A DNA stretch of 64,000 nt from Erysipelotrichaceae bacterium (GTDB taxonomy: Bacteria; Bacillota_I; Bacilli_A; Erysipelotrichales; Erysipelotrichaceae), in the NCBI GenBank assembly GCA_017432885.1, contig JAFRIE010000014.1, positions 62,001-126,000 on the forward strand, given 5' to 3'. The translations under genes and the position numbers were made by a program. This document shows positions 1 through 64,000 of the stretch, piece after piece. Each line of letters begins with the position of its first letter. Position 1 is the stretch's first letter. Under the pieces are notes generated by a model, which saw nothing but the letters and a program-made list of their open reading frames with translations, was not told the origin of the DNA and did not search any database.

Positions 1-282
1 GTTGTTCGAAGTTGTTTTCTGATCGATCGCGATTGCCGGAGAAAGACCTTCGATCACGTCGACATCCGGTTTATCTACACCTCCGAGAAACTGTCTGGCA
101 TAGGAAGACAAGGATTCTACATACCTTCTCTGCCCTTCCGCGTAAATCGTATCAAATGCCAAAGAGGTTTTTCCTGATCCGGAAAGACCCGTCATGACGA
201 TCATTTTATTTCTTGGCAGATCCAGATCGATGTTCTTCAGATTGTTGACTCTGGCCCCCCTGATGATGATTTTATCGTTCAT
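1..282 (-). CDS. uvrA: UvrA excinuclease subunit A, N-terminal fragment (gene continues past the left edge)
   Basis: UvrA is the damage-recognition ATPase of the UvrABC nucleotide excision repair complex. The reverse strand from 282 encodes about 94 residues beginning [20 protein letters not shown]. It has a Walker A motif ([19 protein letters not shown]), followed by [16 protein letters not shown] and a proline-rich [10 protein letters not shown] stretch; these are hallmark UvrA N-terminal sequences. An AAGGAAG ribosome binding site lies just before the ATG. The start overlaps the end of the upstream membrane-protein gene by 11 bases, so the two are probably cotranscribed. Everything after the first ~94 residues lies outside the window. 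The identification is very secure from the sequence read directly. Confidence 0.95.
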
Positions 283-1081
283 TTTCTTCTTCCTTATTTA
301 TCCGGTGTTTGATTGCCCTCAACATATCATTCATTCTTCCTGCGTTTCTTCCGGTAAATCTTTTGATTCTGGATACCGAGATCCTGTATAGATCATTCAT
401 CGAGGAAACGACTTTCTCTATTCTTGCTGAAATCAGCCTTTTTCGGGTTTCATCAATTTTATCTACGGCACCGTAGAATTTTTTGTCTAGGCCTTTGTTT
501 TCATCCAGAATATTGCTGATGAGAGAATCCATATGTTCGTTGATAAAGCTATCCATGCTTTCGACTCTGTTCTCAAAACCGGTAAGAACGGAGACAGTCA
601 AGGTAAGATCTAGGGTAAACAGAAAAGTAAGAAAGAGCGCCAGGCACTGACAGAGATTTTCGTTAAGCCCTTTCAATACAGGAAGCAGAACGGGATTGAT
701 TAAATAAACGATGATCAATCCGGCAATGCCGAAACCGATGGAAGCAGGAAGACAGATCCTGCCGTTCAGGTTCATAGGCGCCTTGGAATAGTCCCACCAG
801 TAGGCATGGAAGATCTTTTCAAGAAGGTAATGGACCACATATTCCAAAATAGCGGATGCTCCCATGGCAATGAGGAAAACCTGAAACGGTGTATGATTTT
901 TCATGAAATAGGTGAACAGAATCGTGCCAAGCAATGCCCCTGCGCCATAGATCGGGATGGCAGGCCCGAACAGGAAACCCCTGTTATCCCACTTTCCCAG
1001 CCAGATCGTCATCGCAAAACATTCATAGATATAGCCTACGACGCTCATTATCGAAAAATAGATCACATATCTGTCTACCAT
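272..1081 (-). CDS. Multi-pass membrane protein resembling the putative ABC-transporter permease family (CmpB type)
   Basis: The product is 269 residues. About the first 170 residues are hydrophobic, with roughly five or six membrane segments and the pattern [24 protein letters not shown] and a later [21 protein letters not shown]. This matches a widespread Firmicutes family usually labelled putative ABC-transporter permease (Pfam ABC_trans_CmpB), whose function is not established. The C-terminal ~90 residues are charged and helical and probably cytoplasmic. I chose the ATG at 1081, preceded by AAAGGAG, over an earlier in-frame codon that would overlap the upstream HD gene much further. No ATPase partner is nearby, so a transporter role is only a family label. 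Confidence 0.75.
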
Positions 1082-1542
1082 CTGAATACAGTCTCCTTTA
1101 AGGCGCAGATCTTGTCGGCAATACACACCAGAACAGATTCCTTATGCTTTGGTACGCTTCTCAGGGTAAGAGGCCACATGTGGCAGCGTATCGCTTCCTG
1201 CTGAACCTCATTGATCCCGAAGATCCTCATTGCATTTTCACAGGCCTTTCCCGGATGGGTATAACCGTGCATCTGAAAAATATTGACATTCAGTCTGGCA
1301 TCATGCCAGTCATAAAGATAGAAATCATGAAGCAGGGCGGAAACGATCAGGTCTTTTCTATCACTGCCGATATGGAAGCGCTGATCCAGCAGATAGGCGG
1401 TCTTTGCGACATTTATGCTGTGCTCAAGAACACTGATTTTTCCATGTGCACAGTATCCTTTCATCCTTTGAACATCCGGATGTTTCAGGTACTCTCTGAC
1501 AACATCGTTGAATTCCTTCTGCTGTTTTTCTGTCAGTTCCAT
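1075..1542 (-). CDS. HD-domain phosphohydrolase
   Basis: A 155-residue soluble protein with an HD metal-hydrolase core: an early His (LEHSINVAKTAYLL), the ALLHDFYLYDW HD motif, then HGYTHPGKACENA and a late IADKICAL aspartate. HD proteins of this size usually hydrolyse phosphomonoesters or nucleotides; the substrate here is unknown. An alternative TTG start nine codons upstream exists, but the ATG at 1542 is preferred. No Shine-Dalgarno precedes either codon. Instead an extended -10 element (TGGTATAAT) ends 6 bases before the ATG, which suggests a leaderless transcript. The gene is divergent from the TraB-family gene and overlaps the downstream membrane-protein gene by 7 bases. Confidence 0.8.
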   Translation of the reverse strand: MELTEKQQKEFNDVVREYLKHPDVQRMKGYCAHGKISVLEHSINVAKTAYLLDQRFHIGSDRKDLIVSALLHDFYLYDWHDARLNVNIFQMHGYTHPGKACENAMRIFGINEVQQEAIRCHMWPLTLRSVPKHKESVLVCIADKICALKETVFRW

Positions 1543-1548
1543 GTTTCC

Positions 1549-1554
1549 ATTATA
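1549..1554 (-). promoter_or_regulatory. Extended -10 element for the HD gene, leaderless spacing
   Basis: On the minus strand TGG-TATAAT ends six bases before the ATG at 1542. Transcription would therefore start at or next to the start codon. No convincing -35 box is present at 16-18 bases; an extended TGn -10 can compensate. Prediction only. Confidence 0.5.
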
Positions 1555-1588
1555 CCAATTATATCGCAACAGTCATACCTGTAAGATG

Positions 1589-1594
1589 TATAAT
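1589..1594 (+). promoter_or_regulatory. -10 element for the TraB-family gene, leaderless spacing
   Basis: TATAAT at 1589-1594 is followed by six bases and then the ATG at 1601. The -35 position at 17 bases reads GCAACA, matching the consensus at its last three positions. There is no Shine-Dalgarno, so a leaderless mRNA is the simplest reading. Another ATG at 1586 would overlap this element and is less likely. Confidence 0.45.
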
Positions 1595-1600
1595 AAAATC

Positions 1601-2764
1601 ATGCACGAAAATGTCGTAAAACTTGATTATAAAGGCAAAGAAATCTATCTGGTAAAGACTGCCCACGTGTCTAAGAATTCTGTTGAAGATGTTAAAGAAT
1701 GCATTGAAACGGTACAGCCGGATTCCATCTGCATCGAGCTGGACAGTCAGCGTTATGAAAAGCTGAAGCATCCCGACGACTGGCGCAATAGTGATATCGT
1801 CAAGATCATCAAGGAAAAACAGGTAGGTTTTCTTCTGGTTAATGTGATTCTTTCTTCTTTCCAGAAAAGAATTGCCAAATCGATGGATTCTTCTTCCGGA
1901 GCCGAGATGATGGAAGGCATTCGGCAGGCGGAAGAAAAGAGTATTCCGCTGGTTATGGCTGACCGGCCGATCAAGACCACCTTCTCAAGGATCTGGTATC
2001 AGCTTTCCGCAAACGAAAAGATAAAAGTCGTTACCGGGATCATTTCTTCGATCTTTGAAGATGAAGATATTTCTGAAGAGGATATTGCCAGACTGAAAGA
2101 GGCAGATGCCCTGGAAGCGGCATTGCTGGAAATCGGTAAACAATTCCCTACCGTTAAAAGAGTACTGGTGGATGAAAGGGATCAGTATCTATGTGAGAAA
2201 ATCAGGAATGCTCCAGGAAATAAAACAGTGGCCATTATCGGTGCTGCCCATGCCGGAGGAATTGAAAGAAACCTGAACAATGTGATCGATACAGAGCAAC
2301 TGGATATCATAGAGAAAAAGAAAGGAATTGGTTCTTACCTGAAATATGCCGTTCCTATACTGATTGTCGGAATTATTCTCTACACGATTCTGACAAACCG
2401 TGATATCGGTCTTCAACAGTTGAGATCCTGGATCCTGTGGAACGGCGGTCTTTCTGCGCTGGGCGTAGCCTGTGCTCTGGGTCACCCGCTTTCTATCTTA
2501 ACGGCTTTCATCATGGCTCCTTTAACATCTCTGAATCCTCTGCTGGCCTCCGGCTGGTTTGCCGGTATTGTAGAAGCCAGCATCCGTAAGCCAAAAGTAA
2601 AAGACTTTGAAGATCTTTCACAAGATACGGCTGATCTCAAAGGCTTCTGGAAGAATCGGGTCACAAGAACACTACTGGTCGTTGTATTTGCGAATCTGTT
2701 CTCTTCCATCGGTACATTTATATCCGGAATCGATGTCGTAAGAAGATTTATTGAAAGTCTATGA
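1601..2764 (+). CDS. TraB/PrgY-family membrane protein
   Basis: The protein is 387 residues. The N-terminal ~250 residues form a soluble TraB/PrgY/GumN-type domain: KTAHVSKNSVEDVKECIE, then PDSICIELDSQRYEKL, MADRPIKTTFSR and VAIIGAAHAGGIERNL. The C-terminal ~140 residues carry several membrane helices (AVPILIVGIILYTIL, ALGHPLSILTAFIMAPLTSLNPLLASGWFAG, TLLVVVFANLFSSIGTF). The founding members limit pheromone activity in enterococcal plasmid transfer and related domains look like metalloproteases, but most chromosomal members, including archaeal ones, are uncharacterised. The ATG at 1601 is preferred; 1586 is possible. The gene stands alone on the plus strand and ends in a shared convergent terminator. 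Confidence 0.85.
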   Translation: MHENVVKLDYKGKEIYLVKTAHVSKNSVEDVKECIETVQPDSICIELDSQRYEKLKHPDDWRNSDIVKIIKEKQVGFLLVNVILSSFQKRIAKSMDSSSGAEMMEGIRQAEEKSIPLVMADRPIKTTFSRIWYQLSANEKIKVVTGIISSIFEDEDISEEDIARLKEADALEAALLEIGKQFPTVKRVLVDERDQYLCEKIRNAPGNKTVAIIGAAHAGGIERNLNNVIDTEQLDIIEKKKGIGSYLKYAVPILIVGIILYTILTNRDIGLQQLRSWILWNGGLSALGVACALGHPLSILTAFIMAPLTSLNPLLASGWFAGIVEASIRKPKVKDFEDLSQDTADLKGFWKNRVTRTLLVVVFANLFSSIGTFISGIDVVRRFIESL

Positions 2765-2780
2765 ATAAATAAAAACAAAA

Positions 2781-2803
2781 AGAGAAGTATCGAATACTTC
2801 TCT
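2781..2803 (-). terminator. Hairpin terminator between convergent genes
   Basis: A 10-bp perfect stem (AGAGAAGTAT / ATACTTCTCT) with a 3-base loop. On the minus strand it is followed by a T-rich run (TTTTTGTTTTTATTT), making it a strong terminator for the zinc-ribbon operon. It may also stop the plus-strand TraB gene, though the plus-side T run is poor. Confidence 0.85.
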
Positions 2804-3195
2804 TATTTCATTTCCTGTTCCAGCGTATTGATCACATTCAGGATCTTGTTCCAGGTGATGGAAGCTTTTTCCGTTTCCATCTGTTGCAGGTAGACGGCAT
2901 TGTCCGGATAGATCCTGGCCATGGTATAGGCGTGATAATAGCGTCCAAAAGCCTCGTATTGTGAAATATCTACTTCGATCGGTTCGTCTGTAAAACTGTT
3001 TTTGATCGTGTATTCATAAAGCTCCTGATATCTTCCTTCATTGAAACAGTCATCCAGAGCCGATAAACCGTATGCTCTGTTGGCATAACTGATGTCTCTC
3101 TTAACTTCGACAAAAAAGGCCATCGCATTGATAAAAAGGATGATCAGGGAAAATAAGATCAGAACTTTCGCCAACGGCGTCCATCTACTCTTCAT
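2803..3195 (-). CDS. Small single-pass membrane protein of unknown function
   Basis: A 130-residue protein with one N-terminal membrane helix (LAKVLILFSLIILFINAMAFFVEV) and a helical, tyrosine-rich extracytoplasmic or cytoplasmic domain. I do not recognise a family. It is the last gene of a three-gene operon with the two zinc-ribbon membrane proteins upstream, overlapping the preceding gene by 11 bases and preceded by GGGAGG. Its soluble part shows the same kind of content (DISQYEAFGRYYHAYTMARIY) as the helical regions of its neighbours, so it may be a diverged relative lacking the zinc ribbon. The stop codon lies at the base of the terminator stem. Confidence 0.7.
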   Translation of the reverse strand: MKSRWTPLAKVLILFSLIILFINAMAFFVEVKRDISYANRAYGLSALDDCFNEGRYQELYEYTIKNSFTDEPIEVDISQYEAFGRYYHAYTMARIYPDNAVYLQQMETEKASITWNKILNVINTLEQEMK

Positions 3196-3904
3196 TGTTC
3201 AGCCTCCCGCTGACCAGAACCAGCAGTTGCGAACTGCTTAGATCCTTGATCGTAGCAATATCTTCGTCTGTAAGCTTCAGATAAGTCTTGATATAGAGTT
3301 CAAACTCTTCGTTTACGGCCAGAAGGTGTTTTTTGGTGAAGTCAGATAGATCCCGTTTTAACTGACGAGAATAGTCGTCTTCATAATCCGTGATATACTG
3401 ACACGTTCTGACCAGCTGATCGGTATAACTGTCCTTTTCATAAAGATAGTTACTTAAACTCTTTATTACACTCTCATAGTTGTATGCCGCATAGTAGACT
3501 GGATAGTATTCCTCAAAATCTCTGTATCGGGTCTCATACCGGTCATAGTAAAGAACGAACTTCGTATACTCCTTGTTGTCCAGATAGACATTCATATTTG
3601 ATTTGATCTCATCCAGGTCGAGCTTCTGGGCGTTGATGCTGTCGGCAATATCGTAGGAAGCCGCATGTAGTACAAAGAAAAAGATGTTCGCCAGAAGAAG
3701 CATGACAATAATGACTAGAAGATTGTAGCCTTTCTTGGTCTTGTTTACTTCCTGATAGACTTCTTTCTTCGTTTTCTTATAGTCTTTATCCAGCTGGGCC
3801 AGTTTACGAAGATGTTCCTGTGCTTCCGGATTCGGCGTTCCGCAATGCGGACATACCGCATCATCAAGAGTCAGAGGAGCGCCACAGTTCTTACAGTTAA
3901 CCAT
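3185..3904 (-). CDS. Zinc-ribbon, single-pass membrane protein
   Basis: This 239-residue protein begins with a CxxC...CxxC zinc ribbon (NCKNCGAP ... VCPHCGTPNPE, residues 4-21). A basic helical linker follows, then one membrane segment (NLLVIIVMLLLANIFFFVLHA, about residues 60-80) and a tyrosine-rich helical C-terminal domain of ~155 residues. Such ribbon-plus-helix proteins are common in Firmicutes and have no assigned role. The start is fixed by a GGAGGT site 5 bases upstream and overlaps the end of the upstream paralogue by 8 bases, indicating tight translational coupling. Confidence 0.75.
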   Translation of the reverse strand: MVNCKNCGAPLTLDDAVCPHCGTPNPEAQEHLRKLAQLDKDYKKTKKEVYQEVNKTKKGYNLLVIIVMLLLANIFFFVLHAASYDIADSINAQKLDLDEIKSNMNVYLDNKEYTKFVLYYDRYETRYRDFEEYYPVYYAAYNYESVIKSLSNYLYEKDSYTDQLVRTCQYITDYEDDYSRQLKRDLSDFTKKHLLAVNEEFELYIKTYLKLTDEDIATIKDLSSSQLLVLVSGRLNNEE

Positions 3905-4619
3905 TCTTCACCTCCTGCAGAGCGTCCTCGATTTCACTCAAAGAGATATATCCGTAAGAATCGGCATATTCCTCATAGATCTCCTGCAGCTTTTCTTCCG
4001 GATAGCCTTCCTTTTCCACTTTTTCAATCAGCTGTTTTCTGTTTTCCAGATATTCTTCCAGTTCGGTTTCCGAAAGGGACTCCGTACGACCGTAATAATC
4101 AGGATAATAGAGAAAATACATGATATTGCTCATGTCGTATTTGCTGAGACTTTCTTTGTTTATCAGTTTATCAAACTCTTCCAGCAGGCTGTAGGAAGCA
4201 TAATGTTCCCAATGAGAAACAATCGAACTGTTTTCATAGTAAAGCTTGCGGATCGTTTCATAATCGCGTTGTTCATAAGCCTCATTCAGTTTCTGGATAT
4301 TCGCATTTTCCCATTCAATATCTTCCATGCGTTCCTTGTCGTAACGGCTATCGTTGTAGTAGTCTACATTGTAGAAACGCGATGCAACAAACGCCAGCAA
4401 GACGCAGACCGCAATCAGTACAAGTGATCTTAAAATCGAGACCAGAATCATTCTGGATACTGATTCATAGGCATCTGTCTTTAATCCCAAAAGACTGTCA
4501 ATAAAGGCGGATACTTTTTTTCTGAAACCCCGGTAGGCACCTTTCTTGTTCATGGTGCCGCAATACGGGCATTTTTCTAATGTATCGGGAAATTGACCCC
4601 CACAGTTTTTACAGATCAT
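3897..4619 (-). CDS. Zinc-ribbon, single-pass membrane protein (paralogue of the downstream gene)
   Basis: The 240-residue protein begins MICKNCGGQFPDTLEKCPYC, a CxxC-CxxC zinc ribbon. A short basic stretch, one membrane helix (SLVLIAVCVLLAFVASRFYNV) and a helical, acidic, tyrosine-rich C-terminal domain follow. The layout matches the downstream gene, so the two are probably duplicates. The start is chosen because the ribbon begins there; the ATG one codon earlier is equally possible. No Shine-Dalgarno is visible, and an extended -10 (TGC-TATGAT at 4627-4632) lies only 4-7 bases upstream, suggesting a leaderless mRNA for this operon. Function unknown. Confidence 0.72.
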   Translation of the reverse strand: MICKNCGGQFPDTLEKCPYCGTMNKKGAYRGFRKKVSAFIDSLLGLKTDAYESVSRMILVSILRSLVLIAVCVLLAFVASRFYNVDYYNDSRYDKERMEDIEWENANIQKLNEAYEQRDYETIRKLYYENSSIVSHWEHYASYSLLEEFDKLINKESLSKYDMSNIMYFLYYPDYYGRTESLSETELEEYLENRKQLIEKVEKEGYPEEKLQEIYEEYADSYGYISLSEIEDALQEVKNG

Positions 4620-4626
4620 CATCAAT

Positions 4627-4632
4627 ATCATA
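4627..4632 (-). promoter_or_regulatory. Extended -10 element of the zinc-ribbon operon, leaderless spacing
   Basis: TGC-TATGAT on the minus strand ends 4 bases before one ATG and 7 before the next. It lies between the terminator of the lipoprotein gene (4688-4709) and the operon, where a promoter is expected. Confidence 0.45.
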
Positions 4633-4687
4633 GCACATTCCGGTGTTTCGTTTTCCACAAACAAAAGAAAAAACACAATGCATAAAA

Positions 4688-4709
4688 AAGCCATCAGGAT
4701 TGATGGCTT
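4688..4709 (-). terminator. Terminator of the triple-repeat lipoprotein gene
   Basis: A 9-bp stem (AAGCCATCA / TGATGGCTT) with a 4-base loop, followed on the minus strand by a T run. It sits 11 bases after the lipoprotein stop codon. Confidence 0.85.
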
Positions 4710-4720
4710 CCGGATGTTTA

Positions 4721-5779
4721 CTAATGGGAAGAAATCCGCTCGAATTTTTCACCGGACATCGACATGCACAGGTCGGTTTTCAGAATTATCGTATTTTCAT
4801 CCACCAGTTCAAATTCAATCAGTTTTGTATCGGCTCCCGCAAAACCCTGTACCGTTGATGCATCATCGACATGACAGATATAGGCTTTATCCGTCTTTTC
4901 ATACCAGCCGATAAAATGACCGAATCCGGAATAAAGATTTTCCGTGAAATCAAACATTCCGGCGGAATCGAATTTGATTGAAGGAAGATAATCATCGATC
5001 ATATCTGTGATCTTTTCATGTCTCCACTCGCTGTTTTCCAGACTTGGAGCGCCCTCAGGTCCAGGAATAGCCGGATCAGTACCCGGCATGCAGAAACGGT
5101 CTCCGTTTCTGGAAATACCAAGATCTGTCAGCAAGACAAATGTATTTTCATCCTTCCAGTCCATAAAGATCTGTGTCTGACCGTCAATTTCATGGTCTAG
5201 ATTCAGAATCAGGTTATTACCAAAGAGTACATATGTACCGTTATAATCGAAAATACTGAAATCATTCTGATCCTTCAACGTAAAGGTTCCGTCTGAACGA
5301 AGCTCTAGATTAGGCATGTTTGTACTGCCCTGATTGACATTGTAGTAAAAGGTATAAATCAGTACCTTTGCATCGCCCGGTTCCGGTTTTGTATCCTTGA
5401 AAACAGTATCCGACTGTGATCCGGCAAGGCTGGTCTTTAATACCAGTTCACTTTCATCGGTGATTTCAAAACGGATCTTGCTGAAATCACCGACAGGTGT
5501 ACTGGAAACATCAAGAGTAAGCACATCTTCATTAATCGTCCAGTTTCCGGTAATCTCATACCAGCCGTCAAAATAGTTATCCTTCAAGACAAAGCTTCCA
5601 TCCTTGCCAAACCAGACGGAAGATACATCGACGGATTCATATGCGTCATTCTGGCTGTAGAAGGTCTTTCCGCCCAGATTCCATTGTGTTGTCGGGGTTT
5701 CATTGCTCTTGTTGGTACAACCGCATAAAACAAGGACCAGACTTATCAGTAAAACGAAAACTTTACTTGTTTTTTTCAT
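4721..5779 (-). CDS. Secreted lipoprotein with three ~105-residue repeats
   Basis: A 352-residue lipoprotein: N-terminal MKKTSKVFVLLISLVLVLCGC gives a basic start, hydrophobic core and a lipobox ending in Cys 20 or 21. The mature part looks like three copies of a beta-rich unit of about 105 residues. Each ends with a DE-x-LVLKTDL-like strand and a G-x-x-F motif (ESELVLKTSL, ENTFVLLTDL, ENTIILKTDL). The pattern resembles lipocalin-like proteins that compare signal against a designed expression, but I cannot name a family. The start at 5779 is set by GGAGG 8 bases upstream. It is a monocistronic unit with its own terminator. Confidence 0.75.
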   Translation of the reverse strand: MKKTSKVFVLLISLVLVLCGCTNKSNETPTTQWNLGGKTFYSQNDAYESVDVSSVWFGKDGSFVLKDNYFDGWYEITGNWTINEDVLTLDVSSTPVGDFSKIRFEITDESELVLKTSLAGSQSDTVFKDTKPEPGDAKVLIYTFYYNVNQGSTNMPNLELRSDGTFTLKDQNDFSIFDYNGTYVLFGNNLILNLDHEIDGQTQIFMDWKDENTFVLLTDLGISRNGDRFCMPGTDPAIPGPEGAPSLENSEWRHEKITDMIDDYLPSIKFDSAGMFDFTENLYSGFGHFIGWYEKTDKAYICHVDDASTVQGFAGADTKLIEFELVDENTIILKTDLCMSMSGEKFERISSH

Positions 5780-5834
5780 GATTGGTGCCTCCATAATCCA
5801 ACATTATTATCTTATAATCCTCTGAAAAATAAAA

Positions 5835-5851
5835 GCAGATCAAAGATCTGC
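5835..5851 (-). terminator. Terminator of the nucleoside hydrolase operon
   Basis: A 7-bp stem (GCAGATC / GATCTGC) with a 3-base loop, followed on the minus strand by TTTTATTTTT. It lies 15 bases past the stop codon of the phosphodiesterase-like gene. Confidence 0.88.
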
Positions 5852-5865
5852 CCTTATTCCGTTTA

Positions 5866-6972
5866 TCATTTCATATACGTGATTACCGGAATCATCAGTT
5901 CATCCTCGCACATTCCGGCATGCATGCCTCCGAATTTACCTTTAAAATTCTTCTGCTTTTCGCTGTAATCCAGAACCAGATCGCTTTTGGCGATCGCCAG
6001 GAAGTCGCCTACGAATTCTTCAAATCGCGGATGATTCTCATGATCACCGAACAGATGGGTCTCCAGAACTTGTTTATGAGTGAGAAGAACATAGTCCTTC
6101 TCAAAAGTTTCCTTAAATTTTCTGGCAAATTCTTCTATCATCCCTTCTTTGATAAAGAAAGTCATGGCTCTTGGTTCGATGGAAGGTCTGATGGCGAAAT
6201 AGACATCAAACGGTGAACCGCAGAGATTATAGACCCGCCCGGTATCCACCTGACCATGGTCCGCAGTCACGATCAGCATCGTATCTTCCGCAAGATTCTC
6301 TGCCAGATTCTCGATTTCGTTGTTCAGGAAAGACAGATAGGCGTCGCAGATCTTCGAAGATGGTCCGTGTTTATGCATGTAGGAATCATACTTGTCCCAG
6401 TAGGCATAGATGTATCTGAAATCTTCGTCATTGGAGAAACGGATCAGACGGTTGCACATCTCATCGAAGTCTTCACAGCCGTCTTCGCGAAAAGACGGAT
6501 ACAGGTTTCTTGCCGGAATACCGATTTGATTGAGTTCGTCTTCCGTTGCCCGGACCGGAACATATTGATTCATAATGTCACCCGGATAGATTTTATCTTC
6601 ATAATAGCTGCAGGAACGTAAAGGAACAATAATATCGCCAGCTTCTTTAAGATACTGGCACCAGCCAAGCCAGGCATTTTCGTTCGGAGCTTTGCCGTTA
6701 CGGATCGCCGTGGTCGCTGCCGTGGTCGTAGAAGGAAAGACCGTCGTAGTGACATAGGTCATGTTTTTTCTTAAAAAGCTGTCTTCCGGCAGTTTCCTTT
6801 CAATCAGATTGGATCCCATGGCGTCGATCAGCATAAGGAAAATCTTTCCAGGCTTTTTTTCATTCAGGAGATTGGAAAGATCTTCGTTTGCCGGATAGCT
6901 GGAAGTCAGACCAAAATATTTTCTAATGGAAGCAATATAAGTCAGGATCGATTCGTCGTAGTATACGATCAT
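5866..6972 (-). CDS. Alkaline-phosphatase-superfamily phosphodiesterase/nucleotide pyrophosphatase-like protein
   Basis: The 368-residue soluble protein has the metal and nucleophile pattern of the type I phosphodiesterase/nucleotide pyrophosphatase branch: LMLIDAMGSN (Asp 50), the PSTTTAATTAIRNG nucleophile loop around Thr 82-83, an IVTADHGQVDTG metal site and GGMHAGMCEDELMIPV near the C-terminus. No signal peptide is present, so it acts in the cytoplasm, perhaps on nucleotide or dinucleotide diesters. It is the last gene of an operon with two nucleoside hydrolases and an aminopeptidase. Its ATG overlaps the upstream stop by one base (TAATG), which suggests translational coupling. The exact substrate cannot be read from sequence. 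Confidence 0.8.
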   Translation of the reverse strand: MIVYYDESILTYIASIRKYFGLTSSYPANEDLSNLLNEKKPGKIFLMLIDAMGSNLIERKLPEDSFLRKNMTYVTTTVFPSTTTAATTAIRNGKAPNENAWLGWCQYLKEAGDIIVPLRSCSYYEDKIYPGDIMNQYVPVRATEDELNQIGIPARNLYPSFREDGCEDFDEMCNRLIRFSNDEDFRYIYAYWDKYDSYMHKHGPSSKICDAYLSFLNNEIENLAENLAEDTMLIVTADHGQVDTGRVYNLCGSPFDVYFAIRPSIEPRAMTFFIKEGMIEEFARKFKETFEKDYVLLTHKQVLETHLFGDHENHPRFEEFVGDFLAIAKSDLVLDYSEKQKNFKGKFGGMHAGMCEDELMIPVITYMK

Positions 6973-8339
6973 TATTTCATTTCCTTCAGGAAAGCTTTGT
7001 AGGCACGGTACGCTTCATAGAGGTCACCTTTAGAAGCTGTTTCAAATGGAGCGTGCATATTCTGTACCGGAATTCCGGCATCAATAACATCCATGTTTTT
7101 ATTGGCCAGGATATAGGCGATCGTGCCTCCTCCGCCCTGATCGACTTTACCGATCTCGGAGAACTGGAACATTACCTTGTTGTCATCCATGACTTTCCTG
7201 ATCTTGGCTACGAATTCTGCAGAAGCTTCCGAAGAATTGAATTTGCCGCCGGAACCGGTAAATTTATTGAAAGAAATACCTTTTCCAAAGAAAGCTGTAT
7301 TTTTGCTTTCACTGACAGAAGGATAATTTGGGTCATAGGCGACTGACACGTCACTTGAAAGCATTCTTGAATTCTCCAAGGCATGTCTCAGTCTCAATTC
7401 ATGATAATTGTCCTGTAAAGCAATCAGTTCTGCTACGGCATTTTCAAAGAATGAAGAAGATGCACCGGTTGCACCGATCGAGCCGATCTCTTCCTTATCT
7501 GTCAGGATGCATACAGAAGTCCTGTCAGGATCCTTGGATTCCAGTAACGCCATAAGAGAAGTATAGGCACAGATCCTGTCGTCATGACCATAGCCCATGA
7601 TCATACTGCGGTCCAGACCGAGATCTCTCGCTTTACCCGCAGGAACCAGTTCCAGTTCGGAAGAAAGGAAATCATCTTCTTCTATGCCGTATTTGTCTTT
7701 CAGTAAAGCCAGTATATTCTTTTTGACCGGATCTTTTTCTTCTTCTCCTTTGGCCGGCAGAGATCCGATCAAGGCATTCAGGTCTTCTCCTTCAACGATC
7801 TTGTTTCCGGTCTTGGTCATCTGTTCTCTGGCCAGATGCGGGAGCAGATCAGAGATTTCCAGGATCGGATCATCTTCATTTTCTCCGATGCAGACATCAA
7901 TATTCGTGCCGTCTTTCTTACATACGACACCATGCAGAGCCAGAGGTCTTGCCACCCACTGATAATTCTTTATTCCGCCATAGTAGTGCGTATCAAAGAA
8001 GGCAAGTCCATTGTCTTCATAAAGCGGGTTCTGTTTTAAGTCTATCCTTGGTGAGTCGATATGTGCGCCAAGAATGTTCATACCCTCTTCGATCTTCTTT
8101 TTTCCAATGACGAACAAAGCCAGAGATTTGTCCCTGTTGTTGAAATAGAACTTGTCTCCCGGCTTCAGCTTCTTAACGTTCTTAAACGGTTTAAAACCGG
8201 CTTTTTCTGCCAATGCAACAGATTCTCTGACGGCTTCCCTTTCCGTTTTTACATTACTTAGAAACTGCCTGTAATCTTCTGAAAAAGCCATTACTTTTTT
8301 CTGTTCTTTTCCATTGTATTTTTCCCAAACTGTTTTCAT
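6972..8339 (-). CDS. M18-family aspartyl-type aminopeptidase
   Basis: A 455-residue cytoplasmic dizinc peptidase of the M18 family, which removes N-terminal residues, preferring acidic ones in well-studied members. Zinc and catalytic motifs are visible: GAHIDSPRIDLK, GYGHDDRICAY, the TDKEEIGSIGATGASS acid pair, SSDVSVAYDP and the late IPVQNMHAPFE histidine. Length is normal for bacterial M18 enzymes. An AGAAGGA site precedes the ATG. It is flanked by nucleoside salvage genes in the same operon, a mixed scavenging context. Confidence 0.92.
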   Translation of the reverse strand: MKTVWEKYNGKEQKKVMAFSEDYRQFLSNVKTEREAVRESVALAEKAGFKPFKNVKKLKPGDKFYFNNRDKSLALFVIGKKKIEEGMNILGAHIDSPRIDLKQNPLYEDNGLAFFDTHYYGGIKNYQWVARPLALHGVVCKKDGTNIDVCIGENEDDPILEISDLLPHLAREQMTKTGNKIVEGEDLNALIGSLPAKGEEEKDPVKKNILALLKDKYGIEEDDFLSSELELVPAGKARDLGLDRSMIMGYGHDDRICAYTSLMALLESKDPDRTSVCILTDKEEIGSIGATGASSSFFENAVAELIALQDNYHELRLRHALENSRMLSSDVSVAYDPNYPSVSESKNTAFFGKGISFNKFTGSGGKFNSSEASAEFVAKIRKVMDDNKVMFQFSEIGKVDQGGGGTIAYILANKNMDVIDAGIPVQNMHAPFETASKGDLYEAYRAYKAFLKEMK

Positions 8340-8354
8340 ATCTAATCCTTCTTT

Positions 8355-9287
8355 CTAGTATGACCGATAAATCTTTTTGATCAGAGAGACAAACTTCTCC
8401 CGATCGACATCCAGGAAAGCCTGACAGTGTCTGTCTTCGTGCTTGCAGTCGGACCATAGATCTGTTACTGTCTTTCCCTGACTAATTGTACCCTGTGTTT
8501 CAACATAGATGCCACACTTTTGACCTGTGAACCACTCCGGATGAACGGTATAAATCACCGGGCAGGCATCATGTTCACATAGTCCTTTAAACTTCTTGTT
8601 TTCCTGTGCCTGGTACATTAAATGATTCGATTCTTCAAAGAGTCTTGAAACCGGATTGGCATAGGAAATGATTTCTTTTATATCTTCATCATTCAGAAAA
8701 GCCTTCAATGTAACATCCAGACCAAACATGTTTACCGGGATGCCCGATTTAAACACATTCTCTGCGGCATGCGGATCGACATAAATATTGAATTCCGCAC
8801 ATGGCGTGACATTTCCTCCGATTGCAGCTCCGCCCATGATATTGAGTACTTTAATATAACGGACAAGATCCGGATGTTTGGCAATCGCAATGGCAATATT
8901 GGTCAACGGTCCGACTGCGCAGACTGTCAGTTCGCCATTTAATTCTTTTGCTTTTTCATATAAGGCATCAAAAGCGTTTAAGGTTTCGACTGGAGCCTTG
9001 GATCTAGGAATCTCTGCCCCGCCTAATCCGTTTTCTCCGTGGACATGCGGTGCAGTATGCAACGGAATGACCAGCGGTCTTTCGGCACCCTTGTAGACTT
9101 TTACGTCTTCCCTTCCCGCAAGAGATAGGACATCTCTGGCGTTTCGAAAAGCGTTCTCAATCGTCGTATTTCCGGCAACTGCCGATACACCCGTAAGATC
9201 GAACTCTTCGATTCCGCAGGCGCACAACAAAGCCAACGCATCGTCTACACCGGTATCGGTATCGATCCAGATCGGAATCTTTTTCAT
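8355..9287 (-). CDS. Nucleoside hydrolase (IunH family), copy 1
   Basis: A 310-residue enzyme that cleaves the N-glycosidic bond of ribonucleosides. It carries the family signature IWIDTDTGVDDALALL (the calcium-binding DxDxxxDD), VSAVAGNTTIENA, a central VGPLTNIAIAI, GGAAIGGNVTPCAEFNIYVDP and a late CEHDACPV. The ATG at 9287 is chosen because GGAGGT sits 5 bases upstream; the upstream gene's TAG is only one base away. It is a diverged paralogue of the next gene in the same operon. Whether it prefers purine, pyrimidine or mixed nucleosides cannot be told by eye. Confidence 0.93.
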   Translation of the reverse strand: MKKIPIWIDTDTGVDDALALLCACGIEEFDLTGVSAVAGNTTIENAFRNARDVLSLAGREDVKVYKGAERPLVIPLHTAPHVHGENGLGGAEIPRSKAPVETLNAFDALYEKAKELNGELTVCAVGPLTNIAIAIAKHPDLVRYIKVLNIMGGAAIGGNVTPCAEFNIYVDPHAAENVFKSGIPVNMFGLDVTLKAFLNDEDIKEIISYANPVSRLFEESNHLMYQAQENKKFKGLCEHDACPVIYTVHPEWFTGQKCGIYVETQGTISQGKTVTDLWSDCKHEDRHCQAFLDVDREKFVSLIKKIYRSY

Positions 9288-9288
9288 T

Positions 9289-10239
9289 CTACACCTCCCA
9301 TCCCTCAAATTTACTGCAGGCTTCTACCAGATAATCTACAAACTTTTCCCGATCCAAGCCTACTACGCAGCGACAGTTCGGCGTGTTTCCGGTACGTCCG
9401 TTATAATCCGCTATCGTAGCGCCACGGCAATACCTGCCCTGCAGTTCAATATCGACATAATAGTCTTTAATATCAAAGATCTCCGGATGGACTAAGGACA
9501 TGACAGCGCAAGGGTCATGAGTCGTCGCCCCGGACCATCCTAATGAATTTAGATGAATAAAGAAGAAATCAAACCAGCCTGCTACCACTTCTGCCACCGG
9601 GTTATGCAGTGCCCTGATCCTCTCCCAGTCTTTTGGATAGACCAAGGCCTTTTCTGTAACATCCAGGCCGCACATCAACAGCGGCACACCGCTGTGATAA
9701 ACCGTATAAGCCGCTTCCGGATCGACCAGGATATTGAATTCTGCTGCCGAAGTCCAGTTTCCGTTACGAAGTCCTCCTCCCATGATCGAAATCATCTCGA
9801 TCCTGTCCTTCAATTCCGGATGAGACAGCAGCAGTGCAGCAGTATTGGTCAGTGGACCTGTACTGATGATCGTAACCTTATCTTTTGATTCCCTTAATAC
9901 TTCAGCCATCATTTCCGGTGCAGACAATTCTGAAAGGTCATGATCCGGTTCCGGCAGAATCGGACCATCCAAACCGGTTTCACCATGGAAATTCGGGGCA
10001 ATGATTAGATCTGAGCACAAAGGTCTGTTTCTTCCTTTGGCTACTTTGATGTCCAAGTGCAGTAAGGCGGCGATCCTGCGGGCATTGTAAGTGACTTTCT
10101 CCAATGTCTGATTACCGGCAACCGTTGTGATTGCCTTAATTTCGAATTCCGGGATCGTAGATGCCAGGACCCAGCCGATCGCATCGTCATGTCCCGGATC
10201 TCCATCCAGAATGACGGGTCTCTTCTTTATTTCATTCAT
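9289..10239 (-). CDS. Nucleoside hydrolase (IunH family), copy 2
   Basis: A 316-residue nucleoside hydrolase and the first gene of a four-gene operon. The active-site signature is VILDGDPGHDDAIGW; ITTVAGNQTLEKVTYNA, ISTGPLTNTAALL, MGGGLRNGNWTSAAEFNILVDPEAA and TTHDPCAVMSL follow. It resembles its downstream neighbour over the full length but with different substrate-loop residues, so the pair may split purine and pyrimidine nucleosides. AAAGGAT precedes the ATG. It diverges from the adenosine deaminase gene across an 81-base promoter region. Confidence 0.93.
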   Translation of the reverse strand: MNEIKKRPVILDGDPGHDDAIGWVLASTIPEFEIKAITTVAGNQTLEKVTYNARRIAALLHLDIKVAKGRNRPLCSDLIIAPNFHGETGLDGPILPEPDHDLSELSAPEMMAEVLRESKDKVTIISTGPLTNTAALLLSHPELKDRIEMISIMGGGLRNGNWTSAAEFNILVDPEAAYTVYHSGVPLLMCGLDVTEKALVYPKDWERIRALHNPVAEVVAGWFDFFFIHLNSLGWSGATTHDPCAVMSLVHPEIFDIKDYYVDIELQGRYCRGATIADYNGRTGNTPNCRCVVGLDREKFVDYLVEACSKFEGWEV

Positions 10240-10320
10240 ATTAGATCCTTTCTAGTTTTCCATTTTTATTCTAACATAAGTGAAGTTCCGTTATAATGAT
10301 GTTGAAGGAAGGTTAATTGA
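10240..10320. promoter_or_regulatory. Divergent promoter region between nucleoside hydrolase and adenosine deaminase operons
   Basis: On the plus strand TATAAT at 10292-10297 precedes a GAAGGAAGG ribosome binding site and the add ATG. On the minus strand a TAGAAT-like -10 precedes the nucleoside hydrolase. The -35 boxes are poor on both sides, hinting at activator dependence or coordinated control of nucleoside salvage. No clear operator palindrome was seen. Confidence 0.45.
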
Positions 10321-11349
10321 ATGAAATACTCATTTCCAAAAATCGATCTGCATCTTCATCTGGATGGCTCTTTCCGTCCGGATACTGTCTGGCAGCTGAT
10401 ACAGGATCAAGGTGTAGAATCTCCTGCCGATACACCGGAGGGTTATCGCGCGTTTATTGATAAATGCGTTCATTCCGGAAGCGTCAACGAATACTTAAAA
10501 GCATTTGATGCCGTACTGCTGGTAATGCAGGATAGGGAATCGATCATCCGTATCACCAGAGAACTGATCGAGGATCTGGCCAAACAGGGTCTTGCCTATG
10601 CGGAGATCCGTTTTGCCCCGCAGTTACATACCCATAAAGGTTTGAGCCAGGCAGAAGCAATCGAAGCTGTCCTGGAGGGCAGAAAGCAAGGTATGGACGC
10701 ATATCCGGAAATCAACATCGGCATCATTTGTTGCATGATGTGCGTCGGTAATGAAACAGTTAACTGGGATGCCAACATGGAAACGGCTAGAATTACGCAT
10801 GAATATTTGGATAAAGGTGTCGTTGCCATCGACTTTGCCGGAGCGGAAGGCATTGTACCGTTAAGCAACTTCGCTCCTTTGTTCAAGACAGCGAGAGAAT
10901 TTAATACTCCTATTACCTGCCATGCGGGAGATTCCCAGGACTGGCAGACCGTCAAGGACGCCATCGACATGGGAGCAAACAGGATCGGACATGGCCATCA
11001 CATTTATGAGAACCCGGAACTGTGCCGCTATGCCGCAGATCATAATATTGCTTTAGAGATATGTCCTACTTCCAACATTCATTGTCATACCAGAGCTTCC
11101 TATCCGCTTCACCCGGCATGGAACCTTTACTCTATGGGCATTCCTGTAACAATCAATACCGACAATATGACGATGTCGAAAATCACGCTTGATGACGAAT
11201 ACGACCATTGTCTGAAAGAGATGGGTTTTGAATACGAGGATCTGATCCTGATGAATATCAATTCGGTAAAATACTCTTTTATGAAAAAAGAAGAAAAAGA
11301 CAAGCTGATTGTCAGACTGGAAAGGTATCTGGATGAGGTTACAGAATGA
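10321..11349 (+). CDS. add: Adenosine deaminase
   Basis: A 342-residue zinc amidohydrolase converting adenosine to inosine. All family motifs are present: KIDLHLHLDGSFRPDT (two zinc histidines), the CHAGDSQDW segment, GANRIGHGHHIYE, LEICPTSNIHCH and VTINTDNMTMS (catalytic aspartate). Length is normal. The start has a GAAGGAAGG site. The stop overlaps the next start as ATGA, so it is translationally coupled to the nucleoside phosphorylase that would act on its inosine product. Confidence 0.95.
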   Translation: MKYSFPKIDLHLHLDGSFRPDTVWQLIQDQGVESPADTPEGYRAFIDKCVHSGSVNEYLKAFDAVLLVMQDRESIIRITRELIEDLAKQGLAYAEIRFAPQLHTHKGLSQAEAIEAVLEGRKQGMDAYPEINIGIICCMMCVGNETVNWDANMETARITHEYLDKGVVAIDFAGAEGIVPLSNFAPLFKTAREFNTPITCHAGDSQDWQTVKDAIDMGANRIGHGHHIYENPELCRYAADHNIALEICPTSNIHCHTRASYPLHPAWNLYSMGIPVTINTDNMTMSKITLDDEYDHCLKEMGFEYEDLILMNINSVKYSFMKKEEKDKLIVRLERYLDEVTE

Positions 11350-12083
11350 AACAGCCACATATTCAGCTAGATGAAACAGTAAAAGCTCCGTGCGCCTTAA
11401 TGCCCGGAGACCCGAAACGTATTGATGTGACTGCTTCCTGTCTGGAAAACGTGGAAGAACTGACTTTCAACCGGGAATACCGTTCTATCGTAGGTACATA
11501 CAAGGGCATGAGAGTAATCGGGATTTCGACCGGTATGGGCGGCTCTTCCGTAGCGATTGCTGTAGAGGAACTGAAAAATATCGGCGTTCATTCTATGATG
11601 CGCATCGGTTCGGCAGGGGCTCTTCAAAAAGGGATCGCTCTGGGCGACCTGGTTATCTGTGAAGGTGCCGTCCGGGATGACGGCGCCTCGAAATGCTACA
11701 TTGATTCGATCTATCCGGCTGTCCCTGACTACAGACTGATCAGCCACTGCGTGAACGTAGCAAAAGATTTCGGTTTCAGGCATCACACCGGTATCGTTCT
11801 GTCACATGAATCGTTTTATTACGACGAAGATGCGCAGGATTGCGAGAAATGGTCGAGAAAAGGTGTACTGGCTACTGACTTTGAAACAGCCGCCTTGTAT
11901 ACCGTAGGAAGACTGCGGGGTGTTCATACCGCTTCCATCCTAAACAACGTTGTTCTTTGGGGAGAGAACACCGAAGATTCAATCGGTTCCTACCAGGGCG
12001 GCGAAGATGCGACAGCCGTTGGTGAAAAAAGAGAAGTTCTAACCGCTTTGGAAGCGATGTACCGTTTGGAACAGGAACTCTGA
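11346..12083 (+). CDS. Nucleoside phosphorylase (uridine/purine phosphorylase family)
   Basis: The 245-residue enzyme performs phosphorolysis of a nucleoside to base and ribose-1-phosphate. Visible motifs are ALMPGDPKRID (phosphate loop), FNREYRSIVGTYKG, GISTGMGGSSVAIAVEEL and RIGSAGALQKGIALGDLV. A DFETAALYTVG segment replaces the usual EMEAA-type ribose-binding loop. Overall it looks like the Udp/DeoD hexameric family, closer to uridine phosphorylase. Coupling to adenosine deaminase would fit a purine substrate, so specificity is left open. A hairpin terminator follows. Confidence 0.87.
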   Translation: MKQPHIQLDETVKAPCALMPGDPKRIDVTASCLENVEELTFNREYRSIVGTYKGMRVIGISTGMGGSSVAIAVEELKNIGVHSMMRIGSAGALQKGIALGDLVICEGAVRDDGASKCYIDSIYPAVPDYRLISHCVNVAKDFGFRHHTGIVLSHESFYYDEDAQDCEKWSRKGVLATDFETAALYTVGRLRGVHTASILNNVVLWGENTEDSIGSYQGGEDATAVGEKREVLTALEAMYRLEQEL

Positions 12084-12100
12084 TAAATACATTATTATGA

Positions 12101-12125
12101 AAAAACGCTCTCAGAGAGCGTTTTT
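12101..12125. terminator. Bidirectional terminator between the phosphorylase gene and trxB
   Basis: A near-perfect 25-base palindrome (AAAAACGCTCT ... AGAGCGTTTTT) with A/T runs on both sides, serving both convergent genes. The trxB stop codon (12111-12113) lies inside the hairpin, an unusually tight arrangement. Confidence 0.9.
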
Positions 12126-13034
12126 ATTTAGATATTCGCAGGCTTTGATCGCAGCGTTGGCACCATCGGAACAGGCGGTAGCGACCTGACGAAGAGATTT
12201 CGTCCTACAGTCTCCTGCCACAAACACATTATCGGTTTTCGTCAGTCCGTACTCATCAGAAATAAAATATCCTCTTGCATCAAGTTCTGCCATATCGGCG
12301 AATCCCTGATTATCCGGAACCATACCGACAGCCAGAAAGACGCCATCACAGGAAACGGTTTTTGCTTCTCCATTTTCCTGATAGGCTACACCGCATAGTT
12401 TTCCTTCTTCTGTCAGATATTCCATTACTTTTGTATTCACATGTCTCTCGACATTATTTCTCTTGAAAAGCTGTTCCTGCAGCTTCTGGTCTGCAGTGAA
12501 AAACGGCATATCCTGCAGCATGATCACTCGATCAACGATATCCGCCAGGAGATTGGCTTCCACGAATGCGGAATTTCCTCCTCCGACCATGACGACCGTC
12601 TTTCCCTGATAGAAGTTGCCGTCGCATACGGCACAGAAATGAATACCTTTGCCGATCAGGTCTTCTTCTTTTGGAAGACCCAGATGACGGTGCTTCGTTC
12701 CGGTTGCCAGGATGACTGTTTTTCCTATTACGGGTTCTGAAAGATCACAAACCACGCGGATCCCTTCTTCCGCCTTTTCCAGTTTGATGACTTCATCAAA
12801 CAGAACTTCTCCTCCCTGCTTCACGACCTGGTTCAGCATCATATCGCCGAACTCTTCCCCGGAGATCACTTCAAAACCGGGAATATTCTCAACTTTCGGT
12901 GAATTGACGATTTGCCCACCAAAGACGGATTTCTCAATCGTCATGACACGCTTTCCGTTTCTTAAGGCATAGACAGCAGCCGTCATACCGGCCGGACCGC
13001 CGCCCACGATCACAACATCATATCTTTTTTCCAT
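12111..13034 (-). CDS. trxB: Thioredoxin-disulfide reductase
   Basis: A 307-residue FAD/NADPH flavoprotein. The N-terminal FAD-binding motif is VVIVGGGPAGMTAA, the redox-active pair is HFCAVCDG (Cys 134 and Cys 137), the NADPH fold has VVMVGGGNSAFVEA, and the C-terminal FAD motif is DNVFVAGDCR. It passes electrons from NADPH to a thioredoxin-like partner. It lies directly downstream of nrdD, whose C-terminal end carries a CPKC redoxin-like domain, so that domain is a plausible substrate. An AAGAGGT site precedes the ATG. A hairpin in the 44-base gap after nrdD may reduce readthrough. Confidence 0.93.
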   Translation of the reverse strand: MEKRYDVVIVGGGPAGMTAAVYALRNGKRVMTIEKSVFGGQIVNSPKVENIPGFEVISGEEFGDMMLNQVVKQGGEVLFDEVIKLEKAEEGIRVVCDLSEPVIGKTVILATGTKHRHLGLPKEEDLIGKGIHFCAVCDGNFYQGKTVVMVGGGNSAFVEANLLADIVDRVIMLQDMPFFTADQKLQEQLFKRNNVERHVNTKVMEYLTEEGKLCGVAYQENGEAKTVSCDGVFLAVGMVPDNQGFADMAELDARGYFISDEYGLTKTDNVFVAGDCRTKSLRQVATACSDGANAAIKACEYLNKNAL

Positions 13035-13052
13035 AGAATACCTCTTGAATCT

Positions 13053-13074
13053 AAAGCCCGCAGCTGCGGGCTTT
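13053..13074 (-). terminator. Perfect 22-base palindrome between nrdD and trxB (weak terminator or attenuator)
   Basis: AAAGCCCGCAGCTGCGGGCTTT is a perfect palindrome 4 bases after the nrdD stop. On the minus strand the following T run is short (TTTAGATT), so termination is probably partial. No promoter fits in the remaining 18 bases, so trxB likely depends on readthrough. Confidence 0.6.
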
Positions 13075-13078
13075 TCAT

Positions 13079-15463
13079 TTATTGTTTCGTATTATGATAT
13101 TTCATCCAATCGGCTGCTGCATTGGCTCCCACAAACATCGTTCCGTCCGGATCAATGATTGTTGGAGTTTCTGTCAGGTTCAGTCTCCTGGCTTCTTCCA
13201 TATCCTGACTGCAGTTGACAGTCCTGTGTTCGATACCGCTAATCTGAAGTCTCTGTTCCGCACCCTTGCATTTTGGACAGTGATCCTGAACATAAATCGT
13301 TGGAATATCGAAACCGGTCAGTTTGTTTTCTTTGATCTCTTCCTGTTTTGCTTCTAGAACATCGGACATGATGTCTCTGGCTTTCATGACAGAAGATTCA
13401 ATATTATATTCCTTACGGTGCTTGAATTCCTGGACTTTGCCGTCGTTCCAGTTCTGGATCGGACGGTAGTAGCCGGTGATTCTCGACCAGACTTCCGTCT
13501 TTTTGCCGCACTTCGGACAGGTATAGGCTTCGCCCGTGATGTAGCCGTGTTCCGGACAGATCGAATAGGTCGGAGACATCGTATAATACGGAAGCTTGTA
13601 GTTGTCGGAGATCTTCTTTACCAGGTTGGCTGCCGCTTTCCAGTCAGGAAGTTTTTCACCCAGGAAGCAGTGGAATACCGTTCCGGAAGTATACAGCGTC
13701 TGCAGCTCGTCCTGAACATCCAGAGCCGTAAAGATATCTTCCGTATAGCCTACCGGCAGGTGGGAAGAGTTGGTGTAGTAAGGTGTTTCTCCTTCTTTGC
13801 CTGCGGTAATGATATCAGGGTACTTTTCCTTGTCATGCTTGGCAAGACGGTATGCTGTCGATTCTGCCGGCGTTGCTTCAAGGTTGTAGAGATCGTGATA
13901 CTGCTCCTGATACATGACCAGCCTCTTACGCATGTAATTGAGCACTTCTACGGCGAACTCCTGCGATACCTTGTGAGTCAGATCCTTTCTGATCCAGTTG
14001 GCATTCAGACAGGCTTCATTCATTCCTACCAGGCCGATAGTTGAGAAGTGATTGTTGAAAGTTCCGAGATATCTCTTGGTGTAAGGATACAGTCCGTTGT
14101 CAAGAAGCTTGGTAATGACTTCCCTTTTGACATGCAGAGACCTGGCGGCTATATCCATCAGATTGTCCAGACGCTTGTAGAAGTCTTCTCTATCCTTAGC
14201 CAGATATGCCAGTCTCGGCAGATTCAGTGTTACGACACCGACAGAACCGGTAGATTCGCCGGAGCCGAAGAAACCGCCGGATTTCTTTCTCAGTTCTCTT
14301 AAGTCAAGACGTAGTCTGCAGCACATCGAACGGATATCTGACGGCTTCATGTCGGAATTGACATAGTTAGAGAAGTAAGGCGTTCCGTATTTGGCCGTCA
14401 TTTCAAACAGCATCTTGTTGTTTTCCGTTTCAGACCAGTCGAAGTCTCTGGTGATGGAATAAGTAGGAATCGGATACTGGAAACCTCTGCCGTTGGCATC
14501 GCCTTCGATCATGACTTCGATGAAGGCCTTGTTGACCATATCCATTTCCTTCTTGCAGTCCTTGTACTTGAAATCCAAGGTTCTGCCACCGACGATACAG
14601 TACTGGTCGGCCAGGTCTTCCGGAACCGTCCAGTCCAGGGTGACATTAGTAAATGGAGCCTGCGTGCCCCAACGGGACGGCGTATTGACACCATAGATAA
14701 AGGACTGGATGTTCTGCTTGACTTCCTTGTAGGAAAGATTGTCCACCTTTACAAACGGAGCAAGATACGTATCAAATGACGAGAATGCCTGAGCACCTGC
14801 CCATTCATTCTGCATGATACCCAGGAAGTTGACCATCTGGTTGCACAGAGTACTTAAGTGGTTGGCAGGTGTTGAAGTGATCTTGCCGTTGACGCCGCCC
14901 AGACCTTCCTGAATCAGCTGTTTTAATGACCAGCCGGCACAGTAGCCCGTCAGCATCGACAGGTCGTGAATATGCATGTCGCCGTCTTTGTGGGCACTTC
15001 CGATTTCTTCGTCATAGACTTCAGAAAGCCAGTAGTTGGCCGTGACTGCACCGGAATTGGAAAGGATCAGACCGCCTACGGAATAAGTAACGGTAGAATT
15101 CTCTTTTACTCTCCAGTCGATCGCATTGACATAGGAATCCACTAGTTTCTTGTAGTCCAGCATCGTTGTGGAGATATTTCTGGCTTTTTCTCTCTGCTTC
15201 CTGTACAGGATGTAGGCCTTTGCCACGTCCGGATAACCTGCTTCTGACAGGACTTTTTCTACGGAGTCCTGAATGTCTTCTACGGTGACCTTCTCATCCT
15301 TGACTTTCGATGCAAAATCGGAAGTTACTCGCAAGGAGATCAGATTGATCACATCCGGATGATACTCCTTCTTGCAGGCATCGAATGCTTTGGTAATGGC
15401 ATCCGAAATCTTGCTTAAATCAAAATCAACTGTTTTTCCATCTCTTTTAACTACTCGGTACAT
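13079..15463 (-). CDS. nrdD: Anaerobic (class III) ribonucleoside-triphosphate reductase with C-terminal glutaredoxin-like domain
   Basis: A 794-residue glycyl-radical enzyme that reduces NTPs to dNTPs without oxygen. Residues 1-95 form an ATP-cone allosteric domain. The catalytic barrel follows with MHIHDLSMLTGYCAGWSL and a later MCCRLRLDL. Near residues 636-652 a CPEH...CPKCG metal site precedes the radical motif RITGYYRP (Gly near 664). Typical NrdD ends about there; this one continues with a ~80-residue glutaredoxin-like domain (CPKC at 729-732, then TETPTIIDPDG, matching the cis-proline motif). The domain could deliver electrons internally in place of formate or a separate redoxin. The gene starts 4 bases after the activase gene. 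Confidence 0.95.
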   Translation of the reverse strand: MYRVVKRDGKTVDFDLSKISDAITKAFDACKKEYHPDVINLISLRVTSDFASKVKDEKVTVEDIQDSVEKVLSEAGYPDVAKAYILYRKQREKARNISTTMLDYKKLVDSYVNAIDWRVKENSTVTYSVGGLILSNSGAVTANYWLSEVYDEEIGSAHKDGDMHIHDLSMLTGYCAGWSLKQLIQEGLGGVNGKITSTPANHLSTLCNQMVNFLGIMQNEWAGAQAFSSFDTYLAPFVKVDNLSYKEVKQNIQSFIYGVNTPSRWGTQAPFTNVTLDWTVPEDLADQYCIVGGRTLDFKYKDCKKEMDMVNKAFIEVMIEGDANGRGFQYPIPTYSITRDFDWSETENNKMLFEMTAKYGTPYFSNYVNSDMKPSDIRSMCCRLRLDLRELRKKSGGFFGSGESTGSVGVVTLNLPRLAYLAKDREDFYKRLDNLMDIAARSLHVKREVITKLLDNGLYPYTKRYLGTFNNHFSTIGLVGMNEACLNANWIRKDLTHKVSQEFAVEVLNYMRKRLVMYQEQYHDLYNLEATPAESTAYRLAKHDKEKYPDIITAGKEGETPYYTNSSHLPVGYTEDIFTALDVQDELQTLYTSGTVFHCFLGEKLPDWKAAANLVKKISDNYKLPYYTMSPTYSICPEHGYITGEAYTCPKCGKKTEVWSRITGYYRPIQNWNDGKVQEFKHRKEYNIESSVMKARDIMSDVLEAKQEEIKENKLTGFDIPTIYVQDHCPKCKGAEQRLQISGIEHRTVNCSQDMEEARRLNLTETPTIIDPDGTMFVGANAAADWMKYHNTKQ

Positions 15464-15467
15464 ACGT

Positions 15468-16613
15468 TTACTCCTCTATCCCTCTTATCTCAATATTCCT
15501 CACATACGGCGCAGCTGCAGCCTTCATCTGTTCCAGGATTTCGATGCCGACCTCACTCAGCCCTTCCCGGATACAGGTCCCGTGATCTTCGAAATTCTGC
15601 AGATAATAGTTCTTTGCCCCTTCTATCCATCTGCCGATTTTTTCGAAGTCCGGAACTTCATGAAACTGTGCTACAACTGTCGTACGGAATTCGTAATCAA
15701 CATGGCCTTCCAGCAGGTAATCCTTGCTTCTGGCAATCTCAGTAATATCATAATGTTCAAGACCGATTGTTTCTGGGTATTTTTCCGGACAGGCCTTGAT
15801 GTCCATTGCCACATAATCTAGCAGCCCTTCTTCTACAAGCTGCCGCAGAGCTGTACTGTTCGATCCGTTGGTATCCAGTTTCACCAGCAGGCCCAGCTCT
15901 TTCACTTTTCTGATAAATTCGAAGATCCCCTTGTGAAGCAGAGGTTCTCCGCCCGTAATACAGATCCCATCAAGAATCTTCTTTCTGGTATCCAGATACT
16001 CCAGAATATCCCCTACGGAAATCTCGGAATCATTTTCATTGAGAAAGACCAGACTGCGGTTATGACAGAAAGGACATCTGAAGTTGCATCCTCCCGTAAA
16101 TACCGTACAGGCCATCTTTCCCGGATAATCCAGTAGAGTCAGTTTTTGCAGCCCATAGAAATGAATTTCTTCGTTTTCCAGCTGCTTCTCGTATTCTCTG
16201 GCTTTTTCGATCAGTTTCTTCTGCGTACGATTGTAAAGATCCAGCTCATCTGCAGACAGTTCGCTGCTCAGATAGGAATTCCACTCTGAGCGCATCCGAT
16301 ACAGCTCAGGCATGATAGTCTGGGTCCTATCTGTTGTATAAAGCAGTTTTGAACGCTTATCTGTCTCGCTATTTTCTATCCGTACATAAGAGAGCTGTTC
16401 CAGACGCTGAACCGACTTGGTGATCGTTCCCTTATCAAAGACACCCATTATAGCCAACTCATTCATGGAGATACCTTCATTCTCATAGATCTGGGTCAGC
16501 AGGATCAGTTGGGTATAACCGATATCGAATTTGGATAATAATTTATCAAAGTGTTTTTGATTGCAGCGATACAAAATAGAGGAGTCTAAACTTAGGTAAT
16601 TATTCTCGCTCAT
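15468..16613 (-). CDS. nrdG: MarR-type regulator fused to class III reductase activase (NrdG2-like radical SAM)
   Basis: A 381-residue fusion. Residues ~1-145 form a MarR-like winged helix (TQLILLTQIYENEGISMNEL, GTITKSVQRLEQLSYVRIEN, then a wing ending RSKLLYTT). Residues ~152-381 form a radical SAM activase. Its cluster motif CNFRCPFC (Cys 176, 180, 183) generates the 5'-deoxyadenosyl radical that charges the NrdD glycine, and CITGGEPLLH and LVKLDTNGSN follow. The reading frame is unbroken through the junction, which has a helical linker. GAGGT precedes the ATG. Two palindromes upstream are probable binding sites for its own MarR domain, so it may regulate its operon. It is the first gene of nrdG-nrdD-trxB. 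Confidence 0.9.
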   Translation of the reverse strand: MSENNYLSLDSSILYRCNQKHFDKLLSKFDIGYTQLILLTQIYENEGISMNELAIMGVFDKGTITKSVQRLEQLSYVRIENSETDKRSKLLYTTDRTQTIMPELYRMRSEWNSYLSSELSADELDLYNRTQKKLIEKAREYEKQLENEEIHFYGLQKLTLLDYPGKMACTVFTGGCNFRCPFCHNRSLVFLNENDSEISVGDILEYLDTRKKILDGICITGGEPLLHKGIFEFIRKVKELGLLVKLDTNGSNSTALRQLVEEGLLDYVAMDIKACPEKYPETIGLEHYDITEIARSKDYLLEGHVDYEFRTTVVAQFHEVPDFEKIGRWIEGAKNYYLQNFEDHGTCIREGLSEVGIEILEQMKAAAAPYVRNIEIRGIEE

Positions 16614-16630
16614 ATGTACCTCGTAAGCAT

Positions 16631-16658
16631 ATTATAAACCATATAGTTGAACTTTCAA
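16631..16658 (-). promoter_or_regulatory. Promoter of the nrdG-nrdD-trxB operon
   Basis: On the minus strand TTGAAA (16653-16658) and TATAAT (16631-16636) are separated by 16 bases, a near-consensus vegetative promoter. The leader is short and contains GAGGT. The -35 box lies inside a palindrome, so a bound repressor would block polymerase. Confidence 0.75.
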
Positions 16659-16661
16659 CTA
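16644..16661. promoter_or_regulatory. MarR-type operator 1 (TAGTTGAA-2-TTCAACTA)
   Basis: A perfect 8-2-8 inverted repeat covering the -35 box and spacer of the nrdG promoter. Size and symmetry fit a MarR dimer site. The first gene encodes a MarR domain, so autoregulation is the natural inference. Confidence 0.7.
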
Positions 16662-16676
16662 AAATAATCTAAAAAT

Positions 16677-16696
16677 AATTGAATTTTCAACTAATT
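16677..16696. promoter_or_regulatory. MarR-type operator 2 (TTGAA-TT-TTCAA core)
   Basis: A second copy with the same TTGAA..TTCAA core and similar flanks, centred about 32 bases (three helical turns) upstream of operator 1. The same-face spacing suggests cooperative binding. Confidence 0.6.
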
Positions 16697-16814
16697 AAAT
16701 TTCCCGGAAATAGAAGAAAAAAGTGTAACCGAAAACAGTTCTTTTCTTGCGTGATTTCTAGACTTGTTACGGGCAGAAATCAAAGAATTATCTGCGGTAC
16801 AAAAAAGAAAAAAA
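16697..16814. other. Noncoding stretch upstream of the nrdG operon
   Basis: Between the nrdG promoter/operators and the terminator of the ASCH-PHP gene I see only AT-rich sequence with poly-A runs. A 61-codon plus-strand frame here has no ribosome binding site and no recognisable content. Confidence 0.5.
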
Positions 16815-16839
16815 CGTTTTCCAGAAGTGACAGAAAACG
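16815..16839 (-). terminator. Terminator of the ASCH-PHP gene
   Basis: A 7-bp stem (CGTTTTC / GAAAACG) with an 11-base loop, followed on the minus strand by a long T run (TTTTTTTCTTTTTT). It lies about 35 bases past the stop codon. Confidence 0.7.
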
Positions 16840-16873
16840 CATTAGAAATGATACGGCGTTTTGAAAGAATAGA

Positions 16874-18010
16874 TTATTTTAGCCTTTCTGCCGCCTCCCT
16901 GATATAACTTCCTACATCAAAAGGCCTGTGTGCATCGGAAGCTGTAATAAGCTGTACCCCTTCTTTCTTAAAAACAGATAAGAGTTCATCTGAAAGACCA
17001 ATGTCCGGATGATGGTAGCGGTAATGACAACCGGTATTGATTTCAGCCATCATCGCTTGTTTCTTTAACAGACCGGCTATACGGGAATAGGTTTCAGACA
17101 GATCGTAGCTCGGATAGATATGGAACATTTTGATCGTATCAGGATGAGCCAGCCGGTCAAACAGACCGGAATTGATGCAATCGGCAAGCGCACCATAGTA
17201 ATCCCGATAGATCTGATCCGCCGGATAGACATTCCAAAGAAGTGCTTGGGAAAAAGACATGTCATAAAGAATAGAATTGATGGAATGGACGGCTCCGGTC
17301 AAGAAGTCAAAATGATACCCGGAAAGGATCTTTCTCAACATCGTTTCGGTATTACGAGTATAACAGACTTCCAGTCCGAATTTCACCTTGATCGGCAGAT
17401 CCAGCTGTCTTATCTCATCAATCAGGCTGATATATTCATCTAATGTATTATGAAATTTCGTCGGCTGTTTTAACCATTCTTTCTGTTCTGCGTAGACTTT
17501 GAGATGTTCATAACATGGTTCAAATTCCTTAAACCGGTGGGTATGATCCAGAATATCGATCTCATGAAGACCCTTTTTCACCGCTTCATCTACAAACTGT
17601 AAAACATACTCTTTGGAAAGATCTCCATATTCCAGATGCATGTGACAATCTGCCAGATAGGACTGGCTGTTCTTCCTGATCTCGATTCCCACTACACCGT
17701 ATTCTTTCTGTTTCTCAAGAGAATAGTATTTCAGCATATCTTCGGATCCTGCATTCCTTGTCTCTTCCTTAGTATAGCCGCAACGTTCCAGCGGAAGAGA
17801 ACGGTAGAGCTCTTTAAAATCTTTAAAATGGTAAAGACCGGTCACGGTGCAGATAATAACATCGTATTCTCTGTTACAATGATGAAAGAAGATGGTATCA
17901 CCCGTCTGTATTTTTCTTCTCTTCTCGTCGTTCAGCCTAAGCTCGATCGTCTTTTCGCCGTTTCTGATCTTCTCGAAAGAATCAGAATACAGTCTCATCT
18001 CATGCCACAT
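16874..18010 (-). CDS. ASCH domain fused to PHP-family phosphoesterase (histidinol-phosphatase-like)
   Basis: A 378-residue fusion. Residues 1-112 match an ASCH domain, a small PUA-like fold thought to bind RNA or nucleotides (FEKIRNGEKTIELRLNDEKR, TGDTIFFHH, then MLKYYSLEKQKEYGVVGIEI). Residues ~115-378 are a PHP metallo-phosphoesterase: ADCHMHLEYGD, DILDHTHR, FGLEVCYT, GAVHSIN, LAHPDTIK, EINTGCHYRYHHP and ITASDAHRPFDVG. PHP enzymes of this type include histidinol phosphatase, but no his genes are near. The two halves are normally separate genes. A -10 element ends 7 bases before the ATG and there is no Shine-Dalgarno, so the transcript may be leaderless. Confidence 0.85.
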   Translation of the reverse strand: MWHEMRLYSDSFEKIRNGEKTIELRLNDEKRRKIQTGDTIFFHHCNREYDVIICTVTGLYHFKDFKELYRSLPLERCGYTKEETRNAGSEDMLKYYSLEKQKEYGVVGIEIRKNSQSYLADCHMHLEYGDLSKEYVLQFVDEAVKKGLHEIDILDHTHRFKEFEPCYEHLKVYAEQKEWLKQPTKFHNTLDEYISLIDEIRQLDLPIKVKFGLEVCYTRNTETMLRKILSGYHFDFLTGAVHSINSILYDMSFSQALLWNVYPADQIYRDYYGALADCINSGLFDRLAHPDTIKMFHIYPSYDLSETYSRIAGLLKKQAMMAEINTGCHYRYHHPDIGLSDELLSVFKKEGVQLITASDAHRPFDVGSYIREAAERLK

Positions 18011-18017
18011 CTTATAT

Positions 18018-18023
18018 ATTATA
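18018..18023 (-). promoter_or_regulatory. -10 element of the ASCH-PHP gene, leaderless spacing
   Basis: TATAAT on the minus strand ends 7 bases before the ATG at 18010, directly after the upstream terminator. The -35 region is weak (TCGGAA at 17 bases). Prediction only. Confidence 0.5.
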
Positions 18024-18030
18024 TATCAGA

Positions 18031-18054
18031 AAAGCCCATCTTCCGACGGGCTTT
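18031..18054 (-). terminator. Terminator of the partner-switching operon
   Basis: On the minus strand a 10-bp stem (AAAGCCCGTC / GATGGGCTTT, one G-U pair) is capped by a GGAA tetraloop and followed by TTTTC. It sits 24 bases past the STAS-kinase stop codon. Confidence 0.85.
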
Positions 18055-18078
18055 CTATTTCACTTTCTATATTATAGT

Positions 18079-19239
18079 CTAGAACAGTAAAGAGTCGGTT
18101 TCCTCGACGTACTTGATCAGCTGTTTCTTATAATGCTCGATCAGTTCTTTCTGATCAGGCATTCTTTTGATCGTTCTTCTTAATGCTCTAGTATAGCCGA
18201 TCACTTTCGCTTTATCCATGACTGACTGTTTATAAACTTCATCTTTTCCATCAAAATAGAAATCAACCAGTTTATGCATGACATAGGTAGCTGTATCATA
18301 GTCCATCTGCAGGAATTTCTCAATCTGGCTGTGGTTCAGTTCTCCATAGCCCTGATACGCCAGGAAAATCGAAGCAAATTCGAAAACCGGATGGCCTGTG
18401 GATAAGGTGTCCATATCGATCAGAATGGCTTCGTTATTTGCGTAATGGACATTGTTGGTATGGTAGTCGCCATGAATCATCTTGTTGCTTTCTGGGACTT
18501 CTTCAATCAGTCTGCACAGCTTGTCATAAGTCTCTGCAGGGATGTATTCTTTCAGCCACTGAGCCCAGCCGAAAGCCGCTTTCTTGGCGGAAGGCAGGGC
18601 ACCTTCTTTCACGTCCGTCTGATGGATCTCCTTCAGCATATCCGCAAAGATCTTTATGTATTTGTCTTTGTTTTCCGGATCTTCGGCAATCAGTTTTGTG
18701 ATCGATTTAGCACTCAGAAGTTCAAATACAGAACCATATTTATCTCCGACTTTAACGACATCGAAAGGAATGGCGGTATTTACACCCATAACCAGGGCGG
18801 TCTTTGCCAGTTCTCTTTCTCTTTTGATGTCTTCAAGCGCATCGTTGTTCTTGTATACTTTGATGATCGTATCCGGATTCAGACGATAAACGATACCGTT
18901 AGAACCTTCGCCGATAACTTCACAGCCATCAATGCTTACCTTGCGGTAACCTTTTGAAATATCTATCATTTCGGAAAAACCGGTCATTTCGAAAATATCA
19001 TAGATCTCCGAAGAACAGTTGATGATTTTCAAATCCTTTTCTTTCTTCTTCAGTCTTAAGATCTGTCTTAATCCGGCGCTGGAAATGTATCTCAGTTCAT
19101 CCATATCCAACACCAGCTGACCTTCCGGATGTTCGTTCCGGAGTTCATCGACTTCCTTGCCGAATTCTTCCGCGTTGGCCGTATCAATGCTGCCGCATGG
19201 ATAAATGCTCAATACATCATTTTCATAAGTGTTTTTCAT
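18079..19239 (-). CDS. STAS domain fused to aminoglycoside-phosphotransferase-like kinase
   Basis: A 386-residue fusion. Residues 1-~95 are a STAS (anti-sigma-factor antagonist) domain with the phosphorylatable serine loop MDELRYISSAGLRQIL at residues 47-61. Residues ~105-386 form an APH/choline-kinase-like fold: a glycine loop (VIGEGSNGIVYRL), an IIKVYK lysine, a catalytic loop IHGDYHTNNVHY (His 256, Asp 258, Asn 262) and the metal aspartate in LIDMDT (Asp 275). It could phosphorylate a small molecule or protein under control of the STAS phosphorylation state; this is inference. AGGAG precedes the ATG. It is the last gene of an operon containing a PP2C phosphatase and HATPase kinases, the expected partners of STAS domains. 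Confidence 0.85.
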   Translation of the reverse strand: MKNTYENDVLSIYPCGSIDTANAEEFGKEVDELRNEHPEGQLVLDMDELRYISSAGLRQILRLKKKEKDLKIINCSSEIYDIFEMTGFSEMIDISKGYRKVSIDGCEVIGEGSNGIVYRLNPDTIIKVYKNNDALEDIKRERELAKTALVMGVNTAIPFDVVKVGDKYGSVFELLSAKSITKLIAEDPENKDKYIKIFADMLKEIHQTDVKEGALPSAKKAAFGWAQWLKEYIPAETYDKLCRLIEEVPESNKMIHGDYHTNNVHYANNEAILIDMDTLSTGHPVFEFASIFLAYQGYGELNHSQIEKFLQMDYDTATYVMHKLVDFYFDGKDEVYKQSVMDKAKVIGYTRALRRTIKRMPDQKELIEHYKKQLIKYVEETDSLLF

Positions 19240-19248
19240 ACTCGACTC

Positions 19249-19809
19249 CTACAGATATTTCGCAAAAACCGCATCGATAAGGAAACAGAATTCCTTATAT
19301 ACGGCATAGTCCTTCAGTTCTTCCAGAGCGTCTTTCAACTCATTGTAATACCAGTAATGCATCTTTGGATCCTTCTGATTAAAAGCGTTCCAGAATTCTT
19401 CTCCTTTATCCAGAAGACCCAGATGGAAACTTCTAAGGTTCGATACCTTGTCGCCCAGACATACCATCTTGGCACCCAGATCGTCGATCCGACGGATCGT
19501 CGCAATCGTTTCCCGTTTCCGGTCCAGCCAGGTATCGGCTTTATTCTTCTGTCCCCTTTTATCTTCGGATTCATAAGCAACAAGCCGGGCGATGTTTTCA
19601 CCGAATTCTCTTCTGATGTCTTCGATCGTTGCATCGGTATCTTCTACCGTATCATGAAGAACTGCCGCACACAAAACATCATCATCCAATGTCATTAAAG
19701 ATACCAGATTCAATACTTCCAGAGGATGGAAGATATAAGGCTGACCATTCCCTTTACGGACCATGCCTCTATGGGCTAAAGCCGCAAATCTGATTGCTTC
19801 ATCAATCAT
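19249..19809 (-). CDS. HD-family alarmone (ppGpp) hydrolase-like protein
   Basis: A 186-residue protein with the layout of the SpoT/MESH1 hydrolase domain: IRFAALAHRGMVRKGNGQPYIFHPLEV, VLCAAVLHDTVEDTDATIEDIRREFG (HD plus ED), then GDKVSNLRSFHLGL. There is no synthetase domain, so it would only degrade (p)ppGpp or act on a related nucleotide such as NADPH, as reported for MESH1. It overlaps the upstream phosphatase gene as ATGA and is followed closely by the STAS-kinase gene, so it belongs to the signalling operon. That placement suggests a link between the partner switch and stringent control. Confidence 0.85.
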   Translation of the reverse strand: MIDEAIRFAALAHRGMVRKGNGQPYIFHPLEVLNLVSLMTLDDDVLCAAVLHDTVEDTDATIEDIRREFGENIARLVAYESEDKRGQKNKADTWLDRKRETIATIRRIDDLGAKMVCLGDKVSNLRSFHLGLLDKGEEFWNAFNQKDPKMHYWYYNELKDALEELKDYAVYKEFCFLIDAVFAKYL

Positions 19810-21695
19810 TTCCTTATTTTCCTTCTCATGGTAAATATGTTCTGACCATTTCTTCTTTCATAACGGCATTCATCCATCGACTGCTTCACCATAAAAATAC
19901 CAAGGCCGCCGACTTCTCTTTCTTCAATACCGGCTTTGATGTCAGGATCCTCCTTGTCCAGCGGATTAAACGGGATACCGTTGTCGATCAGGTAGATCTC
20001 GACTTCGTCATGATCAAAACTCATGCCTATCGTAGCTTTCCCCTTGTTTTCAGGATAAGCGTAGTGGGAGATGTTGACAAACATTTCTTCCAGAGCTACG
20101 CTGATAGCCATTGTTGATTTCATGTCGGCTCCATGAGCTTCCAGGCCTTCTTCTACAAAGGCCATGACTTCATGAAGCTTCTCATCTGTTGCATCAAATG
20201 TCTTTTCCACAGTTTCTTTATCCTTGTTTTTTGGTGTATAGTCAAATGCCAGCAATGTCAAATCATCAAACTGTTCGGCATCTTTTACAAAGGCGTCGAT
20301 ATCGCTTCTGACTGCCTTTAAGGCTTGTGTACAGCTGGCATTCTTTCCTAGCCTTTTCAGACAGGAGATCAGCCTTTCTTCGCCGTAGAGCTCATTTTCG
20401 CTGTTGCAGGATTCCGTCGCGCCATCTGTATAAAGGAATATCTTATCGCCCTTGTGCAGAGTCAGATTCTGCTGAGTGAAACGGTATCCTTCCATTCCTG
20501 CCAGGACAAAGCCCGGCTTGCTGTGAAGATAGGATATTTCTCCATCCAACATAATGACCGGAGGATTGTGACCGGCATTGACATATACCAGTTCTCCATT
20601 CTCAATATCCAGAACGCCCATCCACGCCGTAACAAACAGTCCCGCTTCATTCCCTTCACAGAGGAGATCATTAACTCTGGTAAACACCTCTCCGGGAGAT
20701 AATCCCAGCTGTGAATGGTCCTTGATCAGGGTCTTAGCAATGACCATAAACATGGCAGCCGGGATCCCTTTGCCGGATACATCGGCAATCACCATAGCCA
20801 GATGTTTATCATCAACCATGAAGAAATCATAGAAGTCACCGCCTACAGCCTTGGCGGGGGTCATTGCCGCATAAATATCAAATCCGTCATATTCAGGAAA
20901 CGCCGGAAAGATATTCGGAAGCATATTGGCCTGGATGCTGCTGGCAAGATTCAGTTCCGTAGCGATTTTTTCGGTCTTCCTTGTTTCAGCCTGCTGAGAA
21001 AAAATGGCGATACGGCCCCTCTTTGCGATTTCTGCACAAACGGTTGCGACCATTCCATACATCAGCAGTTTCGGCAGATAGGCTTTTCCCATATAGGCAG
21101 TCCAGCTGGCTGCAAAATCCGTCGCTCCGCTGTTAAGAATCGCATCCTTCAGGCTGCCGTTTTCAAGACTGATTACCGCATTCTGAAGAAACTGTATATA
21201 GTTCAGATCCATCAGTCCGTGTCCCATCTTGATACCGTAATAAGAAGCAAATCCCGATAGCAGGGTCGTCAAGATAGCCGTTGAAACGCATATCGGTCTT
21301 GAATAATACCGTACCGACATGACAACCGGACATATCATGATCAGCGGAACGTTGTAAGTCATTGTTGCTTCTATCCCTGCACAGACGAAGGTATAGGTTA
21401 GAAGCATCAGGATCTTCAGCCATTTCTTTCTGCCCTTGAAATAAAGACATAGACCGGCAGGTATCAGCAGTATCGTAATCGAAAATAAGCCGATCCTGGT
21501 CATAAAGGCGTGATCAATATCCAGAATGCCGGCATAATCGATCAGCAAAACAGTCATGATGATCATTGCTGTTCCTATCAGCACTCTGGCTACCAGCAGA
21601 TTAGCGGCGACCTCGCTTTCCCACAGCGTATCGGTCGTACGGATAAACTCTTCTTCGAATCGTTTGATTACGCCTTTTTTTACTTTAATCAGCAT
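19806..21695 (-). CDS. Membrane SpoIIE/RsbU-type PP2C phosphatase with C-terminal HATPase (anti-sigma kinase-like) domain
   Basis: A 629-residue protein. Residues ~28-200 hold about six membrane helices. Residues ~235-455 form a PP2C/SpoIIE phosphatase (NMLPNIFPAFP, AVGGDFYDFFMV, MVIADVSGKGIPAAMFM, YVNAGHNPP, FLYTDGATES, AEQFDDLTLLAF). Residues ~490-625 form an RsbW-like HATPase (VALEEMFVNISHYAYP, IDNGIPFNPL, GGLGIFMVKQSMDE). Phosphatase and kinase for STAS proteins are thus on one chain. The likely target is the free STAS protein encoded 4 bases upstream, and perhaps the STAS-kinase downstream. There is no obvious ribosome binding site, so translation may be coupled to the STAS gene. Confidence 0.92.
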   Translation of the reverse strand: MLIKVKKGVIKRFEEEFIRTTDTLWESEVAANLLVARVLIGTAMIIMTVLLIDYAGILDIDHAFMTRIGLFSITILLIPAGLCLYFKGRKKWLKILMLLTYTFVCAGIEATMTYNVPLIMICPVVMSVRYYSRPICVSTAILTTLLSGFASYYGIKMGHGLMDLNYIQFLQNAVISLENGSLKDAILNSGATDFAASWTAYMGKAYLPKLLMYGMVATVCAEIAKRGRIAIFSQQAETRKTEKIATELNLASSIQANMLPNIFPAFPEYDGFDIYAAMTPAKAVGGDFYDFFMVDDKHLAMVIADVSGKGIPAAMFMVIAKTLIKDHSQLGLSPGEVFTRVNDLLCEGNEAGLFVTAWMGVLDIENGELVYVNAGHNPPVIMLDGEISYLHSKPGFVLAGMEGYRFTQQNLTLHKGDKIFLYTDGATESCNSENELYGEERLISCLKRLGKNASCTQALKAVRSDIDAFVKDAEQFDDLTLLAFDYTPKNKDKETVEKTFDATDEKLHEVMAFVEEGLEAHGADMKSTMAISVALEEMFVNISHYAYPENKGKATIGMSFDHDEVEIYLIDNGIPFNPLDKEDPDIKAGIEEREVGGLGIFMVKQSMDECRYERRNGQNIFTMRRKIRK

Positions 21696-21699
21696 GGCA

Positions 21700-21999
21700 T
21701 TATTCGATCGTCAGAATATCGATAAAACCGGTAATATCAAAGACTTCCATAATCTCCGGTTTGACATTCCTGATCGTCATTTTTCCGTTTTCACTTAAAC
21801 TCTTCTGGGCAAAAAGGAGCACTCTTAGACCGGCAGAAGAAATATAATCCAGTTTTTCAAAATCCAGATCCAGCTTTTTTATTCCCTGTTCAAGAAGTTC
21901 CTTCAGTTCCTTCTCCAGATCCGGAGCAGTCGTCGTATCAAGTCTCCCGACTAAAGCAATATCCGTTACATCATCTTTTACTGTTTTAATTATTTCCAT
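21700..21999 (-). CDS. STAS-domain protein (SpoIIAA/RsbV-like anti-anti-sigma factor)
   Basis: A 99-residue single-domain STAS protein. The phosphorylation loop is LDYISSAGLRVLLFA, with serines at 54-55. In known systems an HATPase kinase phosphorylates this loop and a PP2C phosphatase removes the phosphate, controlling binding to an anti-sigma factor or other partner. Both enzyme types are encoded immediately downstream. No sigma factor or classic RsbW is in the window, so the final output is unknown. A strong AAGGAGGAAG site precedes the ATG. Confidence 0.92.
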   Translation of the reverse strand: MEIIKTVKDDVTDIALVGRLDTTTAPDLEKELKELLEQGIKKLDLDFEKLDYISSAGLRVLLFAQKSLSENGKMTIRNVKPEIMEVFDITGFIDILTIE

Positions 22000-22019
22000 C
22001 TTCTTCCTCCTTAAAATGT

Positions 22020-22814
22020 TTATCTGTATGCAGAGCTGATTTTTGGCCTAATGCCATGCTCCTTAAATTTATCGTAAGAAACATCCATCAGTTTCATTCT
22101 GACTAGTTCTGACCTGTGTGCAGGGCACCTGTATCGGATCGCATAAATGACGCCGCGGTCAGAAATCTCCTGTATTCCTTCATAAAATGCATCCTTACAG
22201 TAGTTTGTTTCCTTTTTGATTGTTTCACAGACATCCTGCAGACACTCTTGAATGACCTGACGGTCTATTTCAAAATCAAACAGGAACTTCTGTATCCTGT
22301 TGTCCTTGATCTTTTCTACGGAAGTCATCAAGGAATTGTTTACCGTGTATGTTGAATTGGTCTGTATCGACTGCAGTTTCGTCACTCTGGCAGAGAAATA
22401 CTTAACATCGCATTCTTCACCATTGTATCGGATCAGGTCGCCTACCTTATAGAAATTGTAATTGTAGATGCTAATACCGGCAATGATATCCTTCAGCGTA
22501 TCCTGCAAGGCTAAGCCGATGATGGTAGCCATGATACCTAAACCGGCAAGGATCCTGGTGACATTGACACCATGCTGGTGCAGAATCATGACGATCGCAA
22601 TAATGACAACAACATACTGCAGGATATTAAATATAACCCCATAGAAAGTATTCTTATGCTGTTCGCCTTTTGTCGTATAAGCGACTTTCTTGATCAGGTA
22701 CTGTTTGATAATATAAAGCAACAGTCCGGTAACTCCGACAATAATCAGGCTTATCAAAAAAGGTTTGGAAGCAAAATACTTTATATCATTACCGATTTCT
22801 TGCGTCTCGTTCAT
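22020..22814 (-). CDS. Small-conductance mechanosensitive channel (MscS family)
   Basis: A 264-residue MscS protein with three membrane helices: PFLISLIIVGVTGLLLYII, then VIFNILQYVVVIIAIVMILHQHGVN, then the pore helix region ILAGLGIMATIIGLALQDTLKDIIAGI. The C-terminal beta domain contains GDLIRYNGEECDV. These channels open under hypo-osmotic stress to release solutes. I start at the ATG at 22814, where the helix TM1 lead begins, because the 60 residues upstream are charged and the gap is promoter-like (a TATAAT lies about 40 bases upstream). It sits between the MATE-HATPase and STAS genes, consistent with an envelope-stress theme. Confidence 0.85.
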   Translation of the reverse strand: MNETQEIGNDIKYFASKPFLISLIIVGVTGLLLYIIKQYLIKKVAYTTKGEQHKNTFYGVIFNILQYVVVIIAIVMILHQHGVNVTRILAGLGIMATIIGLALQDTLKDIIAGISIYNYNFYKVGDLIRYNGEECDVKYFSARVTKLQSIQTNSTYTVNNSLMTSVEKIKDNRIQKFLFDFEIDRQVIQECLQDVCETIKKETNYCKDAFYEGIQEISDRGVIYAIRYRCPAHRSELVRMKLMDVSYDKFKEHGIRPKISSAYR

Positions 22815-22897
22815 CTGTTTTACCAATCCAATCTCTAATAACTCTATTTTACTATTATATATGTGTTTCTTGTCCAATAATTCTATCTGATGCTTAT

Positions 22898-24643
22898 TTA
22901 AAGCCTGACTGTCAGGATGTTCATGCCGAAATTGATATGATAATTCATCTCTTTTGCGATCCTGGAAACCATGCGTATGCCGATGTTTTTGCACGGATCG
23001 GCCGGGTTAAACATCTCTACACGGGAATTCGGATCAAACGGGACGCAGTTGTCTCTAAGTCGTAAAGACACTTCTCCGTCCTCTACACAGGCAAAAATGT
23101 CGATCGTATTTTCTTTTCTGTCTTTCTCAAATCCGTGTTCCACGATATTTCCCGCCATTTCTTCCATACATAGACCGGCAAACATCGACCGGCGTTTATC
23201 AATACCCTTTTCCTGGCAGAATGTTTCAATCTTCCGGGATACTTCTACCACTTCAGACAACTTCTTGACCGAAATGGAATACTTGTTTTCCGTATTGAAT
23301 TCTTCCGGAAGGCCCAGCAGATCATCCAGATTCAGAATCGGTTTTTTTCTTTTCGATACAGCTGTCAGGTAGAAGACAGAAAGCGTAATGATTTCCGCAA
23401 TTGTATAGCTAAGCCAAATCGCCTTGATCCCCAGGACTTTTGACAGGATCGCACAGCAAAACAGCGGGACAAAAATACAGTTGACCGGATAAATCATATT
23501 ACATAGTTTTACCCTGCCCAGACTCTGATAAACGCCCATCAGAATGAGCGTGAAAATGTTGAACGGCGCACACCAGGCATAAAAGACCAGCAGCTGTTTT
23601 GACAGATCGATAACAGAACCGTAAGCTCCAAACAGCACCGCAATATTCTTACCGAAAGGATAGACGATCAGGAACTTGAACAAACATAGCGACAGGCCGA
23701 TAACGGCCGTGATCTTCATGAGTCTCTTCAAAGATCCGCTGTCTCTCTCTCCGATGAATACGCTAGCCAGCATAGTCAGGGTATTTCCTACACCAACATT
23801 GAAAGCATCCAGAAATCCGCCAAAGGATCCTAAGATCGCCATGGCGTTGACTGCTTCTTTCCCGCCGATAGAAGACGCATAGGAGTTCAGGAAGATGTTC
23901 CTAACGGAATATAAAATGCCTGCAAGGGAAGCCGGTGATCCGTATTTCAGAATATCGATGATCATTTTTCTGTCCGGCTTTTCTTTACAGAAAGAAACAA
24001 GATTCTTTCTGATACGGAAATATACGATCAGTCCCAGCATTGTGATCAGTTGGCTTAAAGAAGCGGCAGCTCCTACACCGAAGACATTGCCTTTCCATAC
24101 CCTGATCGCAAGCAGGTCTAGAATCGCATTCAGGACAGCCAGAACGATAGTGGCAATCAAGGAGATCCCTGATTTGTTGCACATCTGCAGGAAGGTCATC
24201 AGACACGGCAGTATCAGTAAAGGAAGTATGCCTAATGATACGCCTCTGATATAAGAAACCGTCTCCGGAATAACACTCTGTTCAGCACGCAGAAGAACCG
24301 CAAGCGGTTCAGCAAAGAAAAAACATATCGCAGTTAATAGAACACCAAGAACGCTTAATAAAATCATGGATACAGAAAAGACCTGGTCGACCTTCTTGCT
24401 GTCTCCTTTTCCCATATAGTTTCCGCAAAGGATTCCCGCACCTGTCGAGACGATCGTTGAAATGCTTCCGATGATGTTAAATAGCGGAGATACCAGACCG
24501 GAAGCGATCATGGCGGAAGCAGATAGGTTATTGCCAATGATCAGTCCATTAACAAATCTGCTTAAAGAAGAAGCAAGATTTACGAAAATCTGTATTGGAA
24601 GTAGTTTAAGAAACAGTTCGATTGTATTATTCAGATCGTTCAT
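22898..24643 (-). CDS. MATE-family transporter fused to C-terminal HATPase (RsbW-like) domain
   Basis: A 581-residue fusion. Residues 1-~440 show a MATE exporter with about 12 hydrophobic segments and the start FLKLLPIQIFVNLASSLSRFVNGLIIGNNLSASAMIASGL (shown only in part as family evidence). Residues ~455-581 form an HATPase domain: MFAGLCMEEMAGNIVEHGF (N box), RLRDNCVPFDPNS (G1 box), and KNIGIRMVSRIAKEMNYH (G2 region). MATE proteins couple cation gradients to drug or metabolite export. The fused kinase-like domain suggests control by, or output to, the STAS proteins in the same operon. GAGGT precedes the ATG. It is the first gene of the operon. Confidence 0.9.
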   Translation of the reverse strand: MNDLNNTIELFLKLLPIQIFVNLASSLSRFVNGLIIGNNLSASAMIASGLVSPLFNIIGSISTIVSTGAGILCGNYMGKGDSKKVDQVFSVSMILLSVLGVLLTAICFFFAEPLAVLLRAEQSVIPETVSYIRGVSLGILPLLILPCLMTFLQMCNKSGISLIATIVLAVLNAILDLLAIRVWKGNVFGVGAAASLSQLITMLGLIVYFRIRKNLVSFCKEKPDRKMIIDILKYGSPASLAGILYSVRNIFLNSYASSIGGKEAVNAMAILGSFGGFLDAFNVGVGNTLTMLASVFIGERDSGSLKRLMKITAVIGLSLCLFKFLIVYPFGKNIAVLFGAYGSVIDLSKQLLVFYAWCAPFNIFTLILMGVYQSLGRVKLCNMIYPVNCIFVPLFCCAILSKVLGIKAIWLSYTIAEIITLSVFYLTAVSKRKKPILNLDDLLGLPEEFNTENKYSISVKKLSEVVEVSRKIETFCQEKGIDKRRSMFAGLCMEEMAGNIVEHGFEKDRKENTIDIFACVEDGEVSLRLRDNCVPFDPNSRVEMFNPADPCKNIGIRMVSRIAKEMNYHINFGMNILTVRL

Positions 24644-24783
24644 TATTTACCTCACTTTTATCTATTCTTCATCTGTGGATGAAAAAAAACGCTGTCGGTG
24701 TCGGAATAAATAGGCTTCAAGTATTTCCCCCTTGGCCAGAGATATAAAAGTCTATCTTTCTTTATCATTTCATGTTTCTTTTT

Positions 24784-25323
24784 CTAGTAAAACCATTTGT
24801 TTACTGTAACAGGTTTCTCATATCCCCAGTCTTCTTCAGCAATCGTCGTCTGTATGAAACCGTTTTTTTCAAGTACACGTCTGGATGCCGTGTTTTCAAC
24901 CATAGTACTGGCAGTAATAATTTCAATGTCTGTTGAAGAGTACAGATAATCAATCATCAAAGCTACAGCCGCCGAAGCGATTCCCTTGCCCCAATGTTTT
25001 TCCAGCAGCCGATAACCGATACTGATCTTGTGAATACTGTCTTTAAAGCCGTAGAATTCCGCAAGACCGCATAATTCATCGTTTTCTTTTGTTGAGATCC
25101 CAAGGATCAGTGATTCCTTCTTTTGGAACAGGTCTTCATATAGCGCTCCGATCATTATATGCATATCACGATACTGCTTTTCAAAAAGAAAGGTCGGCAG
25201 ATAACGGTAAACTTTACTGCTGTTGACCAGTTCTTCAAGTTCTTTCAGATCAGAACCGGTAACTTTTCTTAGCCGGATCCTGTCGTCTTTCAGAACTGGA
25301 ATCTCACAAAACATCGGTTTCAT
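24784..25323 (-). CDS. GNAT-family N-acetyltransferase (RimJ/RimL-like)
   Basis: A 179-residue GNAT protein starting with the RimJ/L-type KDDRIRLRKVTGSDLKEL strand, followed by ISIGYRLLEKHWGKGIASAAVALMIDY (acetyl-CoA pyrophosphate loop) and the C-terminal ENTASRRVLEKNGFIQTT. Such enzymes acetylate protein N-termini or small amines; the substrate is unknown. A GGAAAA site precedes the ATG. It lies 31 bases after a HAD-phosphatase gene on the same strand, and both may be transcribed together. Confidence 0.88.
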   Translation of the reverse strand: MKPMFCEIPVLKDDRIRLRKVTGSDLKELEELVNSSKVYRYLPTFLFEKQYRDMHIMIGALYEDLFQKKESLILGISTKENDELCGLAEFYGFKDSIHKISIGYRLLEKHWGKGIASAAVALMIDYLYSSTDIEIITASTMVENTASRRVLEKNGFIQTTIAEEDWGYEKPVTVNKWFY

Positions 25324-25354
25324 TGCTTCATTTTTCCTAACTTGTTATAAATGT

Positions 25355-26458
25355 TTATCGTCTGTTTACTTCATCTCCATAAATGGTGATCCAGTCGTTC
25401 TTCATCGAGATGGGGATCCATCCGTTCTCTTCACAGGTCTTTGCCATCTTCTCGGCCTTGGCTTCATTGCCGTTCTCTCTAACTGTATCATCACAGCACA
25501 GCATAAACGCCATGCTAGGATACGGGTTGTTACTGACAGTATATTTAGCCATACTGGCATCACCTGATGAATTGCCAAACGCCAGAACCGGCTGTATGCC
25601 GATCTCTTGCGCAATCACGCTGACTTTATTCATCTTCAGATTCTTGATGATAAATTCACCTGCAAGGATCAGTTCGTCATCGTCGGTAAAGACGTAGTCC
25701 AAGCCGTCGGTATCTCCCTGTTTTCTTGTTGTAAGCAGTTCATCAGATCCGATGATTTGATTTGGCGGAATATTCAGAAACGATAATCCATCAACGATTC
25801 CTCTGACAATCAGTCTGTCTGTTCCGGATACAATATAAGTCTTAAAACCGTTGTTCTGTAACAGATCCAGAACCTCCAGCATCGGCAGATAGAATGCATC
25901 TCCCATTGTCATGTTTTCATAACCGGGAGCGGGTGTCTGACGGTATTCGTATATATAGTCGCTGAATTCCTTGACGGTCATTCCGGCAAAAGCGGAAGCG
26001 ACACCCTGGCCGTGCAGATTATCCAGTCCATCCGGATAATTGCCTGTATCAATAAATTCCTGAACTTTCGCTGCTACCTCCAGTTCGAATGGAGTCGCTT
26101 CATGGTCAGGGTCTTCCAGGACTCTATGCATAAAAAGCATATGATCAAAATAAACCGGATAAGTCTCGCAGAACAGTGTTCCGTCATGATCGAAAACGGC
26201 AATCCGGTTTTCTACCGGGATATAGGAAGGAGCTGTTTCATCGGTGATTTCTTTTATGTAGTCTTCAAGCGCTATTTTCGCTCTGGCATCATCCTTCCAC
26301 AAAGAAAGATAAGAGATCTCTTCATCTGCTACATCTTCATCAACCGGTTTCTCTTTTTCGTAGCCGATCCTGTTAAAGTACAAAGCGCTGACGATTGCCA
26401 GCAAGACAATGGCAATCAAAGATACAAGTTTCCAGATATTTGTTTCTCTTCGGTTCAT
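25355..26458 (-). CDS. Membrane-anchored HAD-superfamily phosphatase
   Basis: A 367-residue protein with an N-terminal membrane anchor (LVSLIAIVLLAIVSALYF, residues ~12-29) and an extracytoplasmic HAD domain: motif I VFDHDGTLFC, motif II YIVSGTDR, and motif III/IV FGNSSGDASM. A cap region separates motifs I and II, as in phosphoserine-phosphatase-like members. The likely reaction is hydrolysis of a phosphomonoester outside the cell, which fits the neighbouring UshA-type lipoprotein. AGAAGG precedes the ATG. The substrate cannot be assigned. Confidence 0.83.
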   Translation of the reverse strand: MNRRETNIWKLVSLIAIVLLAIVSALYFNRIGYEKEKPVDEDVADEEISYLSLWKDDARAKIALEDYIKEITDETAPSYIPVENRIAVFDHDGTLFCETYPVYFDHMLFMHRVLEDPDHEATPFELEVAAKVQEFIDTGNYPDGLDNLHGQGVASAFAGMTVKEFSDYIYEYRQTPAPGYENMTMGDAFYLPMLEVLDLLQNNGFKTYIVSGTDRLIVRGIVDGLSFLNIPPNQIIGSDELLTTRKQGDTDGLDYVFTDDDELILAGEFIIKNLKMNKVSVIAQEIGIQPVLAFGNSSGDASMAKYTVSNNPYPSMAFMLCCDDTVRENGNEAKAEKMAKTCEENGWIPISMKNDWITIYGDEVNRR

Positions 26459-26490
26459 ATTCTACCTTCTTTCCTCTTCTTTCATCTTGT

Positions 26491-28134
26491 TTATTCTATC
26501 GTGATCCTGCCTTCAACCGTACGGTATTTTTCACCAAAACCGCCGATTGCATCCAGATAAGCACGCAGTGTTTCAACATCTGTCAATCCGTTTTCAATAA
26601 TAACTTCACAGTCTTTTAATACCGTGTTTCCGTCTCCTGAATTCAGCAGCACATAGTTGAATCCACCGACCGTGTAAACCTTATCCGGATCGATCGGAAC
26701 ATACTCTTCATTCTCAAGGATCATAACATCCTTAACTCTTCTATTCTCATTCGCAAAACCGGCAAACATGTCGTTTTCATCCAGAACTGCCGAAGATTCC
26801 ACAGAAGTATCGATCATATATTTTAAACCTGACACCTGCAGAAATGCTCCGTTTTCTCCTACGGTGTTTCCGTCAAGCTTATAAAGCCTCTCCGTAAATC
26901 TGCTTCCAAATTCCAGAGCATCCATGATTTGCTGTCCACTCGCATATACTAAAGCCAGATTATTCTGGAACGGGGCTACATTCAACAGATCCTTATACAA
27001 TACTTCGCCGGCATAGATGCTGCTTCTAACACCGCCGCCATTCAAGACGGCTACATCACAGTCTAAAACAAAACGGATCGCATCCGCAAAGAAATCCGCT
27101 ACCGTCGTTTCTCTGGCTCTGGTCATTCTGATACCTTCTTCATCGACGATCGGCATATCATAAGCAAGATTACATACTTTCTGAGAAAGAATTTCACTGA
27201 TCACGGCATTTGCTTCATCGACTTTCTTCAGAACTTCTTCATCCTGTCCGGCATACTCGTTGATATGCAAAGTCGATATGTTCCCGTCTTTTCCTAGAAT
27301 CAGCTCTCCTGCCGCCATCAGTTTGGTTCCGACAGAGGAAAGGATGACATCTTCCCCGTTTTTATTCGGATATCTGTCCTCCACAACGACCGAATGGGAA
27401 TGGCTGTCCAGCACGACATCAATTCCTTCGGTATGCGAAATCAGTGAAATGGAATCATATGGCGCCAGCATTGCCAGAGATCCCAGATGTGTCATGGCAA
27501 TAACGTAATCGGCACCTTGCTTTCGAACCTGATCTACCAAAGACTGAACTTTATCATAGAGATCCTCGCCGTCATTTCCGGAATAGAAATTGTAAACAAA
27601 GGCATCATTTTCCATAAAGAACTTCGGTGTTGAAGAGATTCTGGATTTCGGCGTCAGGATACCAAGAAAAGCGACTTTTGTTCCGCCATAATCTTTAATA
27701 ATGTATTCCGGAATACCGTCAAAGATGTTCTTCTGTGAGCCGCTGTATTGGACATTGGATGCGATCAGATCAAAATCCGCTTCACTCATTCTCTTGCTTA
27801 ATTCTTCCAGCCCGTAGTCGAATTCATGATTGCCGAAGGTCGCAACGTCATATTCCATTGCATTCATAAGATCAATGATCAGTTTTCCTTTTGAAAGAGA
27901 ACCCAATGTTCCACCTTGAAGATAATCGCCCAGATCGACCAGGCTGACAAATTCATGATCCTTCTTTGTCTCACCCACCAAAGCTTTCAGACTCGCTAGA
28001 GTCAGATTCTCTTCTACTCCGCAATGCACATCACTGGTATAGAAAATATAGATGTCATCCTTCTGACTTTCTGTTTCCTGGCAGCCAGACAGAAGAAACA
28101 TCAGTATCAGAATTACTCCAATAAGCCTTCTCAT
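26491..28134 (-). CDS. UshA-type 5'-nucleotidase/2',3'-cyclic phosphodiesterase lipoprotein
   Basis: A 547-residue surface lipoprotein with lipobox LLSGC near residue 18. The N-terminal calcineurin-like metallophosphatase domain shows TSDVHCGVEEN, VDLGDYLQGG, FGNHEFDYG, AMTHLGS and VLDSHSHS. The C-terminal 5'-nucleotidase domain shows GGGVRSSIYAG and NVAPFQNNLA. It releases nucleosides or phosphate from extracellular nucleotides, feeding the nucleoside hydrolase/deaminase genes elsewhere in this window. An AAGGG site precedes the ATG. It diverges from the ParB-like/metallophosphoesterase gene. Confidence 0.92.
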   Translation of the reverse strand: MRRLIGVILILMFLLSGCQETESQKDDIYIFYTSDVHCGVEENLTLASLKALVGETKKDHEFVSLVDLGDYLQGGTLGSLSKGKLIIDLMNAMEYDVATFGNHEFDYGLEELSKRMSEADFDLIASNVQYSGSQKNIFDGIPEYIIKDYGGTKVAFLGILTPKSRISSTPKFFMENDAFVYNFYSGNDGEDLYDKVQSLVDQVRKQGADYVIAMTHLGSLAMLAPYDSISLISHTEGIDVVLDSHSHSVVVEDRYPNKNGEDVILSSVGTKLMAAGELILGKDGNISTLHINEYAGQDEEVLKKVDEANAVISEILSQKVCNLAYDMPIVDEEGIRMTRARETTVADFFADAIRFVLDCDVAVLNGGGVRSSIYAGEVLYKDLLNVAPFQNNLALVYASGQQIMDALEFGSRFTERLYKLDGNTVGENGAFLQVSGLKYMIDTSVESSAVLDENDMFAGFANENRRVKDVMILENEEYVPIDPDKVYTVGGFNYVLLNSGDGNTVLKDCEVIIENGLTDVETLRAYLDAIGGFGEKYRTVEGRITIE

Positions 28135-28224
28135 TTCATTGCCCTTTTATGTTTTATTCTACTATATTCTACTACAGCAGTATCTCTCAGGAATACCTTT
28201 TCTTTCTAGTCATCCTGTGTCGGA

Positions 28225-28253
28225 TTGTCATCCATCAGGATACAGGATAAAAT
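28225..28253 (+). promoter_or_regulatory. Near-consensus promoter giving a leaderless GTG-start mRNA
   Basis: TTGTCA (28225-28230), 17 bases, then TAAAAT (28248-28253). The GTG start at 28260 follows after six bases, so transcription should begin at or beside the start codon. This is the clearest leaderless candidate in the window. Confidence 0.65.
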
Positions 28254-28259
28254 GAAGGC

Positions 28260-29642
28260 GTGAGTATTGAGAATGACGCCTATCAGCAATATCTTTATGC
28301 CAGAAAAAAAGCCAGAAAGGCTCTTTTCCATGACCGGGTCAGTCAGAAGGATCCGCATCTAAAAGTTCTTGACCATATTGCAGATGAAACAAAATGCAAG
28401 GCAGTCGATCTAGGAATCATCGATGTACCGTCGGATCTGATCGTTGGAACCAAAACGGACGGAAGAGCTGTTTCTTTTTCCAGTGATTTTATGCCGCTTT
28501 TGAGTGAAAGAAGCGAATTTGCGGCAAAATGGATGAATGTATGCCGTTATCATTTATCGGATCATGGCATTACAGAGGCTCCTTTGGCTTATGAATATCT
28601 GGGTAAATTCTATATCGCCGAAGGAAACAAAAGAGTCAGTGTTCTGAAATCGTATGGGGCCCCTTTTATTCCTTTACAGGTTACCAGACTGGTTCCGGAA
28701 AGAAGTGAACGTGATAGTATCCGGCTATATTATGAATTTCTGGATTTCTACCGTCATTCTCGGCTTTATTCTTTACAGTTTTCCAGACCCGACTATTACA
28801 GTAAACTACTTCGTTCTCTTGGCTATGATGCAGATCATGAATGGAGCAGAAAAGAAAGGATCACGCTGATCGGTTTTTATGGAAGACTGGAAAATGAACT
28901 GAATAAGAAAGGGATACATGAAAATCATGCGGACTGTCTGGTAGCTCTTCTGGAAATGTATACATACGACTATCTGGTTGAAATGAGCGACAGACAGATG
29001 GACAAAGTCATAGCAGAGAATCGACTTCGTCTGGCCTATGGAAAGGGTTTCTATAATATTACTTGTATTGCGGACAGTGAAGATCCGCTGCTGTATTCAG
29101 ATAATATCAGGAATGCACTGGCAGATACGGACTTTATTCTTTCTGCCGGTGATCTTAGTAAAGAATATCTGGAATATATCGTTACTTTAAGCAATAAACC
29201 GCTATTCTATATACATGGCAACCACGACGGAAAACTTCTGAAAGATCCTCCGCAAGGCTGCATCTGTATTGATGATGACCTTTATGTCTTTCAGGGTATC
29301 CGTATACTGGGACTTGGGGGTTCTTTCCGTTACAACAGCGATATCCTGCAGTTCAGTGAAAGAGAAATGGAGAGAAGGATCAGAAGACTGAAACTGAAAA
29401 TCATGAAAGCAGGCGGTGTTGACATTGTAGTTACCCACGCTCCGATCAAAGGATACGGCAATCTGCAGGATATACCGCATTGGGGCTTTGCCTGTTTCAA
29501 TAAACTTCTGGAAGATCTGAAACCGCGATTCTGGTTCTACGGACATGTGCACATGAATTATCAGCCGTTTATGAAAAAGATACACGCCCATGGAAAGACG
29601 ATGATCGTTAATGTAAGCGGCAAATATCTGGCCAGATACTAA
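28260..29642 (+). CDS. ParB-like N-terminal domain fused to calcineurin-type metallophosphoesterase
   Basis: A 460-residue protein with a GTG start. Residues ~50-145 look ParB-like (VPSDLIVGTKTDGRAVSF and FYIAEGNKRVSVLKSYGAPF, resembling the GxxR box that in ParB contacts CTP or nucleotides). Residues ~265-460 form a metallophosphoesterase: IADSEDPLLY, ILSAGDLS, YIHGNHDG, VVTHAPIKG and FYGHVHMNY. The first motif is Asp-Ser-Glu (272-274) instead of the usual Asp-x-His, so one metal ligand differs. No Shine-Dalgarno is needed if the mRNA is leaderless. The gene is monocistronic and its substrate is unknown. Confidence 0.8.
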   Translation: MSIENDAYQQYLYARKKARKALFHDRVSQKDPHLKVLDHIADETKCKAVDLGIIDVPSDLIVGTKTDGRAVSFSSDFMPLLSERSEFAAKWMNVCRYHLSDHGITEAPLAYEYLGKFYIAEGNKRVSVLKSYGAPFIPLQVTRLVPERSERDSIRLYYEFLDFYRHSRLYSLQFSRPDYYSKLLRSLGYDADHEWSRKERITLIGFYGRLENELNKKGIHENHADCLVALLEMYTYDYLVEMSDRQMDKVIAENRLRLAYGKGFYNITCIADSEDPLLYSDNIRNALADTDFILSAGDLSKEYLEYIVTLSNKPLFYIHGNHDGKLLKDPPQGCICIDDDLYVFQGIRILGLGGSFRYNSDILQFSEREMERRIRRLKLKIMKAGGVDIVVTHAPIKGYGNLQDIPHWGFACFNKLLEDLKPRFWFYGHVHMNYQPFMKKIHAHGKTMIVNVSGKYLARY

Positions 29643-29664
29643 AAAGACTCTGTAAGAGCCTTTT
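29642..29664. terminator. Hairpin between convergent genes
   Basis: AAAAGACTCT-GTA-AGAGCCTTTT forms a 10-bp stem with one mismatch and A/T flanks on both sides. It probably acts as a bidirectional terminator for the phosphoesterase gene and the propeller-phosphatase gene. Confidence 0.65.
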
Positions 29665-32600
29665 ATTTTCCTTTATACTCAAAGCACAGCATCGTCAGAT
29701 CGTCAAACTGTTCCGCTTCTTTAACGAATTTACCGACCGCCTCTGCTACATTTCCGATAATCTGATCAGGACTTGCATCTTGATCAATATTCAGTGCATC
29801 GATCAGCCTGTCCGTGCCAAACATCTTATTTTCGATATCGCTGGCTTCCGGAATGCCGTCGGTATACAGGAACAGTTTGGATCCGGCATGCAGGTCGAGC
29901 CGGTATTCATGATACTTGATTCCTTCCATACCTCCTACAACAAAGTCATGTTTATCTTTCATCAGTTCAAATTGTCCTTCCGGACTCTTGACGATCGGAT
30001 ATTCATGCCCTGCATTGGCTGCAGTCAGTATACCCGTTGATATTTCCAGAATACCGATCCATACTGTAACGAACATCTGAGCCTGGTTGTTGGAGCAGAT
30101 CGTTTCGTTAGTTTTGTTCAGAATTTCCGCAGGAGAGATGCCGGTTTTCGCATAAGTCTGCAGGATAATTTTTGAGACCATCATGAACAGCGCTCCCGGA
30201 ATGCCCTTGCCCGAGACATCAGCCATGACCATACATAGATGATCTTCATCGATCATGAAGAAATCGTAAAAGTCGCCGCCGACTCCTTTTGCCGGGTCCA
30301 TCAAGGCATAGATTTCAAATTCTTTTCGATCCGGAAAAGGCGGGAAAATGTGCGGAAGCATGCTTTGCTGAATGTTCGCGGCCATGGTCAGTTCATTGAG
30401 AATACGCTTCTTTTCCTCTTCTTCACGGTGATGTTTCTCCTGCAGCTGCAGTCTCTCGTTCACATATGTCCTTACCGTTTCAAAAATCAGCACGCTGACA
30501 GCAATGAAAGCTACGACATAAAACCAAGGCTGTTCATAGAAGGCCTTTTCTTTGACAATCTGTACGGATACCGTTTTGCTGACCTGTCCCATAGAATCCA
30601 TCAGATCCATGACAAAATCGTAAGTCCCGCCTGGAAGATTGGTGTAATACGCCGGGAAGACGTCACAGCTGCGGCCGACATTGTCAAACTTGTCGATTCC
30701 TTCCAGTCTGTAGGATACTGTAGGTTCCACCAGTGAATAAGTAAAAACATGTCCATGAATCGTCAGTTTGGTAAAATCATGCGGCAGCAGGAATTTCCCT
30801 GTCTCATCCGGATAGACGATCTGTCCGTCGATCTCGACATAAGGAACGGCTGCTTTCAGATTGCTGACATTTTCAATTGGTTCTTCCATATTGACCTTGG
30901 CTATGCCGGTCGTACCTGCTATGTATAGATCCCCTTCTTCCGTAAGTTCACTATAGGAATTGGCTGTCGCAATACAAGGAAGACCGTTGGATATGCTGTA
31001 ATGGAATGCATCGATCTTTTCGTTTTTCAGCAGATCTTCGATTTTTGCGATATAAATGCCGTTGCTGCATAATACCCATAATTCTTCTTTGCCGTTTTGA
31101 TAGACATCAAAGTTGTTTGGGTATGGGAAATTACTTATGGAAGTCACTTCATAATCTTCGTTCATATATGCCAGCGAATCACCTGTCACGATCCAATAGA
31201 TATGGTGATCCTCGTCGTACTTGATCCGCATGACAGCTCCGGAAGTCAGACCGTCTTTGTAGTTGATATTACGTGTCCCGTTTTCTGAAACGATAAAAAT
31301 GCCGCCTCCATCACTGCCGATAATGATCTCTCCATTCTTTCCTTCTGCCAGAGAGAGAATCTCCGTGTTGGTGATGTTATCGGATTCATCATAGGATGCA
31401 ACGATTCTGTCACCTTCGATGACACTGACACCTCCGGTATTTGCTACGAGGATCGATCCGTCTTTGCGTTCATAGACGGTCCGGATAGCATCTGAGAAAA
31501 GACCATCCGCAGCACTGAAAGCCGTGATTTCACCATCGTCATAACGAAGAAGTCCGTAACGGTTCCAGGTGCAGAACCACATTCTTCCTTTGGAATCAGA
31601 TATGATGGAACGGATACGTACGCCGTCAAGCATCTGCAACAAATCAGTAAAGCCCAGATCATTTCCGTCCGCTCCAACTGCCTTTTTTAGCGGCCACTCC
31701 GATACCAAACCGTCTTCATCAAATATAAGCAAGCCGTTATCAGTTGCGGCAAACAGTTTATTATCATATATCTTAGTAGAGTTTACGACCCGTTCCGTAA
31801 TACCATATCGTTCAAACAGGTCAATAAAACGATTCGGAACGATCTTCATAACACCCTGTCTTGTCGAAGTGAACCACAGGTTTCCTTCATAATCGGTCAT
31901 CACATGGCCGATAGAATTATTCATCGGGATGTTTTCCAGCTTGTGGAATCCTGTCTCATTCAGAACGCCAATGCCGTTTCGGGCACAGATCCAGATATCA
32001 CCATCGATGTTTTCGAATGACTGTATCTGAGATAAAGGCGATATATCGATCAGTTCAGAACTGCTGTTAAGATTATCAAGGCTGTCGTGATACAAAACAG
32101 AATCAACCGTTTCCAGATAAAGAAGACCGGCATTTTCAGGATCAGGGAAGATGCAGTTGATGCCCCTGATTGACGTATCCTGGTAAGAATAGTAGTGATG
32201 TACAACGCAATCACGGATGGTGAAGACATCTCCGGAATTTGTCAGGCCATAGATCGTCCCGTCTATTCCTCTTCTAAGATCATGCAGGAAAGCATTTTTT
32301 ATTTTCGTATGGCTCAGATAATACGGGTTAAGATCCTCATCAAATACAAGCAGTCCCTGTGTCGTAGCAACCAGTATTCTTCCCTGGGGATCTTCTACAA
32401 TTGAACGGATCGAAGGAGATTTCAGACCTTCGTTGTATCCCCATTTACGGTACTCGTCATGGTTCATCAAGGCGACGCCATTGTTGTTGGTGCCGATCCA
32501 GAGCCGGTCTTTGCTGTCGACATACAGGCACTTAACTCCGGTAATGCCGGCAGTAGAATCCATACGTTCAAATGTACTCCCATCATAACGGATCAGACCG

Positions 32601-32896
32601 CTGTAACTTCCGATCCAGATAAAACCGTTGGATGTTTCTACGATGTCGTTGGCTTCCGATGTCGGCAGACCATTGGTATTGTTGTAGAGTACAGCCGAAT
32701 AATCTTCATCCTGCCCTACCGGATCTACCGCAACATGTCCGTTGTGTTTTCCCGAATCGAACCGGGTCTCGTCCTCTTCTTCACCTGAAACAAAATAAGC
32801 TGTCTTGCATGCAAATACAGAGAGTATAAAAAAACACAATATAATAGCAATAATATTTCTTTTAACTGTTTCTTTTTTCTTATTAATTTCAGTCAT
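29663..32896 (-). CDS. Sensor phosphatase: extracellular two-component-type propeller, Y_Y_Y domain, TM helix and cytoplasmic PP2C (SpoIIE)
   Basis: About 1077 residues from the preferred ATG (others at 32929 and further up). A signal/anchor helix (IIAIILCFFILSVFACKTAYFV) is followed by ~650 residues of propeller repeats of the Reg_prop type (NGFIWIGSYSGLIRYDG, DRLWIGTNNNGV, GNLWFTSTRQGV), then a Y_Y_Y-like domain (YTNLPGGTYDFVM), a TM helix (WFYVVAFIAVSVLIFETV), a coiled linker and a PP2C phosphatase (GVGGDFYDFFMI, VMADVSGKGIPGALFMM, AEQFDDLTMLCF). This sensor architecture usually drives histidine kinases; here it drives a STAS phosphatase. It resembles the phosphatase of the 18-24 kb operon. 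The predicted -10 (32915-32920) favours the 32896 start. Confidence 0.87.
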   Translation of the reverse strand: MTEINKKKETVKRNIIAIILCFFILSVFACKTAYFVSGEEEDETRFDSGKHNGHVAVDPVGQDEDYSAVLYNNTNGLPTSEANDIVETSNGFIWIGSYSGLIRYDGSTFERMDSTAGITGVKCLYVDSKDRLWIGTNNNGVALMNHDEYRKWGYNEGLKSPSIRSIVEDPQGRILVATTQGLLVFDEDLNPYYLSHTKIKNAFLHDLRRGIDGTIYGLTNSGDVFTIRDCVVHHYYSYQDTSIRGINCIFPDPENAGLLYLETVDSVLYHDSLDNLNSSSELIDISPLSQIQSFENIDGDIWICARNGIGVLNETGFHKLENIPMNNSIGHVMTDYEGNLWFTSTRQGVMKIVPNRFIDLFERYGITERVVNSTKIYDNKLFAATDNGLLIFDEDGLVSEWPLKKAVGADGNDLGFTDLLQMLDGVRIRSIISDSKGRMWFCTWNRYGLLRYDDGEITAFSAADGLFSDAIRTVYERKDGSILVANTGGVSVIEGDRIVASYDESDNITNTEILSLAEGKNGEIIIGSDGGGIFIVSENGTRNINYKDGLTSGAVMRIKYDEDHHIYWIVTGDSLAYMNEDYEVTSISNFPYPNNFDVYQNGKEELWVLCSNGIYIAKIEDLLKNEKIDAFHYSISNGLPCIATANSYSELTEEGDLYIAGTTGIAKVNMEEPIENVSNLKAAVPYVEIDGQIVYPDETGKFLLPHDFTKLTIHGHVFTYSLVEPTVSYRLEGIDKFDNVGRSCDVFPAYYTNLPGGTYDFVMDLMDSMGQVSKTVSVQIVKEKAFYEQPWFYVVAFIAVSVLIFETVRTYVNERLQLQEKHHREEEEKKRILNELTMAANIQQSMLPHIFPPFPDRKEFEIYALMDPAKGVGGDFYDFFMIDEDHLCMVMADVSGKGIPGALFMMVSKIILQTYAKTGISPAEILNKTNETICSNNQAQMFVTVWIGILEISTGILTAANAGHEYPIVKSPEGQFELMKDKHDFVVGGMEGIKYHEYRLDLHAGSKLFLYTDGIPEASDIENKMFGTDRLIDALNIDQDASPDQIIGNVAEAVGKFVKEAEQFDDLTMLCFEYKGK

Positions 32897-32914
32897 TGCA
32901 GTTTTTATATTTCT

Positions 32915-32942
32915 ATTATATCGTTTCATAGAGACATGTAAC
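32915..32942 (-). promoter_or_regulatory. Predicted promoter of the sensor phosphatase gene
   Basis: On the minus strand GTTACA (32937-32942) and TATAAT (32915-32920) are 16 bases apart. Transcription would begin about 12 bases before the ATG at 32896. No Shine-Dalgarno is visible in that short leader. Confidence 0.5.
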
Positions 32943-32983
32943 AGAAAAACAAACAACTTCTTTCTATAAGCAGAGTGCATATA

Positions 32984-33007
32984 AAAAGCTTCCTTCCGGA
33001 AGCTTTT
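32984..33007 (-). terminator. Terminator of the S10-spc-alpha superoperon
   Basis: A 10-bp perfect stem (AAAAGCTTCC / GGAAGCTTTT) with a 4-base loop, followed by TTTTTATATG on the minus strand. It directly follows rplQ. Confidence 0.93.
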
Positions 33008-33010
33008 CAA

Positions 33011-33367
33011 TTATACTAATTCGATCGTTGCCATCGGAGCGGCATCACCGCGCCTAATACCGGTCTTAACGACTCTGGTATAGCCACCGTTTCTGTCTTT
33101 GTATCTTGGGGCAACTTCTTCAAACAGCACATTTAAGGCTGTCTTCCCGTCTTTCGTCGTCACATTTCTCAGATAAGCGGCAGCGCTTCTTCTGGCTGCC
33201 AGATCATCTTTCTTTGCAACGGTTATCAGATGGTCAACAACGCTTCTTAATTCCTTGGCTTTCATCTCAGTCGTTTCGATCTTGCCTTTCAGGATCAGAT
33301 CCGTTGCCAGGTTTCTGAATAACGCTACTCTGTGATCGGCTGTACGGCCTAATCTGCGATTCCACAT
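33011..33367 (-). CDS. rplQ: 50S ribosomal protein L17
   Basis: A 118-residue L17 that lines the exit region of the large subunit. The canonical start [20 protein letters not shown] is present, with the internal [18 protein letters not shown] region and a C-terminus ending in IELV. It is the last gene of the superoperon, 15 bases after rpoA, and its stop abuts the terminator. Length is typical of Firmicutes. Confidence 0.97.
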
Positions 33368-33382
33368 ATTTCCATTTCCCCC

Positions 33383-34342
33383 TTAGTCATTGTGTTTGAA
33401 TGATAAGTTAAGAGCTTGCAGTTTTTCCTTAACTTCCTTAAGCGACTTCTTACCCAGATTTCTAACTCTGCTCATTTCTTCTTCTGTCTTCTGTGTCAGT
33501 TCTTCAACAGTTGAAATACCGGCTCTCTTCAGACAGTTATAAGATCTTACCGTCAGATCCAGATCGTCGATCGACATATTGACTTTCTTGGCGTTTCCTT
33601 CGTTGACATAGTCCTTCATGACGGAATCCATTTCACTGATCTCCGTATCGACTTTAGTCAGCAGATCCAGATGCGAGATCAGGATCTTTGCCGCCAAGGC
33701 AAGTGATTCTTTCGGATTGATAGAACCGTCTGTCCATACTTCCATTGTCAGTTCATCATACTTGGCTGACTGCCCGACACGAGTCGGTTCAACCGTATAA
33801 TTGGCTTTCACAACAGGCGTATAGATCGAATCGGTATAGATCGTACCAATGCCCTGGGATGAACCCTGGTAAAGAAGCTTGTTTTCATCTGCCGAGACAT
33901 AACCTCTACCTTTTCTGGCCAGAAGTTCCATTTCCAGTTCGCCGCCCTGATCCAGATGAGCGATTTCCAGTTCCGGATTGAGGATCTCAACGCCGGCAGG
34001 AAGAATGATGTCTTCTGCCTTGACTGTACATGGGCCTTTGGCCGAAATCCTTAAAGTATATACATCATCATCTGTAATGTCCAGAATCAGACTCTTAATA
34101 TTTAATACGATTAATGTTACATCTTCTCTGACGCCCTTGATCGATGAGAATTCATGGAATACACCATCGATTTTAACGGAATACACTGCGCCGCCAGGTA
34201 AGGATGAAAGCATCGTTCTTCTTAAGGCATTTCCTAAAGTTGTGCCGAAACCTCTTTCTAATGGAGAAATAACAAATCTGCCGTAGTTTTCTGATTCAAC
34301 ATACTCACTTACTTTAAATTTAGGACGTTCAAATTTGTTCAT
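33383..34342 (-). CDS. rpoA: RNA polymerase alpha subunit
   Basis: A 319-residue alpha subunit. The N-terminal dimerisation and beta-binding domain shows FVISPLERGFGTTLGNALRRTMLSSLPG and VHEFSSIKGVREDV-like sequence. The C-terminal DNA/activator-binding domain shows YNCLKRAGISTVEELTQKTEEE and RNLGKKSLKEVKEKL. Length is normal. An AAGGAGGA site precedes the ATG, and it follows rpsK by 11 bases in the alpha part of the operon. Confidence 0.98.
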   Translation of the reverse strand: MNKFERPKFKVSEYVESENYGRFVISPLERGFGTTLGNALRRTMLSSLPGGAVYSVKIDGVFHEFSSIKGVREDVTLIVLNIKSLILDITDDDVYTLRISAKGPCTVKAEDIILPAGVEILNPELEIAHLDQGGELEMELLARKGRGYVSADENKLLYQGSSQGIGTIYTDSIYTPVVKANYTVEPTRVGQSAKYDELTMEVWTDGSINPKESLALAAKILISHLDLLTKVDTEISEMDSVMKDYVNEGNAKKVNMSIDDLDLTVRSYNCLKRAGISTVEELTQKTEEEMSRVRNLGKKSLKEVKEKLQALNLSFKHND

Positions 34343-34353
34343 ATATCTCCTCC

Positions 34354-34749
34354 TTATCCTCTAGGTTTCTTAGGCGGACGACAGCCGTTATGAGGAACAG
34401 GTGTTACATCATTGATGGCTGTGATTTCAAGACCGGCTGTAGACAGCGACCGGATCGCCGCTTCTCTACCAGGTCCAGGTCCTTTAACGTTGACTTCAAC
34501 CTTTTTCATGCCGTGGTCCATTGCCGTCTTTCCTGCAGCTTCAGCTACCAGCTGAGCGGCATACGGAGTAGACTTACGTGAACCTTTATAGCCTAATGCA
34601 CCGGCACTTGACCAGGCAATAACATTGCCTGCTTCATCCGTGATCGTAACGATTGTATTATTGAATGTTGAGTGGACATGTGCAACGCCACTGGCAATAT
34701 TCTTCTTGACACGTCTTTTACGTGTGGTTGTTTTTGCTTTCTGTGCCAT
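34354..34749 (-). CDS. rpsK: 30S ribosomal protein S11
   Basis: A 131-residue platform protein of the small subunit. Signature stretches are [50 protein letters not shown] and the C-terminal [18 protein letters not shown] precedes the ATG. It lies 11 bases after rpsM. Confidence 0.98.
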
Positions 34750-34760
34750 TGTTTATCTCC

Positions 34761-35126
34761 TTACTTCTTCTTGTTAGCTACTGTTCTTCTAGGTCCCTTG
34801 CGGGTTCTAGCATTCGTCTTGGTTCTCTGACCTCTTACAGGGAGACCTTTTCTATGTCTGATACCGCGGTAGCAGGCAATTTCCATGAGACGTTTGATGT
34901 TGAGCTGAGTTTCTCTTCTCAGATCGCCTTCAAGCTTGTATTCATCTAAAGACTTACGGATGGCATTCATCTGCTCATCGCTCAGATCTTTTACACGGAT
35001 ATCTTCGCTGATCTTGTTTTCAGCTAATACTTTCTTTGCAGTTGTCAGACCGACACCATAAATGTAAGTCAACGCAATGACAACACGCTTATTATTTGGA
35101 ATATCAACTCCAGCTATACGAGCCAT
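34761..35126 (-). CDS. rpsM: 30S ribosomal protein S13
   Basis: A 121-residue head protein contacting the P-site tRNA and the bridge to the large subunit. It begins [20 protein letters not shown] and shows [12 protein letters not shown] and the C-terminal [26 protein letters not shown] precedes the ATG. It lies 18 bases after rpmJ. Confidence 0.98.
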
Positions 35127-35144
35127 TTATTTCTTTCCTCCCCT

Positions 35145-35258
35145 TTATCCTTGTCTCTGTTTGTGTTTAGGGTTTTCACAAATAACCATAACGCGACCTT
35201 TGCGTTTAATCACACGACATTTATCGCACATTGGTTTTACAGATGGTCTTACTTTCAT
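35145..35258 (-). CDS. rpmJ: 50S ribosomal protein L36 (zinc-ribbon form)
   Basis: A 37-residue protein read directly from the reverse strand: it starts [20 protein letters not shown] and ends [11 protein letters not shown]. The CxxC...C...H zinc ligands are intact, so this is the zinc-binding form. AGGAGGG precedes the ATG. The gene sits in its usual place between infA and rpsM. Confidence 0.96.
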
Positions 35259-35273
35259 GTTTTCCCTCCTAGA

Positions 35274-35492
35274 CTATTTATGTCTAAACGTTATACGCCC
35301 ACGTGTTAAGTCATAAGGTGAAATCTCTACTGTCACTCGATCACCTGGTAAAATGCGGATGTAATGCATACGGATTTTACCAGAAACGTGAGCCAGGATT
35401 TCGTGACCGTTTTCAAGTTTCACTTTGAATTGTGCATTCGGTAAGGTATCTGTGACCTGACCTTCGATTTCAATTACGTCCTGTTTTGCCAA
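35274..35492 (-). CDS. infA: Translation initiation factor IF-1
   Basis: A 72-residue OB-fold factor that occupies the ribosomal A site during initiation. The start chosen is the TTG at 35492: the protein then begins [20 protein letters not shown], as in other IF-1 proteins, and GGAGG lies 10 bases upstream. A TTG three codons earlier is only about two bases from the GGAGG and would add non-conserved residues. The ribosome binding site lies in the last codons of map. The C-terminus [12 protein letters not shown] is canonical. Confidence 0.95.
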
Positions 35493-35497
35493 ATAGT

Positions 35498-36250
35498 TCA
35501 ATCCTCCTTTGTCAGTATTCGATATCCATCGTCCGTGATTGCCACGGTGTGTTCATAATGCGCTGCCCAGGAATGATCATAACTTTTCACACCCCAGCCA
35601 TCCGGCAGCGTGTAGCACTTCGGTGAACCCATGAATACCATCGGTTCAACGGCAATGCACATTCCCTTTTTCAACAGAGCCATCGTACCCGGTTTTCCGA
35701 CATTCGGAACATAAGGATCTTCATGAACGCTTCTTCCGATCCCGTGTCCGGTATAGTCTGCCGGAAGTCCGAAGCCGAACGACTCGACATAAGTCTGAAT
35801 GGCATTCGACACATCACCTACATGATTTCCCGGTTTCACCTGTTCCAGTCCGATATATAAAGCTTTTTCCGTTACTTCCAGAAGCTTTAAGACTTTCGGA
35901 TCAGTAACATTTCCCACCGTATAGGTCCATCCTGAATCACCGTGATAGCCTTTGTAACAGGCTCCTACATCAACGGTTATGATATCGCCGTCTTTCAGGA
36001 TCGTATGATCAGGGATCCCGTGCACCAGCATGTCGTTGACCGACGTGCATACGGCACATGGGAAACCCTGATAGTTTTTAAATGACGGGGTAGCACCGTT
36101 CTCGCGGATCACTTCTTCAGCGATCCGGTTGATCTCTAAGGTTGAAATACCTGGTCGGATAATCTCTGCCATCTTCTTATGAACTTTCGCGACAATGCTT
36201 CCGGCAATGTCCATCAGTTCAATTTCCCGCGGAGACTTGATTGAAATCAT
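35498..36250 (-). CDS. map: Methionine aminopeptidase, type I
   Basis: A 250-residue dimetal enzyme removing the initiator methionine. Metal ligands appear in [42 protein letters not shown] and [16 protein letters not shown]. It starts within the adk stop (TGATG) and ends 5 bases before the infA start. Its position between adk and infA is the standard Firmicutes arrangement. Confidence 0.98.
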
Positions 36251-36900
36251 CAGTACAACCCTTCCAAGATGTTTTTTGTATCCTCATACACTTCGTCCTT
36301 CGATTTCGAAGCATCGACAGTTCTGACGATACCCATCTTTTCATAATACTCAATGACAGGCTGAGTATTCTTGTGATATTCCTCCAGTCTGACTTTCAGA
36401 CTATCCGGATTATCATCTTTTCTTTGCATAAGACTGCCGCCGCACTTATCACAGATGCCCTCAACTTTAGAAGGCTTGTAATAAATGTTGTAGATCTCAC
36501 CGCAGTCAGGACACAATCTTCTGCCTGTGATCCTTTTCATCAGATCTTCATCATCGATTTCCATATTGATCACACAGTCCACCTTTTTCCCAAGCTGTTT
36601 CAGGATCTCGTCGAGATCGACTGCCTGATTCTTTGTCCGCGGATAACCGTCGAACAGGAATCCGGCATCTACATCGTCCCTGGAAAGCCTCTCCACGATA
36701 ATGTCGTGAATTACTTCATCCGGAACGAGTTCCCCTCTGTTCATATATCCTTGAGCCTGAAGGCCGACAGGTGTACCGTTCTTTACCGCTTCTCTAAGCA
36801 TATCGCCTGTTGAAACATGAACCAGTTCATAGTCATTAATGATTCGATCCGATACCGTACCTTTACCGGCACCGGGAGCACCGATTATCAGAAGATTCAT
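36250..36900 (-). CDS. adk: Adenylate kinase (zinc-lid form)
   Basis: A 216-residue enzyme interconverting ATP + AMP and 2 ADP. The P-loop is LLIIGAPGAGKGTVSDRI, the AMP site includes STGDMLREAVKNGT and FLFDGYPRTKNQA, and the LID holds a four-cysteine zinc site (CPDC ... CDKC). The P-loop has GTVS where many have GTQA, a mild variation. AGGAGG precedes the ATG, 9 bases after secY. Confidence 0.98.
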   Translation of the reverse strand: MNLLIIGAPGAGKGTVSDRIINDYELVHVSTGDMLREAVKNGTPVGLQAQGYMNRGELVPDEVIHDIIVERLSRDDVDAGFLFDGYPRTKNQAVDLDEILKQLGKKVDCVINMEIDDEDLMKRITGRRLCPDCGEIYNIYYKPSKVEGICDKCGGSLMQRKDDNPDSLKVRLEEYHKNTQPVIEYYEKMGIVRTVDASKSKDEVYEDTKNILEGLY

Positions 36901-36909
36901 TCCTACCTC

Positions 36910-38196
36910 CTATTTTCCGACAAAACTCTTATACTGTTTTGAAGTCAGTTGAGACTTTAACTGCTTGATCGTATCCATCGCTACACCGACGACGATGATA
37001 ATACCTGTACCGCCGACAGCTGCACGCTGTGACAGACCGGTAAGATTTGATACGACGTACGGTAATACTGCGATGAAAGTCAGCAGCAGAGCACCCAAGA
37101 CCGTGATCCTGTTCAGAACTTTCGAAACATAGTTCTTGGTTTCTGTTCCAGGTCTTACTCCCGGAATATACTGTCCGTTCTTGCCCAGGTCATCCGCCAT
37201 CTTCTGCGGATCAATCGTCAGATTGGTGTAGAAGAAGGTAAACAGAATGATCAGGAAGGCATAGAAGCACAGGAACCATGGGCTGGTAAAGTCACAGATC
37301 TTCTGCAGCCAGTTGTAGGCATCTTGGTTGACCCAGGAAGCAATGATCTGAGGTCCCTGGATCAGCGATGACGCGAAGATAACAGGAACGACAGAAGCCG
37401 AGTTGATCTTTAACGGCAGATGGTTCAGATCGCCTTTGGTCTTGTTTAAGGCTCTTGAAGAAGACTGCTGGATCGGGATCCTTCTTTCCGACATCTGCAT
37501 CAGTACAACCAGTACGATAATCGCCACATACATGACACAGTAGGCAATGAAGCCACCCATGCCAAGCTTAGAAGTAGCGTTTTCACCCAGGAAAGTCTCA
37601 TAGACCGTCCGGAAGGTCGTAGGCATGTCTGCAACGATACCGGCGAAGATGATCATTGAAGTACCGTTTCCGATACCCTTGGATGTGATCTGATCAGCAA
37701 GCCACAGCAGGAACATCGTACCGGCAGTAAAGATAACGGAAATATACAGATAAGATGTAAATCCCGGATTATCAATAAAGTTGTAGCCAGCATATGCTCT
37801 GTCGAGATACTGGACGATGAAGTAGCCCTGTACGAGAGCCATGACAACACCCAGATATCTGGTAATACGGTCCATCTGCTGACGGCCTTTCTTGCCGGAT
37901 TTTGCCATCTCCGCCAGGGCAGGAATGATATCCATAGCCAGCAGTTCAATAATGATGCTGGCAGTGATATAAGGGCCTACACCCAGAGAGAAGATCGACA
38001 TCTGTTCGATGGAACCGCCGCCCAGAACGCTCATCATGTTCAGCAGAGAGTTGGCACTTAATTTAATAATCGAAGTGTTGACACCCGGAGCCGGAATGGA
38101 TGAACCCAGACGGAAGATAAACAGAATAAACAGTGTAAACAGCAGTTTCTTTCTAATATCCTTGTTTTTGAGAAAATCTATAAATGTTTTAAACAT
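36910..38196 (-). CDS. secY: Protein translocase subunit SecY
   Basis: A 428-residue protein with ten membrane helices forming the Sec channel. Early FILFIFRLGSSIPAPGVNT, YFIVQYLDR-type loops, LNHLPLKINSASVVPVIFASSL and the C-terminal GVRPGTETKNYVSKVLNRITVLG plus GTGIIIVVGVAMDTIKQL are diagnostic. The ATG overlaps the rplO stop by one base and GAGGTGATC precedes it. Length is normal. Confidence 0.98.
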   Translation of the reverse strand: MFKTFIDFLKNKDIRKKLLFTLFILFIFRLGSSIPAPGVNTSIIKLSANSLLNMMSVLGGGSIEQMSIFSLGVGPYITASIIIELLAMDIIPALAEMAKSGKKGRQQMDRITRYLGVVMALVQGYFIVQYLDRAYAGYNFIDNPGFTSYLYISVIFTAGTMFLLWLADQITSKGIGNGTSMIIFAGIVADMPTTFRTVYETFLGENATSKLGMGGFIAYCVMYVAIIVLVVLMQMSERRIPIQQSSSRALNKTKGDLNHLPLKINSASVVPVIFASSLIQGPQIIASWVNQDAYNWLQKICDFTSPWFLCFYAFLIILFTFFYTNLTIDPQKMADDLGKNGQYIPGVRPGTETKNYVSKVLNRITVLGALLLTFIAVLPYVVSNLTGLSQRAAVGGTGIIIVVGVAMDTIKQLKSQLTSKQYKSFVGK

Positions 38197-38636
38197 TAGA
38201 TCACCTCAACTTTGCCGCCTGCCTTTTCAATAGCAGCCTGAGCACTCTTGGAAATCTTATGGCAGGAAACATTGAGTTTCTTTTCCAGTTTTCCGTTGCC
38301 CAGCACTTTGATACCGTCAAGCTGCTTTCTGACGATACCTGCCTGCTTCAACAGTTCAGGAGTGACAGCAGTTCCTTCTTCAAAGCGGTTTAGATCGCTC
38401 AAATTCACTACTGCATATTCCACGCGGTTGAAGTTGGTGAAGCCTCTCTTCGGCATGGACTTGAAGAACGGAGTCTGGCCGCCTTCAAAACCGATTGCAA
38501 CACCGCCACCGGATCTGGCATTCTGACCCTTGTGGCCTTTTCCGGCAGTTTTGCCCTGGCCTGAGCCTTGGCCTCTGCCTAATCTTTTTGTCGTGTGTCT
38601 TGCACCTTCGTTGTATTTCATTTCATGTAAGTTCAT
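38196..38636 (-). CDS. rplO: 50S ribosomal protein L15
   Basis: A 146-residue assembly protein of the large subunit. The start at 38636 gives [20 protein letters not shown] with GGAGGT 5 bases upstream; an earlier ATG lacks a ribosome binding site. The glycine/arginine-rich [20 protein letters not shown] segment and [17 protein letters not shown] are typical. It directly follows rpsE; rpmD (L30), usually in between, is absent. Confidence 0.97.
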
Positions 38637-38646
38637 AAGACACCTC

Positions 38647-39201
38647 CTATCGTACTTCTTCAACCTTCATGCCACGCAGTTTGGCAACGGAATTAACTGT
38701 CTTTAATTCATTTAATGCCTTCATTGTTGCATGTACCTGGTTGATAGGTGTACGTGAACCGACACACTTGGTAATAACATCGGTTGCACCTGCAAGTTCG
38801 AGAATGGCACGAACGACGCCGCCGGCAACGATACCTGTACCCTGGGCAGCCGGTCTTAATACGACTTCACCTGCTCCGTATCTGCCTGTCGTTGCATGCG
38901 GAATGGTTCTGTAACCATCTACCAGTGGAATTCTTTTAACGTTTTTCTTTGCTGCTTCAGATGCTTTTCTGATTGCATCAGGGACTTCATTTGCCTTGCC
39001 TAAAGCATAACCTACTCTGCCTTTCTTATCACCGACTACCACGATCGCAGCGAATCTCATTCTGCGGCCGCCCTTAACGGTCTTGGAAATACGGTTGATC
39101 TGAACGACACGTTCTTCGAATTCTTTAACTTCTCGGTTAAATCTTCTGTTGTTGTTAGGTCTTCTGTTTTCTCTCTTGTTATCTTTGTTTGTATTTTCCA
39201 T
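38647..39201 (-). CDS. rpsE: 30S ribosomal protein S5
   Basis: A 184-residue accuracy-related protein. A basic, asparagine-rich N-terminal extension of ~25 residues precedes [20 protein letters not shown]. The core continues with [18 protein letters not shown], then [20 protein letters not shown] and [15 protein letters not shown]. It lies 10 bases after rplR and 10 before rplO. Confidence 0.97.
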
Positions 39202-39211
39202 AGTATAACTC

Positions 39212-39568
39212 CTAGAATTTCAGGCCAGCTTCTCTAGCTGCTTCAGCAAGCGCCTTCACACGGCCGTGATAGATATATCCGCCGCGGTCAAAGCATACGT
39301 TTTCAATTCCCTTTTCTAAAGCTCTCTCAGCAAGTTTCGTTCCAACTGTCTTGGCGGCTTCCACATTACCGCCGTTTTCCAGTTTCAGTTCAACAGATGA
39401 ACAGGAAACCAGAGTGTTACCTTTTTCATCATCGATGATCTGCGCATGAATATGGGCATTTGAACGGTATACGTTCAGACGTGGGCATTCAGCAGTACCG
39501 ATAACTTTATTTCTAATACGTTCATGACGTCTCTGACGTGCCTTGTTTTTATCCTGTTTAGAATACAT
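39212..39568 (-). CDS. rplR: 50S ribosomal protein L18
   Basis: A 118-residue 5S rRNA-binding protein. It shows [37 protein letters not shown] and the C-terminal [19 protein letters not shown]. Standard spacing within the spc cluster (21 bases after rplF). Confidence 0.97.
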
Positions 39569-39589
39569 ATCTTTACTCCTTTCCCACTA

Positions 39590-40132
39590 TTAAGCCGCAG
39601 CCGTCTTGCCTTCCTTATGGGCAACCTTTTCACCCTTGTACCTGATACCCTTGCCTTTGTAAGGTTCAGGCTTACGGAAGCCTCTGATCTGAGCGGCAGC
39701 TTCGCCTACTCTCTGCTTATCGATGCCGGATACGATGATCGTCGTTGGATTCGGCGTTTCAATCGTAAGTCCGTCTTCTACATCAAAATTGATCTCGTGT
39801 GAATAACCCAGGTTCAGGTTCAGCACATTGCCTTTCATTTCTGCCCTGTAACCGATACCGACGATTTCAAGTGTCTTCTTGAAACCTTCCGTCGTACCGA
39901 CGATCATATTATGAAGCAGTGCTCTTGTCGTACCATGAAGCTGTTTCGTAGTTTTCGCTTCATTCGCTCTCTTGCAGTTTACTTCAGCACCTTCGACCTT
40001 GATGTCGATCAGCGGGCTGAACTGACGTGATAAAGTTCCTTTAGGACCTTTTACCGTCACCTCATTGCTGTCAGATACGTTGACTTCGCATCCGGCAGGA
40101 ATGGTAATCGTTTTATTCCCGATACGTGACAT
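39590..40132 (-). CDS. rplF: 50S ribosomal protein L6
   Basis: A 180-residue protein near the GTPase-associated region. It begins MSRIGNKTITIPAGCEVNVS, and shows HGTTRALLHNMIVGTTEGF, GIGYRAEMKG and the C-terminal EPYKGKGIRYKGEKVAHKEG. GGAG precedes the ATG, 19 bases after rpsH. Confidence 0.98.
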   Translation of the reverse strand: MSRIGNKTITIPAGCEVNVSDSNEVTVKGPKGTLSRQFSPLIDIKVEGAEVNCKRANEAKTTKQLHGTTRALLHNMIVGTTEGFKKTLEIVGIGYRAEMKGNVLNLNLGYSHEINFDVEDGLTIETPNPTTIIVSGIDKQRVGEAAAQIRGFRKPEPYKGKGIRYKGEKVAHKEGKTAAA

Positions 40133-40151
40133 ATGTTTCTCCTTATTCTAA

Positions 40152-40553
40152 TTACCACACGTAGGCAACGACTTCACCGCCCAGATGCGCTTTTCTCGCG
40201 TCGCGGTCCGTCATCAGGCCTTTAGATGTAGATATGATTGCGATGCCTAAACCGTTCAGTACTCTAGGAATATTGTCGCCCTTGGCATATACTCTTAAAC
40301 CCGGTTTAGAGATCCTCTTCAGACCGGAGATAACTCTCTGCTTGTCCGGTCCGTATTTCAGTTCGATCGTAATGATCTTGTCTTTTGCACTGTCGCCTTC
40401 GACACTGTAGTTGTCGATGTAGCCTTCCTGTTTCAGGATACGGGCAATTTCGATTTTCATCTTGCTTGATGGAATTACTACGGTATCATGTTCGGCACTT
40501 AAACCGTTTCTGATTCTCGTAAGCATATCAGCAATCGGATCTGTCATACTCAT
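40152..40553 (-). CDS. rpsH: 30S ribosomal protein S8
   Basis: A 133-residue platform protein and, in many bacteria, the repressor of the spc operon. It shows [20 protein letters not shown], the [13 protein letters not shown] core and the C-terminal [25 protein letters not shown] lies 11 bases before the ATG; a second ATG two codons later is possible. Confidence 0.97.
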
Positions 40554-40569
40554 TTCTCATTACCCTCCT

Positions 40570-40755
40570 TTACCAGCTGGCCTTCTTGACGCCAGGGATC
40601 TGGCCTTTGTAAGCCAGTTCTCTGAAGCAGATACGGCACAGTTTATATTTTCTTAATACAGAATGCGGCCTTCCGCATCTTTCACATCTTGTGTAAGCTC
40701 TGGAAGAGAACTTAGCAGGACGATGTGCTTTTACTTTCATTGATGTCTTTGCCAT
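40570..40755 (-). CDS. rpsN: 30S ribosomal protein S14, zinc-binding type
   Basis: A 61-residue type Z S14. The zinc ribbon is [20 protein letters not shown] (two CxxC pairs) and the C-terminus is [13 protein letters not shown]. The start at 40755 gives [11 protein letters not shown] with GGGAG upstream; the longer reading upstream lacks support. Its position after rplE is canonical. Confidence 0.96.
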
Positions 40756-40768
40756 GTGTTCTCCCTTC

Positions 40769-41308
40769 CTACTTCGCAAACGGCATGCCAAGTTCTGTTA
40801 AGAGTTCCTTGGCTTCTTCATTTGTCTTGGCTGTGGTAACGATAACGATATCCATACCACGTACCTTGCTTACCTTATCGTATTCGATTTCCGGGAAGAT
40901 GATCTGTTCCCTGATACCTAAAGTGTAGTTTCCTCTTCCGTCGAAAGCAGTATTGCTTACGCCTCTGAAGTCTCTGACTCTTGGCAAAGAGATATTGATC
41001 AGCTTGTCCAGGAATTCATACATTCTTTCGCCTCTGAGCGTTACTTTACAACCAATCGGTGTATTTTCTCTCAGTTTGAAGTTGGCGATGGATTTTTTGG
41101 CCTTGGTGATGACCGGCTTCTGGCCGGAGATCATCGTCAGATCAGCTACTGCATCTTCAAGCTGTTTTGGCTCGGATACAGCTTCACCGACACCCATATT
41201 GATAACGATCTTCGCTACTTTTGGGCATTCCATTGTGGAAGAATACGCATGTTTCTTGATCAGTGCGGGTTTGATTTCCTTTACATATCTTTCCTGTAAA
41301 CGATTCAT
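40769..41308 (-). CDS. rplE: 50S ribosomal protein L5
   Basis: A 179-residue 5S rRNA- and tRNA-contacting protein. It shows [51 protein letters not shown] and [20 protein letters not shown]. It overlaps the rplX stop by one base (TAATG), so it is translationally coupled. Confidence 0.98.
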
Positions 41309-41580
41309 TATTTCTTAGCCCCCTTTGCATTCTTCTTCTTAGCTGACTTCTTGTCTTTCTTGGTATCGACAAGCTTTACATTGGAAACGCTGATCGGTAA
41401 TTCCTTGTCAATGATTCCGCCGTCAGGGTTGGCGTTGGAAGGCTTGCTGTGTTTCTTAACGACATTGACACCTTCAACGATAACTCTGTTGGATCTAGGA
41501 AGTGCAGCTACTACTTCAGCAACAACACCCTTGTCATCTCCAGCGATAACTTTTACTTTGTCACCTTTTTTGATTTTCAT
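41308..41580 (-). CDS. rplX: 50S ribosomal protein L24
   Basis: A 90-residue assembly initiator with a KOW motif ([18 protein letters not shown]) and [15 protein letters not shown]. The tail is short and lysine-rich ([17 protein letters not shown]), shorter than the ~105-residue Bacillus form and lacking its C-terminal zinc-like part. Confidence 0.96.
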
Positions 41581-41590
41581 AGTTGTCCTC

Positions 41591-41959
41591 CTATAATACT
41601 TCTGATGCCAAGGAAACGATCTTCATGTATTCCTTGTCACGCAGTTCTCTGGCAACAGGGCCAAAGATACGTGTTCCCAGCGGAGTCTTGTCATCCTTAA
41701 TAATGACAGCAGCATTATCATCAAACTTGATGAAGGAACCGTTTTCTCTTCTCAGACCGTATTTTGTCCGAACGATAACAGCCTTTACGACCTGACCCTT
41801 TTTTGCCGTACCACCAGGCGTAGCGTCCTTAACGGTACAGACGACTACATCGCCGATGTTCGCATATTTTCTTCTTGAACCACCTAAGCAGCGGATAACC
41901 AGCAGTTCTTTTGCACCGGTATTATCAGCAACTTTTAATCTAGCTTCAGTACTTATCAT
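41591..41959 (-). CDS. rplN: 50S ribosomal protein L14
   Basis: A 122-residue protein at the subunit interface. The start at 41959 gives [20 protein letters not shown] with GGAGGA upstream; a longer reading adds an unlikely N-terminus. The C-terminal [20 protein letters not shown] is canonical. Confidence 0.97.
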
Positions 41960-41969
41960 ATCGGTCCTC

Positions 41970-42230
41970 CTACAGAATAACTGCCTTCTCAACTACCTTT
42001 ACCAGGCGGAAGTGAACTTCCTTGCTCAGGTTTCTGGTTTCCATGATTTCAACCGTGTCACCGACATGGGCTTCATTGTTTTCATCACGTACTTTAAACT
42101 TTCTGGTAAACTTTGTTCCTTTACCATATAAAGGATGGTTCTTCTTTTCATTGATGGCAACAACGATCGTCTTTTCCATCTTATCCGAAGTAACGACACC
42201 CGTTAACGTTCTACGTGTTGTTCTTTCCAT
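41970..42230 (-). CDS. rpsQ: 30S ribosomal protein S17
   Basis: An 86-residue early-assembly protein. It shows [40 protein letters not shown] and [20 protein letters not shown]. It lies 3 bases after rpmC. Confidence 0.97.
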
Positions 42231-42233
42231 TTG

Positions 42234-42437
42234 TTAACCCTCCTTTACTTCACTTTCTCTTTCATGTAATACAGTCAATACTCTGGCAATTGACTTCTTT
42301 AATTCTCTGATACGCATTGGATTCTCGATGGAACCTGTAGCTCTGGCAAATCTAAGGTCGAATAGTTCGACTTTCATCTCTTCCAGACTTTTCTTAAGTT
42401 CATCAGAAGATTTTTCTCTAACTTCTTTAATGTTCAT
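42234..42437 (-). CDS. rpmC: 50S ribosomal protein L29
   Basis: A 67-residue helical hairpin protein near the exit tunnel. It begins MNIKEVREKSSDELKKSLEE and continues with LFDLRFARATGSIENPMRIR. Two bases separate it from rplP. Confidence 0.97.
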   Translation of the reverse strand: MNIKEVREKSSDELKKSLEEMKVELFDLRFARATGSIENPMRIRELKKSIARVLTVLHERESEVKEG

Positions 42438-42439
42438 AA

Positions 42440-42850
42440 CTATTCACCTTTCTTAATAAATTTCGCTTTGACAGGCAGCTTGTTCTGGCCGAGTCTTAAC
42501 GCTTCTCTGGCAACCGCTTCATCAACGCCGCCGATCTCGAACATGACTCTGCCTTTCTGAACGACTGCTACCCAGCCTTCAGGAGCGCCCTTACCGGATC
42601 CCATACGTACTTCCAGAGGTTTCTTTGTTTTCGCCATCTGCGGGAAGATCTTGATCCAGACCTGACCGCCACGGTTCATATATCTGGTCATGGCAACACG
42701 GGCTGCCTCGATCTGATTTGATGAGACATAGCCGCCTTCCATGGCAACCAGACCGTATTCGCCGAACACGACTTCTCTGCCGGCTTTTGACTTACCTTCG
42801 TAACTCAGACGATGAGGACGACGATATTTTGTTCTTTTAGGCATTAACAT
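42440..42850 (-). CDS. rplP: 50S ribosomal protein L16
   Basis: A 136-residue protein near the A-site tRNA. It starts [20 protein letters not shown], like other Firmicutes L16, and shows [40 protein letters not shown] and [19 protein letters not shown] lies 13 bases upstream within the rpsC end. Confidence 0.97.
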
Positions 42851-42852
42851 AA

Positions 42853-43656
42853 TTATTCAGCATCCTCCTTTGTTTCTACTGGAGCAGCTTCTGCCTCCTT
42901 GGCTTCTACTGCAGCTTCAGCAGCAGCTTCCGGTCTGGCAGGTCTTGCACCGTCTCTTCTAGGTCTCCTGTCTCTGTTTGGACGATTTCCCATTGTCTTT
43001 GGCTTTTCCGGTTCTTTAACCATTTCGCCAGGGAGAACTTCGCCTCTGCAGATCCAGACTTTTACACCCAGTTTGCCATAGGTAGTCATTGCTTCTTCCC
43101 AGGCGTAGTCGATATCGGAACGTAATGTATGCAGTGATACAGAACCTTCGGAATATCCTTCACTTCTGGCGATATCGGCACCGCCCAGACGGCCGCCGAT
43201 CGAAGTTTTGATACCTTTTGCTCCGGCTCTCATTGTCTGCTGGATGGCACGCTTCTGTGCCGTACGGAAAGACTGTCTTTCTTCCAGCATCTTGACGATC
43301 TTCAGTGCAACCAGTCTTGCATCAAGGTCAGGATTGGCAACTTCAACGATGTTGATGTTAATATCCTTACCATTTGTCAGTTTGACCAGTTTCTTCTTCA
43401 GTTCCTCGATCTTGGAACCGTCAGATCCGACAAACATACCCGGACGTGCTGTTCTGATGATCAGAACGACACGGTTTTTGCTTCTTTCGATCTCGACACG
43501 TGATACCAGACAATCAGCGCAGTCTTTTAAGATAAGTTCACGAATCTTGACGTCTTCTAATAATAAATCACCGTATTCTTTTTCGGCATACCATCTGGAT
43601 TCCCAGTCACGGATAACACCGACTCTTAATCCAACCGGACTTACTTTCTGACCCAT
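42853..43656 (-). CDS. rpsC: 30S ribosomal protein S3 with extended C-terminal tail
   Basis: A 267-residue S3. The KH domain and core are canonical ([58 protein letters not shown]). After about residue 215, where Bacillus S3 ends, a low-complexity tail of ~50 residues rich in Arg-Pro then Ala-Glu follows. S3 helps unwind mRNA at the entry channel; the tail would project from the solvent side. Confidence 0.97.
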
Positions 43657-43667
43657 TATTCTCCTCC

Positions 43668-44042
43668 TTATCTTTCACTTACGACCACGGTAATGTGGCT
43701 GGTTCTCTTCATGATCGGTGAAGCGGAACCCTTCGCACGAGGCATATAACGTTTCAGCGTAATGCCTTCATTTGCGTAACATTCTTTCACATAAAGTTTT
43801 TCTTCGTCCATCTGGAAGTTGTGTGTCGCATTCGCGCAGGCGCTCTTGACGACCTTGTAGGAAATCCTGGCTGCCTTGTTAGGGAGCAGTTTCAGGATGC
43901 CCATGGCTTCCTTGACGTCCTTGCCTCTGATCAGATCCAGAACAAGCTTTGCCTTTCTGGTGGTAACTCTGACCGTTCTGGCGGTAGCCTTAACATCACG
44001 AGGTTCAGGTTTAACGGTTTCTTCAACTTTCTTTCTTGCCAT
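43668..44042 (-). CDS. rplV: 50S ribosomal protein L22
   Basis: A 124-residue protein lining the exit tunnel. It shows [38 protein letters not shown] and the tunnel-loop region [20 protein letters not shown]. The first ~17 residues are a basic extension. It lies 8 bases after rpsS. Confidence 0.97.
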
Positions 44043-44050
44043 AATCCCTC

Positions 44051-44326
44051 CTATGCCTTCTTGTCGGCGTTCGCGCCGTGGCCACCGAATTTTCTTGTCG
44101 CAACAAACTCACCGAGCTTGTGTCCAACCATGTCTTCTGTTACATATACCGGAACATGTTCCTTGCCGTTGTATACGGCGAATGTATGTTCGACGAATGC
44201 AGGGAAGATCGTAGATCTTCTTGACCAAGTCTTGATCACTTCTTTTTTGCCGGCGGCATTCAGAGCTTCAACCTTCTTCATCAGGTGTTCGTCTACGAAT
44301 GGGCCCTTCTTTAAACTTCTACTCAT
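44051..44326 (-). CDS. rpsS: 30S ribosomal protein S19
   Basis: A 91-residue head protein. It begins [20 protein letters not shown] and shows [20 protein letters not shown] and [17 protein letters not shown]. It lies 14 bases after rplB. Confidence 0.98.
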
Positions 44327-44340
44327 CTTTCTTCCCCTTT

Positions 44341-45174
44341 CTACTTCGCATTCCTTCTTCTTACGATCAGGTCGTTAGAAGCTTTCTTATGCTTTCTTGT
44401 CTTAACACCCATGGCTTTCTTGCCCCAAGGTGTCATTGGTGACTTACGTCCGACAGGCGATCTGCCTTCACCACCACCATGAGGGTGATCGATCGGGTTC
44501 ATAGCCGAGCCTCTGACTGTAGGTCTGATACCTTTCCAGCGGTTTCTTCCTGCCTTGCCCCAGTTGACCAGCGTATAGTCTTCATTGCCGACAACACCAA
44601 TCGTAGCACGACAATTTGCCAGGATCTTTCTCATTTCGCCGGAAGCGAGTCTAACGGTAACGTACTTGTCTTCGACTGCCAGGATCTGGGCACTTGCGCC
44701 GGCTGCTCTAGCCAGCTGGCCGCCCTTGCCAGGCTTGAGTTCGATATTGTGTACGATGGTACCTTCCGGCATGTTTCTCATTTCGCAGCAGTTACCGACC
44801 TTGATATCGGTCTTAGGGCCGGAAACGACTTTCATGCCGACGTTGAGATCTTTCGGAGCGATGATGTATCTCTTTTCACCGTCCGCGTAGAACAGCAAAG
44901 CGATATTCGCATTTCTGTTCGGATCGTATTCGATCGCGTTTACGGTTGCAGGGATGTCGTCCTTGTTTCTCTTGAAATCGATGATACGGTACAGCTGCTT
45001 GTGGCCGCCGCCGTGATGTCTTGTTGTAATTCTTCCTGTATTGTTACGGCCACCGGTCTTCATCAGAGATACAGTCAGACTCTTTTCAGGGACTGTCTTG
45101 GTGATCTCTTCGAAGGTAAGAGTGGTCATTCCACGTCTACCAGGAGTCGTAGGCTTATACTTTTTAATAGCCAT
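44341..45174 (-). CDS. rplB: 50S ribosomal protein L2
   Basis: A 277-residue core protein required for peptidyl transferase assembly. It shows [40 protein letters not shown], and the C-terminal [20 protein letters not shown] with the conserved histidine. AGGAGG lies upstream in the 64-base gap after rplW. Confidence 0.98.
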
Positions 45175-45238
45175 TCTGATTTTTCCTCCTTATGCAATTA
45201 TCCGGAAATAGCATATTTCTTCCGATAGTTTCGATCGA

Positions 45239-45529
45239 TTACTTGTCTGCCAGGATATCGATCTTGTAACCGTCTTTCAGCGTGATGTACGCTTTCTTAA
45301 GATGGTTCGCTTTACCAACGTATCTTCCCATACGTTTTGTTTTAGGCTTCTGATTGACGACATTCACATGGTCAACCTTGACGTTGAATATCTCTTCGAT
45401 CGCCTGTTTGATCTGGATCTTGTTGGTGCCTTTCTTCACTTCGAATACGACAGTGTTGTCGGCTTCCTGGGATCTGATCGTTTTTTCTGTTACAAGAGGA
45501 CGGACAATAATGTCTCTAGCGTTACTCAT
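45239..45529 (-). CDS. rplW: 50S ribosomal protein L23
   Basis: A 96-residue exit-tunnel protein and docking site for trigger factor. It shows DIIVRPLVTEKTIRSQEADN, IKQAIEEIFNVKVDHVNVVN and the C-terminal KKAYITLKDGYKIDIL. It overlaps rplD by 8 bases. Confidence 0.97.
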   Translation of the reverse strand: MSNARDIIVRPLVTEKTIRSQEADNTVVFEVKKGTNKIQIKQAIEEIFNVKVDHVNVVNQKPKTKRMGRYVGKANHLKKAYITLKDGYKIDILADK

Positions 45530-46154
45530 TACCTAATACCTCCCCCAATTTGACGGCTGCCGCCTTGGTTACGACCAGTTTATTGGCGTTCTGAAGATCA
45601 TAGATGTTCAGGCCTTCCGCTGTAACCATGACGATGTTGTTCAGATTTCTTAAGCTCATGTAGGCATTGTCGAAGTCTTCATCGAAATCTACAACAAACA
45701 GCGCTTTTCTTTCGATGCCAAGCGCATTGAGCACTTTGACGAATTCCTTTGTCTTGATGGCATCCATCTTGATGTTGTCAACGCAAAGCAGATCGTTGCC
45801 CTTTGCCTTGAGTGTCAGACCGGAACGCAGCGCCAGTCTTCTGACTTTTCTGTTGAGCTTGAAGGTATGGCTTCTCGGTGTTGGACCGAAAGCGATGCCG
45901 CCGTGTCTGTACTGAACAGCACGCGTACTACCCTGTCTGGCTCTACCTGTACCCTTCTGTCTAAACGGCTTCTTGCCGCCGCCGGATACTTCCGCTCTAG
46001 TCTTCGTATCATGGGTGCCCTGTCTCCATGAGCTCTGCTGTCTCAGCAGTGCGTCGAAGATCGCCTGTTCGTTCACTTCGCAGTTGAAGACTGAATCGGC
46101 TACGTCTACGTTGCCGACTTTCTTACCAGTTAAATCCAATACATCTAACTTCAT
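45522..46154 (-). CDS. rplD: 50S ribosomal protein L4
   Basis: A 210-residue protein whose loop lines the exit tunnel, and in E. coli the repressor of the S10 operon. It shows RQQSSWRQGTHDTKTRAEVS, GGGKKPFRQKGTGRARQGST and PRSHTFKLNRKVRRLALRSG. It lies 2 bases after rplC. Confidence 0.97.
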   Translation of the reverse strand: MKLDVLDLTGKKVGNVDVADSVFNCEVNEQAIFDALLRQQSSWRQGTHDTKTRAEVSGGGKKPFRQKGTGRARQGSTRAVQYRHGGIAFGPTPRSHTFKLNRKVRRLALRSGLTLKAKGNDLLCVDNIKMDAIKTKEFVKVLNALGIERKALFVVDFDEDFDNAYMSLRNLNNIVMVTAEGLNIYDLQNANKLVVTKAAAVKLGEVLGNE

Positions 46155-46156
46155 AA

Positions 46157-46831
46157 TTATTCAGCCTCCTTGCCCAGTAAAACCTTAGGTTCTACGTGTT
46201 TTACTTTCTTCGTTGTCGTCTTGACCATGACCAGGCCCTTCTTAGGTCCAGGTACATTGCCCTTGACTAACATATAATTCTTTTCAGCATCTACTTTTAT
46301 GACTTCAAGGTTCTGATTTGTCGTTTTCAAACTTCCGTCATGTCCCGGCATCGGTGTATTCTTTTCGATACGTCCGTTGTTTCTACCGGTTGTAGCCAAT
46401 GATCCGACGTGTCTGTGTACAGGACCTGCACCGTGCGTTTCGTTGATCATGTGCGCATGATAACGTTTGATTGTTCCCGTATATCCTTTACCCTTTGAGA
46501 TACCGGTAACGTCTACCATATCACCAGCGGAAAAGATATCTGCTTTTACTTCCTGTCCTACTTCATAGTTCATTTCATCACTTCTGATTTCTCTGATGAA
46601 CTGCTTAGGACCCAGGCCAGCCTTCTTTGCATGGCCTAATTCAGGCTTGCTGGCACGAGCTTCTTTCTTATCCTCGTAACCGAGCTGTAATGCTTCATAT
46701 CCGTCTGTCTCATTGCTCTTCTTCTGAAGAACGGCATTCGGCTGAACTTCAATTACGGTTACAGGAATCAGATCGCCTTCGGCGGTGAAGACTTGTGTCA
46801 TTCCAAGTTTTCTTCCAAGTATTCCTTTCAT
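46157..46831 (-). CDS. rplC: 50S ribosomal protein L3
   Basis: A 224-residue protein near the peptidyl transferase centre. It begins MKGILGRKLGMTQVFTAEGD and shows VTGISKGKGYTGTIKRYHAH, GSLATTGRNNGRIEKNTPMPG-like loop residues and VKGNVPGPKKGLVMVK. It lies 14 bases after rpsJ. Confidence 0.98.
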   Translation of the reverse strand: MKGILGRKLGMTQVFTAEGDLIPVTVIEVQPNAVLQKKSNETDGYEALQLGYEDKKEARASKPELGHAKKAGLGPKQFIREIRSDEMNYEVGQEVKADIFSAGDMVDVTGISKGKGYTGTIKRYHAHMINETHGAGPVHRHVGSLATTGRNNGRIEKNTPMPGHDGSLKTTNQNLEVIKVDAEKNYMLVKGNVPGPKKGLVMVKTTTKKVKHVEPKVLLGKEAE

Positions 46832-46845
46832 GATGTCACCTTTCT

Positions 46846-47157
46846 TTACAATTTGATTTCAATATCTACACCACTAGGCAGTTCCAGACGGCTGAGGGCA
46901 TCGATCGTCTTGGCACTTGGCCCAATGATTTCAATCAGACGCTTGTGCGTTCTGATTTCGAACTGTTCTCTGGAGTCCTTGTTGACATGTACGGATCTCA
47001 GTACAGTTACGATCTGCTTCTCTGTAGGAAGCGGAATAGGTCCGATGACCTTTTTCACACCACCGTCTTCCGCAGCCTTAACGATCTTTTCGGTTGCAGC
47101 ATCCAGTGATCTGTGTTCGTAAGCCTTTAACTTGATTCTTACGTTGTTCTTTGCCAT
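46846..47157 (-). CDS. rpsJ: 30S ribosomal protein S10
   Basis: A 103-residue protein of the 30S head and a NusG/Nus antitermination partner. It shows [40 protein letters not shown] and [26 protein letters not shown] precedes the ATG. It is the first gene of the superoperon, about 120 bases downstream of a strong promoter. Confidence 0.98.
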
Positions 47158-47284
47158 AGAATTTTCCTCCTATATTCCATTAATCCTTACGGATAACCCG
47201 CTCCATGTGAGTTCCCTGGTTATCACACAATTCCACAGGAATCCGTGTGCCAGCAATCTCCCATATCTTCGCGAGCGCTCGTAT
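47158..47284 (-). promoter_or_regulatory. Structured 5' leader of the S10 operon (candidate r-protein autoregulatory element)
   Basis: About 120 transcribed bases with two hairpins. One pairs 47224-47234 with 47238-47249 (11 bp, one bulged base, one G-U, 3-base loop). The other pairs GATAACC at 47192-47198 with GGTTATC at 47218-47224 around a 19-base loop. Such leaders commonly bind L4 or another ribosomal protein; which one here is unknown. Confidence 0.55.
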
Positions 47285-47313
47285 ATTATATGATTTTATT
47301 CTTGTTTTTTCAA
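47285..47313 (-). promoter_or_regulatory. Promoter of the S10-spc-alpha superoperon
   Basis: On the minus strand TTGAAA (47308-47313), 17 bases, TATAAT (47285-47290): a near-consensus vegetative promoter. It is the only strong promoter I see before the 14-kb ribosomal block. Confidence 0.85.
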
Positions 47314-47483
47314 CATCTTTTTATCAAAAAACAGCTATTTTACTGGCTTTTTTGAATATCAGATATTCAACGCTTTTCGGTGTTTCATAAATATATCAAA
47401 AAAGATAGAAAAACAGCCTGTTTTTATTTGTTTTATGGCTGTTTTTGATGGTTTTTTTAACTATATTTCCCGGAAATATTCAT
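47314..47483. other. AT-rich noncoding region between the ribosomal operon promoter and the lipoprotein gene
   Basis: No gene. It holds poly-A/T tracts upstream of the rpsJ promoter that could act as an UP-like element, and hairpins that terminate the upstream lipoprotein gene. Confidence 0.6.
47408..47446 (-). terminator. Terminator of the lipoprotein gene
   Basis: AAAAACAGCC pairs with GGCTGTTTTT around an 18-base AT-rich loop, with T runs on both sides (TTTTTCTATCTTTTTT on the minus strand). It prevents readthrough into the S10 promoter region. Confidence 0.75.
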
Positions 47484-48302
47484 TTATTCTGTTTCCAGGT
47501 CCTCTACAGGTTCTATCAGATCGATCCTTTCATCCAGTGAAGCGCTCAGAACATAACTTAAGCCATTGCTGGCATCCAGCAGAATCTTCAGATTCTTGCT
47601 GTTAAGCGGTTCAAAGCAGAAAAGATAGATATTTTCGCCGAAATGTTCATCCTGCACCTTGCCGTGGCAGAAAGCTTCATACATCCGGATCTTGTTCTCT
47701 ACGTTCTCGCTGGTAAAGCGGACAATGATCCTGTCATTGCGATAATCCCCTTCACTAAAAACAGGCTGCTCTTCTTCAGAAACAAAACGGATCGTTCTTT
47801 TTTCGATTCCCATCAGGTTTCTGTCGATCGCCCCTTCCCTGATCTTTTCTATTCTCTTGTTCATTTTGTCTGACAGTTTCATCTTCTCTCCATTCATCAG
47901 CAGCACTTTTTCTTTTGATACATAGTAGACATTGTCATCCGCCTCTAGAATCAGATACTCACTGTTCTCTTCGATTTCGTACAAAAGCTCCGGATCAGAA
48001 AGATAGACGGTTTCCTGCCCGTAAAGAATCAGAAAGATCAGTTCTTCCTCTCGGAATACCGGGAAGATCTGCAGTTCTTCAGAACCCCTGTTCAGATTGA
48101 TCACCTTGACACCGTTGCCCATGGCATAGTTCCCCTGCAGATCAAAATGATCACTGATATATGCCTTCAGCTCTTCTTCCATCTTAAATCCGTAGTCTTT
48201 TACCAGTTCGTTTTTCATGCCGTCGGATGTACCGTTTTCACTACAGCCGCACAGCAGCAGAAACAGAACCAGAAAGATAATTTTCCGTTTAAAAAAGGTC
48301 AT
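47484..48302 (-). CDS. Lipoprotein of unknown function
   Basis: A 272-residue lipoprotein with signal KRKIIFLVLFLLLCGCSENG (lipobox near residue 17). The mature protein is acidic and mixed alpha/beta, without a motif I recognise. The start at 48302 is chosen for the signal peptide; a longer in-frame reading runs into upstream sequence and has no ribosome binding site. An extended -10 (TGC-TATAAT, 48315-48320) ends 12 bases before the ATG, predicting a 5-6-base leader that would omit the AAGGT. It lies 55 bases past a giant secreted-protein gene. Confidence 0.72.
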   Translation of the reverse strand: MTFFKRKIIFLVLFLLLCGCSENGTSDGMKNELVKDYGFKMEEELKAYISDHFDLQGNYAMGNGVKVINLNRGSEELQIFPVFREEELIFLILYGQETVYLSDPELLYEIEENSEYLILEADDNVYYVSKEKVLLMNGEKMKLSDKMNKRIEKIREGAIDRNLMGIEKRTIRFVSEEEQPVFSEGDYRNDRIIVRFTSENVENKIRMYEAFCHGKVQDEHFGENIYLFCFEPLNSKNLKILLDASNGLSYVLSASLDERIDLIEPVEDLETE

Positions 48303-48314
48303 ATTTATGACCTT

Positions 48315-48320
48315 ATTATA
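48315..48320 (-). promoter_or_regulatory. Extended -10 element of the lipoprotein gene
   Basis: TGC-TATAAT on the minus strand, 12 bases before the ATG at 48302. Transcription would start within the AAGGTC segment or just after it, leaving a very short leader. Confidence 0.45.
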
Positions 48321-48357
48321 GCAGTATTTGGGCAGAAATAACCTTTTTGGCTGTCCG

Positions 48358-51300
48358 TTATTTCCATCTTGCTTCCAGGACCAGGTTGCCGTGCGTTCCT
48401 TTGACGATCGAAGTGATCTTCTTGTTATTGAGATACCAGCCAAGGAAGGTATATCCGGATCTTTCCGGATTCAACAGCCGGATCGCCTCCGTCTTGGAAT
48501 AAGAATAAGAAGAAGGATTAGGATTGAAACTGGAGAATGAACCCAGATCTCCTGTGTAGGTGATGGAATAGACAGCCGGAACATCTTCGAAGACAGGAGT
48601 CAACACAAGATTCTCGTGGATCTTTTCAGGCAGATAGGAATAACCGTCCTTTGTACCATTGCCGTTAAGCGGATAGATGAACTGCATCTCTCCATGCTTA
48701 TCTACATAGGACCAGAACAGCAAGTCATAGCCCGGAAGAACAGGGTTGTTCAGTCTGTAGACATCGGCATCCTCGGAATAGGAATACTTCGTCGGATTCT
48801 TGGAACCGTTCTTTACCCCTTTCGGCAGACTGTACTTTATTGTATATTTTGTATCTGACCACAGTTCACTGGCAACGCCCGTCTTTTTGTTTACGGTTAC
48901 GGCTACGGAAAGAACGATGTTGCCTCCGTCTTCCGATACAAGATTCTTTATCGATGCATTACCGGCAATGGTCTTGTTGACCGTCTTGCCCTTGGCGTCG
49001 ACATAGCTGTAGCTGAACTTCTTGACGATTTGTCCCGGAACCTCGAAGATGTCGTTGTCAAGCTTGTAGGACTTGTCATAGACATATCCGTCCTTTGTAA
49101 TATCCTCGTAATCCCATGATCTGAAGGTAATAGAATATTCGTTTGCCTCCCACTTTGCATAAAGAGTGGTATTCTTCAGTTCAAGATCATCAATCGAATC
49201 GACAGGAAGTGTCAGCGTCTTGTCCTTGTACCATCCGGTAAAGCTGTAACCTTTTCTTGAAGGAACAGGCAGTGTCAGTTCTTCCGTTTCGATGGAGAAG
49301 GTCTTGTCATAGACATCCGTCTTGGTAATGCTTCCCTTATTGACGTTATACGTAATCTTGTAGGCAACGGCTTTATAAGCGGGATACAGATCAAGATTGG
49401 TACCGATTCCCTTCTTCAGGTCATACTTTGTACCATCCATGTACCAGCCATCGAAGCTATAGCCGGTCTTTGCCGGGACGGAAGGTGCTTTAGCTTTTGC
49501 CCCTTGTGCAACAGCTTCTTTCTTGAGTAGCTGTCCTTCTTCATCAAAGAAAGAAACGATGAAGATTTTTTTGACGTTTTTAGGAATCCTTACATTACAG
49601 CCGTTGGCTCTGATGTTGATATATCCTTCCGGTGCAAGAACAACATCGTAGATATTGGAATCCATACCTGCGCCGGCAAGATGGCCAGGAGAAACATAAA
49701 CATAATACTCATCTTTTATCGCCGACCTGTACGAATTATCAATATAGTAGGAATTTCCTCTACGGTCGTATATCATCAGATGGCCTTCATGGATCGCCCT
49801 GATCCAGTCTGTATTCTGCGAATAGATCATGATACCGTAGGTATCACTATAATAAAATCCGACATCACTTGGAAGGAAGGCCTGAATCGGGGAAACAACA
49901 TGGAAGCTTATCGCATTGTCTTCGTGTTCCGGAGCATGAAGTACCAGATCACAGTCTCCTTCAGGAATCTTTTGGTCGATCAGCGACTGTTTCGGAATGA
50001 TGATCCTTCCGTTTTCATGAAAATAATTAATCTCGTCTTTCGTATCATAATGACTGTTATTTATTTCAAAATCCATGGACGACTGCTGTCCATTCAAGGA
50101 GAAGTTCACCGTTCCTGAGATCCGTCCGTAGTCTTTCATCGAGAACACATCGTTTTCACCGTAATAGACGGCCGGCCTGGCCAGATCTTCCAGCCATTTA
50201 TCGTTCTCAGATTCAATGATGATATCTCCATCCTCTGTCTGAGACATGGTAAATTCGGCAGAACCCGGGATGCAGGCAATCGTAATCCCTCCCGGAACCG
50301 TTACCGTAAACTTTTCATATCCATAGACGGAGAACGTCGCTTCTACTTCTTCGCCATTCAGAATGCCGTTGTCGATCAAAGCTTCAGCTGAAATCGTAAC
50401 CGTTTCATCAAGATATACCATGTCCTGTGAACTGGTGTCATAATTGGCGGTTGTGATGCTTCGGTTGCCTATCGTGCCGGTTTTTCCGTCAGAAACAAAA
50501 GTGATCTTCCCTCCTGTTGCCGCATACCACTCGACATAGTTCATGACATCCGGAACGATCAATTGGGCAAGGTAATCCGGATCGTCACTTGCGATGACCA
50601 GCTGATTTCCTTCTTCCATAACGCTCACTGCCGGTGCAGGAATGCAGGCGGTCAGATTTATTTCTGAACTTGTGAAGTTCTTTCCGTTATAATCTATCTC
50701 AATGACTGCTCTGCCGCTTGGCACATTATGTGTCTTTAATGTATCCAGGGAGATGGAAATACAGCCGTCGCCCAAGGAATAAGCGGTAACATCATAGAAA
50801 AAGTCTCTCTTTCTTAGTTCGCCATCGTCTCCGTAGTAGATCGGAAATCTGGAAGAATCATCCAGTAAAACAATATCGATATGGGAGCTTCCATCCGCAA
50901 GACAGGAAACCATCGCCTGATCGTCCGTTTCAATGATCAGTTCCCCGCTGATCGCATCCTGCTGAACCAGCGTTTCAGGATTTAGCGTGCCGATCATTTC
51001 CGGAATGCCGTCCATAACCGATTTGTCCGTCAGCATGTATCTGATCTTGTTTCTTTCGAAAATCAGATTATACAGATAGCCGATCGACAGTTCTTCATCA
51101 GTCAGAGTATAGACGAGTTCCTGACTTTCGTCATTCGTATTCAGACGATAAATGCCATCTTTTGAATTGTAGTAGATATTCCGCTCGTTGTCGGCAACAG
51201 CTGAGAAATACCCGCTCGTATCGTACATGCTGGAAGCGGTCTCGATCGTCTTGTTGATTTGTTCGTTATCGAAATCAAAGAATACCAGATCACTGTGACG

Positions 51301-52530
51301 GTCGTTGCTGTTGTAGCTGTAATCATAATAGATTGCCTGACGTTCAAAATAGCAGACACCCTTGTCGATATACAGTTCTTTCCAGAAATAATGACTGTAC
51401 TTTTCCGAACCCGGAATATTGTTATAAACATTTATGCCGCATGTGATCCAGTCTTTAGTGCCGTGGTCTTTCCCATACAGTTCATCTCTACTGCACAAAA
51501 AATAAGCGTAATCGAAGAATATGCCGCTGGAATTGTTCCAGGTCGGGTCGACATAATAATATTCCCCATCAATAACGAGTACATCCCAGGCATGATCCAT
51601 ATCTTTACTGGTAACAAGGTGACATTCCAGACCGGCTCTTTTGGTCAATAGAGCGTAAGCCAGAGCCTGGCCCTGACATACGGCGGACCCCTCAACAATG
51701 GCATTATAGGCATTGTAACGCTTGTAGGTAAAATCATAATCGCTGTTTTTACACAGCCAGTCGTTCAGATACATGGCTTTCTGCAGATCCGACCATTCCG
51801 GGTCAATTGTCGCTATGATTGCATCGACTGCAGCGTTGAAACGGGCTATATGCACCGACGTATAGTTTTCATCATAGGCAAAATATACCGTACCGACATA
51901 AGAACCGGAATAATCCCAGCCGAACGTCGAAATGACATAGAAAAGCTCCGGACTCTCGTTTATAACCTTAAATACCGATTTCTCTATCCCTGCAGCCGAA
52001 AACTGATAAGAGCTTACATTCAAAGAACTCTTCCGGTTTTTTAAGGCGTTGTATATTGCATTTTCGGCAGCCGTAAATGAAGTTGGTAATACAGAGCGTG
52101 GATCATCCGAATTGATGTCCATTGCTTCCGGCTCTTCTTCCGGGAAACCGCCTTCCTGAATGACGAATTCAGAAAGATCGACTGTCGTGATCTCCCCATT
52201 CTCTTCGACAGGTTCTTCCGTTTTCTGTCCGTCTTCCGGCTGAACAGGAAGCTCATTCTCTATGGTCTCATCCGTCTGTTCCTGACCGTTCTCGACAGGT
52301 TCATCCGTGGTATCGGTGTTTTCTTCATTTTGTGAAGTATCGGCTTCAATTGTTACGGTCTCATCTTCATCTTCAATATCCTTATCATCTGCATCGCCCG
52401 ATATGGTTTCATTCTGTTCTTCGCCCGGAAGCGAAGGGTCAGATGTTTCCTCTTCGGCTCTGACTGAAACCGTAAAAACATTCACAAACAGAAGCACACT
52501 GAGCAGCAGCAGAAACAGTTTTTTCATCAT
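48358..52530 (-). CDS. Large secreted protein with transglutaminase-like domain and Listeria-Bacteroides (Flg_new/InlB-B) repeats
   Basis: A 1390-residue secreted protein. A signal peptide (KKLFLLLLSVLLFVNVFTVSVRA, cleavage near residue 25) is followed by ~110 acidic, Thr/Glu-rich residues typical of a wall-spanning linker. Residues ~200-340 form a transglutaminase-like fold with Cys ~282 (SAVCQGQALAY), His ~313 (MDHAWDV) and Asp ~327 (YYVDPTW). A long beta-rich middle follows, then from about residue 1010 several FDGWY/FTGWY/FLGWYL repeats of the Listeria-Bacteroides type. There is no LPxTG motif. GAAGG precedes the ATG. A role in adhesion or wall remodelling is plausible but unproven. Confidence 0.85.
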   Translation of the reverse strand: MMKKLFLLLLSVLLFVNVFTVSVRAEEETSDPSLPGEEQNETISGDADDKDIEDEDETVTIEADTSQNEENTDTTDEPVENGQEQTDETIENELPVQPEDGQKTEEPVEENGEITTVDLSEFVIQEGGFPEEEPEAMDINSDDPRSVLPTSFTAAENAIYNALKNRKSSLNVSSYQFSAAGIEKSVFKVINESPELFYVISTFGWDYSGSYVGTVYFAYDENYTSVHIARFNAAVDAIIATIDPEWSDLQKAMYLNDWLCKNSDYDFTYKRYNAYNAIVEGSAVCQGQALAYALLTKRAGLECHLVTSKDMDHAWDVLVIDGEYYYVDPTWNNSSGIFFDYAYFLCSRDELYGKDHGTKDWITCGINVYNNIPGSEKYSHYFWKELYIDKGVCYFERQAIYYDYSYNSNDRHSDLVFFDFDNEQINKTIETASSMYDTSGYFSAVADNERNIYYNSKDGIYRLNTNDESQELVYTLTDEELSIGYLYNLIFERNKIRYMLTDKSVMDGIPEMIGTLNPETLVQQDAISGELIIETDDQAMVSCLADGSSHIDIVLLDDSSRFPIYYGDDGELRKRDFFYDVTAYSLGDGCISISLDTLKTHNVPSGRAVIEIDYNGKNFTSSEINLTACIPAPAVSVMEEGNQLVIASDDPDYLAQLIVPDVMNYVEWYAATGGKITFVSDGKTGTIGNRSITTANYDTSSQDMVYLDETVTISAEALIDNGILNGEEVEATFSVYGYEKFTVTVPGGITIACIPGSAEFTMSQTEDGDIIIESENDKWLEDLARPAVYYGENDVFSMKDYGRISGTVNFSLNGQQSSMDFEINNSHYDTKDEINYFHENGRIIIPKQSLIDQKIPEGDCDLVLHAPEHEDNAISFHVVSPIQAFLPSDVGFYYSDTYGIMIYSQNTDWIRAIHEGHLMIYDRRGNSYYIDNSYRSAIKDEYYVYVSPGHLAGAGMDSNIYDVVLAPEGYINIRANGCNVRIPKNVKKIFIVSFFDEEGQLLKKEAVAQGAKAKAPSVPAKTGYSFDGWYMDGTKYDLKKGIGTNLDLYPAYKAVAYKITYNVNKGSITKTDVYDKTFSIETEELTLPVPSRKGYSFTGWYKDKTLTLPVDSIDDLELKNTTLYAKWEANEYSITFRSWDYEDITKDGYVYDKSYKLDNDIFEVPGQIVKKFSYSYVDAKGKTVNKTIAGNASIKNLVSEDGGNIVLSVAVTVNKKTGVASELWSDTKYTIKYSLPKGVKNGSKNPTKYSYSEDADVYRLNNPVLPGYDLLFWSYVDKHGEMQFIYPLNGNGTKDGYSYLPEKIHENLVLTPVFEDVPAVYSITYTGDLGSFSSFNPNPSSYSYSKTEAIRLLNPERSGYTFLGWYLNNKKITSIVKGTHGNLVLEARWK

Positions 52531-52631
52531 AGTCTTTTTTCCTTCTAGTCGTATCGATATTTATGTAATGCTTTTTCTACCTATATTATATTTTAAAACG
52601 ATATCAGAAGTCATATAAGAATAGGCACGAT
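52531..52631 (-). promoter_or_regulatory. Promoter region of the 1390-residue secreted protein
   Basis: Minus-strand TATAAT with a partial -35 (ATGACT, 18 bases upstream) lies about 60 bases before the start codon, giving a normal leader with a GAAGG ribosome binding site. Confidence 0.45.
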
Positions 52632-52655
52632 AAAAACCCGGAATACCGGGTTTTT
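52632..52655 (-). terminator. Terminator of the BspA-type protein gene
   Basis: A 10-bp stem (AAAAACCCGG / CCGGGTTTTT) with a 4-base loop and following TTTTTAT on the minus strand, 28 bases past the stop codon. Confidence 0.92.
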
Positions 52656-52682
52656 ATCTTAATGTCCGTCTTTTACGTCTGA

Positions 52683-55600
52683 TCAGTAAACGGCATACAG
52701 GGTGATGACGGTTCCAGGAAGATAGTCGTCATAGAAGAGTTCATCGCCGAAATCAAGATAGATTCCTGAATCGTCCATCCATCTGATGGAGACATCCGTT
52801 CCCTTCTTGTACGTGCTCTTCGGCAGCTTGACGGATCCTTTGTATAGAATGATATCCTTCATGCTTCCTGATGTTGCACCATTTCCGTTGAAACGGATAA
52901 CGACGCCCATGGATCTTTGCGTGATGCTAAACTTAACAGTTTTGCTTCCGCCGTAATTGCCCTTGCCCGCAATCGTCACGGTAGCCGTTCCTTTGGCCGT
53001 ATTGTTTGCATAGGAAACGATCTCAAAATCATCATCCATGCTTAACACTTCCTTGTTCAGTACAACCTTGATCTCCGATTCATTGAGATAGACAGGTGAT
53101 CCGCTATAGTACTGAACCGGGATAGTGACCGTTGCCTTGGACAGGTCTCCGGCAATGATCCTGAAGACTTCAGAAATGTTTCCGGAATAGTTGCCTTTTA
53201 ATGTAACGCTTGCCTTGATACGGGTTCCAACCGGAATAATATCCGTTTTCAGGACCTGATCACCGGCGGTTCTAGGTTCCGTATCATTAACTACGGTATC
53301 TTCGTCATAAGTATAGACTATGTTCTTCTCATAATCCGTACCGGAAGCCAGTTTGGCGCCGTTGGAATCGGTAATGACGACCGTTGTGGACATGGCGGAC
53401 GCCTTGCCGGTATAGACCTTGTCGGCGGCAGTCATCTTCAAACCTGCAGAAGTAGCTTTTCTGACAGTGAAATCTATGCTGAGGGAATCTTCATAGTTGC
53501 CCTTCCCTTTTATTGTCAGCGTTGCCGCGCCTAACTTAGCATTGTTTTTGTAGGACAGCGTATAGTCCGTATTCAGAACAAGTTTTCTGCCGTTGACTCT
53601 AATAACCGGCTGCGGTTTGACTCCACCCTTGGTATAAGCATAGCTTGAATTGAGAGTCACCTCAGAATCCGTGATCTTCAGCTTTGCGATCTTAAAGGTC
53701 TTGGAGAAGGATCCGGTATAGGCACCCTTTCCTGTGAAGGTAATGCTTGCAGTACCGGCATTGATATTGCTGCTGTAGGTAATATCATAATTTTCCGAAC
53801 CGATGTAGGAATGTGTGCCATTATCAAGCAGATCCGGAACAGGTTCCCACTTTTCTCCTTTATACGGATAGGAATCTGCCAGTCCTTCGACCGTGACGGT
53901 CTTGGCATTGAACGGATTGCCGGTGATCTTGAAGGTCTTCTTCACCGTGCCGGTGAAACCGCTCTTGCCGGTAATGATCATCGTAGCTGTACCGATGTCG
54001 ATATTGTTTTCGTAAGTGATAACATAATCGGTACCCGGTATCAACGCTGATCCACCGTATTCCAGAACAACATCCTGAAGCATAGGTGCACCGTTGTTGT
54101 ACGGCTTTGATGCTTCAAAACCGGTCATCTTCGCTTTAGATATTGCCGTGCCGGTAATCTTGAAGGTCTTGACGATCTCTCCGGTATAATCTAAGAAATA
54201 GTTTCCGGTGATGATCATGCTGGCCGTACCCGTTTCCGTATTGTTCTGGTAATCGATAGTGACATATCCTTTGTTGATACCGTTGACAGCATCATAGATC
54301 ACTTCTTTTCCGTTTTTGATGACCAGCTTATCCTGTACGATCGGCGATCCGGTATAAACCTGATCCTTGATACCGCTGATCGTTAGAGAATTCACCGGCA
54401 TCATGTCAGTTATATAGTAATCGACATAGAAACCTTCGGAACGATAATTGTTCTTGCCGATGATCTCGATGTTGTATTCCCACGGAGCATCCGTTGAATC
54501 CGGTGTCCAGTACTTTACAGCATAATCCGTATTGGCTTTCAGTTTCTTGCCGTTGTATACGACCGAATTGACTTTTGGCTTCTGCACCTTTCCGTTATAG
54601 GCAAACATGTCTTTACTTAAGGTAACAGTTGTATTGTATTCGTTCAGTTCAACCGGTTCTATTGTGAAAGTCTTCTGCAGCGTTCCCTGATAATTGCCGC
54701 TGCCGGTAATAGTTATGGTTGCCGTACCGGCATTGGTGTTGTTGGCATACTTAACCGAATAATCCTTGCCTGCCTCCAGGAGCTTCTTATCGTCGTAGAC
54801 CCGGAATTCCTGGGTGATGGCGCTGCCTGTATAGATCTTGTTGTCGACTACACCGGCGATCCATAAGCCTCCCGGTACATATTCCGGAAGGTCGGTATCG
54901 ATGATGTCGCCGTTAATACTATCAACTCTGCTCCATACACCAGCCCATTGATCTGCATTTGCCGGATACCGGGCAGCCAGATCGTCATTTCTGAGATACT
55001 CGGTACCGTTGGTCCAATAGTTTGAAGGCAGCAGATTATCTGGCGCCCAGACCGTCCAGTTCTTTCCGAGTCTGATCGATTCCAGAGCATAACATCCGGC
55101 GAACATGCTGTGGGTGGTAGTAGCGCTTTCGGTGCTGAAACTGCTGATATCCAACGATACCAGACGGCTGCAGTCTCCGAACATTTCATACATATGGGTA
55201 ACATTCGCTGTATTGAAATTGCTCAGATCCAGTTCGGTGATATTTCTGCAGCAATAGAACATGAAGTCGATATAGCGGGCCTGTGAAGTATCGAAATGGC
55301 TGACATCAATCGCTTCCAGGTTCGAACAGTAGGCGAAAAGATAATCCATGCGGCGTACTGCAGAAGTATCGAAATTCTCTGAACTGAAAGATTTCAATGC
55401 GTTGCAATTCATAAACCAGCTGTCCATTGTAACCGGTTTTATGATGTCGACGGCGTAGACGTTCTTGATCAGTGATCTGTATGCACTCCATTTCACATTA
55501 CTGCCGTCATTGTCGCTGCCGGTTACATCGGCAAAGATCCAGCCGCTGAAGCTGCTGCCGTTTCTGTCGATTAGAGTGCCATATGACCCATTGACATATT

Positions 55601-58600
55601 CATTTGTGCTGTTTGTGAAGATCAGATCGCCTTCGCCTGTCAATACGGCATAGGAATCGATCTGTGCCCATATGCCTGCCCATTCTGAAGCATGGGAAGG
55701 ATACTGCTGCTGCAGCTGCGTTTCTGAAAGAATGAGGCCGGATGCGTCATTAGCCCACATTCCCGCAGGCAGCAGTGATTCGCTTGACCATTTTGACCAG
55801 CCGGAGCCAAGCTTGACTGATGTCAAATCATAACAGCCGGTAAACAATCCGTATATCTCAACGGCGTTTGTCAAATCAAAACTGCTCAGATCAAGAGATC
55901 TCAGTTTTTCGTCAAAGCCAAATATCAGCGGCATGCTGACGACTGACGATGTATCAAAAGCATCAGAGAAAATGATCGTCTCCAGATTATAGTTATGTGA
56001 GAACATCCAGCCCATGTCCGTTACTTTGGAAGTGTCGAGATTGCTCACATCCAGGGAACGCATCTGTTCCAGACCCGAAAACATCGTATTCATATTGGTG
56101 ACGTTCGAGGTGTCAAAACTGCCCACATTGAGCGAAGTCAGGGATGTGCAGTTCTGGAACATCCCGTTCATGTCGATAACTTTAGCGGTATTGAAATTGC
56201 TCAGATCAAGCGATACCAAAGCCTTGCATGAATGGAACATGTAGTTCATTGTCTTGGCATTCGAAGTATCGAAACTGCTGAGATCAAGGCTCGTCAACGA
56301 TTCGCAGTGATAGAACATTCTGTCCATGTACTCGACGTTAGAAGTATCGAAATTGCTAAGATCAAGTTGTTTCACAGCTTTGCATTCTTCAAACATGTCT
56401 CGCATGATCGTCACCTTTGAGGTATCGAAATGAGAAACGTCGATGTGTTCCAATTCGTAACAGCGGCTGAACATGACCAGTGTACTTATGACATTCGAAG
56501 TATCGAAACTGCTGATATCAAGATTCTTAAGTTTGTAGCACATGTAGAACATGGCCTCCATGTTCCTGACCTTGCTTGTGTTGAAACTTCTTAGATCAAG
56601 GCTTTCGAGGTTCTCACAGCTTCTGAACATACCGGAGAAAGATTCGACATTGGAAGTGTCAAAATTAGACAGATCGACACTCGTCAGATTCCGGCATTCA
56701 TAGAACATCTGGATCATTGATTCCGTATTGGAAGTATCAAAGTTCTGCGAATCGAAAGATTCCAGATTAGAACACTTATAGAACCAGTCGTACATGTTCT
56801 GCGGCTTAATCGTATCTACAGCGTATACTTTTCTGATACCGTTGCGGTAGCTGTACCAAGGCATTGATTCGTCGTTGTAAGGCGTCGATTCTACATTCGC
56901 AAAAACAGTTCCCGTATAGGTATCGCCTCTTCTGTCGACCAGTGTAGTTTCGCCTCCTGCATACGTGTTGAAGCTTCTTGTAAAGATCAGATTGCCGTCG
57001 CCATCCAGAACCGCATAAGCCTCATGTGTCCTATGCCATTCACCAGCCCATTGACTGCGGTTTTCAACATAATCGTCATATAGTTCGTCGGCTGTCTTTG
57101 TTCCGATCGTATCGTTGACCCAGTTGCCTGCCGGCAGCTTGGCATTGTGTTTCCATTGCGACCAGCCGGTTCCGAGAGTGATGCTGCTAAGCATGTTGCA
57201 TCCATTGAACATGTACGTCATGCCAGAGGTGCTATCATCGCTGATCGAAGTCAGATCGAAATTACTCAGATCGAGCCGTTCCAGAGCTGAACAGTTGAAG
57301 AACAGGCCGTTCATGTCTTCTACGTTTGTCGTAACAAAATCGCTCAGATCAAGTTCCTTCAGACTACTGCACCCTGAAAACATTCCCCGCATGCTGGTGA
57401 CGGAACTTGTATCAAATCCATCCAGATTCAGTTCTTTCAGGTTTGTACATCCACTGAACATTGAACTCATATCCGTTACAGATGAAGTATCGAAACCGCT
57501 AAGATCTAGCTTTTTGAGACTTGTGCACTGATAGAACATGGTGGAAAGATTAGTTACCGAGGAACCGACAAATCCGTTGCCGAACAGGATCTCTTCAAGA
57601 TTGCTGCAGTTGCTGAACATGCTGCTCATCCTGGTAGCCGAAGAAGGATTAAGTCCTCTCAGATCCAGCGATTCCAGTTTGCTGCAGTTATAGAACATGA
57701 AGAACATGCTGTCGACCTGTGAAGCATCGATATTGGTGACAGAAAAACTTTCCAGATTCACCGCTCCGGAGAACCACCTGCTCATCGTAAGCGGTCTGAT
57801 CACATCCAGGGCATAGACATTGACGATATCCGTATTGGCAGAGAGCCAGGCAGGATCAAAACCTGTGTATTCTTCAATGCCGGTATAGACATAACCGGTA
57901 AATATTTCATCATGTATCGTCAGGGTCTGATATCCGGCAGACAATGCCGTTTCACTTCTGAAGAAGACCAGATCGCCGTCATCCGTCAATATCGCATAGG
58001 CCAAAGATCCTTCAGGAATCGTTTCCTGCGCTTCGTATTCGCCTCTGGCGATCGTCAGTTCTGTATCGGCATAGATCGATTTTGTGTTGCCGTCATAAAC
58101 GTAGCGAATATCCGGCATGCCCTCGCTACGGAAGACATACCCGTCTTCAACAGAACCAGTCGTATCGCTCTCGTCAATCCCTTTCAGGAAGAGCTTGTCA
58201 GGATATCCGGCGGAACCGTCATCGCAATTGGTAACGTCCACTAAATAGTTCCTGCCATCTTCCATGGTAACGATATTCCACATATGATTGCCTGCTCCGG
58301 TACCTCCATCCATCGTTCCGGTGACGGTATAGGCACAGACCGTATCATTGTTGAAATCGGTCAGATCGCAAAGATACTGGAAAGCCTTGGAATAACCTTC
58401 GCAGACGACATCGGTGCTGTCGTCTTCATCAAAGACGTAAATCAGCTGCCATGGATTGCCATAAGAAACACCGGCTTCCAGAGCATCAAAGTTATATTCG
58501 GTTAAAGCGCTGATCTCATTCTTATAGGCTTTCAGGATCTCGTAATCGCTGTTGTAGGAAGCGTAGGTATTGACGATATCCCGGGCATTGTCGATCGCGT

Positions 58601-59450
58601 TGTGGATCGTAGAACCGATATTCGTATCTACTTTGAGATCTTCTCCATTCTGATATTCTCTCGCCACATGAAAAGTAGCAATGAAAGGTGTTTCGATGAT
58701 CAAATCATTTAAATCGGTCGTGTTAACCGAAAGAGAATCCGATTCCGGAGCGATACTGACGCCGGCCGTCTTGTCGAACCAGTAAAGTTCATACGGATAG
58801 TCGAAAAGAAGCGCTGAAAGGATAAGCCCCGTATCATAACTCAGCCATTCATTTATGGCTGCAGCTGCCTCTGGAGTCGGAGAATACATTCCATCAACCA
58901 GCTGCCATATTTCGCTCACACCCAGATCTTCCTTAGTGAAGACCAGATGTAAATCATCTACGGCATCAAGCGTATAGACAGTCGAAGCCAGTTCGCCGGC
59001 AGCTGTCAAAACGATCTTATCCTTGATCGCGTTATAAAGGTTAAGGTCGAGGTTTTCCAGCTTTTTGCCGTTCTCTTTCTTTTTCTGGATCTCATATCCA
59101 AAAAGATTTTCCACTTTTCCATATGATGACAGTGTCTCGTCATACAAAAGACTATTGATATAGGCGTTCAGCAGTTCTTCCTGTTCTCCGTCATCTGCAG
59201 AAGATGCGAACAGAATTGCCGTATCCGGCAAAGAGATACTGCATTCAACAGGAATCTTTGTTTCTTCTCCCCCATCTTCTGTTATTTCCAAAGAAACATC
59301 TTCATCGGCTTCTTCCTGTGGAATTTCAACAAAGTCTAAGACTTCTTCACTTTCCTCATGATCATCTTCCGCTAAAACGATGTTTCTGCTCGTAAGAAGA
59401 TTACTGATTACCAGCAAGAGAATTAGTAAAATCCTATAGATTTTTTTCAT
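52683..59450 (-). CDS. Giant BspA-type (DUF285) surface repeat protein with transglutaminase-like core
   Basis: 2255 residues. A signal peptide ends near ALA at residue ~27, then an acidic stretch. Residues ~330-420 form a transglutaminase-like domain with Cys ~348 (VCEGYSKAFQYL), His ~391 (NHMWNIVT) and Asp ~403 (YLVDVTN). Next come about 26 units of the BspA/DUF285 type (FDTSxVTxMxxMFxxCxxLxxLDLSx), in three arrays of roughly 8, 13 and 5. Each array starts with a YAVL-x-GDGxLIFTRS module and ends with a GWSxW...WAGxW module. Eight ~80-residue Ig-like repeats (YNG-KxQKP, KDYxVKYxNN, GNYxG) and a short Listeria-Bacteroides-like end follow. BspA repeats bind host proteins or bacteria. There is no LPxTG. 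AAAGGAG precedes the ATG. Confidence 0.93.
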   Translation of the reverse strand: MKKIYRILLILLLVISNLLTSRNIVLAEDDHEESEEVLDFVEIPQEEADEDVSLEITEDGGEETKIPVECSISLPDTAILFASSADDGEQEELLNAYINSLLYDETLSSYGKVENLFGYEIQKKKENGKKLENLDLNLYNAIKDKIVLTAAGELASTVYTLDAVDDLHLVFTKEDLGVSEIWQLVDGMYSPTPEAAAAINEWLSYDTGLILSALLFDYPYELYWFDKTAGVSIAPESDSLSVNTTDLNDLIIETPFIATFHVAREYQNGEDLKVDTNIGSTIHNAIDNARDIVNTYASYNSDYEILKAYKNEISALTEYNFDALEAGVSYGNPWQLIYVFDEDDSTDVVCEGYSKAFQYLCDLTDFNNDTVCAYTVTGTMDGGTGAGNHMWNIVTMEDGRNYLVDVTNCDDGSAGYPDKLFLKGIDESDTTGSVEDGYVFRSEGMPDIRYVYDGNTKSIYADTELTIARGEYEAQETIPEGSLAYAILTDDGDLVFFRSETALSAGYQTLTIHDEIFTGYVYTGIEEYTGFDPAWLSANTDIVNVYALDVIRPLTMSRWFSGAVNLESFSVTNIDASQVDSMFFMFYNCSKLESLDLRGLNPSSATRMSSMFSNCSNLEEILFGNGFVGSSVTNLSTMFYQCTSLKKLDLSGFDTSSVTDMSSMFSGCTNLKELNLDGFDTSSVTSMRGMFSGCSSLKELDLSDFVTTNVEDMNGLFFNCSALERLDLSNFDLTSISDDSTSGMTYMFNGCNMLSSITLGTGWSQWKHNAKLPAGNWVNDTIGTKTADELYDDYVENRSQWAGEWHRTHEAYAVLDGDGNLIFTRSFNTYAGGETTLVDRRGDTYTGTVFANVESTPYNDESMPWYSYRNGIRKVYAVDTIKPQNMYDWFYKCSNLESFDSQNFDTSNTESMIQMFYECRNLTSVDLSNFDTSNVESFSGMFRSCENLESLDLRSFNTSKVRNMEAMFYMCYKLKNLDISSFDTSNVISTLVMFSRCYELEHIDVSHFDTSKVTIMRDMFEECKAVKQLDLSNFDTSNVEYMDRMFYHCESLTSLDLSSFDTSNAKTMNYMFHSCKALVSLDLSNFNTAKVIDMNGMFQNCTSLTSLNVGSFDTSNVTNMNTMFSGLEQMRSLDVSNLDTSKVTDMGWMFSHNYNLETIIFSDAFDTSSVVSMPLIFGFDEKLRSLDLSSFDLTNAVEIYGLFTGCYDLTSVKLGSGWSKWSSESLLPAGMWANDASGLILSETQLQQQYPSHASEWAGIWAQIDSYAVLTGEGDLIFTNSTNEYVNGSYGTLIDRNGSSFSGWIFADVTGSDNDGSNVKWSAYRSLIKNVYAVDIIKPVTMDSWFMNCNALKSFSSENFDTSAVRRMDYLFAYCSNLEAIDVSHFDTSQARYIDFMFYCCRNITELDLSNFNTANVTHMYEMFGDCSRLVSLDISSFSTESATTTHSMFAGCYALESIRLGKNWTVWAPDNLLPSNYWTNGTEYLRNDDLAARYPANADQWAGVWSRVDSINGDIIDTDLPEYVPGGLWIAGVVDNKIYTGSAITQEFRVYDDKKLLEAGKDYSVKYANNTNAGTATITITGSGNYQGTLQKTFTIEPVELNEYNTTVTLSKDMFAYNGKVQKPKVNSVVYNGKKLKANTDYAVKYWTPDSTDAPWEYNIEIIGKNNYRSEGFYVDYYITDMMPVNSLTISGIKDQVYTGSPIVQDKLVIKNGKEVIYDAVNGINKGYVTIDYQNNTETGTASMIITGNYFLDYTGEIVKTFKITGTAISKAKMTGFEASKPYNNGAPMLQDVVLEYGGSALIPGTDYVITYENNIDIGTATMIITGKSGFTGTVKKTFKITGNPFNAKTVTVEGLADSYPYKGEKWEPVPDLLDNGTHSYIGSENYDITYSSNINAGTASITFTGKGAYTGSFSKTFKIAKLKITDSEVTLNSSYAYTKGGVKPQPVIRVNGRKLVLNTDYTLSYKNNAKLGAATLTIKGKGNYEDSLSIDFTVRKATSAGLKMTAADKVYTGKASAMSTTVVITDSNGAKLASGTDYEKNIVYTYDEDTVVNDTEPRTAGDQVLKTDIIPVGTRIKASVTLKGNYSGNISEVFRIIAGDLSKATVTIPVQYYSGSPVYLNESEIKVVLNKEVLSMDDDFEIVSYANNTAKGTATVTIAGKGNYGGSKTVKFSITQRSMGVVIRFNGNGATSGSMKDIILYKGSVKLPKSTYKKGTDVSIRWMDDSGIYLDFGDELFYDDYLPGTVITLYAVY

Positions 59451-59591
59451 GGATCCAATCTCCTTTCCATCTATTTCCGTTGAATTGTATAAATGTTATT
59501 TTCTAATTTTATTATACGATAATCGTCATTTGATTTGCATCCTTCATAAAAACAGTCTGTTTTAAAAAAAAAAAATACAGGGTATGAGACG
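59451..59591 (-). promoter_or_regulatory. Promoter and leader region of the BspA-type gene
   Basis: On the minus strand TATAAT lies about 80 bases upstream of the ATG with a weak -35 (TGCAAA). The leader is AT-rich with AAAGGAG near its end. A poly-A/T tract lies further upstream. Confidence 0.5.
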
Positions 59592-59629
59592 AAAAAAAGG
59601 TCTTGGCCTTTCAGCCAAAACCTTTTTTT
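59592..59629 (-). terminator. Terminator of the lactocepin-like protease gene
   Basis: A long stem (AAAAAAAGGTCTTGGC pairs with GCCAAAACCTTTTTTT, one mismatch, 6-base loop) with a seven-T tail on the minus strand, 20 bases past the stop codon. Confidence 0.9.
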
Positions 59630-59649
59630 CTAATAGGGAATTCGAGACC

Positions 59650-62600
59650 TTATCTCCAGATCGCATTCAGGAATGATTTCTGAACGATCTTGAAAGAAAC
59701 GGTCTTGGTTCCGCCGTAGTTGCCTACGCCTTTGATCGTAAGCTTGGCAGTACCCTTGTTGACATTGTTTTCGTAAGAAATAATCTGATAATCGGAAGCG
59801 TTCAGAATGTCTTTTCCTACTTTAACTGTAATATCGTCTTTTGATACTTCTACAGGCTTGCCGGTATAGAACTGTTTCAGAATCTTGACAGACGCCTTGG
59901 AGACATCTCCCTTGACGATTCTGTATTCCGCTTCGGCAGTTCCATAGTAGTTGCCTTTGCCTTCCGCTACGACACGAATGACTGTATCCGCTGCAGGGAT
60001 GTCATTGGCGCCTACTTCTTCACCGGTAGAAACATAGTAGTATTTTACGTTCTTGTCGTAATCTACAGCCGTCAGTTTCTTGCCGTTGACATCGACGATC
60101 GTTACGGCAGACTTCCATCCGTTCTTCTTGGTGGTGTATGCCTTATCGGCGACTTTCAGAGTCGTTCCGGATAACGGTGCTGCCGAGATTTCAAATTTCG
60201 CCTCGGCCGTTCCGGAATAATTACCCTTATAAGTAATCAACGCCAATCCTTCTCCAGGCATTGTGTTGTTCTTGTAAGTAACCTTGAAGTCTTTTCCTTC
60301 GACCAGCTGGACACGGTTAAATCTGTCGACGGCTATGATTTCCGCTTTCGCTCCGCCCTTTTCATAATTGCAAGGTAGCGCAACGGCAAACAGCCAGTCG
60401 GATGTAACCGCAGTGATCTTGAAAGTCTTGTTGAAGGATCCGGTATAGTTGCCGATTCCCTTGAAAGTTACGGTAGCCGTTCCGACCTTATTGTTGTTCT
60501 TGTAAGTTACGGTATAATCTTCACCTTCCGTCAGGATCCTGCCGTTGAACGTCAGGACAGCTTCCGGTTCAAATTCGCCGCAGTACTCTACCGATGTCGG
60601 CAGACCCGATACCTGCGTCGTGGCAAGCGTCAGCTTGGCAGGAGCGATCTTGAAGGACTTGGTTACGTATCCGGCATAGTAATCGCCTATGCCTCTGATC
60701 GTTACATAGCCTTTTCCAGCATCGATATTGTCTCTGTATTCCAGAACATAATCAACGTTTTCCTTCAGTACTTTTGTACCGTCTTTAACGACAACATCGT
60801 GATATATAGGTTGCCCTGTATATGTCATATTTGCTTTAACACCGGTGATCGACAGCTTGCCGACGGACTTGATGTCATTTGAAATCACATATTCGGCTTC
60901 CAGGCTTCCTGTATAGTTGCCCTGGGCCGTAATGGTCATCTTATAAGTTCCGACATTCGTTGAATCCGGATTCTCATATGTGCAGGTGAAATCGGCATTG
61001 TTTCTCAGCTTGACGCCATCGCATTCCAGCAGGCTGACCGTCGGTTTCTGTTTCTTGCCGTTGTAGGCAAATGCGGCATATGTGAGGACGACTACTGTGT
61101 TTTCATCGTTGATCTCTTTCGGAGCGATCGTAAATGTCTTGACGATCCTATCCTTGTAGTTGCCTTTTCCAGTAACGGTAACGGTTGGAGCCTTGGCACT
61201 GTCGGCAGTTGCAGCCTTGACATTGTTCTTGTACTTAACCGTATAATCCTTGCCTTCCGTCAGCATCGTCTTGAAGTCGTAAACGCGGAATTCCTGCTTC
61301 TGAGCCTTGCCGTTGTAGACGAGGTCGGAAATCTGGGATACCCATACGCCTTCCGGAATGTCTTCTACGGATGCCGGACGGTCTTCCGGAAGAATATCGC
61401 CCCAGTCATAGAAGTCGGAATCCTGAATTTCGAAGTCGATCGGATCGTTCAGATCGGTCTCACTGTCTTTTTCTTTCTCCAGGACAGTGATATCAACCGC
61501 CTGATCGGCAAGTCTCTCGAACGTCACCTTTGCGACAACGTCGTCATATTCCACACCTTCCAGATCGATGAAACCGAAGACGACCTTGCCTTCCGTTCCA
61601 TCGTTTACAGCGTAGTATCTGACTGCAGATTCAACATCCAGCAGTTCAAGAACATCAACGTCGTATTCGATTTCGATTAAACCATTGTGCGTAATGACTC
61701 TGCCTTCCAGATCGGTAACCGTTCCGTCCGCTTTCAGCAGAACCGTAACAACGTCGTGATCCTCGTTCGTCGGATCGACATCGACCTTGATGTCGTTCCT
61801 ATTGAACAGATGCTCAGCCTTTGGTGTTTCGGAAACACTGTCAAGTTTTCCTACAGAAGGAACAGTGAATTCAGTCGGAAGTGAAACAGTTTCCAGTCTT
61901 ACGGTCTCATCAATTACAGCATCGGCATGTCTGCCCGCAAAGCTTTCGGTGATGAACTGATCCTTTTGATCGCTGTTGAATAAACCAGCTACAGGCCATA
62001 CACCATCAGCAAACGAACCTAAAGTGTAGATCGAACCTTCATTCCACAGATCCTTTACGAAGATTATGTCGACATCGTTCTCGCTGCCGGAGAATCTGCT
62101 CCAGTATAGATCTGTCCCATCATAATACAGGCTTTGGTAGAAAGGAGTATCTACGGCATTTCCTATACGGCCAAGCTCTTCCGGCTCTCCAAACCAGTAA
62201 ACCGTTCCATCCATTGGTATGAAACCTACACTATACAAGTAGCCAAGATCGTCCAGTACAAACAGCCAGTCGGCAGATGTGCCGTACTGAGGATAATAGT
62301 ACTGTTCATCAAGTGCAACACCTATAACATAGGAACCATGGATAGAATCTGCCAGATTGTAACCCATAGTATTATCGCCTGTCAGATCCGTAAACAGAAT
62401 AAAGGTAGAGTATGCGTCATGGAAATTGCTTTCGCCGAAGCTTGGCGCCGGACACATATCCCAGATAGGTGCAGCAGGTTCAACAACATCTGTAAACTCA
62501 TATGTCGTTTCATCCATAATCAGCAGAGAGGATGCATTATTCGTTTGATCATATGTTGAAACATATAGATTTCCATCTAAACCATATGCTGCGCCAGTCA

Positions 62601-64000
62601 ATTCTTTTCTTAGACTACCGCTTAACTTGTCGTAGTCCGGTATATCAGCTGTATTGAAATGTGAGAACCACACTTCTCCTTCTTCATCCCAGATGAAACC
62701 ATTCAGATCTCTTTCAATCAGAACGAGATCAACAATGCAGGAATCACTCTTGCTTGGATCAGCATGAGAAGTAGCGGTAATAACCGTAGTTCCTGCACCA
62801 ACACCCGTTACAATACCGTTCTGGTTGACGACAGCGATCGATTCATCTTCTGAAGTCCAGATCAGAGTTGAGTCCTTGACACCCCAAGGAGTAACGGTAG
62901 CGTTCAGCTTGAAGGAATTACCGACAACATTCGCAACATGTTCTTCATCCAGTGTTACTTCAATCGGGTCGCTGAGTTCTTCCTTATTCAGGTTCATTCT
63001 GGCCGTCGTTAAGTTTCCGGCATAGTCCCAGGCTTCCGCATAAAGATGATCCGGCATAGAGCTGTCATAAGTCAGCAGATATTCCTGAACATCGAACGGA
63101 CCGGTCTTGTCGTCTTCTCTTGCACCCTTGGCAAACCAGACATTGCCGTCTTCGTCATAAATAAACAGACCGGCAAGATACTCGTTATCATAGGCAGAGA
63201 GCGTAATCAGTACACCGTTTTCGTTGACGGTAATAATCTCATTCCCATCTTCATCAACACCGGTTTCTTCTTCCGGTTCAATTCTCTTCGCGAAAATGGA
63301 CTCAAATACAGGAGCTGTATTATCGATTACCAGAGGCATTTCCCAGGTCGGCTTTAAGCCGTCCCAGAGAATATTGTATTCGGAATCATAGTAGTATTCC
63401 GGAGCAGCCAGGAATCTTAATGTAACATTGCTTCCTTCAGCTAATCCTTTAGGCTGATAGCCGTATGTAGAACTTGTTGTAGTATTCTGCCATACACCCT
63501 GGTTCTGGTTGTAGAATGCAGCGTACTTGCCTCCCAGTTCGACAATAGAATCTTCCAGTATATTACCATCCGCATCGGTCAGATCGAATCTGATACCGGC
63601 GGCATTTCTAATCAGCGTATACTGTGCACCGACAAGCGTATTGGCGGTATTGAACGCATTACGTTCCGGTCTGTATACAGGAATGTATGCTTCGCCCAGC
63701 TCATTATATGCTTCATACAGATCGCCTTCTATCGGGTTGCCGCCCAGGACGTAATTGTCGTTGAAAGCAGCATCGTAATAGACAAATGCCTGGTTGTAAA
63801 GAGCGTCTTCTCCTAAACCGCTTACCTGTACAGGATTGGACAGGTATGGATAACGGTATTCCAGACCGTATTCATATTCCAGAACAGAACCGATATCGAC
63901 CATAGAAGGTTCATCCCAGCTGCCGTAGTAGCCAAGTACAGGGATGGAATGATCAATACCCTGATCACCTTCTTCGCTGTCTTTTTCTTTCACAAAGAGA
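59650..64000 (-). CDS. C-terminal part of a lactocepin/C5a-peptidase-like cell-envelope subtilase (continues past the right edge)
   Basis: About 1450 residues with an open frame at the window edge; the GTG at 63993 is a valine codon, not a start. The first part matches the Fn3-like region after the protease domain in lactocepins (VPVLGYYGSWDEPSMVD-type, here IPVLGYYGSWDEPSMVD, then YNILWDGLKPTWEMP, VIDNTAPVFE). A Big_2-like domain (NSFKLNATVTPWG, GIVTGVGAGTTVITATS) follows, then a beta-propeller-like region, a cohesin-like stretch (KVVFGFIDLEGVEYDDVVAK) and seven ~80-residue Ig-like repeats colinear with those of the neighbouring BspA-type protein. The catalytic triad would lie outside the window, so protease activity is inferred from architecture. 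Confidence 0.8.
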   Translation of the reverse strand, partial: LFVKEKDSEEGDQGIDHSIPVLGYYGSWDEPSMVDIGSVLEYEYGLEYRYPYLSNPVQVSGLGEDALYNQAFVYYDAAFNDNYVLGGNPIEGDLYEAYNELGEAYIPVYRPERNAFNTANTLVGAQYTLIRNAAGIRFDLTDADGNILEDSIVELGGKYAAFYNQNQGVWQNTTTSSTYGYQPKGLAEGSNVTLRFLAAPEYYYDSEYNILWDGLKPTWEMPLVIDNTAPVFESIFAKRIEPEEETGVDEDGNEIITVNENGVLITLSAYDNEYLAGLFIYDEDGNVWFAKGAREDDKTGPFDVQEYLLTYDSSMPDHLYAEAWDYAGNLTTARMNLNKEELSDPIEVTLDEEHVANVVGNSFKLNATVTPWGVKDSTLIWTSEDESIAVVNQNGIVTGVGAGTTVITATSHADPSKSDSCIVDLVLIERDLNGFIWDEEGEVWFSHFNTADIPDYDKLSGSLRKELTGAAYGLDGNLYVSTYDQTNNASSLLIMDETTYEFTDVVEPAAPIWDMCPAPSFGESNFHDAYSTFILFTDLTGDNTMGYNLADSIHGSYVIGVALDEQYYYPQYGTSADWLFVLDDLGYLYSVGFIPMDGTVYWFGEPEELGRIGNAVDTPFYQSLYYDGTDLYWSRFSGSENDVDIIFVKDLWNEGSIYTLGSFADGVWPVAGLFNSDQKDQFITESFAGRHADAVIDETVRLETVSLPTEFTVPSVGKLDSVSETPKAEHLFNRNDIKVDVDPTNEDHDVVTVLLKADGTVTDLEGRVITHNGLIEIEYDVDVLELLDVESAVRYYAVNDGTEGKVVFGFIDLEGVEYDDVVAKVTFERLADQAVDITVLEKEKDSETDLNDPIDFEIQDSDFYDWGDILPEDRPASVEDIPEGVWVSQISDLVYNGKAQKQEFRVYDFKTMLTEGKDYTVKYKNNVKAATADSAKAPTVTVTGKGNYKDRIVKTFTIAPKEINDENTVVVLTYAAFAYNGKKQKPTVSLLECDGVKLRNNADFTCTYENPDSTNVGTYKMTITAQGNYTGSLEAEYVISNDIKSVGKLSITGVKANMTYTGQPIYHDVVVKDGTKVLKENVDYVLEYRDNIDAGKGYVTIRGIGDYYAGYVTKSFKIAPAKLTLATTQVSGLPTSVEYCGEFEPEAVLTFNGRILTEGEDYTVTYKNNNKVGTATVTFKGIGNYTGSFNKTFKITAVTSDWLFAVALPCNYEKGGAKAEIIAVDRFNRVQLVEGKDFKVTYKNNTMPGEGLALITYKGNYSGTAEAKFEISAAPLSGTTLKVADKAYTTKKNGWKSAVTIVDVNGKKLTAVDYDKNVKYYYVSTGEEVGANDIPAADTVIRVVAEGKGNYYGTAEAEYRIVKGDVSKASVKILKQFYTGKPVEVSKDDITVKVGKDILNASDYQIISYENNVNKGTAKLTIKGVGNYGGTKTVSFKIVQKSFLNAIWR

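Follow-up and report, generated by a model that had tools for sequence, protein, structure and literature searches.

Partner switching is known mainly for freeing sigma factors. Here, we ask what is controlled by a six-gene run in which the parts of such a switch are fused to an enzyme and a transporter. The run lies in a stretch of 64,000 nucleotides from an Erysipelotrichaceae bacterium (GCA_017432885.1, contig JAFRIE010000014.1, positions 62,001 to 126,000; the whole stretch is referred to as the window). Our best reading is that the operon is a partner switch of a known kind, in a variant with enzyme and transporter outputs, and that its control probably falls directly on transport and metabolism and not on gene transcription.

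Gene run and its conservation

Six ORFs, all on the minus strand, span 18079-24643 (Table 1), and the ORF calls together with Pfam and NCBIfam matches bear out the domains assigned to them in a preliminary description. That description had all six genes carrying SpoIIE/RsbW/RsbV-type components, which is true of four of them but not of MscS and the HD protein, neither of which has a STAS, PP2C, or HATPase part. Kinase-like domains are indeed attached to a transporter and to the phosphatase, as HATPase_c_2 is present in both the MATE and PP2C proteins (Pfam).

Table 1. Features of the operon and a further PP2C gene in the window
Feature	Length (aa)	Position	Strand	Basis
MATE exporter with C-terminal HATPase_c_2 (residues ~449-581)	581	22898..24643	-	Pfam
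MscS-type mechanosensitive channel	264	22020..22814	-	Pfam MS_channel_2nd, MS_channel_1st
Free STAS protein	99	21700..21999	-	Pfam, NCBIfam
Membrane PP2C (SpoIIE type) with C-terminal HATPase_c_2 kinase domain	629	19806..21695	-	Pfam
Small HD hydrolase, RelA/SpoT-hydrolase type	186	19249..19809	-	Pfam HD_4
STAS domain fused to APH-fold kinase	386	18079..19239	-	Pfam
Second PP2C protein: two-component-regulator propeller repeats with C-terminal SpoIIE	1115	29663..33010	-	Pfam

The start of the MscS gene was placed at ATG 22814 and not at GTG 22994 because the protein is 264 aa long in the relatives L035-L037. The MATE and MscS genes are 83 bp apart, followed by gaps of 20 and 4 bp, an overlap of 4 bp, and a gap of 9 bp. 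Given these short distances, the last five genes (MscS through STAS-APH) look like one transcription unit, whereas the 83 bp before MscS make the membership of the MATE gene less certain. Promoter and terminator scans gave matches no more numerous than in shuffled sequences, and the operon limits therefore rest on spacing and conservation. The preliminary description depended on the gene order being conserved among relatives; the order MscS, STAS, PP2C/HATPase, HD, STAS/APH was found again in nine genus relatives, and this repetition across the genus indicates that it is not due to chance.

Core switch and candidate sigma factors

All three partner-switch families, i.e., HATPase serine kinase, STAS, and PP2C, are present and clustered, as in SpoIIAB/SpoIIAA/SpoIIE and RsbW/RsbV/RsbU of Bacillus, which use the same domain families with a conserved STAS serine. 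The free STAS protein (Pfam STAS, 5.9e-17) has the serine motif YISSAGLR, which is kept in nearly all relatives, and SSAGLR occurs in nearly all STAS proteins, whether free or APH-fused. The PP2C-HATPase protein (SpoIIE, 1.7e-46; HATPase_c_2, 1.5e-22) has a membrane N-terminus and conserved acidic (Asp) residues in PP2C. When compared with RsbW (6m36), its HATPase boxes EEMFVN, DNGIPF, and GGLGIFMV were intact, retaining the core consensus (EExxxN, DxGxP, and GGLGI for N, G1, and G2, respectively). The ATP-binding residues on which the earlier description hinged are thus kept in the PP2C-linked HATPase, whereas the G1 and G2 boxes of the MATE-linked HATPase are altered (see below).

A classical anti-sigma system, in which the HATPase sequesters a sigma factor, STAS is the antagonist, and the fused enzyme and transporter are extra inputs, would account for several of these features: the free STAS protein fits the anti-sigma factor antagonist model (TIGR00377, 5.1e-19), RsbW is the solved structure nearest to the core HATPase, and the genome encodes several sigma factors with regions 2 and 4. 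However, no sigma gene was recognized in the operon or among its recurring neighbors, and the absence of a sigma factor and of a classic RsbW/RsbT from the operon, as noted previously, holds. We searched the genome assembly (1.8 Mb, 73% complete) family by family. Its four non-primary sigma factors consist of regions 2 and 4 and lack region 3, unlike SigB/SigF, and no SigB/SigF-type sigma factor to be sequestered was found in the operon or in this 73% complete assembly. Likewise, no STAS or HATPase_c_2 domain was found outside the operon in the assembled 1.8 Mb, although a SpoIIAB/RsbW/SigF homolog could lie in the missing part. HATPases fused to transporters, PP2C, and STAS-APH also point elsewhere, and we regard the anti-sigma reading as improbable. 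The operon differs from SpoIIAB/RsbW-type switches as follows: no SigB/SigF-type sigma factor was found, both the phosphatase and transporters carry a fused kinase domain, and an APH kinase bears a second STAS.

Overall, the genome encodes 5 PP2C, 2 STAS, and 2 HATPase proteins, namely several PP2C sensors versus one STAS/HATPase core. The second PP2C protein of the window (Reg_prop, 1.3e-24; SpoIIE, 1e-45) also lies near the operon in the close relatives L036 and L037, and it is possibly an extra sensor input. Two relatives (G006 and G015) each carry one further stand-alone STAS and HATPase pair, which counts against the reading favored below.

STAS-tethered kinase and the HD hydrolase

The STAS-APH protein combines a STAS domain (Pfam, 4.8e-13) with an APH domain (3e-15); its best NCBIfam match, TIGR02172, is below the cut-off of that model. 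It has the APH fold with HGDxxxxN and IDxD motifs, and YISSAGLR, HGDYH....N, and LIDMDTL were invariant in the STAS-APH proteins of 13 genus-level relatives. The AlphaFold2 model (mean pLDDT, 91; pTM, 0.74) best matched APH(2'') enzymes in Foldseek (E 6e-11). Such matches to aminoglycoside 2''-phosphotransferases might suggest an antibiotic resistance enzyme inside a stress operon, but sequence identity to them is only ~15%, the family is spread over commensal gut clades within a signaling operon, and the full-length protein was absent from the plasmid records searched. We therefore reject this explanation as very improbable.

We collected 80 loci chosen solely for the STAS-APH fusion, from Erysipelotrichaceae, Clostridia, and two Spirochaetes. 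A HATPase, PP2C, free STAS, or HD gene was found in the same gene run in 75 of them (HATPase in 66, free STAS in 48, PP2C in 45, and HD in 38). The HATPase was variously fused to PP2C, stand-alone, or, in 8 loci, fused C-terminally to STAS-APH, placing a putative kinase and its substrate in one chain. When such a natural fusion was modeled, the individual domains folded but the domain arrangement was not confident (pTM, 0.59), and thus we make no claim of an interface. In a sample of the Clostridia-type phylum, the distribution was patchy, with STAS-APH-type matches in 6 of 398 genomes (E 1e-20) and MATE-type HATPases in 12. Fusions of switch parts to such enzymes and transporters occur in several hundred genomes, the majority from gut Clostridia and Erysipelotrichaceae. 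We found no description of TIGR02172 or of STAS-APH or MATE-HATPase fusions in the open-licence papers searched.

The HD protein (HD_4, 1e-21) has a RelA/SpoT-type HD fold with the HD, ED, and DxxxN residues and no synthetase domain, as expected of a small alarmone hydrolase, and its motifs HDTVEDT and DKxSNxRSF are conserved. The solved structures nearest to it are Lmo0812 (4yf1, 2.1e-24) and further small alarmone hydrolases, together with MESH1 and the hydrolase domains of RelA/SpoT. It resembles Lmo0812 and MESH1 in sequence and motifs but, unlike them, is clustered with a STAS-APH kinase. The genome also encodes one separate long RelA/SpoT protein. In the proposal of an alarmone input, the association with STAS-APH stands (38 of the 80 loci); the alarmone role is speculative, and the substrate could be (p)ppGpp or another nucleotide.

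HATPase-tailed transporters and a proposed mechanism

The MATE protein matches MatE in two stretches (Pfam, 2.7e-39), corresponding to the two MatE repeats, and TIGR00797 above cut-off. Its tail matches HATPase_c_2 (2.2e-9) and, in a profile-profile comparison, the PP2C-linked HATPase (E 1.7e-18). It was found in seven of the eight genus genomes checked, all seven of which also have the core HATPase, and seems to be absent from the 99%-complete relative G001. The second HATPase of G001 was rejected as a MATE partner, as it sits among NADH dehydrogenase/hydrogenase-type genes.

Could MATE, MscS, and perhaps HD be mere neighbors of a system comprising only STAS, PP2C-HATPase, and STAS-APH? MscS and MATE-HATPase occurred in just 6 and 5 of the 80 loci, respectively, and the MATE gene adjoins the core operon only in the closest relatives, being unlinked in most genus members. 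Conversely, HD is frequent, and MATE-HATPases themselves bear a switch domain. Furthermore, Clostridia MATE-HATPases that were found by the HATPase tail alone, without regard to STAS-APH, had an adjacent PP2C in 8 of 8 cases and a nearby STAS in 5. A sodium symporter of the SDF (Na+/dicarboxylate) family, which is unrelated to MATE, also bears a HATPase-derived domain (E 1.3e-9), in another newly seen fusion, beside the module in clusters of relatives. These two results independently confirm the link to transport, and the mere-neighbor explanation is doubtful for the set as a whole. For MscS alone, it is quite possible, although the channel often neighbors switch genes in the genus, preceding STAS in most complete genus loci. 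The osmotic release previously proposed as an output is thus a speculative guess in view of the 6 loci.

The transporter-fused HATPases may be pseudokinase docking sites, where STAS binds and gates the transporter, with STAS being phosphorylated only by the PP2C-linked or stand-alone HATPase. The SDF-fused domain is degenerate, lacking the Asn of the N-box, the Asp of G1, and the glycines of G2, and the MATE-fused domain has a Gly-to-Cys change in G1 (RDNCVPF) and an altered G2 (KNIGIRM), a pattern common to most genus members. In contrast, the MATE-HATPase keeps its N-box (EEMAGN), including Glu/Asn, and the G1 Asp, which would still allow it to bind nucleotide and act as a catalyst, and the distant member L174 retains GGLGIYL. 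We consider the docking-site interpretation plausible, though somewhat short of favored. It is compatible with our best explanation and would refine it.

On balance, we lean modestly towards a partner switch anchored in the membrane that has an enzyme (the STAS-tethered kinase) and a transporter as its outputs in place of a sigma factor. In its support are the domain make-up, the conserved catalytic and acceptor residues, the gene clustering, the swapping fusions, and the finding that STAS and HATPase_c_2 genes occur nowhere else in the assembly; clustering by itself is no proof of protein contact. Of the original proposal of a partner switch without a sigma factor, the central part holds, as the module is not tied to SigB/SigF-type sigma factors and APH and MATE are fused to switch domains, whereas its osmotic and alarmone parts are weak. 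We infer phosphorylation, docking, direction of control, and substrates as follows. The HATPase of the PP2C-HATPase protein would phosphorylate the free STAS and the STAS of STAS-APH at the second serine of ISSAGLR, and its PP2C half would remove the phosphate once a signal is sensed, probably along with other sensor PP2Cs of the cell (dCache-HAMP, 5TMR-LYT, and propeller types). Unphosphorylated STAS domains may dock onto HATPase domains, with free STAS and STAS-APH competing, and the phosphorylation state would therefore decide between a free and a membrane-held APH kinase. Transport is predicted to be set by docking at the MATE HATPase tail. For the APH domain, the substrate may be a small molecule or a nucleotide; the adjacent HD hydrolase probably works on the same compound or on a linked (pyro)phosphorylated one.

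If true, this would be a post-translational path by which membrane sensors reach transport and metabolism, and such systems would be masked by annotation as 'anti-sigma factor antagonist'. The transporters fused to switch parts belong to two unrelated families, and the fused enzymes are predicted small-molecule kinases and phosphatases, including a newly seen STAS-HAD hydrolase fusion in relatives (L050, L089, and L045), and the natural fusions make kinase-substrate pairs directly testable. In a more specific and rather unlikely version, STAS-APH and STAS-HAD would oppose each other as kinase and phosphatase on one small molecule under membrane PP2C/HATPase control, and HATPase-tailed MATE and SDF would move that compound or one linked to it. 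A small-molecule phosphorylation cycle and the accompanying transport would then come under the direct control of partner switching, without a transcription step.

Individual features of the favored switch have counterparts. Rv1364c of Mycobacterium tuberculosis (3ke6), the solved structure nearest to the PP2C-HATPase region (E 3.1e-16), likewise joins PP2C and a HATPase kinase domain in a single chain, with PP2C first. It is a multi-domain protein tied to sigma regulation, not transport. In HsbR/HsbA of Pseudomonas, a kinase/phosphatase acts on a small partner protein governing an enzyme. In SiaABCD, also of Pseudomonas, a kinase and phosphatase act through a small partner protein on a diguanylate cyclase (PMC8457831). 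The enzyme output of both systems is a separate c-di-GMP cyclase with no transporter fusion, whereas the APH kinase here is fused to STAS. SypE of Vibrio fischeri unites a serine kinase and PP2C in one protein acting on the STAS protein SypA, the downstream output, without a sigma factor (PMC10120452), as predicted here for PP2C-HATPase. However, SypE has the order kinase-REC-PP2C, whereas the operon protein has no REC, PP2C before HATPase, and a membrane N-terminus; SypA is a lone STAS, whereas one STAS of the operon is fused to an enzyme. STAS domains govern transporters in SulP/SLC26 and MlaFB (PMC8256260, PMC7367683), where the transporter bears STAS either as a fused domain or as a bound partner; in the operon, it is the kinase-like HATPase that is on the transporter, and STAS is separate.

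Layout and conserved residues of the operon

All six minus-strand genes were recovered with the domains assigned in the preliminary description, whose three switch-domain fusions are correct; its statement that all six genes carry switch components was mistaken, because the MscS and HD genes contain none. The intergenic distances are 83 bp (MATE/MscS), 20 bp (MscS/STAS), 4 bp (STAS/PP2C) and 9 bp (HD/STAS-APH), with a 4 bp overlap between the PP2C and HD genes. Given these small gaps, the last five genes, MscS through STAS-APH, are very likely co-transcribed as one set; transcription of the MATE gene may begin separately. Immediately downstream of the operon lies an ASCH-PHP fusion. Judged by eye, an anaerobic ribonucleotide reductase gene adjoins its activase fusion.

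Features in the window and in loci from relatives' genomes (L numbers)
Feature	Location	Strand	Basis
MATE + HATPase_c_2	22898-24643	-	Pfam, NCBIfam
MscS	22020-22814	-	Pfam, NCBIfam
STAS (free)	21700-21999	-	Pfam, NCBIfam
TM + SpoIIE-type PP2C + HATPase_c_2	19806-21695	-	Pfam, NCBIfam
HD_4	19249-19809	-	Pfam, NCBIfam
STAS + APH	18079-19239	-	Pfam, NCBIfam
ASCH + PHP (HisJ-type) phosphatase	16874-18010	-	
MarR-like helix-turn-helix N-terminus + radical-SAM activase of anaerobic ribonucleotide reductase	15468-16613	-	by eye
Anaerobic ribonucleotide reductase	13079-15463		by eye
Two-component-regulator propeller repeats + C-terminal SpoIIE phosphatase, 1115 aa	29663-33010	-	
STAS + Cof-type HAD hydrolase	L050:4216-5298; L045:10579-11670; L044:2539-3690; L073:9757-10869		
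HATPase-derived domain + SDF (sodium:dicarboxylate symporter)	L116:9156-10763		Pfam SDF 4.7e-53
GH3-family acyl-adenylate-type enzyme	L087:4279-5937		Pfam
GH3-family acyl-adenylate-type enzyme	L095:4281-5942; L177:4077-5681		similarity

Almost every free STAS and STAS-APH sequence has the SSAGLR motif, whose second serine falls at the position known to be phosphorylated in SpoIIAA/RsbV. The core HATPase retains the N, G1 and G2 boxes and aligns with RsbW, and the acidic residues of PP2C vary little or not at all. The HD protein, which best matches small alarmone hydrolases (Lmo0812, 4yf1), retains the HD, ED and D-N residues. In the APH part, HGDxxxxN and IDxD are retained, and the predicted fold resembles that of APH(2'') enzymes (AlphaFold2 model, mean pLDDT 91).

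The assembled window genome (73% complete) encodes two HATPase_c_2, two STAS and five PP2C genes and one long RelA/SpoT protein; several sensor phosphatases (dCache-HAMP, 5TMR-LYT, propeller) thus stand against a single STAS/kinase core. In the non-primary sigma factors of this assembly, regions 2 and 4 were present and region 3 was not found, absences here being provisional because of its incompleteness. The 1115-aa propeller phosphatase is kept near the operon in close relatives.

Clustering in related genomes

The order MscS-STAS-PP2C/HATPase-HD-STAS/APH recurs in nine genus loci (L035, L036, L038, L039, L040, L041, L043, L045, L048), bearing out gene-order conservation. Among the variants, HD is missing from L044, HATPase is a small gene of its own in L069-L071 and L082, and a STAS-HAD fusion is inserted in L050 and L051. 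Named records of this clade are Erysipelotrichaceae and Solobacterium MAGs, most from ruminant gut. Only the closest relatives and genome G014 have MATE-HATPase adjoining the core; the rest of the genus has it at a site away from the core. By HATPase_c_2 count, one or more core HATPases and one or more MATE-sized HATPase frames occur in seven of eight genus genomes, no MATE-HATPase being found in G001, and G006 and G015 each have one extra stand-alone STAS and HATPase pair. G001 has a small HATPase_c_2 protein (L155, contig 19, about 62669) that is apparently unrelated to partner switching, as it sits in an NADH dehydrogenase/hydrogenase-type cluster; with this exception, all HATPases in seven related genomes (89-99% complete) are core, MATE-linked or paired. 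The STAS-HAD fusion lies beside STAS-APH in some loci and elsewhere in a separate cluster of STAS, HATPase, sensor kinase and response regulator preceding a RuvX-like gene (last three named by eye).

A search for relatives of STAS-APH, with each species represented by a single genome, matched at least 598 stretches, of which at least 549 were confirmed. The best 80 of these derive from Erysipelotrichaceae and numerous Clostridia MAGs, plus two records labelled Spirochaetes. Their same-strand gene runs contained HATPase in 66, free STAS in 48, PP2C in 45, HD in 38 and any core part in 75 of 80. MATE-HATPase occurred in five and MscS in six, and MscS may be a mere neighbor of the switch genes. 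HATPase position varies: PP2C-fused, stand-alone, or C-terminal to STAS-APH (8 loci), the last of which puts presumed kinase and presumed substrate in a single chain. Swapped fusions are a common sign that proteins act on one another.

Proposed switch and known systems

The sequences show which domains and residues are present, how the genes cluster and how the fusions swap; chemistry, binding and substrates are inferred. In the favored reading, the PP2C-HATPase protein would write and erase serine phosphate on free STAS and STAS-APH, with further PP2C sensors erasing the same phosphate. STAS domains without phosphate would bind HATPase domains, thereby freeing or holding the STAS-APH kinase and gating the MATE exporter. 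The nearest systems in logic are SypE/SypA, where a kinase-phosphatase protein governs a downstream STAS (PMC10120452), and SiaABCD, where a partner protein controls an enzyme (PMC8457831). Control of transporters by STAS is also known, from SulP and MlaFB (PMC8256260, PMC7367683), but there the STAS, not the kinase, sits on the transporter. No description of STAS-APH, MATE-HATPase or HATPase-SDF fusions was found in the open-licence papers searched.

HATPase domains on transporters

HATPase domains without ATP-binding residues would have refuted the preliminary description. The core HATPase has its boxes intact; MATE-HATPases retain EExxxN and the G1 Asp, but most have G1 Gly replaced by Cys and an altered G2. 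That transporter-fused HATPases are docking sites only is an alternative to be taken seriously, and it fits with the other parts of the mechanism. With just the HATPase tail of the MATE protein as query, and without regard to PP2C or STAS context, a search across 398 genomes of the Clostridia-type phylum gave eight MATE-HATPase-sized frames (L171-L178). PP2C was adjacent or one gene away in all eight and STAS nearby in five; six of the eight genomes had no match in the STAS-APH search of the same set.

STAS-APH operons at L094, L101, L116, L125 and L134 contain SDF fusions of 532-555 aa, whose N-terminal domain derives from the HATPase family (E 1.3e-9 against PP2C-linked HATPase, profile comparison) and is degenerate, with catalytic boxes lost; for this domain we favor docking only. 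With the MATE-HATPases and these fusions, two unrelated transporter families thus bear a switch-kinase domain. In Oscillospiraceae-type genomes, GH3-type enzymes adjoin MATE-HATPase/PP2C clusters and may synthesize an exported compound.
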